From Gammaproteobacteria bacterium (GTDB lineage: Bacteria > Pseudomonadota > Gammaproteobacteria > Pseudomonadales > JADFDG01), in the NCBI GenBank assembly GCA_018262975.1, contig JADFDG010000006.1, positions 145,137-198,926 of the forward strand: a stretch of 53,790 nucleotides of DNA, written 5' to 3'. A model generated the notes under the pieces. It saw only the letters and a list, made by a program, of their open reading frames with translations, was not told the DNA's origin and made no database searches. Position 1 is the first letter of the stretch. Each line of letters starts with the position of its first letter. The position numbers were made by a program, and so were the translations under genes. This document shows, piece by piece, positions 1 to 53,790 of this stretch.

Positions 1-156
1 CGCACGCGGGTATGGGTGGCACCGGCGCTCGACTGGTTCATGGTCCGTTTCGAACACGTGGAAAACGCGGTGGCGCGCGGCAGCCTGGTACTGACGGACA
101 TGACGCTCGACGGCAAGGTCCTGCCCAAGGTCAAGGCGGCCAACGCCGCGCGCTGA
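1..156 (+). CDS. C-terminal end of an unidentified protein (possibly DUF3108-like)
   Basis: Frame 1 is open from the window edge to a TGA at 154-156 and gives 51 residues with good high-GC codon bias. The start lies outside the window. The fragment reads TRVWVAPALDWFMVRFEHVE near its start, an alternating hydrophobic pattern typical of a beta-rich domain edge, and ends in a Lys/Ala-rich tail. It reminds me of the C-terminus of DUF3108 periplasmic proteins, but the fragment is too short to be sure. No terminator is obvious between it and aroG. Confidence 0.55.
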   Translation, partial: RTRVWVAPALDWFMVRFEHVENAVARGSLVLTDMTLDGKVLPKVKAANAAR

Positions 157-253
157 TCCGCGCGGCCCGCCGGCAGCACTTTACGCAACTCCCGACACGC
201 CCCCCGATCGGTTAGAATCGGGCACCCGGACACAGGCCAAAGCAGTCACGACG

Positions 254-1333
254 ATGTCTTCCCACCCGATCGAAAATGCCAACATCCGCGCCATCCAGCC
301 GCTCATCACGCCGCGCCAGCTGCACGATGAGCTGCCCTTGTCGGCCAGCGCCCGCGAGACGGTCAACACCGGCCGCGAAACCATCAAGGCCATCCTGGAG
401 CGCAAGGACCACCGCCTGTTCATCGTCATCGGCCCCTGCTCCATCCATGACACCAAGGCGGCCATGGAATACGCGTACAAGCTGAAGACGCTGGCCGCGG
501 AAGTCCAGGACACGCTGTACCTGGTGATGCGGGTGTACTTCGAGAAGCCGCGCACCACGGTGGGCTGGAAGGGCCTGATCAACGACCCGTACATGGACGA
601 CACCTTCAAGGTCCAGGAAGGCCTGCACATCGCCCGCAAGTTGCTGCTGGACATCGCCGAGCTTGGCCTGCCGGCGGCCACCGAGGCGCTGGACCCGAAC
701 AGCCCGCAGTTCCTGCACGACCTGATCAGCTGGAGCGCGATCGGTGCCCGCACCACCGAGTCCCAGACGCACCGGGAAATGAGTTCGGGCCTGTCCACGC
801 CGGTAGGTTTCAAGAACGGTACCGACGGCGGTCTGGAGGTGGCTACCAATGCCCTGCAGTCAGTAGCCCACCCGCACAGCTTCCTGGGCGTGAACCTCGA
901 TGGCCAGTTGTCCATCGTGCACACCACCGGCAACCGGTACGGCCATGTGGTGCTGCGTGGCGGCAATGGCAAGCCCAACTATGACTCGGTCAGCGTCGCG
1001 CTGGCCGAGCAGGCGCTGGCCAAGGCCAAGGTCAGTGGCAACATCATGATCGATGCCAGCCACGCCAACTCGAACAAGGATCCGGGCCTGCAGCCGCTGG
1101 TCATGGACAACGTGGCCAACCAGATCATCGAGGGCAACAAGTCCATCATCGGCATGATGGTGGAGAGCCACCTGAAGTTCGGCAACCAGAAGATCCCCAA
1201 GGACCTGTCACAACTCGAGTACGGCAAGAGCGTCACCGACGGCTGCATCGACTGGACGATGACCGAGGAGGCGGTACGCAAGATGGCCGACAAGCTGCGC
1301 AACGTGCTGCCGGGGCGCGGCAAGCCGGCCTGA
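254..1333 (+). CDS. aroG: 3-deoxy-7-phosphoheptulonate synthase (DAHP synthase, class I)
   Basis: This enzyme condenses phosphoenolpyruvate and erythrose 4-phosphate in the first step of the shikimate pathway, in the cytoplasm. The 359-residue product matches the size of the AroF/AroG/AroH family. Visible family signatures are IGPCSIHD near residues 57-64, EKPRTTVGWKGLINDP near 97-112, TTESQTHREM near 169-178 and DASHANSNKD near 267-276, which hold substrate- and metal-binding residues. The ATG at 254 gives the expected N-terminal length. Which aromatic amino acid inhibits it cannot be read from the sequence, so the symbol aroG is a family label. It stands alone and ends just before a strong bidirectional terminator that it shares with the convergent nfuA. 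Confidence 0.93.
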   Translation: MSSHPIENANIRAIQPLITPRQLHDELPLSASARETVNTGRETIKAILERKDHRLFIVIGPCSIHDTKAAMEYAYKLKTLAAEVQDTLYLVMRVYFEKPRTTVGWKGLINDPYMDDTFKVQEGLHIARKLLLDIAELGLPAATEALDPNSPQFLHDLISWSAIGARTTESQTHREMSSGLSTPVGFKNGTDGGLEVATNALQSVAHPHSFLGVNLDGQLSIVHTTGNRYGHVVLRGGNGKPNYDSVSVALAEQALAKAKVSGNIMIDASHANSNKDPGLQPLVMDNVANQIIEGNKSIIGMMVESHLKFGNQKIPKDLSQLEYGKSVTDGCIDWTMTEEAVRKMADKLRNVLPGRGKPA

Positions 1334-1360
1334 CAGTTCGCACACCGTCGTTAACAGAAA

Positions 1361-1385
1361 AGGGCGCCAGAAGGCGCCCTTTTTC
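1361..1385. terminator. Bidirectional intrinsic terminator between aroG and nfuA
   Basis: AGGGCGCC-aga-aggcgccct forms a GC-rich stem, with an A run on its left and a T run on its right. It can therefore stop transcription arriving from either convergent gene. Confidence 0.85.
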
Positions 1386-1397
1386 ATGCCACGCAGG

Positions 1398-2006
1398 TCA
1401 CTTGTAGTACGCGTTGTCACGCACGCTGTGATCGGTCTTGTCACGCACGCCCTTGAGTTCCGGGATGCGCTCCATGAGGGTCTTCTCGACACCCTCGCGC
1501 AGGGTCAGGTCCACCGCCGAGCAGCCCTGGCAGCCACCGCCGAATTCCAGGGTGGCGATGTGGTCCTCGGACAGTTCGAGCAACGACACGTTGCCGCCGT
1601 GCGAGGACAACTGCGGGTTGATCTCGCTGTACAGGAAGTAGTTGATCTTCTCTTCCAGCGTGGCGTCGGCGTTGAGGTCCGGGACCTTGGAGCGCGGCGC
1701 GCGGAAGGTCAGCTGGCCGCCCATGGCGTCCTTCTTGTAGTCGATGACCGCATCCACCAGGTAGGGGACGCTCTTGCCCTCGATGAAGGCGTGGAAACCG
1801 TTGTACTCGTAGCGGACATCACCCTCGACCTCCTCGCCCGGCAGGCAGTAGGCCATGCAGCACTCGGCGTGCGGCGTGCCGGGGCGCTCGACGAAGATGC
1901 GCACGCCGATGCCCGGCTGCTCCTGCTTGGCCAGCAGGCCGATCAGGTAGTCCTGCGCCGCCGGCTTGATATCGACCAGTGTTTCGGGGGCAACCACTTC
2001 GCTCAT
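1398..2006 (-). CDS. nfuA: Fe/S biogenesis protein NfuA
   Basis: NfuA carries an Fe-S cluster and delivers it to apo-proteins under oxidative stress or iron limitation. The 202-residue product has the two-part NfuA layout. Residues 1 to about 105 are a degenerate A-type (IscA-like) domain, and the C-terminal half is a Nfu domain with the cluster-binding pair GGGCQGC, Cys159 and Cys162. Length and order match E. coli NfuA (191 aa). The ATG at 2006 is preceded by a good sigma-70 promoter at 2048-2075. The gene is divergent from metH, whose product is not itself an Fe-S protein, so the pairing is positional (also seen in Pseudomonas as I recall) rather than mechanistic. Confidence 0.94.
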
Positions 2007-2047
2007 CCGGGAATACCCTAGTAAAATGCTCGGGTTTGATCGGCCGC

Positions 2048-2075
2048 ATTATAGACGGATTCCCCCGCTCGGCAA
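2048..2075 (-). promoter_or_regulatory. Sigma-70 promoter of nfuA
   Basis: On the minus strand TTGCCG is followed after 16 bp by a perfect TATAAT, about 42 bp upstream of the nfuA ATG. Confidence 0.75.
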
Positions 2076-2184
2076 TTCGCGCTTTGCGAGAAAGCCCGGC
2101 CGACGCCATCCATCCGTTAAACTGCCCGCCTTTTCCCCTTGACCGCCAAGGGGTTCCGACCTTGCCCAGAGAAGATACCCGGAC

Positions 2185-5895
<3,711 letters not shown>

Positions 5896-5902
5896 GCAAT
5901 CC

Positions 5903-5967
5903 CTGTAGAGAGGGGCCATGCCCCCGATAGCGCAACAGCGTCGGGGGCATGCCCCCCCTCTCTACAG
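5903..5967. repeat. Head-to-head pair of GTAG-type REP units (BIME/REPIN-like)
   Basis: The left unit reads GTAGAGAGGGGCCATGCCCC and the right unit is its near-complete inverted copy, ending CCCTCTCTAC. A 13-nt spacer separates them. Each unit has its own short stem (GGGGC/GCCCC), and the two units also pair with each other over about 24 nt. The GTAG head plus palindromic body is the signature of REP elements associated with RAYT transposases. It sits 7 bp after the metH stop and could also act as an mRNA-stabilising or terminating hairpin, although no T run follows. Confidence 0.8.
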
Positions 5968-6073
5968 CGTGTCTACGTACTTCACCGAATAGGGTGCGCG
6001 TGACGGCGTGGCTAACCTGCAGGCCAGCCAGTCCACCGGCTTTCACGTCACCCCGCCAGTACGCCAGGTCCCC

Positions 6074-6277
6074 ATGTCCGAGCAGTCCAGACCGCTCGCA
6101 GGAAGCGATCGAACCCCGCGCGCCAGGGACCCGCGCCCGCCGTTCGACCTCAGCCGCCCCCCGGGCCGCGAAGACCCGTTCCGCGACCACCTGACGCTGG
6201 CCATCCTCGGCGGCGTGATCTTTGCCGTGGTGGTCATCGCGCTGGTCATGCACACGCTGTACAACAGCCAGCCTTAA
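6074..6277 (+). CDS. Small single-pass membrane protein of unknown function
   Basis: The ATG at 6074 opens a 67-residue reading frame. Residues 1-38 are polar and rich in Pro, Arg and Asp. Residues 40-60 form one clear membrane segment (LTLAILGGVIFAVVVIALVM), followed by a seven-residue tail. An upstream in-frame extension exists but lacks coding character. By the positive-inside rule the Arg-rich N-terminus would be cytoplasmic. The gene lies between metH and cysI in the same orientation. I do not recognise a family. The clean membrane segment and the good fit in the gap support a real gene, but no homologue can be named. Confidence 0.6.
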   Translation: MSEQSRPLAGSDRTPRARDPRPPFDLSRPPGREDPFRDHLTLAILGGVIFAVVVIALVMHTLYNSQP

Positions 6278-6283
6278 CGCCTT

Positions 6284-6312
6284 TTGCCTGAAAACGATAT
6301 TGCGAATATGGG
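6284..6312 (+). promoter_or_regulatory. Candidate sigma-70 promoter of cysI
   Basis: TTGCCT, 17 bp, TATGGG. The spacing is ideal but the -10 is weak, as would suit an activator-dependent (for example CysB-type) promoter. Activator involvement is a guess. Confidence 0.35.
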
Positions 6313-6399
6313 CTTTGACGGATAAGGCCCAGGCGGTAACCTTGCGCCTCCCCGCCGGGACTCCCTCCGGCGCCAGGCATCGCCAGGACCCCAGCCGCC

Positions 6400-8064
6400 A
6401 TGTACGTCTACTCGGCCATCGACCGCCAGTTGCTCGATGAGCGCGTCGCGCAGTTCCGCGACCAGACCCGCCGCTACCTCGCCGGCGACCTGAGCGACGA
6501 CGAATTCCGCCACCTGCGCCTGCGCAACGGCCTGTACATCCAGCGCTTTGCGCCGATGTACCGCATTTCCGTGCCGTACGGCATGCTCAACAGCAAGCAG
6601 TTGCGCAAGCTCGCGCACATCACGCGCACCTGGGACAAGGGTTATGCCCACGTCAGCACGCGCCAGAACATCCAGCTCAACTGGCCGGCGCTGGAAGACG
6701 TGCCGGAAATCCTCGCCGAGCTGGCCACGGTGGAGATGCACTCCATCCAGACCAGTGGCAACTGCATCCGCAACATCTGCACCGACCACTTCGCCGGCGT
6801 GGCCGCCGACGAGGTCGCGGATCCGCGTCCGTGGTGCGAGCTGATCCGCCAGTGGGCCACCTTCCACCCGGAATTCAACTGGCTGCCGCGCAAGTTCAAG
6901 ATCGCCGTGACCGCGACCACCCACGACCGCTCGGTGTGGATGTTCAACGACGTGGGCGTGCGCATCGACCGCGTCGAGAACGGCACGACGTACTTCAGCG
7001 TGCAGGCCGGCGGCGGCCTCGGCCGCACGCCGATGAAAGGCGTGGTCATCAAGCAGGATCTCCCCGGCGAGGACCTGCTCAGCTACCTCGAGGCGATCCT
7101 GCGCGTGTACAACATGCACGGCCGCCGCGACAACAAGTTCAAGGCGCGCATCAAGATCATCGTCAAGGCCTTCGGTCCGGACGTGTTCGCGAAGATGGTC
7201 GAGGACGAGTGGCAGTGGATCAAGGACGGCCCCATGAAGGTGCCGGCCGGCGAGGTCGAGCGCCTGGCCTCGCATTTCACCGCGCCGCCCTACGAGGACC
7301 TGCCGGCCACCGACCCGGACCTGCAGGACCTGCTGGCCACCAGCCAGGCGTTCCGCTTCTGGTACCGCAACAACGTGTTCGCGCACCGCGTGCCCGGCTA
7401 CGCGATGGTAATGCTGTCGCTCAAGAAGACCGGCGTGGCGCCGGGCGACATCACCGACGCCCAGCTCGACGCCGTGGCCGATCTCGCGGACCTGTACAGC
7501 TTCGGCGAGGTGCGCACCACGCACGACCAGAACCTCGTGCTGGCCGACGTCAAGCAGTCGGACCTGCCGATGGTCTGGGAAGCGCTGACCATCCTCGGTT
7601 TCGCGACCCCCAACATCGGCAAGCTCACCGACATCATCGCCTGTCCGGGCGGCGACTACTGCTCGCTGGCCAACGCCAAGTCGATTCCCATCGCCGAGCA
7701 GATCCAGCGCCGCTTCGACGACCTCGACTACCTGTACGAGATCGGCGACATCGACCTGAACATCTCCGGTTGCATGAACGCCTGCGGCCACCACCACATC
7801 GGCCACATCGGCATCCTCGGCGTGGACAAGAAGGGCGAGGAGTTCTACCAGGTGCAGGTGGGCGGCCACATGGGCCACGACGGCGCGCTGGGCGAAGTGC
7901 TCGGGCCGTCGTTCTACGCCGACGAAGTGGCCGACGTGGTGGAAAAACTCATCGACGTCTACCTCGAGACGCGCCGCGACGAGGAAGAGCGCTTCATCGA
8001 CACCTACCGCCGTCTTGGCATCGAACCGTTCCGGGAGCGTGTGTATGCGAAAGATCATTCGTGA
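6400..8064 (+). CDS. cysI: Siroheme-[4Fe-4S] sulfite/nitrite reductase, hemoprotein (CysI-like)
   Basis: This protein catalyses the six-electron reduction of sulfite to sulfide in assimilatory sulfate reduction; some relatives reduce nitrite. The 554-residue product has the repeated ferredoxin-like and siroheme half domains. The N-terminal half holds the anion-site segment STRQNIQLNW and TSGNCIRNICTDH. The cluster ligands are complete, with Cys415-x5-Cys421 (CPGGDYC) and Cys458-x3-Cys462 (CMNAC). The next gene, DUF934, overlaps its last 20 bp. No flavoprotein partner (CysJ) is nearby, so the electron donor may be ferredoxin or an unlinked reductase. Substrate preference cannot be settled from sequence. 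Confidence 0.92.
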   Translation: MYVYSAIDRQLLDERVAQFRDQTRRYLAGDLSDDEFRHLRLRNGLYIQRFAPMYRISVPYGMLNSKQLRKLAHITRTWDKGYAHVSTRQNIQLNWPALEDVPEILAELATVEMHSIQTSGNCIRNICTDHFAGVAADEVADPRPWCELIRQWATFHPEFNWLPRKFKIAVTATTHDRSVWMFNDVGVRIDRVENGTTYFSVQAGGGLGRTPMKGVVIKQDLPGEDLLSYLEAILRVYNMHGRRDNKFKARIKIIVKAFGPDVFAKMVEDEWQWIKDGPMKVPAGEVERLASHFTAPPYEDLPATDPDLQDLLATSQAFRFWYRNNVFAHRVPGYAMVMLSLKKTGVAPGDITDAQLDAVADLADLYSFGEVRTTHDQNLVLADVKQSDLPMVWEALTILGFATPNIGKLTDIIACPGGDYCSLANAKSIPIAEQIQRRFDDLDYLYEIGDIDLNISGCMNACGHHHIGHIGILGVDKKGEEFYQVQVGGHMGHDGALGEVLGPSFYADEVADVVEKLIDVYLETRRDEEERFIDTYRRLGIEPFRERVYAKDHS

Positions 8065-8536
8065 CCGGCAGCTGGTCGACGACCGCTGGACCTACCTGGA
8101 AGCCGGTGCAGCGGTGCCGGCCGACGGCGAGATCGACGTGGTGGTACCGCTGGCCACCTTCCTCGCCGACGCCCCTGCCCTGCTGGCCCGCGACGGCAGG
8201 CTGGGCGTGCGCATCGAGCCGGGCGAAGGCGTGGCCGACATCGTGCCGCACCTGGCGGGCATCGACCTGGTATGCGTGAATTTCCCGGCCTTCCATGACG
8301 GCCGCGGGCTGTCCTACGCGCGCGAGTTGCGCGAACGTCACCGCTACGGCGGCGAAATCCGCGCCGTGGGCGATGTCCAGCGCGACCAGGTGTTCGGCAT
8401 GTACCGCTGCGGCATCAACGCCTTCGACGTCAAGGAAGGCAAGTCCATCGTCGATACGCTCAACGGCCTGAAGGACTTCTCCACGGGGTACCAGGCGGAC
8501 GTGTACGAGACGCGGCCGGTCTACCAGCGCGGCTGA
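8045..8536 (+). CDS. DUF934 protein, partner of the sulfite reductase
   Basis: The 163-residue product starts MRKIIRDRQLVDDRW and contains the LRERHRYGGEIRAVGDV and QVFGMYRCGINAF segments that I associate with DUF934. The ATG at 8045 lies inside the last codons of cysI, a 20-bp overlap that implies translational coupling. This family is regularly encoded directly after cysI in Pseudomonas-like bacteria and is assumed to assist sulfite reduction, but I know of no established biochemical role. It is soluble with no signal peptide. A strong terminator follows 24 bp after the stop, so cysI-DUF934 is a closed two-gene unit. Confidence 0.85.
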   Translation: MRKIIRDRQLVDDRWTYLEAGAAVPADGEIDVVVPLATFLADAPALLARDGRLGVRIEPGEGVADIVPHLAGIDLVCVNFPAFHDGRGLSYARELRERHRYGGEIRAVGDVQRDQVFGMYRCGINAFDVKEGKSIVDTLNGLKDFSTGYQADVYETRPVYQRG

Positions 8537-8559
8537 AGACTCTTTCGCCGGAAACAAAA

Positions 8560-8587
8560 AAGGCCCGGCGCAATGCCGGGCCTTTTC
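8560..8587. terminator. Bidirectional intrinsic terminator after cysI-DUF934
   Basis: AAGGCCCGGC-gcaat-GCCGGGCCTT has A and T runs on its two sides. It serves the convergent acuI as well. Confidence 0.88.
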
Positions 8588-8601
8588 ATTGCGGCCGGAG
8601 A

Positions 8602-9594
8602 TCAGCCGGCCACGCGTACCAGCACCCGCCCGGCCACGCCGCCGGCGAGGATGCGCGCCGCATGCGCCGGCACGTCGGCGAGCGGGATTTCCTCGGTGAT
8701 CGACGCCAGTGTCGGCAGCCGCCAGTCGTGCGCCAGCTGCTCCCACATCTGCACCTTGAAGTCGATCGGCAGTTCCACCGAGTCCACGCCCAGCAGGTTC
8801 ACGCCGCGCAGGATGAACGGGAACACGTTGCCCTTGAAGTTCGGCCCGGCGGTGAGGCCGCAGCACGCGACGCTGCCGCCGTATTTCGTCGCCTTCACCG
8901 CGTTGAACAGGATGTCGCCGCCGACGGTGTCCACCACACCCGCCCAGCGCTCCTTGAGCATGGCCTTGTCGGTACCGGCCTGCAGTTCGTCACGGCCGAT
9001 GACGGCAGCCGCACCGATCGACTTCAGCCAGTCGGCACGATCGGCCTTGCCGGTGCTGGCCACCACGTCGAAGCCCTCCAGCGCCAGCAGCATCACCGCG
9101 ATCGAGCCCACGCCGCCGGTGGCACCGGTGACCAGCACTTCGCCCTGGTCCGGGGCGATGCCCACCTGCAGCAGCGAATCCACGCACAACGCGGCGGTCA
9201 GGCCGGCCGTGCCCAGCATCATGGCCGAACGCGCATCGAGGTGGCCGGGCATGGGCACCACCCAGCCGGCCGGCACGCGGATGAGTTCGCCGTAGCCACC
9301 GTCGGTGTTCATGCCGAGGTCATAGCCGGTAACAATCACGCGATCGCCCGGCTCGAAACGTCCCACGCCCGAGGACACCACCGTGCCGGCCGCATCGATC
9401 CCAGGCGTGTGCGGGTACTTGCGGGTAACACCCTTGTTGCCGGTGAGCGACAAGGCGTCCTTGTAATTCAGCGACGAGTACTCCACGCGCACCACCACGT
9501 CGCCGGCCGGCAGTTCGTCCAGCGAACGCTCGACCACGCGCGGCACGTACTGGCCGTTCTCCTCGGTGACTCGCAGGGCACGGAAACGGGTCAT
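8602..9594 (-). CDS. acuI: Acryloyl-CoA reductase-type quinone oxidoreductase (AcuI/YhdH family)
   Basis: This is an NADPH-dependent medium-chain dehydrogenase. The family reduces acryloyl-CoA to propionyl-CoA and so detoxifies a reactive thioester. The 330-residue product has the GroES-like N-terminal fold (YSSLNYKDALSLTG near residues 40-53) and the Rossmann motif VTGATGGVGSIAV near 150-162. No structural-zinc cysteine cluster is seen, as expected for the YhdH subgroup. The ATG at 9594 is preceded by GGAGGA, a strong ribosome binding site; the upstream in-frame extension runs into sohB. It starts 20 bp after the sohB stop and is probably co-transcribed with it. Confidence 0.88.
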   Translation of the reverse strand: MTRFRALRVTEENGQYVPRVVERSLDELPAGDVVVRVEYSSLNYKDALSLTGNKGVTRKYPHTPGIDAAGTVVSSGVGRFEPGDRVIVTGYDLGMNTDGGYGELIRVPAGWVVPMPGHLDARSAMMLGTAGLTAALCVDSLLQVGIAPDQGEVLVTGATGGVGSIAVMLLALEGFDVVASTGKADRADWLKSIGAAAVIGRDELQAGTDKAMLKERWAGVVDTVGGDILFNAVKATKYGGSVACCGLTAGPNFKGNVFPFILRGVNLLGVDSVELPIDFKVQMWEQLAHDWRLPTLASITEEIPLADVPAHAARILAGGVAGRVLVRVAG

Positions 9595-9614
9595 GGCGTT
9601 GTCCTCCGGCAGCA

Positions 9615-10646
9615 TTACAGGGTGGGCGTACGGGTGAGTCGTCCCCACCAGCGCACGAGGATGCGGTCGACGGCACCTTCCATGGCGAACCCCATGCGTT
9701 CAGCCAGCGTCTTGCGGTGCTGCCAGTGCACGTGGAATACGTCGGCTTCCTTCGCGGCATTCACCAGGTATTCGTCACTGGTCATCAACTCGTCGACCAG
9801 CTGCAGTTCCTTCGCGCGCAGCGCGAACCAGTGCTCGCCGGTGGCGACCTTCGCCAGGTCCACCTGCGGGCGCCACTGGCCGACAAACGCCTTGAAGAGG
9901 CCGTGCACGTCCTCCAGTTCCTCGCGGAACTTCTCGCGGGCCTTGTCGGTGTTCTCGCCGAACATGGTCAGCGTGCGCTTGTACTCGCCGGCGGTGTGCA
10001 GTTCGATGTCGATCTCGTGCTTGCGCAGCAGGCGGTTGAAGTTGGGGATCTGGGCGACCACGCCGATCGAGCCGAGCACGGCAAAAGGCGCGGCCAGCAC
10101 GCGGTCGGCCACGCAGGCCATCATGTAGCCGCCACTGGCAGCGATTTCATCCACGCAAACGGTGAGCGGGACCCTGGCCCGGCGGATGCGCTCCAGTTGC
10201 GAGGCCGCGAGGCCGTAGCCCGTCACCATGCCGCCGCCGCTGTCCAGGCGCAGCACCACTTCGTCCTTGTCGGTGGCCACCGCCAGCACGGCGGTGATCT
10301 CGTGGCGCAGCTCATCAACCGCCGAGGCCTGGATGTCACCGTCGAAATCCAGCACGAACACGCGCTTGCGCGGGTGGTCCGACGCTTCCTTCTCGCGGGC
10401 CTTCTCCTGCTTGCGGCGCTCCTTTTCCTCGCGCTTGAGCACCTCTTCGGGCAGTACTTCCTCGCGGATGGTCGCCGCCATGTCATCGAAATCGTCGTTC
10501 AGGCAATCGACCTGGATCTCGCCGTGCACGGACTGGCGCTTGTTGTGCCGGGCCAGCGAGCCCAGCCCGCCGACGACCACCAGGATGGCGACGACAATGG
10601 TCGTGGCCTTGAGCAGGAACATGCCGTAATCGGCGAGGAATTCCAT
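9615..10646 (-). CDS. sohB: Inner-membrane serine protease SohB (peptidase S49)
   Basis: The 343-residue product starts with one membrane anchor (about residues 8-28). A highly charged Glu/Lys/Arg stretch (residues 60-95) follows, then the S49 protease domain. The serine-lysine dyad is visible as Ser171 in DEIAASGGYMMA and Lys223 in GEYKRTLTMFG. The segment LRLDSGGGMVTGYGLAASQL and the whole C-terminal half closely follow E. coli SohB (349 aa). It probably cleaves membrane-associated or signal peptides on the periplasmic side. The start at 10646 gives the conserved N-terminus MEFLADYG. It heads a sohB-acuI pair and is divergent from the histidine phosphatase gene. Confidence 0.93.
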   Translation of the reverse strand: MEFLADYGMFLLKATTIVVAILVVVGGLGSLARHNKRQSVHGEIQVDCLNDDFDDMAATIREEVLPEEVLKREEKERRKQEKAREKEASDHPRKRVFVLDFDGDIQASAVDELRHEITAVLAVATDKDEVVLRLDSGGGMVTGYGLAASQLERIRRARVPLTVCVDEIAASGGYMMACVADRVLAAPFAVLGSIGVVAQIPNFNRLLRKHEIDIELHTAGEYKRTLTMFGENTDKAREKFREELEDVHGLFKAFVGQWRPQVDLAKVATGEHWFALRAKELQLVDELMTSDEYLVNAAKEADVFHVHWQHRKTLAERMGFAMEGAVDRILVRWWGRLTRTPTL

Positions 10647-10756
10647 CGGACAATCTCCAACTGGGGACGCGGTTCGACCATAATGGCGGCGCCGCCTCCG
10701 GGCCGGCCATCTTACCAGACCCTCCCCCGGCCCCACGCACCGGCAGCAACTCAGAC

Positions 10757-11443
10757 ATGGGCGAGCTTTACCTCATCCGACACGGCCAGGCGTCATTCGG
10801 CGAACAGGTCTACGACAGGCTTTCCGAACTGGGCATCGCGCAAAGCCGCCGCCTCGGGCAGTGGCTGCGCGAACAGGACATCCGTTTCGACGCCGCCTAT
10901 GCCGGCGAGCGGGAGCGCCAGCAGCACACCGCGCGCCTGGCGCTCGACGAGGCGGGCCAGCCGCTCGAGGTGCGGGTGGACGGTGGTTTCAACGAGCTGG
11001 ATGCCGACCGCCTGCTCCAGTACGCCATTCCGCGGGTCATCCTGCGCGAGCCGTCGGTGGCCATGCTGCTGATGGATATCAAGGGCCAGCGCGACCAGTT
11101 CCGCCGCGTGTTCGAACGGGTGGTGGACGAATGGGTGGGTGGCGAATGGCAAGGCGCCGGCATCGGCGACTGGGGGACTTTCAGCAACGGGGTTCTTGCC
11201 GCGCTGCGCAACATCGCGCAACGCCACGGCAAGGGGACGCGCGTGGCAGTGTTCACGTCCGGTGGACCGATCACGGCGACCCTGCAGCACCTGGCGGCCA
11301 CCGAATCAGGCCGGCTGGACTGGCAGATCGCCAACACCTCGATTACCCGCGTGGGCTTTGACGGGAACGGCGCGCTGGTACTGCATGAGCGGCGCGTGGT
11401 GCCCCACCTCGCCGACCACCCGGACCTGCTGTCGCACCTCTAG
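10757..11443 (+). CDS. Histidine phosphatase superfamily protein with atypical second motif
   Basis: The 228-residue product begins with the phosphohistidine motif LIRHGQAS (Arg8-His9-Gly10) and has the expected Arg and Glu residues further on (YAGERERQQHTA; GGFNELD). The second motif, usually a His-Gly-Gly triad bearing the second catalytic histidine, reads FTSGG here, so that histidine is replaced by Ser168. The enzyme could be a phosphatase of altered specificity or a poor catalyst; substrate unknown. It is cytoplasmic with no signal peptide. It is divergent from sohB and convergent with the next gene. I recall a similar protein at this place in Pseudomonas genomes. Confidence 0.85.
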   Translation: MGELYLIRHGQASFGEQVYDRLSELGIAQSRRLGQWLREQDIRFDAAYAGERERQQHTARLALDEAGQPLEVRVDGGFNELDADRLLQYAIPRVILREPSVAMLLMDIKGQRDQFRRVFERVVDEWVGGEWQGAGIGDWGTFSNGVLAALRNIAQRHGKGTRVAVFTSGGPITATLQHLAATESGRLDWQIANTSITRVGFDGNGALVLHERRVVPHLADHPDLLSHL

Positions 11444-11463
11444 CGCGGCATCAACGGCCGCGC
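11443..11463. terminator. Weak stem between two convergent genes
   Basis: GCGCGGC-atcaacg-GCCGCGC overlaps the stop codon of the histidine phosphatase gene. There is no T run, so termination here is uncertain. Confidence 0.3.
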
Positions 11464-11464
11464 G

Positions 11465-12121
11465 TCATTCACCGAGGCTCTTGAGCGCCTGCTCGGCGGC
11501 ACTGTTGGCGGCGCGCAGGGACAGCACATCCTCCTCGCCCAGCGTCACCTCGAAGATGGCGCCCTCGGCCATCGGGACCAGCGCGACATTGCTGCGGGTC
11601 GCCTCGACGATCAGGCTGCCGCGATCAGCCGCGCGCTGCCACAGGTCGAAGCCGAGGAACGGTTGCGGCGCCAGCAGGTAGTCACTGTGGTCCTTGGAAC
11701 TCTCGTCTTCCACCGACAGGTAACGACCGGCAACGCGCTCCAGCTGGAACGACGGCGACGTACCGAAGATCGCCCCGATGCCGCTGTAGCGCAGCAGGCG
11801 CACGTCGAGCTGCCACAGATCGCCAAGCACCTCGTAGGAACGACGATCCCCGTTGGCCTCGGCAATGGTCACCTGCCAGGTCTGCGGGCCGGCGTTCTCG
11901 AAACTGACGGTGGCCAGCGGCTGGCTGGCCGAAACGGCCTGGTAGGTGAACAGGCTGGCGGCCACCAGCGCGAGATAGAAGGCGAGCGCCGCCAGCAGAA
12001 GCCCGGCGGTACCACGCAGCCACTGGATCAACCAGGACTCGCGGAAGAACAGGAAGGCCGTGCCCCCCAGGCAGGCAATGGCCACCACCACCAACAGGCC
12101 GGCTACCCATTCGACGCTCAT
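11465..12121 (-). CDS. Conserved membrane protein of unknown function
   Basis: The product is 218 residues if translation starts at the second of two close ATGs. That ATG at 12121 is 9 nt from the AAGGAG ribosome binding site, whereas the first ATG at 12127 is only 3 nt from it. Two membrane segments are clear near the N-terminus, about residues 5-25 and 36-58. A soluble domain of about 150 residues follows, ending in a short Ala/Leu-rich helix. It contains TWQVTIAEANGDRRSYEVLG and LWQLDVRLLRY, a beta-rich pattern likely to lie in the periplasm. I do not know a function. Its place beside nudC and fimL seems conserved in Pseudomonas, where an unnamed protein sits in the same slot. Confidence 0.8.
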   Translation of the reverse strand: MSVEWVAGLLVVVAIACLGGTAFLFFRESWLIQWLRGTAGLLLAALAFYLALVAASLFTYQAVSASQPLATVSFENAGPQTWQVTIAEANGDRRSYEVLGDLWQLDVRLLRYSGIGAIFGTSPSFQLERVAGRYLSVEDESSKDHSDYLLAPQPFLGFDLWQRAADRGSLIVEATRSNVALVPMAEGAIFEVTLGEEDVLSLRAANSAAEQALKSLGE

Positions 12122-12152
12122 CGTCATCCTCTCCTTGCTGCAAGATCCCGCG

Positions 12153-12983
12153 TCAACGACGCCGGCTGGCCACGTACGAGTCGATCAACAGCCGCGAGAT
12201 GGATCCCGTCGGCGGAATGGACGGCAGGTCATCGAACGCAAACCACTGCGCATCGACGATTTCCTCGCCGTCCACCACGATATCGCCTTCCTGCCATTCG
12301 GCATGGAAGCCCAGCATCAACGAATGCGGAAAAGGCCACGACTGGCTGGCCAGGTAACGCGGGGCGGCGATGCGTACACCGACTTCCTCACGCACCTCGC
12401 GGACCAGTGCTTCCTCGACGCTCTCGCCGGCCTCGATGAAGCCGGCCAGCGTACTGTACAGCCCGCGCGGGAAAGTCGGCGAGCGCGCCAGCAGCACCTC
12501 GTCGCCGCGGGTCACCAGCACGATCACGCAGGGAGCGACCCGAGGATACTGCGTGTAGCCACAGGCGGTACATACCATCGCCCGGTCAGTGGCGTGCGGC
12601 GCGGCAGGCTGGCCGCAACGGCTGCAGAAACGGTGGTTGCCGGCCCAGTCGATCACCTGGCGCGCGCGGCCGGCCAGCGCGAACAGGGCGGGGTCCGGCG
12701 CCACCAGCAGGCGACGCAGGTCCTCGAAATACATGCCCGGCGGTGCCGGCGCGCGTTCGCGCAGGGCCACAGCAAACACGTGGCGACCATCGAGGGTGCC
12801 GAGGTAATGGCGCTCGGCGGCATCGAGGCCGGTCAGTCCGAAACTGCGCAGCAGCGGCAACGGCAGGCGGCCGCCGTCTTCCATGAGCAGCACCCGGCCC
12901 TCGTCGACGGCAATCCAGTAATGCTCGCCACCGGCTTGTGCCGGTGGTACCACGCCAGGCTGGAAACGCTTGTCCAGGGTCAT
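12153..12983 (-). CDS. nudC: NAD-capped RNA hydrolase / NAD+ diphosphatase NudC
   Basis: NudC cleaves NAD(H) to NMN(H) and AMP and removes NAD caps from RNA. The 276-residue product has the full family layout. There is an N-terminal domain, then a four-cysteine zinc ribbon (CSRCGQ and, 18 residues on, CTACG), then the Nudix box GFIEAGESVEEALVREVREE near residues 160-180, and the family motif SQSWPFPHSLM that defines NADH pyrophosphatases. The ATG at 12983 lies 6 bp after the fimL stop, so fimL and nudC are very probably one operon. Confidence 0.94.
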   Translation of the reverse strand: MTLDKRFQPGVVPPAQAGGEHYWIAVDEGRVLLMEDGGRLPLPLLRSFGLTGLDAAERHYLGTLDGRHVFAVALRERAPAPPGMYFEDLRRLLVAPDPALFALAGRARQVIDWAGNHRFCSRCGQPAAPHATDRAMVCTACGYTQYPRVAPCVIVLVTRGDEVLLARSPTFPRGLYSTLAGFIEAGESVEEALVREVREEVGVRIAAPRYLASQSWPFPHSLMLGFHAEWQEGDIVVDGEEIVDAQWFAFDDLPSIPPTGSISRLLIDSYVASRRR

Positions 12984-12989
12984 GGGCGA

Positions 12990-14684
12990 TCAGGACCGCG
13001 CCACCGGCGTACCGAGTTCTTCCATGCTGCTCTCGGCAACTTCGAGCACGCCTTCGCCGATCGGCTTGTGTTCTTCCATGCTCTCGAGGAAGTAGTCGAC
13101 GCCGGTGATGGCATCGGCCAGCGTTTCCATGTCGTTCACGCCCGGGGACGGCAGGTTGGCATTGAGCAGCCGGGTGTCGATGTAGGACACGCAGGCATCG
13201 AGGATGCCCACCGCGCGGGCGAGGTTCAGGAAGCGCAGGCCGCCGGCCACGCCCTTGAGGGTGGCCGGGATGTTGTTGAGGTGGATGCGGTCGAAGTTCG
13301 CCTCGATGTACGAGGTGATGCCGCGCTTGGCCAGCGCAATGCCGGCCCGGCACTCGGCGATCACCACCTTGCGGGCGTCGTCGAGCTGGTAGAGCGACAC
13401 CTGAGACTCGCCCTGCAGTTCGCTGGACTCTCCGGGCGTGAAGCGCTTTTCGAGGCCGGCCACGGCGTTTTCCACTGCCAGCAGGTCATCGATCAGGCGC
13501 TGGAATTCGTTGCCCGCCGGATCGATGGCGCGGCCGTCGTCCCACTGGCGCAGTTGTTCGGCGCGTTCCTTCACCACCTGGCTGTCACGCAGCAGGCCCA
13601 GCATCACGAGGGTGTGCCCGACCTTCAGCAACTCGTCGGCAACACGGCCGTATGCGCCCTCGCCGCCGGCACGCACGGCCAGGTCGAGCGAATCCTTGAC
13701 GCCACCCAGGTCGGCGCGCAGTTGCGCGGACACGGTGCGGATGACCGACCCGCCCGGACCGGTCATGACATCGCGCTCCTCGGCCAGCCCGGCGGCATCC
13801 GGGCTGTCGGCAGCCACGCGGAACGCCTTGCGGATCGCCGCGCCCCATTCATCACCGGCCGGCAACAGCGACGACAGGTAGACCGCTTCGCGCAGCAGCA
13901 CCTTCGAGGGCTCCTCGCGCAATGCCTTGCCACCGTCCTGGACCACCAGCTTGAGCTGGCGGTCAACGCCACCGAGGAACAGCTTGCGGGTGCGGTCCAT
14001 CTCCACGCCACCCTGGCCAAGCGCGCGCAGCGCACCGCGGGCAGTCCACCAGAGGCGGCCCATGGGCGTCCCGCCGCCGATGCGGTCGATACGCTCCAGC
14101 GCACGGTCCATCATGCGCAGGTTGGTGGCGACGTTTTCGCCGCGCAGCACCGACAGCAGGGCGACCTGGTACATCTGCCGCAGGCGGCGCGCGAGACGCG
14201 CGACTTCCTCGTCGGATTCCAGTGCATCGGCACCTTCTCCGGCACGCCGCGCATTGATGTCACAGGGAAAGAATGCGCTCTCCGGGATGGGCGGCCGGTT
14301 CGCCGACAGGCGCAGCGCATTGATGGCCGGCACCAGCAGTTGCGGCAGGCTGCGCCCCTTGATCTGCATGTATTCCAGGTAACGACCCAGCACCATGATG
14401 CCGTTGCCGAGCGCCGCCACCTGGCCGTCGCGGGCAGCCTCCCCGCTCTCCTTCACCACGCGGGTGATGTGCTCCAGCTCCAGTGCCAGCTCGGGCGCCC
14501 CGGGCAGCTCAAGGACGCGCAGCACGCCCCACACCTGGTGGAAACACTCGAGGCATTCGTCCAGGCGCGCGCCGCTGGCCGGATCGTCAATGAACGCTTC
14601 CAGCCCGGCCTCCGCCTGTTTCAGCGTGGCATCGAGCTCGTCCTTCACCAGGTTCAGGGAGGAAGTGCGCTGGATGGCTACCAT
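12990..14684 (-). CDS. fimL: FimL-like regulator of type IV pili (ChpA N-terminal homologue)
   Basis: The 564-residue product matches the length of P. aeruginosa FimL and shares its beginning, MVAIQRTSSLNLVKDELDAT. FimL resembles the N-terminal part of the chemotaxis kinase ChpA/PilL but lacks a working phosphotransfer histidine. It controls twitching motility and cAMP signalling through the Chp system and FimV. The protein is almost wholly helical, with repeated bundles such as RLDECLECFHQVWGVLRVLE in the first and YIEANFDRIHLNNIPATLKG in the last. The ATG at 14684 gives the family N-terminus; the longer upstream frame has no such support. It heads the fimL-nudC operon behind a palindrome-bearing promoter. 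The pilus genes themselves are not in this window. Confidence 0.85.
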   Translation of the reverse strand: MVAIQRTSSLNLVKDELDATLKQAEAGLEAFIDDPASGARLDECLECFHQVWGVLRVLELPGAPELALELEHITRVVKESGEAARDGQVAALGNGIMVLGRYLEYMQIKGRSLPQLLVPAINALRLSANRPPIPESAFFPCDINARRAGEGADALESDEEVARLARRLRQMYQVALLSVLRGENVATNLRMMDRALERIDRIGGGTPMGRLWWTARGALRALGQGGVEMDRTRKLFLGGVDRQLKLVVQDGGKALREEPSKVLLREAVYLSSLLPAGDEWGAAIRKAFRVAADSPDAAGLAEERDVMTGPGGSVIRTVSAQLRADLGGVKDSLDLAVRAGGEGAYGRVADELLKVGHTLVMLGLLRDSQVVKERAEQLRQWDDGRAIDPAGNEFQRLIDDLLAVENAVAGLEKRFTPGESSELQGESQVSLYQLDDARKVVIAECRAGIALAKRGITSYIEANFDRIHLNNIPATLKGVAGGLRFLNLARAVGILDACVSYIDTRLLNANLPSPGVNDMETLADAITGVDYFLESMEEHKPIGEGVLEVAESSMEELGTPVARS

Positions 14685-14721
14685 CGACGGCGGGATCCTT
14701 GTCTTCGTGGGCAATCTCGGG

Positions 14722-14750
14722 ACTGTGGCAGAGCTGCCACAACAGGTCAA
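14722..14750 (-). promoter_or_regulatory. Candidate fimL promoter with an operator-like palindrome
   Basis: On the minus strand TTGACC (14745-14750) and a weak CACAGT (14722-14727) are 17 bp apart. Most of the spacer and the -10 is covered by the perfect palindrome TGTGGCAG-N2-CTGCCACA at 14724-14741. A dimeric regulator could bind here, but its identity is unknown. Confidence 0.5.
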
Positions 14751-14790
14751 CTTTAGCCCATAAGCCCTTGGCAAAAAAGAGAAATAGCGC

Positions 14791-15528
14791 TCAACCCGGC
14801 AAGGTTGGCGCGGCTTCCTGCTGCAACCACAGGCACTTGCCGCCGCTGCTCTTGTCCAGCGCCGCCAGCTGGCGCGCATGCGCCTCGCTCTCGGCTGCGC
14901 TGGCGGTCACCACCCGCAGCGCCGGTCGCCCGGCGGGCAGGCGCCGGATGGCCGTCGCCTCGTCGGCGCCCTGTCCGTCGGCCGCATCGCCGGCCAGCAG
15001 CAACGCGGTCTGGCCGCCGGTCATGGCCAGGTAGACGTCGGCGAGGATCTCCGCGTCGAGCAAGGCGCCGTGCAGGGTCCGCTGGCTGTTGTCGACGTCG
15101 TAGCGCTTGCACAGCGCATCCAGGCTGTTGCGCTGGCCCGGGTGGCGGTCGCGGGCCAGCGCGAGGGTGTCCAGCACCCCGCAATGATCGGCGATCGTGC
15201 CCAGCCCGGTGCCCAGGCGCGCAAACTCCGCGTTCAGGAAGCCGACATCGAAGGCCGCGTTGTGGATCACCAGTTCCGCACCGCGGATGAAGTCCAGCAA
15301 CTCGTCGACGACTTCGGCGAAACGCGGCTTGTCCGCGAGGAACTCGTTGGTAAGACCGTGCACCTCGATGGCGCCGGCGTCGATCTCGCGCTCGGGATTC
15401 AGGTAGTGGTGCAGCACGCGGCCGGTGGGCCGCCGGTCGACCAGCTCGATGCAGCCGATCTCGATGATGCGGTGGTCGAGGTGCGGCTCGAGGCCGGTGG
15501 TCTCGGTATCGAGGACAATCTGGCGCAT
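14791..15528 (-). CDS. dnaQ: DNA polymerase III epsilon subunit (3'-5' proofreading exonuclease)
   Basis: DnaQ is the proofreading subunit of the replicase core. The 245-residue product (E. coli 243) carries all DEDDh exonuclease motifs: Asp7 and Glu9 in LDTETTGL, Asp94 in HNAAFDVGF, and His153 with Asp158 in HGALLDAEIL. The variable C-terminal tail, which binds the polymerase alpha subunit, is present. The ATG at 15528 is the only start that gives the family N-terminus MRQIVLDTE. It begins 5 bp after the rnhA stop, so the two are transcribed together here. In E. coli the same pair is divergent. Confidence 0.95.
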   Translation of the reverse strand: MRQIVLDTETTGLEPHLDHRIIEIGCIELVDRRPTGRVLHHYLNPEREIDAGAIEVHGLTNEFLADKPRFAEVVDELLDFIRGAELVIHNAAFDVGFLNAEFARLGTGLGTIADHCGVLDTLALARDRHPGQRNSLDALCKRYDVDNSQRTLHGALLDAEILADVYLAMTGGQTALLLAGDAADGQGADEATAIRRLPAGRPALRVVTASAAESEAHARQLAALDKSSGGKCLWLQQEAAPTLPG

Positions 15529-15533
15529 GCTGC

Positions 15534-16004
15534 CTACTCCTCGCCGGCGGCAGCCGCCAGCAACTCGTCGATGCCACGGTTGGCCAGCCGGTCGGCCAGC
15601 TCGTTCTCGGGATGGCCAGTGTGGCCGCGCACCCAGTGCCAGCTGACCTGGTGCTTCGCGGTGACCGCATCCAGTGTCTGCCACAGGTCGGCGTTCTTCA
15701 CCGGCTTGCGGTCAGCGGTTTTCCAGCCACGCTTCTTCCAGCCGTGCACCCACTCGGTGATGCCTTTCTTCACGTATTCCGAGTCGGTGGTGACGGCCAC
15801 CGTGCAGGGGCGCGTCAGGGATTCCAGCGCGGCAATAGCCGCCTGCAACTCCATGCGGTTGTTGGTGGTCAGCCGCTCGCCGCCCCACAACTGCTTCTCG
15901 CGGCCCTTGTAGCGCAACACCGCGCCCCAGCCGCCCGGGCCCGGGTTGCCACGGCACGCGCCGTCGGTCCAGGCCTCGACGATGTCCTTGCCCACTTCGT
16001 TCAC
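15534..16004 (-). CDS. rnhA: Ribonuclease HI
   Basis: RNase HI removes RNA from RNA-DNA hybrids such as primers and R-loops. The 156-residue product has the four carboxylates of the active site, Asp14 ([13 protein letters not shown]), Glu52 (RMELQAA), Asp74 (TDSEYV) and Asp138 (NELAD), plus His128 ([10 protein letters not shown]). Size and motifs match E. coli RNase HI (155 aa). No ATG lies at the right place. The GTG at 16004, 23 bp after the upstream methyltransferase stop, gives the expected N-terminus [15 protein letters not shown]; longer frames would overlap that gene. Confidence 0.93.
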
Positions 16005-16027
16005 GAGCGATTTTTCCCGCAGAAAAT

Positions 16028-16825
16028 TCAGGGATTGCGATGGTCCGGCGTGACGCGGCCCGCAACCGGGACGCCTACCGTCACCGGCCGCACCTGGCGC
16101 TCCGGCCGGCGCACCGGTGTCAGCGGCGCCACCGACTTGCGCGCCACCAGCACGTAGAACATGCCGCGCTGTGGCCACCAGCGGGCGCCGAGGTAGTCCA
16201 GCCACCCGAACCGCTGCACGGACTTGTCCGAAACCAGCGGCGGCAGATAGTAGCTGCTTTCGAGGCCATCAACGCGGAAGTCGAGCACGCGCAGCCAGTC
16301 GCTCACCCGGTAGGGACTGATGCAGCGCGCGAACCAGGGGGCGTCCAGCGCACCCAGGTGGAAGAAACGCAGGAAGCCGAACAGCGACCAGGGGTTGAAT
16401 CCCACCACCACCACCGCGCCGCCGGGAATCACCACCCGCGCGGCCTCGCGCAACACGGTGTGCGGGTCGTCCTCGAAATCCAGCGCATGATGCAGCACCA
16501 GCAGGTCGAGGGCGTCGCTGGCAAACGGCAGCTGCCGCGGGTCGCAGGCGACGTCCACGCCGCCGGACTCGACCGTCCCGACCATGACCCGGCGCAGGAT
16601 GCGGCTCTCCTGCAGCAACGAATGTGGACGCACGGCACACACCTGCACCGCGTGATAGCCGAAAATGCACGGCGTCACCTGGTCGAGCACTGCCCTCTCG
16701 GCAGCCAGCAGCCGTGCCCCGGCCGGACCGTCGAACCAGTTGTCCAGGTGTTCGCGGAAGTTCGGCGGCAGCCGCCGGAACGGATCGCGGAACAGGCGCG
16801 GAAGCTCCATGCCATGACCCATCAT
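16028..16825 (-). CDS. SAM-dependent methyltransferase-like protein (YafS type)
   Basis: The 265-residue product has a class I methyltransferase core, with [21 protein letters not shown] marking the second acidic strand and the following loop, and [19 protein letters not shown] the later strands. The first glycine motif is degenerate. Its position beside gloB, rnhA and dnaQ equals that of E. coli yafS, also an uncharacterised methyltransferase. The substrate is unknown. The C-terminus has a basic Arg/Pro-rich tail. ATGs at 16825 and 16822 are equally possible starts, and a third lies at 16810. It is probably the first gene of a methyltransferase-rnhA-dnaQ unit, and its start lies only 33 bp from the divergent gloB. 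Confidence 0.85.
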
Positions 16826-16858
16826 GAATACACACCGACGAGGCTACCGGACCCCCGC

Positions 16859-17674
16859 ATGAGCGTCGATACCCTGCTGGAAACCCGCCTGCCCGCCCGG
16901 CTGGCCATGATCCCGGCCTTCACCGACAACTACATCTGGGCGATCCGCTCGCCCGACGGCCGTGCCGCACTGGTCGTCGATCCCGGCGATGCCGGGGCGG
17001 TCCGCCGCTGGCTGGCCGAAAGCGGCTGCCGCCTGTGCGCCGTGCTGGTCACCCACCACCACTTCGACCACACCGGCGGGCTGGCGGAACTGCGCGGCGA
17101 CGGCATCACCGTTTTCGGGCCCCGCCACGAGCACATCGCCGGCATCGACCGGCCCGTGGGCGACGGTGACCGGGTGGAATTGCCCGCCCTGGGCCTGTCG
17201 CTGCGCGTCATCGACGTCCCCGGCCACACCGCCGGCCACATCGCCTTCGCCGGCGACATGGACGGCCAGCCGCTGTTGTTCTGCGGCGACACCCTGTTCA
17301 GTGCCGGCTGCGGCCGACTGTTCGAGGGCTCCCCGGAGGAAATGCACGCGTCCCTTGCACGCCTGGCCGCCCTGCCTGCCGACAGCCTGGTCTGCTGTGC
17401 CCACGAGTACACGCTCGGGAACCTCCGCTTCGCTGCTGCCGTCGAACCGGGTAACGACGATATTGCGCGCTGCACCGCCTGGGCCCGCGCCCGCCGAGAA
17501 GCCGGGCTGCCCACCCTGCCCGGGACACTGGCCAGGGAACTGCGCGTGAACCCGTTCCTGCGCACCGGTTGCGCGGAGGTCCGTGCCGCGGTGGCCGCCC
17601 ATGCCGGCGCGCCGCTGGACGACGGCGCGGCCACCTTCGCGGCCCTGCGGCGCTGGAAGGACGGGTTCCGGTGA
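16859..17674 (+). CDS. gloB: Hydroxyacylglutathione hydrolase (glyoxalase II)
   Basis: GloB hydrolyses S-lactoylglutathione to lactate and glutathione, ending methylglyoxal detoxification. The 271-residue product shows the metallo-beta-lactamase binuclear site THHHFDHTGG (His66 to His71), the bridging aspartate in FCGDTLFSAGCGRLFEG, and the C-terminal glutathione-binding half (CCAHEYTLGNLRFA; VNPFLRT). The first 16 residues before MIPAFTDNYIW are longer than in E. coli GloB, so the ATG at 16907 is a credible alternative start. Neither has a strong ribosome binding site. It is divergent from the methyltransferase gene. Confidence 0.93.
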   Translation: MSVDTLLETRLPARLAMIPAFTDNYIWAIRSPDGRAALVVDPGDAGAVRRWLAESGCRLCAVLVTHHHFDHTGGLAELRGDGITVFGPRHEHIAGIDRPVGDGDRVELPALGLSLRVIDVPGHTAGHIAFAGDMDGQPLLFCGDTLFSAGCGRLFEGSPEEMHASLARLAALPADSLVCCAHEYTLGNLRFAAAVEPGNDDIARCTAWARARREAGLPTLPGTLARELRVNPFLRTGCAEVRAAVAAHAGAPLDDGAATFAALRRWKDGFR

Positions 17675-17719
17675 CGCAAGTCGCGGAAATTGCATCGTAA
17701 ATCGACACAACAATGTGCC

Positions 17720-17748
17720 TTGCCGGTGCCCCCGAGGGTTCCTAGAAT
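17720..17748 (+). promoter_or_regulatory. Sigma-70 promoter of mltD
   Basis: TTGCCG, 17 bp, TAGAAT. Transcription would begin near 17755, so an mltD start upstream of that point can be excluded and the leader is about 10 nt for the ATG at 17765. Confidence 0.7.
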
Positions 17749-17764
17749 GCCCCGACCCCCCATC

Positions 17765-19432
17765 ATGCTGACGCGCGCGAGATCAATGCCAGAAGCCCGC
17801 CGCGCCGTTCTGTCCCGGATCGGTCGCCTCACCCCTGCGTTCACGTTCGCTGCCGTGCTGCTGGCCGGCTGCCAGTCGAATCACCCGACACCCGTCAATG
17901 TAGCCACCTTGCCGGAGGACGCCGGCGCAGAAGCCGTCAGCGAGCCGGTCGCGCCCGCGGTCACGCGTGTCGCGCCGGTGGAGCCCGGACAGCCCGGTGC
18001 CTGCTGCCTGCGCGCCGACCTGTGGGAGCGCATGCGGGCCGGCTTCAAGTTCGACCTGGCGCAGGACAACCCGCGCATCGCCGCGCAACGCAACTGGTAC
18101 CTGCGCAACCCGCAGTACCTCGATCGCGTGATCGCGCGCGGCTCGCGTTACATGCACTACATCGTCGAGGAAGCCGAGGCGCGCGACATGCCGCTCGAGC
18201 TTGCGCTGCTGCCGGTCGTGGAAAGCGCCTTCGACCCGTATGCGTATTCGGTGGCACATGCCGCCGGCCCCTGGCAGTTCATCCCGTCCACCGGTCGCAT
18301 CTACGGCCTGAAGCAGACCTGGTGGTATGACGGTCGCCGCGACATCCTGTTGTCGACGCGGGCCGCCCTCGATTACCTCGAACGGCTGGCCAACCGTTTC
18401 GACGGCGACTACGAGAAGGCACTGGCTTCCTACAACGCCGGCGCCGGTACCGTCTCGCGTGCCATCACGCGCAACATCCGCGCAGGCAAGCCCACCGACT
18501 ACTGGTCGCTGAAAGTCCCGCAGGAGACCAGCGCCTACGTGCCGAAGCTCATCGCCCTGGCGCAGATCGTGGCCGACCCGCAGAAATACGGCGTGCGCCT
18601 CAACCCGGTGCCGGACGAGCCGCGCTTCACCGAGGTGACCCTGGATCGCCCGATCGACCTGGCACGCGCGGCGGAACTGGCCGGCATGCCGCTCACCGAG
18701 TTGTACCTGTACAACCCCGGCCACAACCGCTGGCTGAGCGACCCCCAGGGTCCGCACCGCCTGTTGCTGCCGATCGAACTTGCCGACAACTTCCGCGCGG
18801 CGCTCGCCGCCATGCCGGAAACCGAGTACGCGGTAACCGTGACGCACCAGGTGGCCGAGGGCGAGACGCTGGCCGCCATCGCCGCGCGCTACAACGTGGC
18901 CGCCGACGCCATCACCGCGCTCAACAACCTGTCGGGCGATACGGTCAGCAGCGGCGAAACGCTCACCATTCCGCAACCGCGCCTGATGCTGGCTTCCACC
19001 GACACCACCTACGAGCCGCGCATCATCGCGCTCAACGGCAAGGACCTGTCGAAGCGCGGCGACGGTTCGCCGAAGCGCTCCTTCTACACGGTGCGCCGCG
19101 GCGACACGCTGTCGAAGATCGCCCGCCAGTACAAGGTATCGCCACGCGACCTCGCCCGCTGGAACGACCGGTCCATCAAGAAGCCGCTCAAGGTCGGGGA
19201 ACGCCTGGCGGTGCACAGCGCCGGCGGTGGCGGTGGCAGCACCAAGGCGGTTGCACGCAACAGCAGCGGCAGCAGCGACAAGCGCGTCAACCACAAGGTG
19301 AAGCGTGGCGACACGCTGCATGGCCTGGCGCGCAAGTTCAAGGTTTCCGTGCACGACATTGCCCGCTGGAACGACTTCAGCCCGAAACGGCAACTGCGCG
19401 TCGGTGAGAGCGTGAAGCTGTACCTGGACTGA
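17765..19432 (+). CDS. mltD: Membrane-bound lytic murein transglycosylase D with three LysM domains
   Basis: MltD cleaves peptidoglycan glycan strands to 1,6-anhydro products at the outer membrane. The 555-residue product begins with a lipoprotein signal ending in the lipobox LLAGC (Cys36). The SLT domain follows with catalytic Glu153 (LPVVESAFDPYA) and AAGPWQFIPSTGR, then SYNAGAGTV. Three LysM domains for glycan binding lie at about residues 355-405, 440-490 and 505-555, linked by a Gly/Ser-rich stretch near residue 490. The promoter at 17720-17748 limits the start to 17765 or the ATG at 17786; the latter has a slightly better GAGA and gives a 28-residue signal. It is followed by yejA after 58 bp with no terminator. 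Confidence 0.94.
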   Translation: MLTRARSMPEARRAVLSRIGRLTPAFTFAAVLLAGCQSNHPTPVNVATLPEDAGAEAVSEPVAPAVTRVAPVEPGQPGACCLRADLWERMRAGFKFDLAQDNPRIAAQRNWYLRNPQYLDRVIARGSRYMHYIVEEAEARDMPLELALLPVVESAFDPYAYSVAHAAGPWQFIPSTGRIYGLKQTWWYDGRRDILLSTRAALDYLERLANRFDGDYEKALASYNAGAGTVSRAITRNIRAGKPTDYWSLKVPQETSAYVPKLIALAQIVADPQKYGVRLNPVPDEPRFTEVTLDRPIDLARAAELAGMPLTELYLYNPGHNRWLSDPQGPHRLLLPIELADNFRAALAAMPETEYAVTVTHQVAEGETLAAIAARYNVAADAITALNNLSGDTVSSGETLTIPQPRLMLASTDTTYEPRIIALNGKDLSKRGDGSPKRSFYTVRRGDTLSKIARQYKVSPRDLARWNDRSIKKPLKVGERLAVHSAGGGGGSTKAVARNSSGSSDKRVNHKVKRGDTLHGLARKFKVSVHDIARWNDFSPKRQLRVGESVKLYLD

Positions 19433-19490
19433 CCGACCCCGCGCGTTCCGCCGATCACTGCCCGCCCGCGAACTGCAAGGAAAACGTCGC

Positions 19491-21350
19491 ATGCGCCTGC
19501 TTCGCCTGATCATCACCACGGCCCTGCTCACGGGCATGATGGCGCCGGCCATGACCGCGGCCAGCTCCGGCAAGGTCAACGTCTCCCACGCCATTGCCAT
19601 GCATGGCACCCCGAAGTACCCGGCCAATTTCCAGTCGGTCGGCTACGCCAACCCGGCGGCACCCAAGGGCGGCCGCCTGCGCATGGCCGCGGTGAATCCC
19701 GGCGGTTTCGATTCGCTCAACAAGTGGATCCCAAAGGGCGTACCCGCGGCCGGCCTGAACTACGTCTACGACACGCTGGTGGAAGGCACCCTCGACGAGG
19801 CCTTCAGCGAGTACGGCATCCTGGCCGGGAAGATCGAGTGGCCGGACGATCGCTCCTGGGTGATCTTCCACCTGCGCGACAACGCCCGCTGGCACGACGG
19901 CAAGCCGGTGACCGCCGCCGACGTGGCCTACACCTTCACCCTGCTGACCACCAAGGCAGCACCGTTCTGGAAGTTCTACTACCGGGACGTGAAGAAGGTC
20001 GAGGCACTCGATAGCCGCCGCGTGAAATTCTCCTTCGCCAACACCACCAACCGCGAGCTCATGCTCATCGTGGGCCAGATGCCGGTGATGCCGAAGCACT
20101 GGTGGGAAAAGCGCGACTTCACCGCCGCCACCCTCGAACCGCCGCTGGGCAGCGGTCCCTACCGGGTCAAGAGCGTGCAGGCCGGGCGCAGCATCGTCTA
20201 CGAGCGCGTCAAGGACTACTGGGGCAAGGACCTGCCGCTGAACAAGGGCCGCTACAACTTCGACGAGATCGAGATCGACTACTACCGCGACGACACCGTG
20301 GCACTCGAGGCCCTCAAGGCCGGCGAGTACGACGTGCGCGTGGAAAGCTCGGCGAAGAACTGGGCCAACGCCTACAACGTGCCGGCCGTGCAGCAGAAGC
20401 AGCTGCGCCGCGAGGTGTTCGCCAACAAGCGGCCGTCCGGCATGCAGGCCTTCGTGTTCAACACGCGCCGCGAGGTGTTCGCCGACCGCAAGGTCCGCCA
20501 GGCGCTGAACTACGCCTTCGACTTCGAGTGGACCAACCGCAACCTGACCTACAACGCCTACACCCGCACGGACAGCTACTTCGAGAACTCGGAACTGGCG
20601 TCCTCCGGGCTGCCGGCCGGCGCCGAACTGGCGGTGCTGGAGCCGTTCCGCAAGCAACTGCCGCCCGAGGTTTTCAGCAAGCCGTTCGTGCTGCCGAAGA
20701 CCGACGGCAGCGGCAACGCGCGCGCCAACCTGAAGGAAGCCACGCGCCTGCTCGCCGAGGCCGGCTGGGTGGTCAAGGGCGGCAAGCTGGTGAACGCGAA
20801 GACCGGCAAGCCGATGAGCTTCGAGATCCTGCTGGACAACCCGCTGTTCGAACCGCACACCCAGGCCATGGTGCAGAACCTGAAACGCCTCGGCATCGAC
20901 GCGCGCGTGCGCACCCTGCCGGACACCCAGCAGTACACCAATCGCCTGCGCAGCTTCGACTTCGACATGATCATCGAGCCGATGGGCCAGTCGATGTCGC
21001 CGGGCAACGAGCAGCGCGACTACTGGAGCAGCCACGCCGCGCAGACCAACGACAGCCGCAACTACATCGGCGTGCGTGACCCGGTGGTGGACCGCCTGGT
21101 CGAGCTGGTGATTTCCGCCAACACCCGCGAGGAACTGGTGGCGCGCACACGCGCGCTGGACCGCGTGCTGCTGTGGGGCTGGTACGTGATCCCGCACTGG
21201 CACTTCCGCGGCGACCGCGTGGCCTTCTGGGATCGCTTCGGCTATCCGTCGGTGATCCCCGACAACGGCACCAGCCTCGACTACTGGTGGTTCGACGCGG
21301 GCCGCTCCGCCGCGCTCGACGCCCGCCGCGGCCAGCGCACGCAACGCTGA
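19491..21350 (+). CDS. yejA: Periplasmic peptide-binding protein YejA
   Basis: This family 5 extracellular solute-binding protein feeds peptides to the YejBEF importer, which in E. coli takes up microcin C and other peptides. The 619-residue product has a signal peptide (about residues 1-24, ending MTAA) and the family segments LYDTLVEG-like [30 protein letters not shown] and [10 protein letters not shown]. Length fits YejA (604 aa in E. coli). An AAGGA ribosome binding site lies 9 nt before the ATG. It leads a tight yejABEF operon, with 4 bp to yejB. No separate promoter was seen, so readthrough from mltD is likely. Natural substrates in this organism are unknown. Confidence 0.93.
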
Positions 21351-21354
21351 GCCC

Positions 21355-22470
21355 ATGCTCGCCTACATCGCCCGTCGCTTGCTGCTGGTGATCCCGACGC
21401 TGCTCGGGATCCTGCTGGTCAATTTCCTGATCGTGCAGGCCGCGCCGGGCGGCCCGGTCGAGCGGATGATTGCGCAGATCCAGGGGCAGGACCAGGGCGG
21501 CGTGATGTCGCGCATCGGCGCGGCCGGCGGCGGCGACACCGCCAGCACCGGCGGCCCGTCCGCCGGCGGCGGCGAGAGCAGCCAGCAGAGTGCCTACCGC
21601 GGCGCCCAGGGCCTGGACCCGGCGCTGATCGCCGACATCGAGAAGTTGTACGGCTTCGACAAGCCCGCCCACGAGCGCTTCCTGCAGATGCTCGGCAACT
21701 ACCTGGTGTTCGATTTCGGCGAGAGCTTCTTCCGCGACGCCACCGTGATCGACCTGCTGCTGGAAAAGATGCCGGTGTCGATCTCGCTGGGACTGTGGTC
21801 GACCCTGCTGATCTACCTGATTTCCATCCCGCTGGGCGTGGCCAAGGCCGTGCGCCACGGCTCGCGCTTCGATGTGTGGACCAGCAGCGCCATCATCATC
21901 GGCTATGCCATCCCCGGCTTCCTGTTCGCCATCCTGCTGATCGTGCTGTTCGCCGGCGGCAACTACCTGCAGTGGTTCCCGCTGCGCGGCCTCACCAGCC
22001 CCGAATTCGACCAGCTGACCTTCGGCCAGCAGGTGCTGGACTACTTCTGGCACCTGGCGCTGCCGGTGACGGCGCTGACCATCGGCGGCTTCGCCACCCT
22101 CACCATGCTCACCAAGAACTCGTTCCTCGACGAGATCAACAAGCAGTACGTGGTCACCGCCCGCGCCAAGGGCGTGAGCGAGCGGAACATCCTCTACCGC
22201 CACATCTTCCGCAACGCCATGCTGCTGATCATCTCCGGGTTCCCGGCGGCGCTGATCGGCATCTTCTTCACCGGCTCGTTCCTCATCGAGGTGGTGTTCT
22301 CGCTGGATGGCCTGGGGCTGCTGGGCTTCGAGGCGACCATCAACCGCGACTACCCGGTGATGTTCGGCACCCTCTACCTGTTCACGCTGGTAGGGCTGAT
22401 CCTGAAGATCGTCAGCGACGTGACCTACATGCTGGTCGACCCGCGCATCGACTTCGAGGGCCGGAGCTGA
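21355..22470 (+). CDS. yejB: Peptide ABC transporter permease YejB
   Basis: This inner-membrane permease of the YejABEF importer has 371 residues. The N-terminus [22 protein letters not shown] is the standard first helix of DppB-type permeases. It is followed by the Gly/Ser-rich periplasmic loop that makes YejB longer than DppB (about residues 40-85). The cytoplasmic EAA loop that contacts the ATPase is seen in [20 protein letters not shown] near residues 263-282. It ends 1 bp before the yejE ATG. Confidence 0.93.
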
Positions 22471-22471
22471 C

Positions 22472-23517
22472 ATGGCACTGCTGCGCGATCGCCTCTCCCC
22501 GCTCAACCAGCGCCGCTGGGACGCCTTCCGCGCGCACCGGCGCGGCTGGTGGTCGCTGTGGATCTTCCTGGTGCTGTTCGGCGTCACGCTGTTCGCCGAA
22601 CTGATCGCCAACGAGCGGCCGCTGCTGGTGGCCTATGACGGCGGCCTGTACGTCCCGGTGCTGGTGGACTACCCGGAAACCACCTTTGGCGGCGAGTTCG
22701 AAACAGCCACCAACTACCGCGACAGCTATGTGCAGGAACTGATCGGGGCGAAAGGCTGGATCCTGTGGCCACCGATCCGCTTCTCCTACGACACCATCAA
22801 CTACCAGCTGGAACAGCCTGCGCCCTCGCCGCCCACCAGCGAGAACCTGCTCGGCACCGACGACCAGGGACGCGACGTGCTGGCACGGGTGATCTACGGC
22901 TTCCGCATCTCGGTGCTGTTCGGCCTGGCATTGACCATCGCCAGCAGCGTGATCGGCGTGGCCGTCGGTGCGCTGCAGGGCTACTACGGCGGCCGCGTGG
23001 ACCTCGCCGGCCAGCGCTTCCTGGAGATCTGGTCGGGCCTGCCGGTGCTGTTCCTGCTGATCATCCTGTCGAGCTTCGTGCAGCCGAACTTCTGGTGGCT
23101 GCTGGGCATCATGCTGCTGTTCAGCTGGACGTCGCTGGTGGACGTGGTGCGCGCCGAGTTCCTGCGCGGCCGCAACCTCGAGTACGTGCGCGCCGCGCGG
23201 GCGCTCGGCGTGCCCGACCGCACCATCATGTTCCGCCACATCCTGCCCAACGCGATGGTGTCCACCTTCACCTTCGCGCCGTTCATCCTCACCGGCTCGA
23301 TCACCACGCTGACCGCCCTCGACTTCCTCGGCTTCGGCCTGCCGCCCGGTGCGCCGTCGCTCGGTGAACTGACGGCACAGGCCAAGAACAACCTGCAGGC
23401 GCCCTGGCTGGGCATCACCGCGTTCGTGGTGCTGTCGCTGATGCTCACCCTGCTGGTGTTCGTCGGCGAGGCGCTGCGCGATGCCTTCGACCCGCGGCGG
23501 CAACCGGGGGGCAGCCG

Positions 23518-23521
<4 letters not shown>
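22472..23521 (+). CDS. yejE: Peptide ABC transporter permease YejE
   Basis: This is the second permease of the importer, 349 residues. The N-terminal cytoplasmic segment LNQRRWDAFRAHRRGWWSLW precedes helix 1, and the family signature LLGTDDQGRDVLARVIYGFR lies near residues 125-145. The EAA loop reads YVRAARALGVPDRTIMFRHI near residues 236-255. Its stop overlaps the yejF start by 4 bp (ATGA), showing translational coupling. Confidence 0.93.
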
Positions 23522-25116
<1,595 letters not shown>

Positions 25117-25199
25117 GCACGCTGCCGGCACCGGCCACGCGTAACAGGCCGTAACCATTGCCGCCTGACCGCCGGGTCGCCCGCGCCCGGGCGGATGCC

Positions 25200-25205
25200 T
25201 ATACT
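25200..25205 (+). promoter_or_regulatory. Probable -10 element of the fabI promoter
   Basis: TATACT stands 52 bp before the fabI ATG in the 141-bp gap after yejF. No good -35 hexamer lies 16-18 bp upstream. Confidence 0.45.
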
Positions 25206-25257
25206 CCCCGCCGTCACGCCCGCAAAAGGGCCGACATCATCCAAGGAGAGCAATGCC

Positions 25258-26064
25258 ATGGGTTTCCTGGCCGGCAAGAAATTCCTGGTGACCGGCGTCG
25301 CCAGCAACCGTTCGATCGCCTACGGCATCGCCAAGGCGATGCACCGCGAAGGGGCCACCCTGGCCTTCACCTACCAGGGCGACCGCCTGCAGTCCCGCGT
25401 GGAGGAATTCGCCGCCGAGTTCGACTCGAAGCTGGTGTTCCCCTGCGACGTGGCGAAGGACGAGGAAATCACCGCGGTCTTCACCGAGCTGGCGAAGCAC
25501 TGGGACAGCCTCGACGGCTTCATCCACGCCATCGGCTTCGCCCCGGGCGACCAGCTGGAAGGCGACTTCACCGACGTCACCACGCGCGAAGGCTTCCGCA
25601 TCGCCCACGACATCAGCGCCTACAGCTTCGTGGCCATGGCCAAGGCCGCGCGCCCGATGATGAAGGGCCGCAACGGCGCCATGCTGACGCTGACCTATCA
25701 CGCTGCCATGCAGACCGTGCCCAACTACAACGTGATGGGCATGGCCAAGGCGTCGCTGGAAGCCGGCGTGCGCTACCTGGCCGCCTCGCTCGGCCCGGAA
25801 GGCACCCGCGTCAACGCGATTTCCGCCGGCCCGATCCGTACCCTCGCCGCCTCCGGCATCAAGCATTTCCGCAAGATGCTCGACTACAACGAGAAGTGCA
25901 CCCCGCTGCGCCGCAACGTCACCATCGACGAGGTCGGCAACGTGGCGGCGTTCCTGTGTTCGGACCTGGCTTCCGGCGTGACCGGCGAGATCACCTACGT
26001 GGACTGCGGTTTCAACACCACGGCCATGGGCGACCTCGACCTGATCATGGGCAACAAGGACTGA
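25258..26064 (+). CDS. fabI: NADH-dependent enoyl-[acyl-carrier-protein] reductase FabI
   Basis: FabI performs the last reduction of each fatty-acid elongation cycle. The 268-residue product has the cofactor segment [13 protein letters not shown] near residues 13-25 and the catalytic spacing Tyr147-x9-Tyr157-x6-Lys164 (YNVMGMAK). The start at 25258 follows a strong AAGGAG at 9-14 nt; an upstream in-frame ATG has no family support. The loop between the two tyrosines reads HAAMQTVPN, unlike the LGAERxxPN found in most FabI proteins I know. That loop lies close to the triclosan/substrate pocket. It is a single-gene unit closed by a terminator shared with ppiD. Confidence 0.94.
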
Positions 26065-26080
26065 GGTCCTGCCCGATACG

Positions 26081-26108
26081 AAAAAGCCCGGCAATGCCGG
26101 GCTTTTTT
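26081..26108. terminator. Bidirectional intrinsic terminator between fabI and ppiD
   Basis: AAAAAGCCCGGC-aat-GCCGGGCTTTTTT, a nearly perfect palindrome with A and T runs. It serves both convergent genes. Confidence 0.92.
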
Positions 26109-26127
26109 GTTGGCGGGCGCGAGCGGA

Positions 26128-28041
26128 TCACTCCAGCGCGTCGGTCGCCGACTTCTTGTCGTCGGCACGCAGGCGCACCACGTCGGCCTGCGCCGTCGCC
26201 TCGTCGAGGTAACGGTTGAACTCGGCGCGACCGAACTCGCCGGCCAGCTCGCCGCGCAGCGCAGCAACCTGCTCCGGCGGCACGCCCAGCAGCGTGCCAT
26301 CAACCACCGTGCCCACGGCGACCGCGGCCCACGCCCCACCCGCCATTTCGGCGGTGGTGACGGCCACCGCGCCGCCTTCCGCCTTCTTCACGCGGAAGGC
26401 CGCCAGCAGCACCTCGCGCGGCACGCTGGTGTCATTGCGCTGCACGCCCGTGGCGACCTGCACCGTGGCGCCCTCGGCCACGGCGGCAGCCTCGAGGCTC
26501 GTGCCGCCGGCAACCGCCTTGCGCACGTTCTCGATCTTCTGCTTTGCCACTTCCGCCGCTTTCTCGCGGATGATCTCGTTGCGCACGACGCCGGCGACCT
26601 CCTCGAACGGACGACGTTCCGGCTTGCGGTGTTCCTTCAGTCGCAGCACCACCGAGCGCGACTCGTCCACCGCGACCACTGCACTGTTCTGGCCATCTTC
26701 CAGCACGTGCGGCGACATCACCTCCTTCAGCACCTTCTGGCTGGCGGCAATGCCCGGACCGCCGCTGCGGCCGAACAGGCCGGTGGACTGCACCACCAGG
26801 CCCAGCTTGGTCGCCGGCTCCTGCAGGTTGTCGGACTCGTAGGCGAGGTTGCCCAGCTCTTCCAGCACGCCGTCGTATTGCTCGCGCGCCTTGTCACGAC
26901 TGAGCGCGGCCACGATGCCCGCACGGGCCTGCGCCAGCGGCGGCACCGCCACCTCGCGGACCTCCAGGAGTTTGAGCAGGTACACGCCATCGGCGCCCTT
27001 CACCGGGCGGGATACGTCACCGGGCTTGAGCGCGAACAGCGCGTCGTCGAGTGCCGGCTCCAGCACGCCACGGCTCACGAAGCCCAGGTCACCGGCGCTG
27101 TCACGGCTGCCGGCGTCATCGGAATAGGCCGCGGCCACCGAGGCGAAGCTCTCGCCGGCGGCGATTTTCGCCAGCGCCTCGTCGGCGCGCACCAGCGCCT
27201 GCTGCTGGTCACGCCCGGCGGTGGACACCTGGATCTGCGCGACGCGACGCTCGGCGCCCTGCTGCGCCTGCGCCACCATCTGGTCGTACTTGGCCTGCAC
27301 GTCGGCGTCGGTGGGCACCTGGCTGGCAGCGTACTGGTCGAGGCTCACCTCGATGTACTCGATGGCGAACTGCTCCTCGGTCATGTAGCCGGCAGGGTTG
27401 CCCTCGTAGCGCGCCTTCGCCTCGGCATCGGTGGCATTCACGGTGGCCACGAACGCCGCCGGCGACAGCACCGCCCACGACAGGTCGCGCTTCTGCTCGC
27501 CGATGCGGGTGAGCAGTTCCAGCTCGCCGCGGGTGGCGAACGCCGAATCACGCAGTGCACCGGTGAGCTGCGACGACAGAAGCTCGTCGGCTACGCGCTG
27601 GCGGAAAGCGGCCGCGTTGGCAAAGCCGTTGCGCGAGATCACCTGCTGGAAGATCTGCTCGGAGAACTTGCCGGATTCATCGTGGAAGCCTTCGATGGCC
27701 TGGATGCTCTGCTGCACGGTGGCCGGGTGTGCCACCAGGCCCAGGTCCTCGGCTGCATCGACCAGCACGCGCTGGCGCACCAGGCTTTCCAGCACGCCGT
27801 TGCGATCGATGAGCTTCGACAGCGTCTCGCGGTCGATCTGCCCGGCGTAGCGGCCCATGATCGACTCCACGGCCTGGTCCAGCTCGCCCTGGAAGATCTT
27901 CTCGCCGTTGACCTCGACCAGCTCGCCCTGCGCGCCCGGGGGCGTGGTGTCCCAGAACATGGTCACCACGAACACCGCCAGCACCAGCACCAGCATCGTG
28001 CGGCCCAACCAGCCCTGCACAAACTTGCGGAACGACTCCAT
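26128..28041 (-). CDS. ppiD: Periplasmic folding factor PpiD (parvulin-type)
   Basis: PpiD is an inner-membrane-anchored chaperone that receives proteins leaving the Sec translocon. The 637-residue product starts with a short cytoplasmic part and one membrane helix (about residues 15-29, MLVLVLAVFVVTMFW). A SurA-like N-domain and a parvulin domain follow at about residues 265-365 (SFASVAAAYSDDAGS; GDLGFVSRGVLEPALDDALF), then a long helical C-terminal part. The ATG at 28041 follows GGGGAG and fixes the N-terminus; the longer frame runs into the promoter. Gene order hupB-tRNA-ppiD is the usual one. Confidence 0.92.
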   Translation of the reverse strand: MESFRKFVQGWLGRTMLVLVLAVFVVTMFWDTTPPGAQGELVEVNGEKIFQGELDQAVESIMGRYAGQIDRETLSKLIDRNGVLESLVRQRVLVDAAEDLGLVAHPATVQQSIQAIEGFHDESGKFSEQIFQQVISRNGFANAAAFRQRVADELLSSQLTGALRDSAFATRGELELLTRIGEQKRDLSWAVLSPAAFVATVNATDAEAKARYEGNPAGYMTEEQFAIEYIEVSLDQYAASQVPTDADVQAKYDQMVAQAQQGAERRVAQIQVSTAGRDQQQALVRADEALAKIAAGESFASVAAAYSDDAGSRDSAGDLGFVSRGVLEPALDDALFALKPGDVSRPVKGADGVYLLKLLEVREVAVPPLAQARAGIVAALSRDKAREQYDGVLEELGNLAYESDNLQEPATKLGLVVQSTGLFGRSGGPGIAASQKVLKEVMSPHVLEDGQNSAVVAVDESRSVVLRLKEHRKPERRPFEEVAGVVRNEIIREKAAEVAKQKIENVRKAVAGGTSLEAAAVAEGATVQVATGVQRNDTSVPREVLLAAFRVKKAEGGAVAVTTAEMAGGAWAAVAVGTVVDGTLLGVPPEQVAALRGELAGEFGRAEFNRYLDEATAQADVVRLRADDKKSATDALE

Positions 28042-28129
28042 GCACCTCTCCCCGTCAGGCCACCCGGCCCGGATTCCAGACTGGCCCGGCTGCGCCCGGC
28101 AGGGGGCGCGGCAAGGCCGAAAGCCCGCG

Positions 28130-28135
28130 ATTATA
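28130..28135 (-). promoter_or_regulatory. Probable -10 element of the ppiD promoter
   Basis: A perfect TATAAT on the minus strand, about 90 bp upstream of the ppiD ATG and just after the tRNA-Asp terminator. The -35 is poor. Confidence 0.5.
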
Positions 28136-28173
28136 GCGGTGTGCACGCCGGAAAACCCCACCCCGGCGAACGG

Positions 28174-28203
28174 CAAAAAAAAACGCGCCGGTTGGCGCGT
28201 TTC
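28174..28203 (-). terminator. Intrinsic terminator after hupB-tRNA-Asp
   Basis: The stem is AAACGCGCC-ggtt-GGCGCGTTT. Read on the minus strand it is followed by nine U residues. Confidence 0.9.
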
Positions 28204-28237
28204 CTTCGGTAACCACCCGGCCCTGCAGGGGGGGTGG

Positions 28238-28314
28238 TGGCGGAGCGGACGGGACTCGAACCCGCGACCCCCGGCGTGACAGGCCGGTATTCTAACCGAC
28301 TGAACTACCGCTCC
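28238..28314 (-). tRNA. tRNA-Asp (anticodon GTC)
   Basis: The minus strand folds into a 77-nt cloverleaf. The acceptor GGAGCGG pairs with CCGCTCC, the D-arm contains GGTTAGAATA, the anticodon loop reads CTGTCAC, the T-arm is GGGTTCGAGTCCC, and CCA is encoded. It lies 16 bp after hupB with no terminator between, so it is probably processed from the hupB transcript. Confidence 0.97.
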
Positions 28315-28330
28315 GTGACCCTGGCGACGC

Positions 28331-28603
28331 TCAGTTCAGGGCGTCTTTCAGCGCCTTGCCCGGCTTGAAGGCCGGTGCCTTGGCGGCTGCGATGTTGATT
28401 TCCGCGCCGGTCTGCGGGTTGCGGCCGGTACGGGCGGCGCGCTCCTTGACGACGAAGGTACCGAAACCGACGAGCGCAACCTGCTCGCCGTTCTTGAGCG
28501 CAGTGGTGATCGCCTCGATGGCAGCGTCGAGTGCACGACCGGCATCGGCCTTCGACAGGTCTGCGCTTTCCGCAATGCGATCAATGAGTTCGGACTTGTT
28601 CAC
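28331..28603 (-). CDS. hupB: DNA-binding protein HU-beta
   Basis: HU is a small histone-like protein that bends and compacts DNA. The 90-residue product is a full-length HU with the start [20 protein letters not shown], the core [20 protein letters not shown] and the DNA-binding arm with the conserved proline (GRNPQTG). The start codon is GTG at 28603, fixed by homology and by AGAGG about 7 nt upstream. A near-consensus promoter precedes it, in keeping with high expression. The preceding gene lon is separately terminated. Confidence 0.96.
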
Positions 28604-28692
28604 GAGAAACCTCTTTGAGTGTGTAGCGAGAATCTTGAGGGCGGGGAAGGAGATACTGCCGGGAAAACCGACCCTGCGCGGAAGAGCCGGGA

Positions 28693-28722
28693 TTTATAAC
28701 CCCCGCAAAAAACCAGTGTCAA
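28693..28722 (-). promoter_or_regulatory. Strong sigma-70 promoter of hupB
   Basis: On the minus strand a perfect TTGACA is followed after 18 bp by TATAAA, about 90 bp before the hupB GTG. The promoter also drives tRNA-Asp. Confidence 0.85.
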
Positions 28723-28737
28723 GGAAACAAACCGCAG

Positions 28738-28770
28738 AAAAAAGCGGGCATCGTGCTTGACGATGCCCGC
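28738..28770 (-). terminator. Intrinsic terminator of lon
   Basis: GCGGGCATCG-tgcttga-CGATGCCCGC is followed on the minus strand by a run of six U residues. It separates lon from the hupB promoter. Confidence 0.9.
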
Positions 28771-28790
28771 CCGTCGGTTGTTTACGGCGG

Positions 28791-31202
<2,412 letters not shown>

Positions 31203-31247
31203 CGCGATTATTTCCGTGTCTGTCGCAGTCAACCTGCGTTGATCCGA

Positions 31248-31276
31248 ATGTGGGGCCGGCTGCGTCGATTTGCAAG
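31248..31276 (-). promoter_or_regulatory. Sigma-32 (heat-shock) promoter candidate of lon
   Basis: The minus strand reads CTTGCAA, 14 bp, CCCCACAT, against the RpoH consensus CTTGAAA-N11-16-CCCCATNT. It lies 46 bp before the lon ATG. Confidence 0.7.
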
Positions 31277-31318
31277 CGCCCGTCCCGCGCCGGCGCGCAA
31301 AAACAGCGGGCCCTGAAA

Positions 31319-31345
31319 CGAAAAAGGGCCCGTCGCCGGGCCCTT
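31319..31345 (-). terminator. Intrinsic terminator of clpX
   Basis: The stem is GGGCCCG/CGGGCCC with a four-base loop. On the minus strand it is followed by a U run (complement of the A tract at 31320-31325). Confidence 0.85.
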
Positions 31346-31358
31346 CGTCTTCACCGTG

Positions 31359-32642
<1,284 letters not shown>

Positions 32643-32762
32643 CGAAAATACCCCGGAAAAACGCGATTTTCATCGCAGGATGCAATCTGGAACCCCGATT
32701 TGCAACCCCGGTTCCCTGCGGGTATTCCGCAACAGCCCGGGGTGGCCTAACCGGTTGATTTG

Positions 32763-33422
32763 TCACGGGCGCTTGGTCAGCACCTGGTCGATCAGGCCAT
32801 AGGCCCGGGCTTCCTCGGCGCCCATGAAGTTGTCGCGATCGGTGTCGATCGTGACGCGATCTACCGGCTGGCCGCTGTGATGCGCCATGATCTGGTTCAG
32901 GGTGTCCTTGATCTTCAGGATCTCCTGGGCATGGATGGCGATGTCCGAGGCCTGCCCCTGGAAGCCGCCCAGCGGCTGGTGGATCATCACCCGCGAGTTG
33001 GGCAGCGCGTAGCGCTTGCCATGGGCACCGGCGGTCAGCAGCAGCGCGCCCATGGAGGCCGCCTGGCCGATGCACATGGTGGACACGTCCGGCTTGATGA
33101 ACTGCATGGTGTCGTAGATGGACATGCCGGCAGTCACCGAGCCGCCCGGGCTGTTGATGTACAGCTGGATGTCCTTATCGGGGTTCTCGGCCTCGAGGAA
33201 CAGCAACTGGGCCACCACCAGGTTGGCCATGTGGTCCTCGACCGGGCCGACCAGGAAGATCACCCGCTCCTTGAGCAGGCGGGAATAGATGTCGAAGGCC
33301 CGCTCGCCGCGCGCCGACTGCTCGACCACCATCGGCACCAGGCCCAGGGCCTGCGGATCCATGTGGTGGGCGGTGTGGCGCACGTACTGGTCGTGCATGG
33401 CACTGGTGTAACGCTGGCTCAT
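32763..33422 (-). CDS. clpP: ATP-dependent Clp protease proteolytic subunit ClpP
   Basis: ClpP forms the barrel-shaped serine protease that works with ClpX and ClpA. The 219-residue product shows the triad Ser123 ([11 protein letters not shown]), His148 ([10 protein letters not shown]) and Asp197 (DTDRDNF). The N-terminus before [10 protein letters not shown] is somewhat longer than usual; the ATG at 33422 has GGGGG just upstream, whereas the later ATGs at 33398 and 33362 have no ribosome binding site. The mature enzyme is probably made by self-cleavage of the propeptide. A heat-shock promoter and a hairpin lie in its leader. Confidence 0.94.
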
Positions 33423-33453
33423 GGGGCCCCCGGGAATGATCGAATGGAAGGAA

Positions 33454-33477
33454 CAGGAGGTACGGTAATACCTCCTG
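33454..33477. promoter_or_regulatory. Hairpin in the clpP 5' leader carrying AGGAGGT
   Basis: CAGGAGGTA-N6-TACCTCCTG is a perfect 9-bp stem about 32 nt upstream of the clpP ATG and downstream of the putative heat-shock start site. The transcript strand carries a full Shine-Dalgarno-like AGGAGGT that is base-paired within the stem. No start codon follows at ribosome-binding distance, so it is not clpP's own ribosome binding site. Confidence 0.55.
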
Positions 33478-33498
33478 CCTTGGCGTCGCAATGACGTG

Positions 33499-33527
33499 AA
33501 CTGGGGACTGCCCCGGCCCGCTTCAAG
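33499..33527 (-). promoter_or_regulatory. Sigma-32 (heat-shock) promoter candidate of clpP-clpX
   Basis: The minus strand reads CTTGAAG, 14 bp, CCCCAGTT, very close to the RpoH consensus. The -35 lies in the loop of the inverted repeat GCCCCGGCC/GGCCGGGGC at 33510-33538. The leader from the predicted start to the clpP ATG is about 70 nt. Confidence 0.7.
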
Positions 33528-33567
33528 CAGGCCGGGGCAAAAGGCGCGGAAAAAAGCCGCGCGGCGG

Positions 33568-34872
33568 TCAGCCGCGGGTCGGACGTACCGCTTCCTGGTA
33601 GGAAATGGCCTTCTCGGTCGCCTTGGCGTCGCGCAGCACGCGCTCCACCACCTGCTCCTCGAGGACGGCCAGCTCGATCTGGCGCAGCTGCTCGGGGTTG
33701 GCGTAGTACCAGTTCACCACGTCCTTCGGGGTCTCGTAGGACTCGGCGATTTCCTCGACCTGCTTGCGCACGCGGTCGCCATCGACACGGATCGCGTCGG
33801 CCTTGACGATCTCGCCGACGATCAGGCCCAGGGCCACCGACTTGCGCGCCTGCTCGGCGAACAGCTCGTCCGGCAGCAGCGACGGGTCGACGTTGGCGCC
33901 ACCGAACTGCTGCATCATCTGCTCGCGCTGGCGCTGGATTTCCTGGGCAACCAGCGCCTTCGGCAGCTCGACGTTGACCTGCTGCACGAGCTGGTCCATG
34001 ACCTGCGCCTTGACGCGGTTGCGCAGCGCGGCGCGCAGTTCGCGCTCCATGTTCTTGCGCACCTCGACCTTGAACTTGTCGAGGCTGGATTCACGGATGC
34101 CGAAGCCCTGGAAGAACTGCTCGTTGAGTTCCGGCAGCACCTGCTCCAGCACTTTCTTCACGGTGACCTTGAACTGCGCCTTCTGGCCCTTCAGTTCCTC
34201 GTTGCCGTAGTCCTCCGGGAAGGTGAGGTCCAGCGTGCGCTCGTCGCCGGCCACGGCGCCGACCAGGCCATCCTCGAAGCCCGGGATCATGCGACCGCCA
34301 CCCAGCTGGATCTTGGCGCCGGTAGCCGAACCGCCCTGGAACTCGACGCCGTTGCGCGTGCCGACGAAATCGATCTCCAGGCCGTCGCCCATGGCGGCGG
34401 CGCGCGAGACTTCCTTCAGCGTGGCGCGCTGCTTGCGCAGCGTGTCGATCATTTCCTCGACGTCGGCGTCGGTGACTTCACCGGTGGCTTTCTCGACGTT
34501 GATGCCGTCGAAGCCGGCCAGTTTCACTTCCGGGTAAACCTCGAACACGGCAACGAACTCGAGGTCCTTGCCCGGCTCGCTGGTGATCGGCTCGATGCGC
34601 GGGTTACCGGCCGGGTTCAGCTTGTGCTCGCGAACGGCCTCGACAAAGCTGTCGCGCATGACGTCGCCCAGCACTTCCTGGCGGATCGGGGCGGCGTAGC
34701 GGCGACGGATTTCCGACATGGGCACCTTGCCCGGGCGGAAGCCGTCGATGCGGACGCGGCCGGCGGCATCCTTCAGGCGCTGCTCGACGGCGAAGTCGAT
34801 GCGGGCAGCCGGCACGCCGACTTTCATGCGGCGTTCGAGACCGGAGGTGATTTCGACGGAAACGGTGCTCAT
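33568..34872 (-). CDS. tig: Trigger factor (ribosome-associated chaperone)
   Basis: Trigger factor binds the ribosome exit tunnel and folds nascent chains. The 434-residue product (E. coli 432) has the ribosome-binding domain with the signature [17 protein letters not shown] near residues 44-60, the FKBP-type isomerase domain at about residues 155-240 ([12 protein letters not shown]), and a long helical C-terminal chaperone domain. The ATG at 34872 follows GAGAGGA. It stands before clpP in the usual order, but clpP has its own promoter in the 145-bp gap. Confidence 0.96.
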
Positions 34873-34896
34873 GGTGTCCTCTCTGCTGGCAACGGC

Positions 34897-34973
34897 GGCA
34901 GCCGCCGGGGGCGGCTGCCGGAATTCGGGCCCGGGCTGCCGGGCACGGCAACGCGGAAAAGGGCGGGATTATA
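34897..34973 (-). promoter_or_regulatory. tig promoter -10 and structured leader
   Basis: A perfect TATAAT on the minus strand (34968-34973) has only a weak -35. Between it and tig lie two GC-rich hairpins, GCCCGG-N4-CCGGGC near 34929-34944 and GGCAGCCGCC-N3-GGCGGCTGCC at 34897-34919. The second ends about 25 nt before the tig ATG, close enough to affect ribosome access. Confidence 0.5.
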
Positions 34974-35024
34974 GAGGAAGGTGGCGCCCGCCGGTACACG
35001 GGCGGTGACGGTCCCCTGAAACAG

Positions 35025-35053
35025 AAAACCCCCGGCGGGACTACCGCCGGGGG
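35025..35053 (-). terminator. Intrinsic terminator after the tRNA cluster
   Basis: The perfect 10-bp stem CCCCCGGCGG/CCGCCGGGGG with a 5-nt loop is followed on the minus strand by UUUUCUGUUU. It lies 11 bp after tRNA-His. Confidence 0.85.
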
Positions 35054-35063
35054 CCTGTGTAAA

Positions 35064-35140
35064 TGGGGTGGCTGACGGGACTCGAACCCGCGACAACTGG
35101 AATCACAATCCAGGACTCTACCAACTGAGCTACAGCCACC
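35064..35140 (-). tRNA. tRNA-His (anticodon GTG)
   Basis: The cloverleaf on the minus strand has the extra G at position -1 that is specific to tRNA-His. The anticodon loop is TTGTGAT, the T-arm GGGTTCGAGTCCC, and CCA is encoded. It is the last tRNA of the cluster. Confidence 0.97.
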
Positions 35141-35203
35141 ACGAAACCTGCCCTGAGGGCCATCTTGCGCGTCTTGCTTACCCCGCGGAAGCCACCCATG
35201 GGG

Positions 35204-35280
35204 TGGCGCGCCCGGCAGGACTCGAACCTGCAACCTACGGCTTAGAAGGCCGTTGCTCTATCCGGTTGAGCTACGGGCGC
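35204..35280 (-). tRNA. tRNA-Arg (anticodon TCT)
   Basis: The acceptor GCGCCCG/CGGGCGC, anticodon loop CTTCTAA and T-arm AGGTTCGAGTCCT are clear, and CCA is encoded. It reads the rare AGA/AGG codons. It lies 63 bp before tRNA-His. Confidence 0.97.
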
Positions 35281-35285
35281 ATTCT

Positions 35286-35362
35286 TGGTCGGTGTTGAGG
35301 GATTCGAACCCACGACCCTCTGCTCCCAAAGCAGATGCTCTACCAGGCTGAGCTAAACACCG
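35286..35362 (-). tRNA. tRNA-Pro (anticodon TGG)
   Basis: The acceptor CGGTGTT/AACACCG, anticodon loop TTTGGGA and T-arm GGGTTCGAATCCC are clear, and CCA is encoded. It is the first tRNA of the cluster, 5 bp before tRNA-Arg. Confidence 0.97.
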
Positions 35363-35400
35363 GTGAATCGGCCGGGGGCCTCCCGCGAGGGAGGGTGCGC

Positions 35401-35429
35401 ATCATACTGGCGGCCCCCTGCCCCGTCAA
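35401..35429 (-). promoter_or_regulatory. Promoter of the tRNA-Pro-Arg-His cluster
   Basis: On the minus strand TTGACG, 17 bp, TATGAT, followed by the GC-rich discriminator GCGCACCC that is typical of stringently controlled stable-RNA promoters. Confidence 0.8.
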
Positions 35430-35540
35430 TTTGCCGGAACGGCCCCGCCGCACGATTGTTTGCGGCCGCCCCGCCCTGTTCCGCCGCGCCGCCAAGGTGC
35501 GACAATGCGCGCCCCGCAAACTGCCCACGGAACACGCACC

Positions 35541-36386
35541 ATGAGCGCGCTCATCCTCGACGGCAAGGCCGTCGCCGCCCGGACCGAAGCCGAGATGAGC
35601 GCCCGCGTGGCCGCGCTGAAAGCGAAAAGTGGCGGCCGCACGCCGATCCTTGCCACCCTGCTGGTCGGCGACGACCCGGCCTCGGCCACCTACGTGAAGA
35701 TGAAGGGCAACGCCTGCCGTCGCGTGGGCATGGAATCCACCGCCATCACGCTGCCGGCATCGACCACCACCGAACAGCTGTTGGCCGAGATCCAGCGCCT
35801 GAATGCCAACCCGGACGTGCACGGCATCCTGCTGCAGCACCCGGTGCCGCACCAGATCGACGAACGCGCCTGCTTCGACGCCATCGACCTGCGCAAGGAC
35901 GTGGACGGCGTGACCTGCCTGGGCTTCGGCCGCATGGCCATGGGTGAAGCCGCGTACGGTTCCGCCACGCCGCAGGGCATCATGCGCCTGCTCGCGGCGT
36001 ACAACCTGGATCTCGCCGGCAAGCACGCGGTGGTGGTCGGCCGCAGCCCGATCCTCGGCAAGCCGATGGCGCTGATGCTGCTGGCGGCGAACGCCACCGT
36101 CACCATCTGCCACTCGCGCACCAAGGATCTCGCCGAGCACGTGAAGCGCGCCGACATCGTGGTGGGCGCGGTGGGCAAACCGGAATTCATCAAGGCGTCG
36201 TGGATCAAGGACGGCGCCATCGTGGTGGATGCCGGCTACCACCCGGGTGGCGTCGGTGACATCGAACTGGCGCCGCTGGTCGAGCGCGTGGCGGCGTACA
36301 CGCCGGTGCCCGGTGGCGTGGGGCCGATGACGATCAATACGTTGATCGTGCAGACGCTGGAGGCGGGCGAGAAAGCGCTCGGTTGA
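35541..36386 (+). CDS. folD: Bifunctional methylenetetrahydrofolate dehydrogenase/cyclohydrolase
   Basis: FolD interconverts methylene-, methenyl- and formyl-tetrahydrofolate. The 281-residue product has the catalytic Tyr51-x3-Lys55 ([13 protein letters not shown]), the folate segment GILLQHPVP, and the dinucleotide motif [18 protein letters not shown], ending with [14 protein letters not shown]. The ATG at 35541 gives the family start MSALILDGK; the upstream frame overlaps the tRNA promoter region. It is divergent from the tRNA cluster and convergent with glnS. The cysS gene that I recall between folD and glnS in Pseudomonas is absent here. Confidence 0.95.
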
Positions 36387-36408
36387 CCTTTGTACCGCCG
36401 GCTGGCTC

Positions 36409-36466
36409 GGGGGTGGTGGTCCGGCCTCCGCTCGCTACCGCTCGGGAGCCGGACGCACGCACCCCC
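36409..36466. repeat. Long imperfect hairpin downstream of folD
   Basis: GGGGGTG..GTCCGGC pairs with GCCGGAC..CACCCCC, with two one-base bulges, over about 22 bp around an AT-poor loop. It precedes the folD terminator by 64 bp and has no obvious second copy in this window. Confidence 0.5.
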
Positions 36467-36530
36467 GGCCGCGCCGGGGCCAGGGGACAAGAGCGGTTTC
36501 TGCCCGGTGAGGGGGCTTGGTGAAAGAGCA

Positions 36531-36563
36531 AATAAAAAGGGCCGCTGTGCGGCCCTTTTTATT
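36531..36563. terminator. Bidirectional intrinsic terminator between folD and glnS
   Basis: A perfect 15-bp palindrome, AATAAAAAGGGCCGC-tgt and its complement, with A and T runs on both sides. Confidence 0.92.
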
Positions 36564-36577
36564 TTCGAAAAAAAACG

Positions 36578-36602
36578 GTCGGGGGCATGGCCCCCTCGTT
36601 AC
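36578..36602 (-). repeat. Degenerate REP unit containing the glnS stop codon
   Basis: On the minus strand GTAACGAGGGGGCCATGCCC shares GAGGGG(G)CCATGCCCCCGA with the REP pair at 5903-5967; the GTAG head has become GTAA. The TAA inside it is the glnS stop codon, and the stem GGGGGC-cat-GCCCCC followed by CGUUUUUUUU can act as the glnS terminator. Confidence 0.65.
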
Positions 36603-38260
36603 TTGGTGAAGCCGTCGCGCAGGGTGACGGTGAGGTTGAAGACGGGGGAACCCGGTTTGGTGTCGCGCAGGTCGGCGCAGAAGTAGCCTTCGCGTTCGAA
36701 CTGGAAACGTTCCTCGGGTTGCACGTTGGCGAGCGCGGGCTCGACGCGGGCGCCCTGCACCACCGTCAACGATTTCGGGTTGATGAACGACAGGAAATCG
36801 CGGTCGTCGTGGCCGTCGGGCGTCGGGTCGGTGAACAGGCGCTCGTAGAGACGCACTTCGCAGGGCACCGATTCGTTGGCCGGCACCCAGTGGATCACGC
36901 CCTTGACCTTGCGGCCTTCGGGGTTCTTGCCGAGGGTGTTGGCATCGTGCGAGCACTTCAGCTCGACGATGTTGCCGGCGGCATCCTTCACCACCTCGTC
37001 ACAGCGGATCACGTAGGAACCGCGCAGGCGCACTTCCTGGCCGGGCTCCAGGCGTTTCCAGCCGGCCGGCGGCGCTTCGCTGAAATCGTCCTGATCGATG
37101 AAGAGCTCGCGGGTCATGGGGATCACGCGCGCGCCGAGGGACTCGTCCTTCGGGTGGCGCGGCACGGTGAGTTCCTGCACCTCGCCTTCCGCCCAGGTGG
37201 TGAGCGTGACTTTCAGCGGGCGCAGAACGCACATGGCGCGCGGCGCGGTCTTGTCGAGATCGTCGCGGATGGCGAACTCGAGCATGCCCATGTCCACCAC
37301 GCCGTCGGAGCGCGTCACGCCGATCAGGTCGCAGAAATGGCGGATGGACGCCGGCGTGTAGCCGCGGCGGCGCAGGCCGGAAATGGTCGGCATGCGCGGG
37401 TCGTCCCAGGCCGTCACATGGCCTTCGTCCACCAGCTGCTTGAGCTTGCGCTTGGAGGTGATGGTGTAGTTGAGGTTGAGGCGCGCGAACTCGTACTGGC
37501 GCGGCTTCGCCTCGAGGCTGACGTTGTCCACCAGCCAGTCGTACAGCGGGCGGTGCTCCTCGAACTCGAGGGTGCAGATGGAATGGGTAATGCCTTCGAG
37601 CGCGTCCGACAGCGGGTGCGCGAAGTCGTACATCGGGTAGATGCACCAGGCATCGCCGGTCTGGTGGTGGTGCGCGCGGCGGATGCGGTAGATGGCCGGG
37701 TCGCGCATGACCATGTTCGCCGAGGCCATGTCGATCTTCGCGCGCAGCACGTGGGCACCGTCGGCGAATTCACCGGCGCGCATGCGGGCGAACAGGTCGA
37801 GGTTCTCCTCCACCGTGCGGTCGCGGAACGGGCTGTTGGTGCCCGGCTCGGTGAGGTTGCCGCGGCCCTTGCGCATGTCTTCCGGCGACTGCGAATCCAC
37901 GTAGGCCAGGCCCTTGCCGATGAGTTCCACCGCGAAGCCGTACAGCGCCTCGAAATAGGCCGAGGCGTAGCGCACCTCGCCGTTCCAGGCAAAGCCCAGC
38001 CAGTTCACGTCGCGCTGGATGGCGTCGATGTATTCCTGCGACTCCTTCTCGGGGTTGGTGTCGTCGAAGCGCAGGTTGCAGGTGCCGCCGAAGTCCCGGG
38101 CGATGCCGAAGTTCAGGCAGATGGACTTGGCGTGACCCACGTGCAGGTAGCCGTTGGGCTCCGGCGGGAAACGGGTGGCCACCGTGGCGTGCTTGCCGGC
38201 GGCGAGGTCCGCCTCGACGATCTGGCGCAGGAAGTTCGTGGGTTTCTCGGTGGTGCTCAT
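36599..38260 (-). CDS. glnS: Glutaminyl-tRNA synthetase
   Basis: GlnS charges tRNA-Gln. The 553-residue product (E. coli 554) has the class I signatures, the HIGH-type [15 protein letters not shown] near residues 31-45 and the KMSKS-type ITSKRKL near 263-269, with the anticodon-binding beta-barrels in the C-terminal half. It starts [19 protein letters not shown] at 38260. Presence of GlnS implies direct charging of tRNA-Gln rather than only the indirect route. The stop codon lies in a REP-like unit. Confidence 0.97.
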
Positions 38261-38413
38261 GGGCGGGTTGCTGCTACCGGGTGGCCGGGCGTGGCCGGTC
38301 TGCTAGACTCGCCCGCGATGCCGTGGCACCCGGGCGTGGAAGGTGGGCTAGTTTAGCCGCCACCCCTGCCCGCGGCCAGCCGGCCCCCACCCCCAACACC
38401 AAGGATTCCTTCC

Positions 38414-38911
38414 ATGAAAGTGGCACTGCGCACCTCCCTCGGCGACATCGTCCTCGAACTCGACAGCGCGAAGGCGCCGGTCACCGTGGAGAACTTCGTC
38501 AGCTACGTGAAGGCTGGCCACTACGACGGCACCATCTTCCACCGCGTGATCAGCAACTTCATGATCCAGGGCGGCGGCTTCGACGCCTCCATGAACCAGA
38601 AGCGCACCAACGCCCCGATCAAGAACGAAGCCGACAACGGCCTGAAGAACGTCCGTGGCGCCATCGCCATGGCCCGCACCAACGACCCGCACTCGGCCAG
38701 CGCGCAGTTCTTCATCAACACCGTCGACAACGACTTCCTCAACTTCAAGTCGCCGTCGGGCCAGGGCTGGGGCTACGCCGTGTTCGGCCAGGTAGTGGAA
38801 GGCATGGATACCGTGGACAAGATCCGCGCCGTGAAGACCGGCCGTGCCGGCATGCACCAGGACGTACCGGTGGAAGCCGTGGTGATCACCAAGGCCGAAG
38901 TGGTCGGCTGA
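38414..38911 (+). CDS. ppiB: Cyclophilin-type peptidyl-prolyl isomerase (PpiB-like)
   Basis: The 165-residue product is a single cyclophilin domain without a signal peptide, so it is cytoplasmic. The active site is visible as [16 protein letters not shown] (the catalytic Arg within FHRV) and the [11 protein letters not shown] stretch. An AAGGATTCCTTCC lies just before the ATG. It is followed after 20 bp by a second cyclophilin gene and then lpxH, all in one direction, suggesting an operon. Confidence 0.95.
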
Positions 38912-38931
38912 TACCGGCCCGGGAGCGCGCG

Positions 38932-39471
38932 ATGAAGACCCTGCTGATCCTGCTGGTCACCACCTTCGGCAACATCACGGTCGAACTCGACCGCGAGAAG
39001 GCGCCGAAGACCGTCGACAACTTCGTGCAGTACGTGAACGAGGGCCACTACAACGGCACCACGTTCCACCGGGTGATCGACGGCTTCATGGTCCAGGGCG
39101 GCGGCTTCACCGCCGACATGCGGCAGAAGCCCACGCGCGCGCCGGTCATGAACGAGGCCGACAACGGCCTCGCCAATGACCGCGGCACCATCGCCATGGC
39201 GCGCACCGGCGATCCGCACTCCGCCACCGCGCAGTTCTTCATCAACACGGTCGACAACGACTTCCTCAACCACACCTCGAAGACGCCCAACGGCTGGGGC
39301 TACACGGTGTTCGGCCGCGTGACCGACGGCATGGACGTGGTGGACCGCATCGCCAAGGTGCGCACCGGCTTCAATGACATGCCGGTGCAGACGGTGCTGA
39401 TCAAGGAAGCGCGCGTGCTGGAAAGCCCGGCGCAGAAGCCGGCGAAAGCCGCCGCGGGCGGCAAGCCCTGA
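38932..39471 (+). CDS. Second cyclophilin-type peptidyl-prolyl isomerase, tandem paralogue
   Basis: The 179-residue product has an intact cyclophilin domain ([28 protein letters not shown]). It begins [19 protein letters not shown]. The hydrophobic start looks like the first half of a signal peptide fused straight to the first beta strand, with no cleavage region. It could be a shortened secretory leader or simply a longer first strand, so its location is unclear. The C-terminus carries a Lys/Ala/Pro-rich tail. GGGAG precedes the ATG at 38932. Its TGA overlaps the lpxH ATG by one base (TGATG). Confidence 0.9.
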
Positions 39472-40199
39472 TGCAGGACATCCTGTTCATCTCCGACCTG
39501 CACCTCGACGAGGAGCAGCCGACGATCACCGCCGCCCTGCTCGCCTTCCTCGAACGCGAGGCGCCGCGCGCGCACACTCTGTACGTGCTCGGCGACCTGT
39601 TCGAAAGCTGGGTGGGCGACGACCACGACACGCCGCTGATCGCGCAGGTGGCGGCGGCCTTCCGCCGCTTCAGCGACGCCGGCCGCGCGCTGTACTTCAT
39701 GCACGGCAACCGCGACTTCCTGCTCGGCGAGGGCTTCGCGGCGCGCTGCGGCGGCACGCTGCTGGCGGAAAACACGCTGGTGGACCTGCACGGCACCCGC
39801 ACCCTGCTGCTGCACGGCGACAGCCTGTGCACCGACGACCACGAGTACCAGAAGTTCCGCGCCATGGTGCGCTCGGCCGCCTGGCAACAAGGGGTGCTGG
39901 GCCAGCCGCTGGCGGCGCGCCAGGCACTAGCCGCGAAGATCCGCGGCGAGTCGAAGATGCGCAATGCCAACAAGGCCGAGAACATCATGGACGTGAACGA
40001 CGCAGCGGTGAAGGACGCCCTGCGCACGCACCAGGCTGACGCCATGATCCATGGCCATACGCACCGCCCGGCGGTGCACGCGGTGGACCTCGGTGATCGT
40101 CGCGCCGCCCGCTACGTGCTGGGCGACTGGCACCCGCACAAGGCCTGGTGCATCCGTGCGAACGCGCACGGCCTGCACCTGGAATCGTTCAGCGGGTGA
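39471..40199 (+). CDS. lpxH: UDP-2,3-diacylglucosamine diphosphatase
   Basis: LpxH hydrolyses UDP-2,3-diacylglucosamine to lipid X in lipid A synthesis at the inner membrane surface. The 242-residue product (E. coli 240) has the calcineurin-like metal motifs FISDLHLDEEQP, VLGDLFESWVGDD, MHGNRDFLLG, LLHGDSLC and IHGHTHRPAVH. It is coupled to the preceding cyclophilin by a one-base overlap. Its last 11 bp overlap the convergent FMN-binding protein gene. Confidence 0.95.
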   Translation: MQDILFISDLHLDEEQPTITAALLAFLEREAPRAHTLYVLGDLFESWVGDDHDTPLIAQVAAAFRRFSDAGRALYFMHGNRDFLLGEGFAARCGGTLLAENTLVDLHGTRTLLLHGDSLCTDDHEYQKFRAMVRSAAWQQGVLGQPLAARQALAAKIRGESKMRNANKAENIMDVNDAAVKDALRTHQADAMIHGHTHRPAVHAVDLGDRRAARYVLGDWHPHKAWCIRANAHGLHLESFSG

Positions 40200-40761
40200 C
40201 CGGTGCCGCCGGCGCTTCCAGCCGGCGCAGCGCGGCGATGAGCCGCACCACGCGGCGCACGCCCTCGGACACGTGCACCACCGACAGGGTGGCGCCACTG
40301 ATGCCGTCGATGTCCTTGCCGCCCTTGAGCGGCGAGGCAGCAGTAGCCCCCTCGAACTGCGCCAGCCACTTGCGCTCGGCCACCTCGTGGCCGTGGCTCT
40401 CGCGGTAGCGCACGACTTCCACGCGGCTGACGCTGCCGGCCATGTCCAGGCCCACTGCGTAATCGATCTTCTCGAACTTGCCGATCACCTGGTCGGTGAC
40501 GAACCAGCCGACCTGGGTATCACCCTGCATCACGCGCATCACCACGAAGTTCGCGGCCACCAGCGTCACCTGGTAGTCCTTCTGCAACTCGCGGGTGGCA
40601 CGCTGCACGCTGGGCTTGTCCACCGCCACGGTCGCCGTGGCCTGCGGGAACATCAGCGCCTGCGCCTCGGCCTCCGTCATGTTGCGGAAGGTGCGCGCCT
40701 CGCCGGTGCCGGCCAGCGCCAGCAACAACAGTGCACAGGCGACGCACACGCGTTGCTGCAT
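40189..40761 (-). CDS. Exported FMN-binding domain protein
   Basis: The 190-residue product has a signal peptide (about residues 1-22, ending TGEA) and an FMN-binding domain like those of RnfG and NqrC. The covalent flavin attachment motif is seen as DGISGATLS, with Thr158 the likely linkage site. It would act in the periplasm as an electron-transfer partner. It begins 7 bp after the DUF2236 gene, also an exported product, so the two probably work together; a flavin-transfer enzyme (ApbE) is not nearby. Its 3' end overlaps lpxH by 11 bp on the other strand. Confidence 0.82.
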   Translation of the reverse strand: MQQRVCVACALLLLALAGTGEARTFRNMTEAEAQALMFPQATATVAVDKPSVQRATRELQKDYQVTLVAANFVVMRVMQGDTQVGWFVTDQVIGKFEKIDYAVGLDMAGSVSRVEVVRYRESHGHEVAERKWLAQFEGATAASPLKGGKDIDGISGATLSVVHVSEGVRRVVRLIAALRRLEAPAAPVTR

Positions 40762-40768
40762 GATGACC

Positions 40769-41929
40769 TCAGCGATTGTTCACGAGGGTGGGCTGGCCGA
40801 GCGCCAGGCGAATCTGCGTGCGCGTCCACCAGGAAGCCCGCTCGCCGCGCAAACGCGCCACCGCCTCCTTGTGCACCGGGTTCTTGGTGATGAACCCGAC
40901 CGGGAACTTGTGGCCCAGGCGGCTGGCCCACAGCGTGGTCCTGAAGAACGATTCGCGCACCGGGCCGTACTTCAGGCCGTACTGCTGGCGCAGGTCCGGC
41001 GGCAGGTTGGCGGCGGCGGCCAGCTTGGCGTACTTGAGCGGCAGGTACAGGGTGAAACCATGCCAGCCGAACAGGTAGCCGAACAGTTCCTTGCTGGCCG
41101 GGGTGGCCTGCAGGGTGCCGCTGGCCTTCATGCCCTGCACGTACTCGTCGAATTCCGTCCAGCTCTGCGGCAGCGCCTCGTCGGGAATGCCGAACATGTA
41201 GGCGAACAGCTTGGTCTCCTGGTAGAAGCGCTCCTTTTCCGCGGGCGTCATCTTCTCGATGGACTGCTCGAAGGTGGTGACGATGGTGTGCCACAGCGTC
41301 GCATGCACCCAGAGCATCGCCTGCACCTCGTTGGCACGATACTCGGAGCCCGCCGCGAACGAGTTGGTCTCGTAGGGCATGCTGCCGTAGACCTTGTCAT
41401 GGATCATGCGCACGTCGCGGGCGGCCTGCATGGCCTGGTCGCGGTCGCCGTAGATCATCTGCAGCAGGTAGCGGAAGGTGTTGCGGCCGCGCTTGAGCGG
41501 GTCCTTGCGGGTGATCGAGTGCTCGTCGATGGCGGCGGTGACCCAGGGGTGCGAGATCTGCAGGGTGAGTGCCGCGCCGCTGCCCAGCGCGCCAGGCGCG
41601 ATATAGCGCAGCATGCGCCACATCTGCGATTGCGGTCCGAACATGCCCACCTCGGGGTGCGGCACCTTGCCATGCACCACGGCGAGCTGGCGGTCGAACT
41701 GCTCGTCGCTGATCCACTGCAGGCCGGTGGCGGTACCGCCGGGCACCAGTTGTACCGGTGCCGCCGGGGCTTCGGCCGCGACGGACGTATCGGCAGCGCC
41801 GCGTGCCTCGGTGAGCACATCGGTGTCCGGCGCGGCGACCGGCACGGCATACGGGTCTTCGGCTGCCACGGCAAGGGCCACGGGCAAAGCCAGGAACGCC
41901 GCCAGGGCGGCGCGGAGGATCGTTGTCAT
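40769..41929 (-). CDS. Exported DUF2236 (MpaB/rubber-oxygenase-like) protein
   Basis: The 386-residue product has a signal peptide (about residues 1-23) and a Pro/Ala-rich linker, then a domain that follows the DUF2236 pattern: QISHPWVTAAIDEHS, DPLKRGRNTFRYLLQMIYG, ANEVQAMLWVHATLWHT and KMTPAEKERFYQETKLFAYM. Known members include latex-clearing protein Lcp and MpaB-type enzymes, which use haem b to cleave C=C bonds. His in ISHP and in WVHATL are candidate haem or catalytic residues. Unlike most relatives it is clearly exported. It has its own promoter at 41983-42011 and is followed by the FMN-binding protein. The substrate is unknown. Confidence 0.8.
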   Translation of the reverse strand: MTTILRAALAAFLALPVALAVAAEDPYAVPVAAPDTDVLTEARGAADTSVAAEAPAAPVQLVPGGTATGLQWISDEQFDRQLAVVHGKVPHPEVGMFGPQSQMWRMLRYIAPGALGSGAALTLQISHPWVTAAIDEHSITRKDPLKRGRNTFRYLLQMIYGDRDQAMQAARDVRMIHDKVYGSMPYETNSFAAGSEYRANEVQAMLWVHATLWHTIVTTFEQSIEKMTPAEKERFYQETKLFAYMFGIPDEALPQSWTEFDEYVQGMKASGTLQATPASKELFGYLFGWHGFTLYLPLKYAKLAAAANLPPDLRQQYGLKYGPVRESFFRTTLWASRLGHKFPVGFITKNPVHKEAVARLRGERASWWTRTQIRLALGQPTLVNNR

Positions 41930-41982
41930 TGTTGTTGGCCTCAGGTGCAGCAGGCACGCCACGCGGCATGCGAAAGCAGGTC

Positions 41983-42011
41983 AATGTAGACAGCGAGGCA
42001 CGTGCTGGCAA
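41983..42011 (-). promoter_or_regulatory. Sigma-70 promoter of the DUF2236-FMN pair
   Basis: On the minus strand TTGCCA, 17 bp, TACATT, 54 bp before the ATG. It makes the pair independent of the diguanylate cyclase genes upstream. Confidence 0.65.
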
Positions 42012-42065
42012 TTGGCAGAAAACACCACCACGGATGCGCCCCCGGACAATCCGGCAAATCCGGCG

Positions 42066-43292
42066 TCAGCGCCCCGCCACCATGAAACGGTGGCGACCGG
42101 CCTGCTTGGCGGCGTACAGCGCGTCGTCGGCCTCCTGCAGCAGCACGTCCGGATGCTCGCCCGCGGCGGGCGGACGCGCGGCGACGCCGATGGAAACCGT
42201 CACCCGGCCCCTGTCCGGCGCGCCCTCGTGCACGATGCCCAGCGCATCCACCGCGGCAACGATGCGGGCGGCGATCACCGCCAGGCCGTCGGCGTCGGTG
42301 CGCGGGAACAGCCCGACGAATTCCTCGCCGCCGAAGCGCGCCATCACGTCGGCGGCGCGCGGGGCGTGGATGGCCAGCACCGCGGCTACCTGCTGCAGGC
42401 AGGCGTCGCCGGCCGGGTGGCCGTAACGGTCGTTGTAGGCCTTGAAGTGGTCGACGTCGATGAACAGCAGCCCGAGCGGCTCGCCATCACGCAGCGCGGT
42501 GGCCCACTCGCGCTGCAGGATCTCGCTGAAATGGCGACGGTTGACCAGGCCGGTGAGCGCATCGGTACGCGACAGTTGCGCCAGCTCATCGGCCATCAGG
42601 TCGGTGGCGCGCTTCTCGAGCAGCAGCAACCGCCCCTGCAGGAACATGGTGCGCTCGCGGATTTCCTGCGAGAAACCGATGATGAGCCCCAGCAAGGCGG
42701 CGCCGAACGAGTACATCGCGAACGGCGGCCACTCGAACGGCACCTCGCTGCGCCAGACCAGCAGCACGAACAACAGGTTCGCCGTCAGCACGCAGGCCAG
42801 CGCCGGGCGCAGCAGCAGGTTGGAAATCGAGAACACGCCCACCGTCACCAGCACCAGCCCCACCTGGGGAATGCCGCCCATGTCGTCGGTGGCCAGCACC
42901 ACCACCGTGGCCAGTTGCATGCCCAGCAGGCCGAAGGTGGCGGCAAGGCCCAGCAGCCAGCGTATGCCGTCCACGCCCAGCGACAGGCGTGCCAGCACCG
43001 ACGCGCCCATCGCCAGGATGAAATAGATGGCCACGCCCGTCATCACCAGTTCCCGCAAAGGCGCGGGCACCAGGTCGAGCAGGAACAGCGCGCCGCCGAC
43101 CGCCACGATGGCCAGCGCCACCAGCGGCCAATAGGCGCGCAGGTGCGCCACGGCCACCTCGTAGTGATATTGCTGGTACGCCGCCTCGATGGCGGGCGGC
43201 AGGTTCATGCGTCGCCAGCTGCCGGCCGCGAGCAAACGGTCGAGGTAGGCACGCTCCTGGTCACGGGGCGTCCCGCCGGCATCGTCCTTCAC
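42066..43292 (-). CDS. Membrane diguanylate cyclase (six-helix sensor, GGEEF), copy 2
   Basis: The 408-residue product makes cyclic di-GMP. About six membrane helices lie between residues 45 and 210, followed by a short coiled linker and a GGDEF domain with the active form GGEEF at residues 321-325. An inhibitory RxxD site (RAAD, residues 312-315) is placed correctly five residues before it. The start is a GTG at 43292 that overlaps the stop of the upstream paralogue (GTGA); alignment with that paralogue supports it over the later ATG before NLPPAIEAAY. The two genes arose by tandem duplication. The signal sensed by the membrane part is unknown. Confidence 0.88.
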   Translation of the reverse strand: MKDDAGGTPRDQERAYLDRLLAAGSWRRMNLPPAIEAAYQQYHYEVAVAHLRAYWPLVALAIVAVGGALFLLDLVPAPLRELVMTGVAIYFILAMGASVLARLSLGVDGIRWLLGLAATFGLLGMQLATVVVLATDDMGGIPQVGLVLVTVGVFSISNLLLRPALACVLTANLLFVLLVWRSEVPFEWPPFAMYSFGAALLGLIIGFSQEIRERTMFLQGRLLLLEKRATDLMADELAQLSRTDALTGLVNRRHFSEILQREWATALRDGEPLGLLFIDVDHFKAYNDRYGHPAGDACLQQVAAVLAIHAPRAADVMARFGGEEFVGLFPRTDADGLAVIAARIVAAVDALGIVHEGAPDRGRVTVSIGVAARPPAAGEHPDVLLQEADDALYAAKQAGRHRFMVAGR

Positions 43293-44515
43293 GGGTCGCC
43301 TGCCACCACGCAGCAATGGCGCCCGGCCTGCTTGGCACGGTAAAGGGCCGCGTCGGCCTGCTGCACCAGCACCTCGCTGGACTGGCCCGGCTCCGGCGCC
43401 AGCACCGCCAGGCCCACGGAAATCGTCACGTGGGCGGAAGAATCGGAAGCGGCATGCGGCAGCGCCAACTCGTCCACGGCGTCGATCATGCGCTGGGCGA
43501 TGGCGCGCAGGCCGGCACTGTTGGTGCGCGGAAAGAACGCCACGAACTCCTCGCCACCGTAACGCGCCACGAAATCCGAACCGCGCTTGCACTGCCCGGC
43601 CAGCGCCGCGGCGACCCGCGCCAGGCAATCATCACCGGCCTGGTGGCCGTAGTGGTCGTTGTAGCGCTTGAAATAATCCACGTCGATGAACAGCAGGTTC
43701 ATCGCCGCGCCCTCGCGCATGGCCGCGGCCCACTCGCGGGCGAACACCTCGTCGAAGTGGCGCCGGTTGGCGAGACCGGTGAGCGCGTCCTGGCGGGAGA
43801 TGACGCCGAGCTCGCGGGTGAGCTCGTCCAGCTCGCGCTTTTCCAGCACCAGCAGGCGCTCCTGCAGGAACACCACGCGCTGGCGCAATTCGAAGGTCAG
43901 GCCGGTGAGCCCGGCGATCAGCGCCGAGCCCAGCGCGAAATACGGAAAGCGGCTCCAGTCGGGGGCGAAGCCGAGCGCGAAGAAGGTGGCCAATGCCGCC
44001 AGCACCACCAGCACGGCACGCCGGAACGACATGCTGGAAATGGTGCAGATGGCCATGGTGATGAAGATGACGCCGTACTCGGCGATGGAGCGCAACGCGG
44101 TGCCGGCCGGCGCCACCACCGTACCGATCAGCATGCCGGTGAGCGAAACGAAGGCGGCGCCGGCCAGCACCCGATCGACCTGCGGATGCAACGCCGGCAC
44201 CGTGACACTGATGCCCACCGCCGCCACCCCCAGCAGCACGGTACCGAACCCGAACACCACGGCACCGTACAGGTCCACCGGAATGTTGCCGAAGCCGAAG
44301 GTCACCGCGGCGATCACCGCGATGGTGGCCGCCACCAGCAGCCAGCGCGAACGGATCTCCGCCACGGCATGGGCACGCCGCCGCGCGTGGTACTGCGCCT
44401 CGAGGAACGCCGGCAGGCGCAACTGCGCCAGCGTGCCGCCGTCGAGCGCGGCCTGCAGGGGCGCACGCCCGGCAGACGCATCATCCATGCCTGGCGGCAT
44501 GGCGCGGCCGTTCAC
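43289..44515 (-). CDS. Membrane diguanylate cyclase (six-helix sensor, GGEEF), copy 1
   Basis: The 408-residue product is a paralogue of the next gene, with the same length, about six membrane helices at residues 57-215 and a GGDEF domain with GGEEF at 320-324 and an RxxD site (RGSD, 311-314). The start is the GTG at 44515, with GGGGAGGG ideally placed 5-7 nt before it; the ATGs further in lack this. It begins 13 bp after the stop of the exported helical protein gene. No EAL or HD-GYP phosphodiesterase is seen nearby. Confidence 0.88.
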   Translation of the reverse strand: MNGRAMPPGMDDASAGRAPLQAALDGGTLAQLRLPAFLEAQYHARRRAHAVAEIRSRWLLVAATIAVIAAVTFGFGNIPVDLYGAVVFGFGTVLLGVAAVGISVTVPALHPQVDRVLAGAAFVSLTGMLIGTVVAPAGTALRSIAEYGVIFITMAICTISSMSFRRAVLVVLAALATFFALGFAPDWSRFPYFALGSALIAGLTGLTFELRQRVVFLQERLLVLEKRELDELTRELGVISRQDALTGLANRRHFDEVFAREWAAAMREGAAMNLLFIDVDYFKRYNDHYGHQAGDDCLARVAAALAGQCKRGSDFVARYGGEEFVAFFPRTNSAGLRAIAQRMIDAVDELALPHAASDSSAHVTISVGLAVLAPEPGQSSEVLVQQADAALYRAKQAGRHCCVVAGDP

Positions 44516-44528
44516 GTCGCCCTCCCCG

Positions 44529-45764
44529 TCACTGGATCAGGAACGGCTTGCAGCGATCAGGCAGTACGCACATCAGGTTCTGGTTGCTCTCCTTCTGGTG
44601 CTTGAGGCGCTTGCGCTCGAAGGAACGGAAACTGGCCTGCGAACGCGCCAGCGCTTCCACCTCGCGCTGGCGCTTGGAGGCATACATGGCATCCAGCGCT
44701 TCCATGGCGTAGCGCGGCTTGGTGGCCGCCGCGCGCTTGAGCTGGCCGATGGCCTCGTCGATGTCGCGCTTCTTGTTCAGGTAGAGGATGGCGTTGGCAT
44801 ACTCGTAGCGCACCACCGCCAGGTCGGCGCGCTTGAGCGCACGCTCGAAGTCGGCGCGGATGGTGTTCTGGCGCGCCCCGAAGGTGATGCGACCGGTGGC
44901 CTTGCCCACCTTGCGCACCACGTTGGCGTCGGCGCCGGCGCGCGCGGCAATGCCCAGCGGGTTTTCCGGGGCGAGGGTCTGCACGTCGTCGATGGCGCCC
45001 AGCACCTTGAACACGTAGTTGCGGCCGATGGCCACGGGAATCGGCACGTCCTCGGCGATGCGGCCGATGGAGTAGATGTAGGCCAGGCGCGCCACCACGT
45101 AGTTGTTGCGGAACTGCGCTTCCTTGTCCTTCTTCATCAGGTCGAAGGCTTCGCCGAACTCGCGGATGGTGTTGGTGGAATCCTGCAGCAGCATGTGCTT
45201 GTGGGCGAGATCGGGCTCGAGGTAGATGGCGTAGAAGATCTGCGACATCTTGCCGATCAGCTTGCCCATCGGGCCGTACTTCTGGCCTTCGACCATCGTG
45301 GCCTGGTAGTCACCGCGGAAGAACAGGCGCCACACCGACAGCAGGTCGCGCTCGAGTTGCTCGAAGTCGCCGTTGAATCCCTTGTGCGCATTGCGCAACT
45401 GCGGGTAGCGCTCGTAGGCGTTGCGCAGCATCTGCGCGGACGGGTAAGGCACGCCCAGGCCGCTCATCAACTGGTCCCAGTTGCCGCGGATCTGCTCGGG
45501 CGTCATGTCGAAGGCCTGGGTCCCGAACGGCACCTTGTTCCAGGGCTTGTCGAGCGCCTTGCGGTCGATGGCGATCTGCTCGTCCTTCGACATCGCCCAG
45601 GCGCCCTCGTTCTGCGCCTTGCGCCGCTGCGCCTCGATCGCGTCGAACTCGGCCTCGCCGGCATCCATCACATCGTCGTTGCCAGCGGCCGGGGCCGACC
45701 ACGCCGGCACTGCCGGCAGCAACAGGCTGCACAGCAGCAGGGCCATCCTGGGTTTCACGAACAT
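44529..45764 (-). CDS. Exported helical protein of unknown function, first gene of the cyclase operon
   Basis: The 411-residue product has a signal peptide (about residues 1-24, ending AWSA). The rest is mostly helical with TPR-like spacing (RNAYERYPQLRNAHKGFNGD; LYLNKKRDIDEAIGQLKRAA), a basic Arg/Lys-rich region near the end and a final CVLPDRC with two cysteines that could form a disulfide. I do not recognise a family with certainty. It is the first gene of a unit with two membrane diguanylate cyclases and could supply a periplasmic input to them, but that is inference from position only. The ATG at 45764 is chosen because it starts the signal peptide; the promoter just upstream excludes much longer forms. 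Confidence 0.8.
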   Translation of the reverse strand: MFVKPRMALLLCSLLLPAVPAWSAPAAGNDDVMDAGEAEFDAIEAQRRKAQNEGAWAMSKDEQIAIDRKALDKPWNKVPFGTQAFDMTPEQIRGNWDQLMSGLGVPYPSAQMLRNAYERYPQLRNAHKGFNGDFEQLERDLLSVWRLFFRGDYQATMVEGQKYGPMGKLIGKMSQIFYAIYLEPDLAHKHMLLQDSTNTIREFGEAFDLMKKDKEAQFRNNYVVARLAYIYSIGRIAEDVPIPVAIGRNYVFKVLGAIDDVQTLAPENPLGIAARAGADANVVRKVGKATGRITFGARQNTIRADFERALKRADLAVVRYEYANAILYLNKKRDIDEAIGQLKRAAATKPRYAMEALDAMYASKRQREVEALARSQASFRSFERKRLKHQKESNQNLMCVLPDRCKPFLIQ

Positions 45765-45816
45765 CGCGCTACTACCTGTCTTCTTGTTGTGTCGGGCGGG
45801 GGACTTTGTGACCAAT

Positions 45817-45860
45817 TAGTCACGCGGCGTGACTATAGGCACCTGTCCCGGGGGCGGCAA
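45817..45860 (-). promoter_or_regulatory. Promoter with operator palindrome for the exported protein/cyclase operon
   Basis: On the minus strand TTGCCG (45855-45860), 17 bp, TATAGT (45832-45837). The perfect palindrome TAGTCACGC-G-GCGTGACTA at 45817-45835 overlaps the -10 and the predicted start site, the classic place for a repressor. A further GTGAC at 45808-45812 adds a third half-site. Confidence 0.7.
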
Positions 45861-45935
45861 TGACGCTTTCTTCTGAGGAAACTTACCAGTACTAAGGCCC
45901 GGGCTCATACCCGCCCCACAGCCGCCGACGAACGG

Positions 45936-46547
45936 TCAGGCGGCCACCGGCATCCCGCTGTGGAAACGGAACTCGGGATCGGGGGATTCGATCAGACGGC
46001 ACTCCAGGGCACGGAAATGCGCGATGCGGCCATCGATCGGCTCGCCGGCGTACATCCGTGCGAGATCGAGGTAGTCGGTGTAGTGGCGCTCCTCGCTTTT
46101 CAGCAGGAAGCGGTAGTAGCGCGCCAGGTCGTCGTCGAGGAACGGCGCCAGTGCGGCGAAGCGCTCGCAGGAGCGCGCCTCGATGAAGGCGCCGATGATG
46201 AGCGTGTCCACCAGCTTGCCCGGCTCCTCGCGGCGCGCCTCGGCGAACAATTGCGCTGCGTAGCGCGCGGCCGTGACCTGGCGGTAGGCAATGCCGCGCT
46301 GGCGCATGATGGCCACCACCTGCTCGAAGTGCAGCAGTTCCTCGCGCGCCAGCTGGCTCATGGCGGCCAGCAGCTCGGGGCGGTCGGTGTAGCGGAACAG
46401 CAGGTTGAGGGCGGTGGACGCCGCCTTCTTCTCGCAGTTGGCGTGGTCGATGAGCAGCACGTCGACCTGCCCGACGGCACGGTCGATCCAGGCTTGCGGC
46501 GTGGGACAGCCGACGAATTCGGCAGAGGGCAGGTGTTCGGTAGTCAT
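45936..46547 (-). CDS. miaE: tRNA-(ms2io6A37) hydroxylase MiaE
   Basis: MiaE is a non-haem diiron monooxygenase that hydroxylates the isopentenyl group of ms2i6A37 in tRNA. The 203-residue product matches the family in length and in its paired Glu/His ligands, seen as CEKKAAS, LAREELLHFEQV, IIGAFIEARSCERF and KSEERHYTDY. It needs the MiaA and MiaB products, which lie elsewhere. A TATAAT element lies only 8 bp before the ATG, so the mRNA may be leaderless. It is divergent from the acyltransferase gene. Confidence 0.92.
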   Translation of the reverse strand: MTTEHLPSAEFVGCPTPQAWIDRAVGQVDVLLIDHANCEKKAASTALNLLFRYTDRPELLAAMSQLAREELLHFEQVVAIMRQRGIAYRQVTAARYAAQLFAEARREEPGKLVDTLIIGAFIEARSCERFAALAPFLDDDLARYYRFLLKSEERHYTDYLDLARMYAGEPIDGRIAHFRALECRLIESPDPEFRFHSGMPVAA

Positions 46548-46555
46548 GGGCGCGC

Positions 46556-46580
46556 ATTATACGTGCGGCCTCGCTACACT
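46556..46580. promoter_or_regulatory. Back-to-back -10 elements of miaE and the acyltransferase gene
   Basis: TATAAT on the minus strand (46556-46561) and TACACT on the plus strand (46575-46580) stand 8 bp from each start codon within a 41-bp divergent gap. The -35 hexamers are weak. Confidence 0.45.
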
Positions 46581-46588
46581 TGCCGCCC

Positions 46589-47500
46589 ATGAGCGAAAAG
46601 ACCCCCTCCCGCGCCAAACGCCTTGCCGCCCTCGCCTTCGTCCGCCTGTTCGCGCTGATGCCGCTGTGGCTGGCGCACGCCGTCGGTGCTGCCCTGGGCT
46701 TCGTGGCGAGCCTGCTGCCCACCCGCGAACGCGCCACCGCGGCCACCAACATCGCCCTGTGTTTCCATGACCAGGACGCGGCCTGGCAGAAGCGCCTGCT
46801 GCGCCACCATTACGTGGAAACCGGCAAGGCCTTCGCCGAGACCTGCGGCATCTGGACCCGCCCGGGCGACACCTACCTGTCGAAGATCCGCCGTGTCGAG
46901 GGCTTCGAACTGCTCAAGGCGGCGCGCGAGTCCGGCGACGGCGTGCTGTTGCTGGTGCCGCACCTGGGCAACTGGGAAATCGCCGCCAACTGGTGCACCA
47001 GCCGCTTCCCGGTGACGGGGCTGTACCGGCCGGGCAAGTACGCGGAAATCGACACGATCATGCGCTCCGGGCGCGAGCAGTACATGGGCACGGCGGTGCC
47101 CACCGATGCCTCGGGCGTGCGCGCGATGGTGAAGACGCTGGCCGGCGGCGGCACGCTGTTCATCCTGCCGGACCACGAGCCCGACCTCACCGGCGGTGAA
47201 TTCGCTCCGCTGTTCGGCGTGCCGGCGCTGACCGGGACGCTGACGTCCAAGCTGGTGAACGGCAAGCGGCCGATCCGCACGCTGTTGCTGTACGCGAAGC
47301 GGTTGCCGTGGGCCGAGGGCTGGGAGCTGGTGTTCCGCGAGGCGGATGCGAAGTTGCGCAACGAGGACCTGGGGGAGTCGCTGGCGGCGCTTAACCGGTC
47401 GGTGGAGGCGCTGATCCGGGAGTGTCCGGAGCAGTACCAGTGGACGTACAAGAGGTTCAAGAGGCGGCCGAAGGGGATGCCCAAGGTGTACACGCGGTAG
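46589..47500 (+). CDS. LpxL/HtrB-family lipid A acyltransferase
   Basis: The 303-residue product adds a secondary acyl chain to lipid A or a related lipid at the inner membrane. The family's catalytic HX4E motif is His125-Leu-Gly-Asn-Trp-Glu130, near a single N-terminal membrane segment (about residues 14-45). Other conserved pieces are TGLYRPGKY and FILPDHEPDLTGGEFAPLFG. The ATG at 46589 is used; an upstream TTG adds only three residues. The specific acyl chain or acceptor cannot be told from sequence; LpxL, LpxM and ornithine-lipid enzymes share this fold. The last third has a lower-quality GC pattern but no frameshift. Confidence 0.88.
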   Translation: MSEKTPSRAKRLAALAFVRLFALMPLWLAHAVGAALGFVASLLPTRERATAATNIALCFHDQDAAWQKRLLRHHYVETGKAFAETCGIWTRPGDTYLSKIRRVEGFELLKAARESGDGVLLLVPHLGNWEIAANWCTSRFPVTGLYRPGKYAEIDTIMRSGREQYMGTAVPTDASGVRAMVKTLAGGGTLFILPDHEPDLTGGEFAPLFGVPALTGTLTSKLVNGKRPIRTLLLYAKRLPWAEGWELVFREADAKLRNEDLGESLAALNRSVEALIRECPEQYQWTYKRFKRRPKGMPKVYTR

Positions 47501-47542
47501 AAGTGCGGGGTGTGGGGCGGCATCTACCGTTCGTCGGTATAC

Positions 47543-47570
47543 TTGGATTGTAGGACACTTCAGGTAGAGT
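47543..47570 (+). promoter_or_regulatory. Candidate promoter of the alkB-like gene
   Basis: TTGGAT, 16 bp, TAGAGT, 74 bp before the ATG, in a locally AT-richer stretch. No clear AlkS- or AlkR-type operator is visible. Confidence 0.4.
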
Positions 47571-47643
47571 GGATTCGGGAGGCCAGTGAAGATTGGGCTC
47601 GTGGACCGGCGCGTCGTGCCGGCCTGAACGAGGACAACAACAC

Positions 47644-48786
47644 ATGGTCGAGAAAATGAATCCGCGGGTGGTCCTGCAACTGAAGAAGGCCGGCTACTGG
47701 ATGTTCCTGCTGCCTGCCGCCCTGCCCTTCCTGGCGTATGCCGCCATCCAGCAATTCGGTCATGCCAACTGGTTTGCCTGGGCGCCGTTCCTGTTCGTGT
47801 TCGGGGTGATCCCGGTGCTGGACTACATCGTGGGCCAGGACCCGGTGAACCCGGACGAGGCCAGCGAAGTGCCGGCGATGTCCGAAGAGAAGTACTACCG
47901 CTTCCTGACGCTGATGGTGCTGCCGGTGCAGGCGCTGCTGACGGTGGGCGGCGCGGTGATGTGGTTCGCGCTGTTCGACCAGTTCAACCTGGCCGGGCAC
48001 ATCGGCTGGCTGGTGGCGGTGGGCATTGCCTCCGGCGCGGTGGCGATCACCGTGGGCCACGAGCTGACGCACAAGGACGAGAAGCTCGAGCAGATCGTGG
48101 GCGGCATCCTGCTGGCGATGGTGACCTACGCGGGCTTCAAGGTGGAGCACATCCGCGGCCACCACGTGAACGTGTCCACGCCGGAAGATGCGTCTTCCGC
48201 CCGCTTCAACCAGAGCCTGTATGCGTTCCTGCCGCACGCCTGGAAGCACAACTTCCTGAATGCGTGGGTGCTGGAAGCCAAGGAGCTGAAGCGTCGCGGT
48301 TTCCCGGCGTTCCACTGGCGCAACGAGTTGATCTGGTGGTACGCGCTGTCGGCGGCGTTCCTGGTCGGGTTCGCGGTGGCGTTCGGCTGGCTGGGTGCGC
48401 TGTACTTCGCGCTGGTGTCGTTCATCGCGTCGTCCACGCTGGAGGTGATCAACTACATCGAGCATTACGGGCTGCACCGTCGCAAGCTGGAGAACGGTCG
48501 CTACGAGCGGACGACCATCCATCACAGCTGGAATTCGAACTACCTGTTGTCGAACCTGCTGTTGTTCCATCTGCAGCGCCACAGTGACCACCATGCGTAT
48601 GCGAAGCGTCGCTACCAGGTGCTGCGTCACCACGAGGAGTCGCCGCAGTTGCCGCTGGGGTATCCGGGGATGTTCCTGATGGCGTTCGTGCCGCCGCTGT
48701 GGTTCGCGGTGATGAATCCGCGGGTTGAGGCGTATTACGCGGGGGAACGGCACCAGTTGACGGGGGAGCAGAAGGCGGTGGCGTGA
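47644..48786 (+). CDS. alkB: Alkane 1-monooxygenase (AlkB-type membrane hydroxylase)
   Basis: AlkB oxidises n-alkanes to 1-alkanols at a diiron centre in the inner membrane. The 380-residue product has about six membrane helices and all histidine boxes: HELTH (139-143), HIRGHH within the diagnostic EHIRGHHVNVSTPED (169-174), NYIEHYGLHR (270-279) and LQRHSDHH (310-317). Length is typical of AlkB without fused rubredoxin. GAGGA precedes the ATG. No rubredoxin, rubredoxin reductase or regulator gene is adjacent, so electrons must come from proteins coded elsewhere. A structured repeat begins 16 bp after the stop. Confidence 0.94.
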   Translation: MVEKMNPRVVLQLKKAGYWMFLLPAALPFLAYAAIQQFGHANWFAWAPFLFVFGVIPVLDYIVGQDPVNPDEASEVPAMSEEKYYRFLTLMVLPVQALLTVGGAVMWFALFDQFNLAGHIGWLVAVGIASGAVAITVGHELTHKDEKLEQIVGGILLAMVTYAGFKVEHIRGHHVNVSTPEDASSARFNQSLYAFLPHAWKHNFLNAWVLEAKELKRRGFPAFHWRNELIWWYALSAAFLVGFAVAFGWLGALYFALVSFIASSTLEVINYIEHYGLHRRKLENGRYERTTIHHSWNSNYLLSNLLLFHLQRHSDHHAYAKRRYQVLRHHEESPQLPLGYPGMFLMAFVPPLWFAVMNPRVEAYYAGERHQLTGEQKAVA

Positions 48787-48801
48787 GTGCCGGCGGTGTG
48801 C

Positions 48802-48932
48802 GGGTGGCGGGGGCGCCGGGTGGCGGCGCTTTCGCCCTCGTCGGGGGTCTGGCACGGTTGGCGCAAGACGGCAAAGACTCAGCGCCCCCCTTCCCTCGGT
48901 CGAGGCGCCGCCACCCGGCACCCCCGCCACCC
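48802..48932 (-). repeat. Structured palindromic repeat, copy A
   Basis: The 28-bp arms at 48802-48829 and 48905-48932 are inverted repeats with one mismatch. Between them, read on the minus strand, are block 1 (48878-48904, starting CTCGACCGAGGGAAGGGG), a 25-nt variable part and block 2 (48832-48852, starting CCAGACCCCCGACGAGGG). Copy B at 50102-50234 has the same layout. The arms differ from those of copy B but each set pairs with itself. Confidence 0.85.
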
Positions 48933-48961
48933 TGTCAGGCCGGTGGTCACTGGATGGAAAA

Positions 48962-48991
48962 GCAAAACGCCCGGCATGCCGGGCGTTTTGC
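48962..48991. terminator. Bidirectional terminator between alkB and the TauE/SafE gene
   Basis: A perfect 30-bp palindrome, GCAAAACGCCCGGC and its complement, with A and T runs at its ends. Confidence 0.9.
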
Positions 48992-49012
48992 GTTGGGGCG
49001 CAGTCCGGGGAA

Positions 49013-49987
49013 TCAGAGCAGGCGGTAAATGTTGAAGGCGCTGATGAGGGTGATGAGGGAGCCGACCAGGATGAGCAAGGTTTTCGTGGCGAAGTGGCGG
49101 GTGAGGTAGGCGGCGAAGGGGGCGGCGAAGAGGCCACCGAAAGCCAGGCCGGCGACGAGGGTCCAGACGGTGGCGTCGAGGATGGTGAAGAACGCGGCGG
49201 CGACGGTGAGGGTGAGGAAGAATTCGGCGAAGTTGACCGAGCCGATGGTGGTGCGCGGGTCGTGGCCGGCGCCGATCAGCGAGGTGGTGACGATGGGGCC
49301 CCAGCCACCGCCGCCGGTGGTGTCCATGAAGCCGCCGAACAAGGCCAGCGGCGCGACGCGGCGGGTGTTGATGTCGCGCTGCGCGCGGATGTGGCGGAAG
49401 GCCTTGCTGAACACGTACAGGCCCATCACCAGCAGGTAGGCGTTGATGAACGGCTTGAGCACGGCGCCGTCGACGTTGCTCAGGATGTACGTGCCGATCA
49501 GCGCACCGAGGATGCCGGGCAGCAGCAGGCTGAAGAACAGGCGCTTGTTCACGTTGCCGAGCTTGAGGTGCGACACGCCGGACACGCCGGTGGTGAACAC
49601 CTCCGCCAGGTGCGTGGCGCCACTGGCCATGGCCGGCGACGCACCCGTGGCCAGCAGGAAACTGGTGGACGTGATGCCATAGGCCATCCCCAGCGCACCA
49701 TCGATCACCTGCGCCAGCAGGCCCACGCCGAACGCACTCCAGAACATCGGGTCGTGCAGCGTGTTGACCACCAGTTGCGTAGCCGACACCTCGTGATCCC
49801 CACTGAACAACCGCCACGCCAGCACCGCCACCAGGCTCACCAGCGCCGCGATGGCCACGTACCCGGCAATGCGCAACCAGGGGTGATCTGACGCGTGCGT
49901 CACCTGGTACTCCACCGGCGGAATTCCGAGGGCTTCGTGCTCGGGGTTGACGGTAGTGTCCGCAAGATCGGGGTTACGCAGTTTCAT
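49013..49987 (-). CDS. TauE/SafE-family sulfite/organo-anion exporter
   Basis: The 324-residue product has a 37-residue soluble N-terminus and eight or nine membrane helices in two related halves, the hallmark of the TauE/SafE (TSUP) family. Family pieces include GLLAQVIDGALGMAYGITST in the first half and GGFMDTTGGGGWGPIVTTSL in the second. Substrates of known members are sulfite, sulfoacetate and other sulfur-containing anions. A link to the sulfite reductase far upstream is possible but not shown. The ATG at 49987 gives MKLRNPDLAD. The gene lies between the two copies of the structured repeat. Confidence 0.88.
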   Translation of the reverse strand: MKLRNPDLADTTVNPEHEALGIPPVEYQVTHASDHPWLRIAGYVAIAALVSLVAVLAWRLFSGDHEVSATQLVVNTLHDPMFWSAFGVGLLAQVIDGALGMAYGITSTSFLLATGASPAMASGATHLAEVFTTGVSGVSHLKLGNVNKRLFFSLLLPGILGALIGTYILSNVDGAVLKPFINAYLLVMGLYVFSKAFRHIRAQRDINTRRVAPLALFGGFMDTTGGGGWGPIVTTSLIGAGHDPRTTIGSVNFAEFFLTLTVAAAFFTILDATVWTLVAGLAFGGLFAAPFAAYLTRHFATKTLLILVGSLITLISAFNIYRLL

Positions 49988-50101
49988 GACAGTTCCGGCC
50001 GGGAAATTCGAATCCCGCCCATTCTGCGCAACCCGATTTATTCCACCAAAGAATATTCAGAACTCTGCTTATAACCTTACATCCAACCCACCACCCTGCC
50101 C

Positions 50102-50234
50102 GGCCGGTGGGCGTGGGTGGGTGGGGTGGCCTCGACCGAGGGAAGGGGGTCGCTGAGGCCTGCCAGGCTGGCGCTGGCCCCTCCAGACCCCCGACGAGGG
50201 CGACAGCCACCCCACCCACCCACGCCCGCCGGCC
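50102..50234 (+). repeat. Structured palindromic repeat, copy B
   Basis: The 29-bp arms at 50102-50130 and 50206-50234 are inverted repeats with one mismatch (GGCCGG.GGGCGTGGGTGG). Block 1 at 50131-50157 matches copy A in 26 of 27 positions, block 2 at 50183-50203 matches in 21 of 21, and the variable part is again 25 nt. A 2-nt gap separates block 2 from the right arm in both copies. Copy B is in the opposite orientation to copy A. Confidence 0.85.
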
Positions 50235-50290
50235 ACGCACGGTGATGGCGGCCATCACGAACATTTATGGCCCCCAACCCCCGGGATTCC

Positions 50291-50319
50291 TTACGCAAAT
50301 GCCCGGGTAGCGCTAGAAT
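50291..50319 (+). promoter_or_regulatory. Sigma-70 promoter of acnB
   Basis: TTACGC, 17 bp, TAGAAT. The predicted leader is about 90 nt. Confidence 0.65.
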
Positions 50320-50415
50320 TCCGCCCCGGTTTTCACCGTGCCGGCACAACCGGCGCGCCACGGCGGCTCCATCAACCGGCCGCCACCCACGTCCACGCAT
50401 TTCGGGGATATCACC

Positions 50416-53019
50416 GTGCTCGAAGCCTACCGGAAACACGTTGCCGAACGCGCCGCCCAAGGCGTCCCGCCCAAGCCGCTCGACGAGAAGCAGGTTGCCG
50501 AACTCGTCGAACTGCTGAAGAACCCGCCGAAGGGTGAAGAAGCCGTCCTCGTCGACCTCATCACCAATCGCGTACCGCCGGGCGTCGACCCCGCCGCGTA
50601 CGTGAAGGCCGCGTTCCTCGCCGACGTTGCCAAGGGCAAGGCGAAATCCCCGCTGATCGATCGCAAGAAAGCCACTGAACTGCTCGGCACCATGCTGGGC
50701 GGCTACAACGTGCAGCCGCTGATCGACCTGATCGACGACGCCGACGTGGGCGACATCGCCACCAACGCGCTGTCCAAAACCCTGCTGATCTTCGACAAGT
50801 TCCACGACATCGAAGAGAAGGCCAAGACCAGCAAGAACGCCGCCAAGGTCCTGAAGGCCTGGGCCGACGCGGAGTGGTTCACCAGCCGCCCGGAAGTACC
50901 GAAGAAAATCACCATCACCGTCTTCAAGGTCACCGGCGAAACCAACACCGACGACCTCTCCCCGGCGCAGGACGCCTGGAGCCGCCCGGACATCCCGGTG
51001 CACGCGCTGGCCATGCTGAAAAACCCGCGCGACGGCATCAACCCGGACCAGCCGACCGTGGTCGGCCCAATCAAGCAGATCGAAGCGCTGAAGGCCAAGG
51101 GCCACACGGTTGCCTACGTGGGCGACGTGGTGGGCACCGGCTCCAGCCGCAAGTCCGCCACCAACTCCGTGCTGTGGTTCACCGGTGACGACATCCCGTG
51201 CGTGCCGAACAAGCGCGACGGCGGCATCTGCATCGGCGGCAAGATCGCCCCGATCTTCTACAACACGATGGAAGACGCCGGCGCCCTGCCGTTCGAATGC
51301 GACGTGTCGGGCCTGAACATGGGCGACGTGGTCGACGTCTACCCGTACGAAGGCAAGATCACCAAGCACAACAGCAACGACGTGATCACCACGTTCTCGC
51401 TGAAGACCGATGTGCTGCTGGACGAAGTGCGCGCCGGCGGCCGCATCAACCTGATCATCGGCCGCGGCCTGACCAACAAGGCGCGTGAAGCGCTGAAGCT
51501 GGGCCACTCCGACGCGTTCCGCACCGTCGAGCAGCCGAAGGACACCGGCAAGGGCTACACGCTGGCGCAGAAGATGGTCGGCAAGGCCTGCGGCGTGAAG
51601 GGCGTGCGCCCGGGCACCTACTGCGAGCCGAAGATGACCACCGTCGGTTCGCAGGACACCACCGGCCCGATGACGCGCGACGAGCTGAAGGACCTGGCGT
51701 GCCTTGGCTTCTCCGCGGACCTGGTCATGCAGTCGTTCTGCCACACCGCCGCCTACCCGAAGCCGGTGGACGTGCAGACGCACCACACCCTGCCGGACTT
51801 CATCATGAACCGCGGCGGCGTGTCGCTGCGTCCGGGTGACGGCATCATCCACTCCTGGCTGAACCGCATGCTGCTGCCGGATACCGTGGGCACCGGTGGC
51901 GACTCGCACACCCGCTTCCCGATCGGCATCTCCTTCCCGGCCGGCTCGGGCCTGGTGGCCTTCGCCGCCGCCACCGGCGCCATGCCGCTGGACATGCCGG
52001 AATCCGTGCTGGTGCGCTTCAAGGGCAAGATGCAGCCGGGCATCACGCTGCGCGACCTCGTGCACGCGATCCCCTACTACGCCATCAAGGCCGGCGACCT
52101 CACCGTCGAGAAGAAGGGCAAGAAGAACATCTTCAACGGCCGCATCCTCGAGATCGAAGGCCTGGAAGACCTGACCGTGGAGCAGGCGTTCGAACTGTCC
52201 GACGCCTCCGCCGAACGTTCGGCCGCCGGCTGCACGATTTCGCTCAGCGAAGCGAGCGTGAAGGAGTACCTGACCTCCAACATCACCATGCTCAAGTGGA
52301 TGATCGCGGAAGGCTACGGCGACGCCCGCACGATTTCGCGCCGCATTGCCGCCATGGAAGCCTGGCTGGCCAAGCCGGAACTGATGCGCGCCGACAAGGA
52401 CGCCGAGTACGCCAAGGTCTACGAGATCGACCTGAACGAAATCAAGGAGCCGATCCTCTGCTGCCCGAACGACCCGGACGATGCCAAGCCGCTGTCCGAA
52501 GTGGCCGGCGCGAAGATCGACGAAGTGTTCATCGGTTCGTGCATGACCAACATCGGTCACTTCCGCGCGGCCGGCAAACTGCTGGACAAGGTGGAAGGCG
52601 GTTCGCTCGCCACCCGCCTGTGGCTGGCGCCGCCGACCAAGATGGACGAGCACCAGCTGCGTGAAGAGGGCTACTACAACATCTACGGCCGCGCCGGTGC
52701 GCGTACCGAGATGCCGGGCTGCTCGCTGTGCATGGGCAACCAGGCGCGCGTGGCCCCGAACACCACCTGCGTGTCCACGTCCACCCGCAACTTCCCGAAC
52801 CGCCTCGGCCAGGGCTCGGACGTGTACCTCGCGTCCGCAGAGCTCGCCGCCGTTGCCGCGGTGATGGGCAAGCTGCCGACGGTCGCGGAGTACATGGAGT
52901 ACGCCAACAAGATCGACGCGATGTCGAAAGACATCTACCGCTACCTGAACTTTGATCGTCTGCCGGAGTACACCGACAAGGCGGCCAAGGCGAAGATTTC
53001 GGTGGCGCAGGGGCAGTGA
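50416..53019 (+). CDS. acnB: Aconitate hydratase B
   Basis: AcnB isomerises citrate and isocitrate in the TCA cycle; some relatives also hydrate 2-methylaconitate. The 867-residue product (E. coli 865) starts with the HEAT-like domain typical of AcnB and continues with the swivel domain before the catalytic domains ([33 protein letters not shown]). The cluster-binding cysteines are in [10 protein letters not shown] and [11 protein letters not shown]. The start is GTG at 50416, with GGGGA 7 nt upstream, giving [16 protein letters not shown] just as E. coli AcnB begins; the longer frame to 50338 has no family support. A strong terminator follows. Confidence 0.96.
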
Positions 53020-53048
53020 TGCTTCTCGCTAGTCGATAGACGCCAGAC

Positions 53049-53080
53049 ATAAAAAGGCCCGCGGAAGCGGGCCTTTTTAT
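53049..53080 (+). terminator. Intrinsic terminator of acnB
   Basis: ATAAAAAGGCCCGC-ggaa-GCGGGCCTTTTTAT. Symmetric A and T runs make it work in both directions. Confidence 0.92.
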
Positions 53081-53097
53081 TTCATGGAAGACTGAGC

Positions 53098-53790
53098 TGT
53101 TGACGCCCACCGAAAATTGACCCACTTCCCGGGGTAATGCTCGCCCAAAACTGACCCACCCCCAAGGCTACCCTTGCGCATTTTTTGAGCAGGGGCGGAT
53201 GGAGTGATCAGTGTGAGCATGTTGGCCAAGATCAGGCGGATGCATTTCCGCGACGGGCTGTCGGTGCGGGAGATCAGCCGCAAGACGGGGCTGGCCCGGA
53301 ACACGGTTCGGCAGTGGCTGCGGCAGCCCCAGGTGGTGGAGCCGCGGTACCCGGCGAGGACCGGCCCCAGCGTCCTTAACCCCTATCAGGAGCAACTCGA
53401 GACCTGGCTGCGCACGGACAGCCACCGGCCGAAGCGCGACCGGCGCACGGCCCGGGTGCTGTACCAGTTACTGCAGGCGCAGGGTTACCCGGGCAGTTAC
53501 CAGCGGGTGACCGAGTTCGTGCGGCGCTGGCGGGCGGCCGGCGGGGCGGAGCCGACGCGACCGGCATTCGTGCCGATGCTGTTTCCGCCGGGCGATGCGT
53601 TCCAGTTCGACTGGAGCTGCGAGTACGCCACGATTGCCGGGATCCGGCGTCGGCTGGAGGTGGCGCACATCAAGCTGGCGCACAGCCGGGCATTCCTGCT
53701 GGTGGCGTACCCGTCGCAGGCGCACGAGATGCTGTTCGATGCGCATGCCCGTGGCTTTGCCGCCTTCGGCGGGGTAGCCCGTCGCGGCGT
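53098..53790 (+). mobile_element. Left end of an IS21-family insertion sequence (cut by the window edge)
   Basis: The left end begins TGTTGACGCCCACCGAAAAT. Two internal terminal repeats follow, AAAATTGACCCAC (53113-53125) and AAAACTGACCCAC (53147-53159), 34 bp apart, the multiple end repeats typical of IS21. The istA transposase gene starts at 53213. The element lies 18 bp after the acnB terminator. The right end, the istB gene and the target duplication lie outside the window. Confidence 0.88.
53213..53790 (+). CDS. istA: IS21-family transposase IstA, N-terminal part
   Basis: The frame from GTG at 53213 (GGAG 6 nt upstream; an in-frame GTG at 53204 and ATG at 53219 are alternatives) stays open to the window end, giving 192 residues. 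It has the N-terminal helix-turn-helix RDGLSVREISRKTGLARNTV (residues 14-33) that binds the terminal repeats, a basic linker (HRPKRDRRTARVLYQLL) and the first catalytic aspartate of the DDE domain at FQFDWSCEYA (Asp133). The other two catalytic residues are beyond the edge, so intactness cannot be judged. Confidence 0.9.
   Translation, partial: MSMLAKIRRMHFRDGLSVREISRKTGLARNTVRQWLRQPQVVEPRYPARTGPSVLNPYQEQLETWLRTDSHRPKRDRRTARVLYQLLQAQGYPGSYQRVTEFVRRWRAAGGAEPTRPAFVPMLFPPGDAFQFDWSCEYATIAGIRRRLEVAHIKLAHSRAFLLVAYPSQAHEMLFDAHARGFAAFGGVARRG

Follow-up and report, generated by a model that had tools for sequence, protein, structure and literature searches.

Integron cassettes are single-gene units whose attC site, marked by the boxes RYYYAAC and GTTRRRY, is recognised as a folded strand and is variable in sequence, while bcr1 of Bacillus cereus is an intergenic repeat, similar in size to the element described here, which bears signs of mobility. 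Mobile units which lack an internal transposase are represented by MICs and by the composites of TIME/MITE elements, described in two studies as a gene or segment lying between inverted repeats and moved in trans (PMC4133298, PMC6542083). REPs, as presented in a third study, are palindromic repeats, often arranged as inverted pairs, which flank RAYT and TIRYT genes, some TIRs being double palindromes; the same source gives CGTC REPs a CGTC head, a stem of 8-9 bp starting with A/T pairs, a loop of 4-5 and a CCA tail (PMC3733652). Finally, the BRE of Betaproteobacteria have been reported as intergenic repeats with signs of mobility, single or tandem, which align along their length (PMC3110155).

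The genome examined here (3,306,067 bases in 29 contigs) contains three units in which a gene stands between two hairpins that both face outward, each unit with a different cargo gene, and this suggests an undescribed kind of gene-carrying insertion. The pairing of hairpins around cargo genes is the main new fact. One of the units, at C26, lies in the window, the whole stretch of 53,790 nucleotides that was analysed, and has the following features (positions counted from the first letter of the window):

48802-50234: whole unit, comprising hairpin A, the TauE gene with its terminator and upstream region, and hairpin B
48802-48932, minus strand: hairpin element copy A, facing left, outward from the gene
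48802-48829, minus strand: outer arm of copy A, outside
48833-48843, minus strand: block 2 core of copy A, CGACGAGGGCG
48890-48902, minus strand: block 1 core of copy A, CGACCGAGGGAAG
48905-48932, minus strand: outer arm of copy A on the gene side, 28 bp with one T.G mismatch
48962-48991, minus strand: palindromic site resembling an intrinsic terminator, between the TauE stop and copy A
49013-49987, minus strand: cargo gene, exporter of the TauE/SafE family, 324 aa (Pfam E 1.3e-35)
50102-50234, plus strand: hairpin element copy B, facing right, outward from the gene
50103-50130, plus strand: outer arm of copy B on the gene side, pairing reaching 50088 with mismatches
50133-50145, plus strand: block 1 core of copy B, CGACCGAGGGAAG
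50192-50202, plus strand: block 2 core of copy B, CGACGAGGGCG
50206-50233, plus strand: outer arm of copy B, outside, pairing reaching 50248 with mismatches

The two inverted structured copies are as the preliminary description had them, with one difference between A and B in block 1 and none in block 2, and the gene they bracket is indeed an exporter. The arms are self-complementary, as had also been claimed: their inner 28 bp pair with a single mismatch, T.G in both copies, and in copy B the pairing extends to 43 bp with four further mismatches. With three mismatches allowed, the 19-base core of block 1 is found at two places in the window (shuffle mean 0.03) and that of block 2 at three (shuffle mean 0.12). 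On one strand, the two ends of the TauE unit are reverse complementary, with 79% identity over 99 nt. Read in the sense of block 1, each copy consists of an outer arm, CT or AT, CGACYGAGGGAAG, an inner stem and loop, CGACGARGGCG, AAA or ACA, and the second outer arm; the C8 copies have GACTT or GACGT in place of CT/AT and ACTGA or CAGGA in place of AAA/ACA. Common to all six copies of the genome are the two-sided core TCGACYGAGGGAAG ... CGACGARGGCG, an inner hairpin and self-pairing outer arms, the distance between the two blocks ranging from 17 to 46 nt. In this core, CGAG faces CGAG, which we take to be a tandem G.A motif. Both C8 copies (L030:8164-8268 and 10187-10287) carry an extra GA facing GA at the junction of arm and core, and the C8 minus copy has one in the inner stem too; tandem G.A motifs thus recur in the hairpin element.

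A search of the genome and its relatives and a covariance model had been proposed, with the expectation of further copies whose arms pair. Within the genome, the exact 13-mer CGACYGAGGGAAG occurs at six places and its reversed control at none, and block 2 and paired arms are present in all six; CGACCGAGGGAAG with one mismatch has seven places, of which the extra one, on C2, is without the element. The outcome named beforehand as refuting, an absence of other copies or arms that fail to pair, was thus not observed inside this genome. The relatives yielded no second genome. A covariance model built from the six copies recovers those six, which match by construction, and no other up to E 10, 150 of 5,267 first-look candidates being scored, and model R1 run over 714 kb more of the same genome gave a single match (E 0.67), which falls on REPs. 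The six copies form three divergent pairs, each a minus copy followed by a plus copy, facing outward and with cores 1.2-2.0 kb apart: at 194.0 and 195.3 kb of C26 (the pair of the window), at 5.8 and 7.2 kb of C3 and at 80.2 and 82.2 kb of C8. Each of the three pairs encloses one complete gene, and all copies are intergenic, 12-182 bp from gene ends. Placed at random, six copies would form three such pairs with a probability of about 3e-8, or about 4e-10 once orientation is included, the distance limit being derived from the data. In a hairpin scan of 802,273 bases (24% of the genome, window included; arm score 17 or more, loop 3-130), the only non-REP hairpins scoring at least 17 are five copies of the element; the sixth copy, which has four G.T pairs, reaches 15, in the range (15-16) of four unrelated hairpins. 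The other long hairpins in these 802 kb are GTAG REPs, beyond which there are only palindromes and hairpins scoring 15-16, and long palindromes devoid of the core, other than REPs, were not found in this part of the genome.

The three cargo genes are mutually unrelated, namely the TauE/SafE exporter at C26, a membrane adenylate cyclase at C3 and an amidohydrolase (Amidohydro_3) at C8, and no transposase or integrase gene lies within any of the units. The C3 cargo is a class III cyclase in which a MASE7 membrane domain scores weakly (E 9e-7); with the ATG at 5863 as its start, 62 bp separate arm from start and 12 bp separate stop from arm. Its match to the Pycsar cyclase models of PADLOC (E 6e-20) covers the cyclase domain and is taken as a shared catalytic domain and nothing further. 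This gene (L029:5863-7134) is rare, with matches at 1e-30 in 18 of the 368 other genomes searched in the class and 50% identity at best. Codon usage of the cargo is ordinary (57th, 64th and 37th percentile of 278 ORFs of the genome); foreign codon usage was considered and was not seen, the percentiles being host-like. Among the matches listed, plasmid homologues reach 61% for the amidohydrolase, 49% for TauE and 52%, over half the length, for the cyclase. Alongside three amidohydrolase and one TauE plasmid loci no hairpin reaches a score of 14, and hairpins are also absent beside the nearest cyclase homologue.

Evidence for insertion comes from the C3 unit, whose neighbour DUF1285 was searched in 145 genomes of the order and is present in 116, the own genome included; the loci compared were the own one and 29 others. 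ETF-QO adjoins DUF1285 in convergent orientation in 12 of the 29 relative loci, and in 11 of these, which span six families, the gene ends are 34-214 bp apart, the remaining one having a 750 bp gap with other sequence. In the other 17 loci, no match to ETF-QO was obtained within the 1.5 kb fetched, and the cyclase has no match in any of the 29. In the window's genome, the 1,605-bp C3 unit parts ETF-QO from DUF1285, which would lie 107 bp apart without it. Because the two genes adjoin directly and convergently in 11 of the 29 relative loci but lie on either side of the unit here, the unit is taken to be an insertion; the segment between the outer hairpin ends fits the inserted segment, and the hairpins probably arrived together with the C3 gene rather than later. 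Insertion is thereby demonstrated for one unit of the three, C3, and a mobilising mechanism is what we infer. In one relative (L085:750-1501), about 750 bp of other sequence occupies the same ETF-QO/DUF1285 junction, which may be a recurrent insertion place.

Homology among the six copies is unevenly distributed. Inner loops are 89% identical within the C3 pair, 72% within the C26 pair and 63% within the C8 pair (17-19 nt only), with z values of 10.6, 6.4 and 3.0, and between pairs their identity is at most 64% (z 3.0, C26 plus versus C3 minus). For the arms, z within pairs is 0.7-1.5 (5' arms) and -0.2 to 2.2 (3' arms), and values of 3.1 and 3.3, in GC-rich sequence, are attained by some copy pairs across units; membership of one pair makes arms no more similar, and the 60 bp outside them show no similarity among copies. 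As homology is confined to the core and the inner loop, the homologous element measures about 70-75 bp, each copy being set in its own palindrome. The arms had previously been interpreted as carrying compensatory changes between copies. They are not recognisably homologous, so these are not ordinary compensatory substitutions.

In alignment A2, 82.6% of 132 cells pair, versus 64.6% in shuffles and 35-49% in slid structures, and 13 of the 22 pairs change on both sides, a value reached by none of 500 shuffles; the same six sequences served to derive the structure, and A2 does not hold the C8 arms in register. These double changes comprise nine arm pairs, three inner-stem pairs and one core pair. 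Because the arms are not homologous, the nine arm pairs show no more than the self-complementarity of each copy; the sounder evidence of covariation is the inner stem together with the one core pair, which is C-G except in the C3 plus copy, where it is T-A although the C3 minus copy, the closest relative, is among the five with C-G. Of the proposal of selection on a folded form, the part that a folded strand matters is supported, with changes on both sides of three inner-stem pairs and one core pair; the arms lose their place as proof of selection. Unpaired core positions are identical across copies. Among 182 arm positions, mismatches on the sense strand are G.T at 8, A.C at 4 and other at 3; two of the four A.C lie in the outer extension of B, without which G.T is at 8 and A.C at 2. 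The sense strand has the more stable fold in five of six copies with DNA parameters and in four of six with RNA parameters. Mismatch bias and fold stability thus lean weakly to the sense strand, RNA and DNA not being told apart. With no greater likeness of the arms within pairs than between them, though the inner loops of a pair are alike, the arms look made or renewed at each site, and their complementarity may result from template switching rather than selection. Template switching in replication is reported to create and mend perfect stems (PMC8794818).

None of the families testable here fits, in line with the preliminary description, which recognised no class that the element fits; GTAG and CGTC REPs, MITEs, attC sites, terminators and Rfam families have been set aside because each fails a defining feature tested. 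The units resemble integron cassettes as single-gene units with folded sites of variable sequence, from which they differ in that attC boxes are absent from the hairpins, that a hairpin stands at both ends and that the units are dispersed rather than arrayed: GTTRRRY occurs in none of the three units and RYYYAAC once, at 50081, outside the hairpins. Like bcr1 and BRE, the element is intergenic, of similar size and with signs of mobility; pairs around single genes are not described for BRE in the source consulted (PMC3110155).

In a GTAG REP, a short conserved palindrome carries an unpaired GTAG at one of its ends, a feature absent from the elements: GTAG does not occur inside any of the six, the C26 unit has four (at 49106-49953) and the C3 and C8 units none, and the true GTAG REPs of the genome look unlike the elements. 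On its other strand, the element does have CGTC before the inner stem, but this stem starts with G-C pairs, and the two blocks lie 17-46 nt apart. With REPtrons and TIRtrons (PMC3733652), the units share palindromic repeats in inverted pairs flanking genes; the bracketed genes here are not transposases, GTAG/CGTC-REP features are absent and the stems are unconserved. The sole Y1_Tnp match of the genome is on C25, between GTAG REPs, and none lies between elements. This one RAYT was considered as owner of the elements and was rejected, being flanked by ordinary GTAG REPs. MITEs and TIMEs have terminal inverted repeats common to all copies, whereas the arms are the least alike part of the element, the core and inner loop being conserved. 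MICs and TIME composites likewise hold a gene between inverted repeats, are free of a transposase and move in trans, but their terminal repeats match a known IS or Tn3 transposon, whereas here the outermost sequence differs in each copy. A transposon with matching ends was not found in the plasmids, phages and viral contigs searched, and no clear target-site duplication was seen, there being 5-6 base matches, out of step, at C26 and C3 and none at C8. No T-run follows the arms in the flanks, and terminator-like sites (scan loops 3-8 only) were found separate from the elements. Rfam 15 gave no match at gathering on the C3 and C8 stretches (L029, L030), and its six matches in the window at 48600-50500 are all below gathering. 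MICs and TIRtrons are nearest in plan, with a known mobilising enzyme missing, and paired elements of such a plan were not recognised in the published literature of one open library.

The searches made elsewhere revealed no second genome, virus, phage or plasmid with the element; the own genome is the sole member of its family among the genomes searched, so that absent homologues say little about age or spread. Model R1 has no match at E 0.01 in 389 other genomes of the order (nine candidates scored per genome, whereby weak relatives can be lost). In the same 389 genomes, seven have an exact TCGACYGAGGGAAG, none with block 2 within 120 bases (reversed control, six matches); in 368 others of the class there are two, neither with block 2 (control, four), and in 55 relatives exact TCGACCGAGGGAAG has one match, without block 2. 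An exact 19-mer of the C26 copies, which extends into the inner stem and would not detect copies of C3 or C8 type, occurs at four places in a genome contig collection; the best of these reaches 24.6 bits with R1 (E 0.012 over 186 kb), but most of its arm pairs are disrupted and it was taken as chance. Both blocks together were not found in viral contigs, where TCGACCGAGGGAAGG alone has 14 matches, none with block 2. By blastn, copy B against plasmids and phages and one C3 and one C8 copy against plasmids gave short pieces only, no record having a place over 80% of the query (best E 0.01). Collectively, no ends resembling the element were found in plasmids, phages or viral contigs.

The explanation that best accounts for the three units, and one that to us stands in even balance between right and wrong, is that they are insertions which carry a gene between structured hairpin ends and are acted on in trans. 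Each hairpin pair would represent the two ends of a small insertion, recognised by shape through the conserved two-sided core and inner hairpin, and an enzyme would act on folded single-stranded or cruciform DNA, presumably in trans because no recombinase gene lies in a unit. The outer arms would not be inherited and would instead arise, or be made perfect, locally at every site through fold-back copying or template switching; with unit ends reverse-complementary over the core on one strand, pairing or gene conversion may keep the inner hairpins alike. The units look immobile now, with diverged ends, host-like codon usage and no second copy of a unit. A counterpoint to insertion is that likeness is greater between the two ends of a unit than between ends of different units, which sets them apart from copies of one transposon. 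The ordinary codon usage of the cargo, the lack of a transposase or integrase in the units, the want of a clear target duplication, the 17 relative loci that do not show ETF-QO, the plasmid homologues without hairpins and the failure to find the element elsewhere also speak against it. Only tentatively, and with truth rather on the unlikely side, do we put forward a new class of mobile DNA in which a folded core instead of terminal sequence defines the ends and a fresh palindromic stem is formed at each insertion or hairpin copying keeps it perfect; equally tentative is the corollary that the ends of one unit would then share only the core and inner hairpin. Pre-existing hairpins as targets are not favoured, as no empty long palindrome besides REPs occurs in the 802 kb (24% of the genome). 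A copying of the arms from elsewhere was also rejected: for three of the six arms, 15-mers recur at a single further place, which on inspection by eye was put down to chance. Site-specific inversion by crossover in the core is unlikely, since it would be expected to leave unmatched arms, yet all six copies match.

The hairpins could instead be boundary elements, structures at the RNA or DNA level which serve to insulate a gene (as transcript ends, by mRNA protection, or as nucleoid or supercoiling barriers) and have been kept or gained around three genes with no role in movement. Every copy is intergenic and close to gene ends, and REPs are described with such roles (PMC3733652); this view is nevertheless unlikely, as terminators, where found, are separate and no T-run stands behind the arms, and it leaves unexplained both a conserved core with unrelated arms and the like inner loops within pairs. 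Still less probable appears a self-spreading repeat of about 75 bp, made of core and inner hairpin, whose arms came later by template switching, so that their complementarity is mutational, and whose pairs reflect local inverted duplication instead of gene transport. It agrees with the limits of homology and with the ability of template switching to create and mend perfect stems, as reported (PMC8794818), which makes template switching a full rival for the arms. It is no such rival for the pairing around genes: each of the three pairs encloses a single gene, which in one case is missing from the corresponding junction of relatives, and template switching made no similar palindromes elsewhere in the 802 kb scanned.

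Of the two alternatives offered originally, a hairpin-mobilised repeat or a small RNA, the former has proved the better half, the latter being less likely because the six copies form divergent pairs around one gene and an intrinsic terminator stands between the TauE stop and copy A. A family of structured small RNAs, with two genes per locus transcribed outward, would suit the conserved unpaired core nucleotides beside a changing inner stem and the weak strand bias of the arm mismatches; it is very improbable, as there is no Rfam match at threshold, the TauE and C3 stretches have no sigma-70-like promoter and the one of the C8 stretch (10344-10371) lies beyond the unit, the sense RNA fold is the more stable in four of six copies only, and the pairing around cargo would go unexplained.

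If gene-carrying insertions of this kind are or were mobile, single ordinary genes could be moved between structured ends with neither a transposase in the unit nor a conserved terminal repeat, and mobile-element finders relying on terminal sequence would miss them. The copies also offer a test case for the origin of perfect stems, by selection or by template switching, as a homologous core and inner stem and non-homologous arms coexist within the same copies.

The genome further contains a GTAG-headed REP family, GTAGMGAGGGGGCCATGCCCCCGA, at 27 places in 408 kb of C3, C8 and C26, often as inverted dimers, one example lying beside the C3 unit at L029:5577; REP-type hairpins number 56 in the 802 kb. 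A weak model match at L125:5298-5376 (19 bits, E 0.67) falls on a REP dimer. The REP tails, CCCCCGA, are similar to the 3' side of the inner stem together with block 2 of the C26 copies, a likeness which may be chance or distant kinship. At L061:1329-1988 on C25, the sole Y1 (RAYT-like) transposase gene is enclosed by two inverted REP dimers whose complementarity is 94% over 71 nt, forming a REPtron, whose flanking ORFs are toxin-antitoxin-like by eye.
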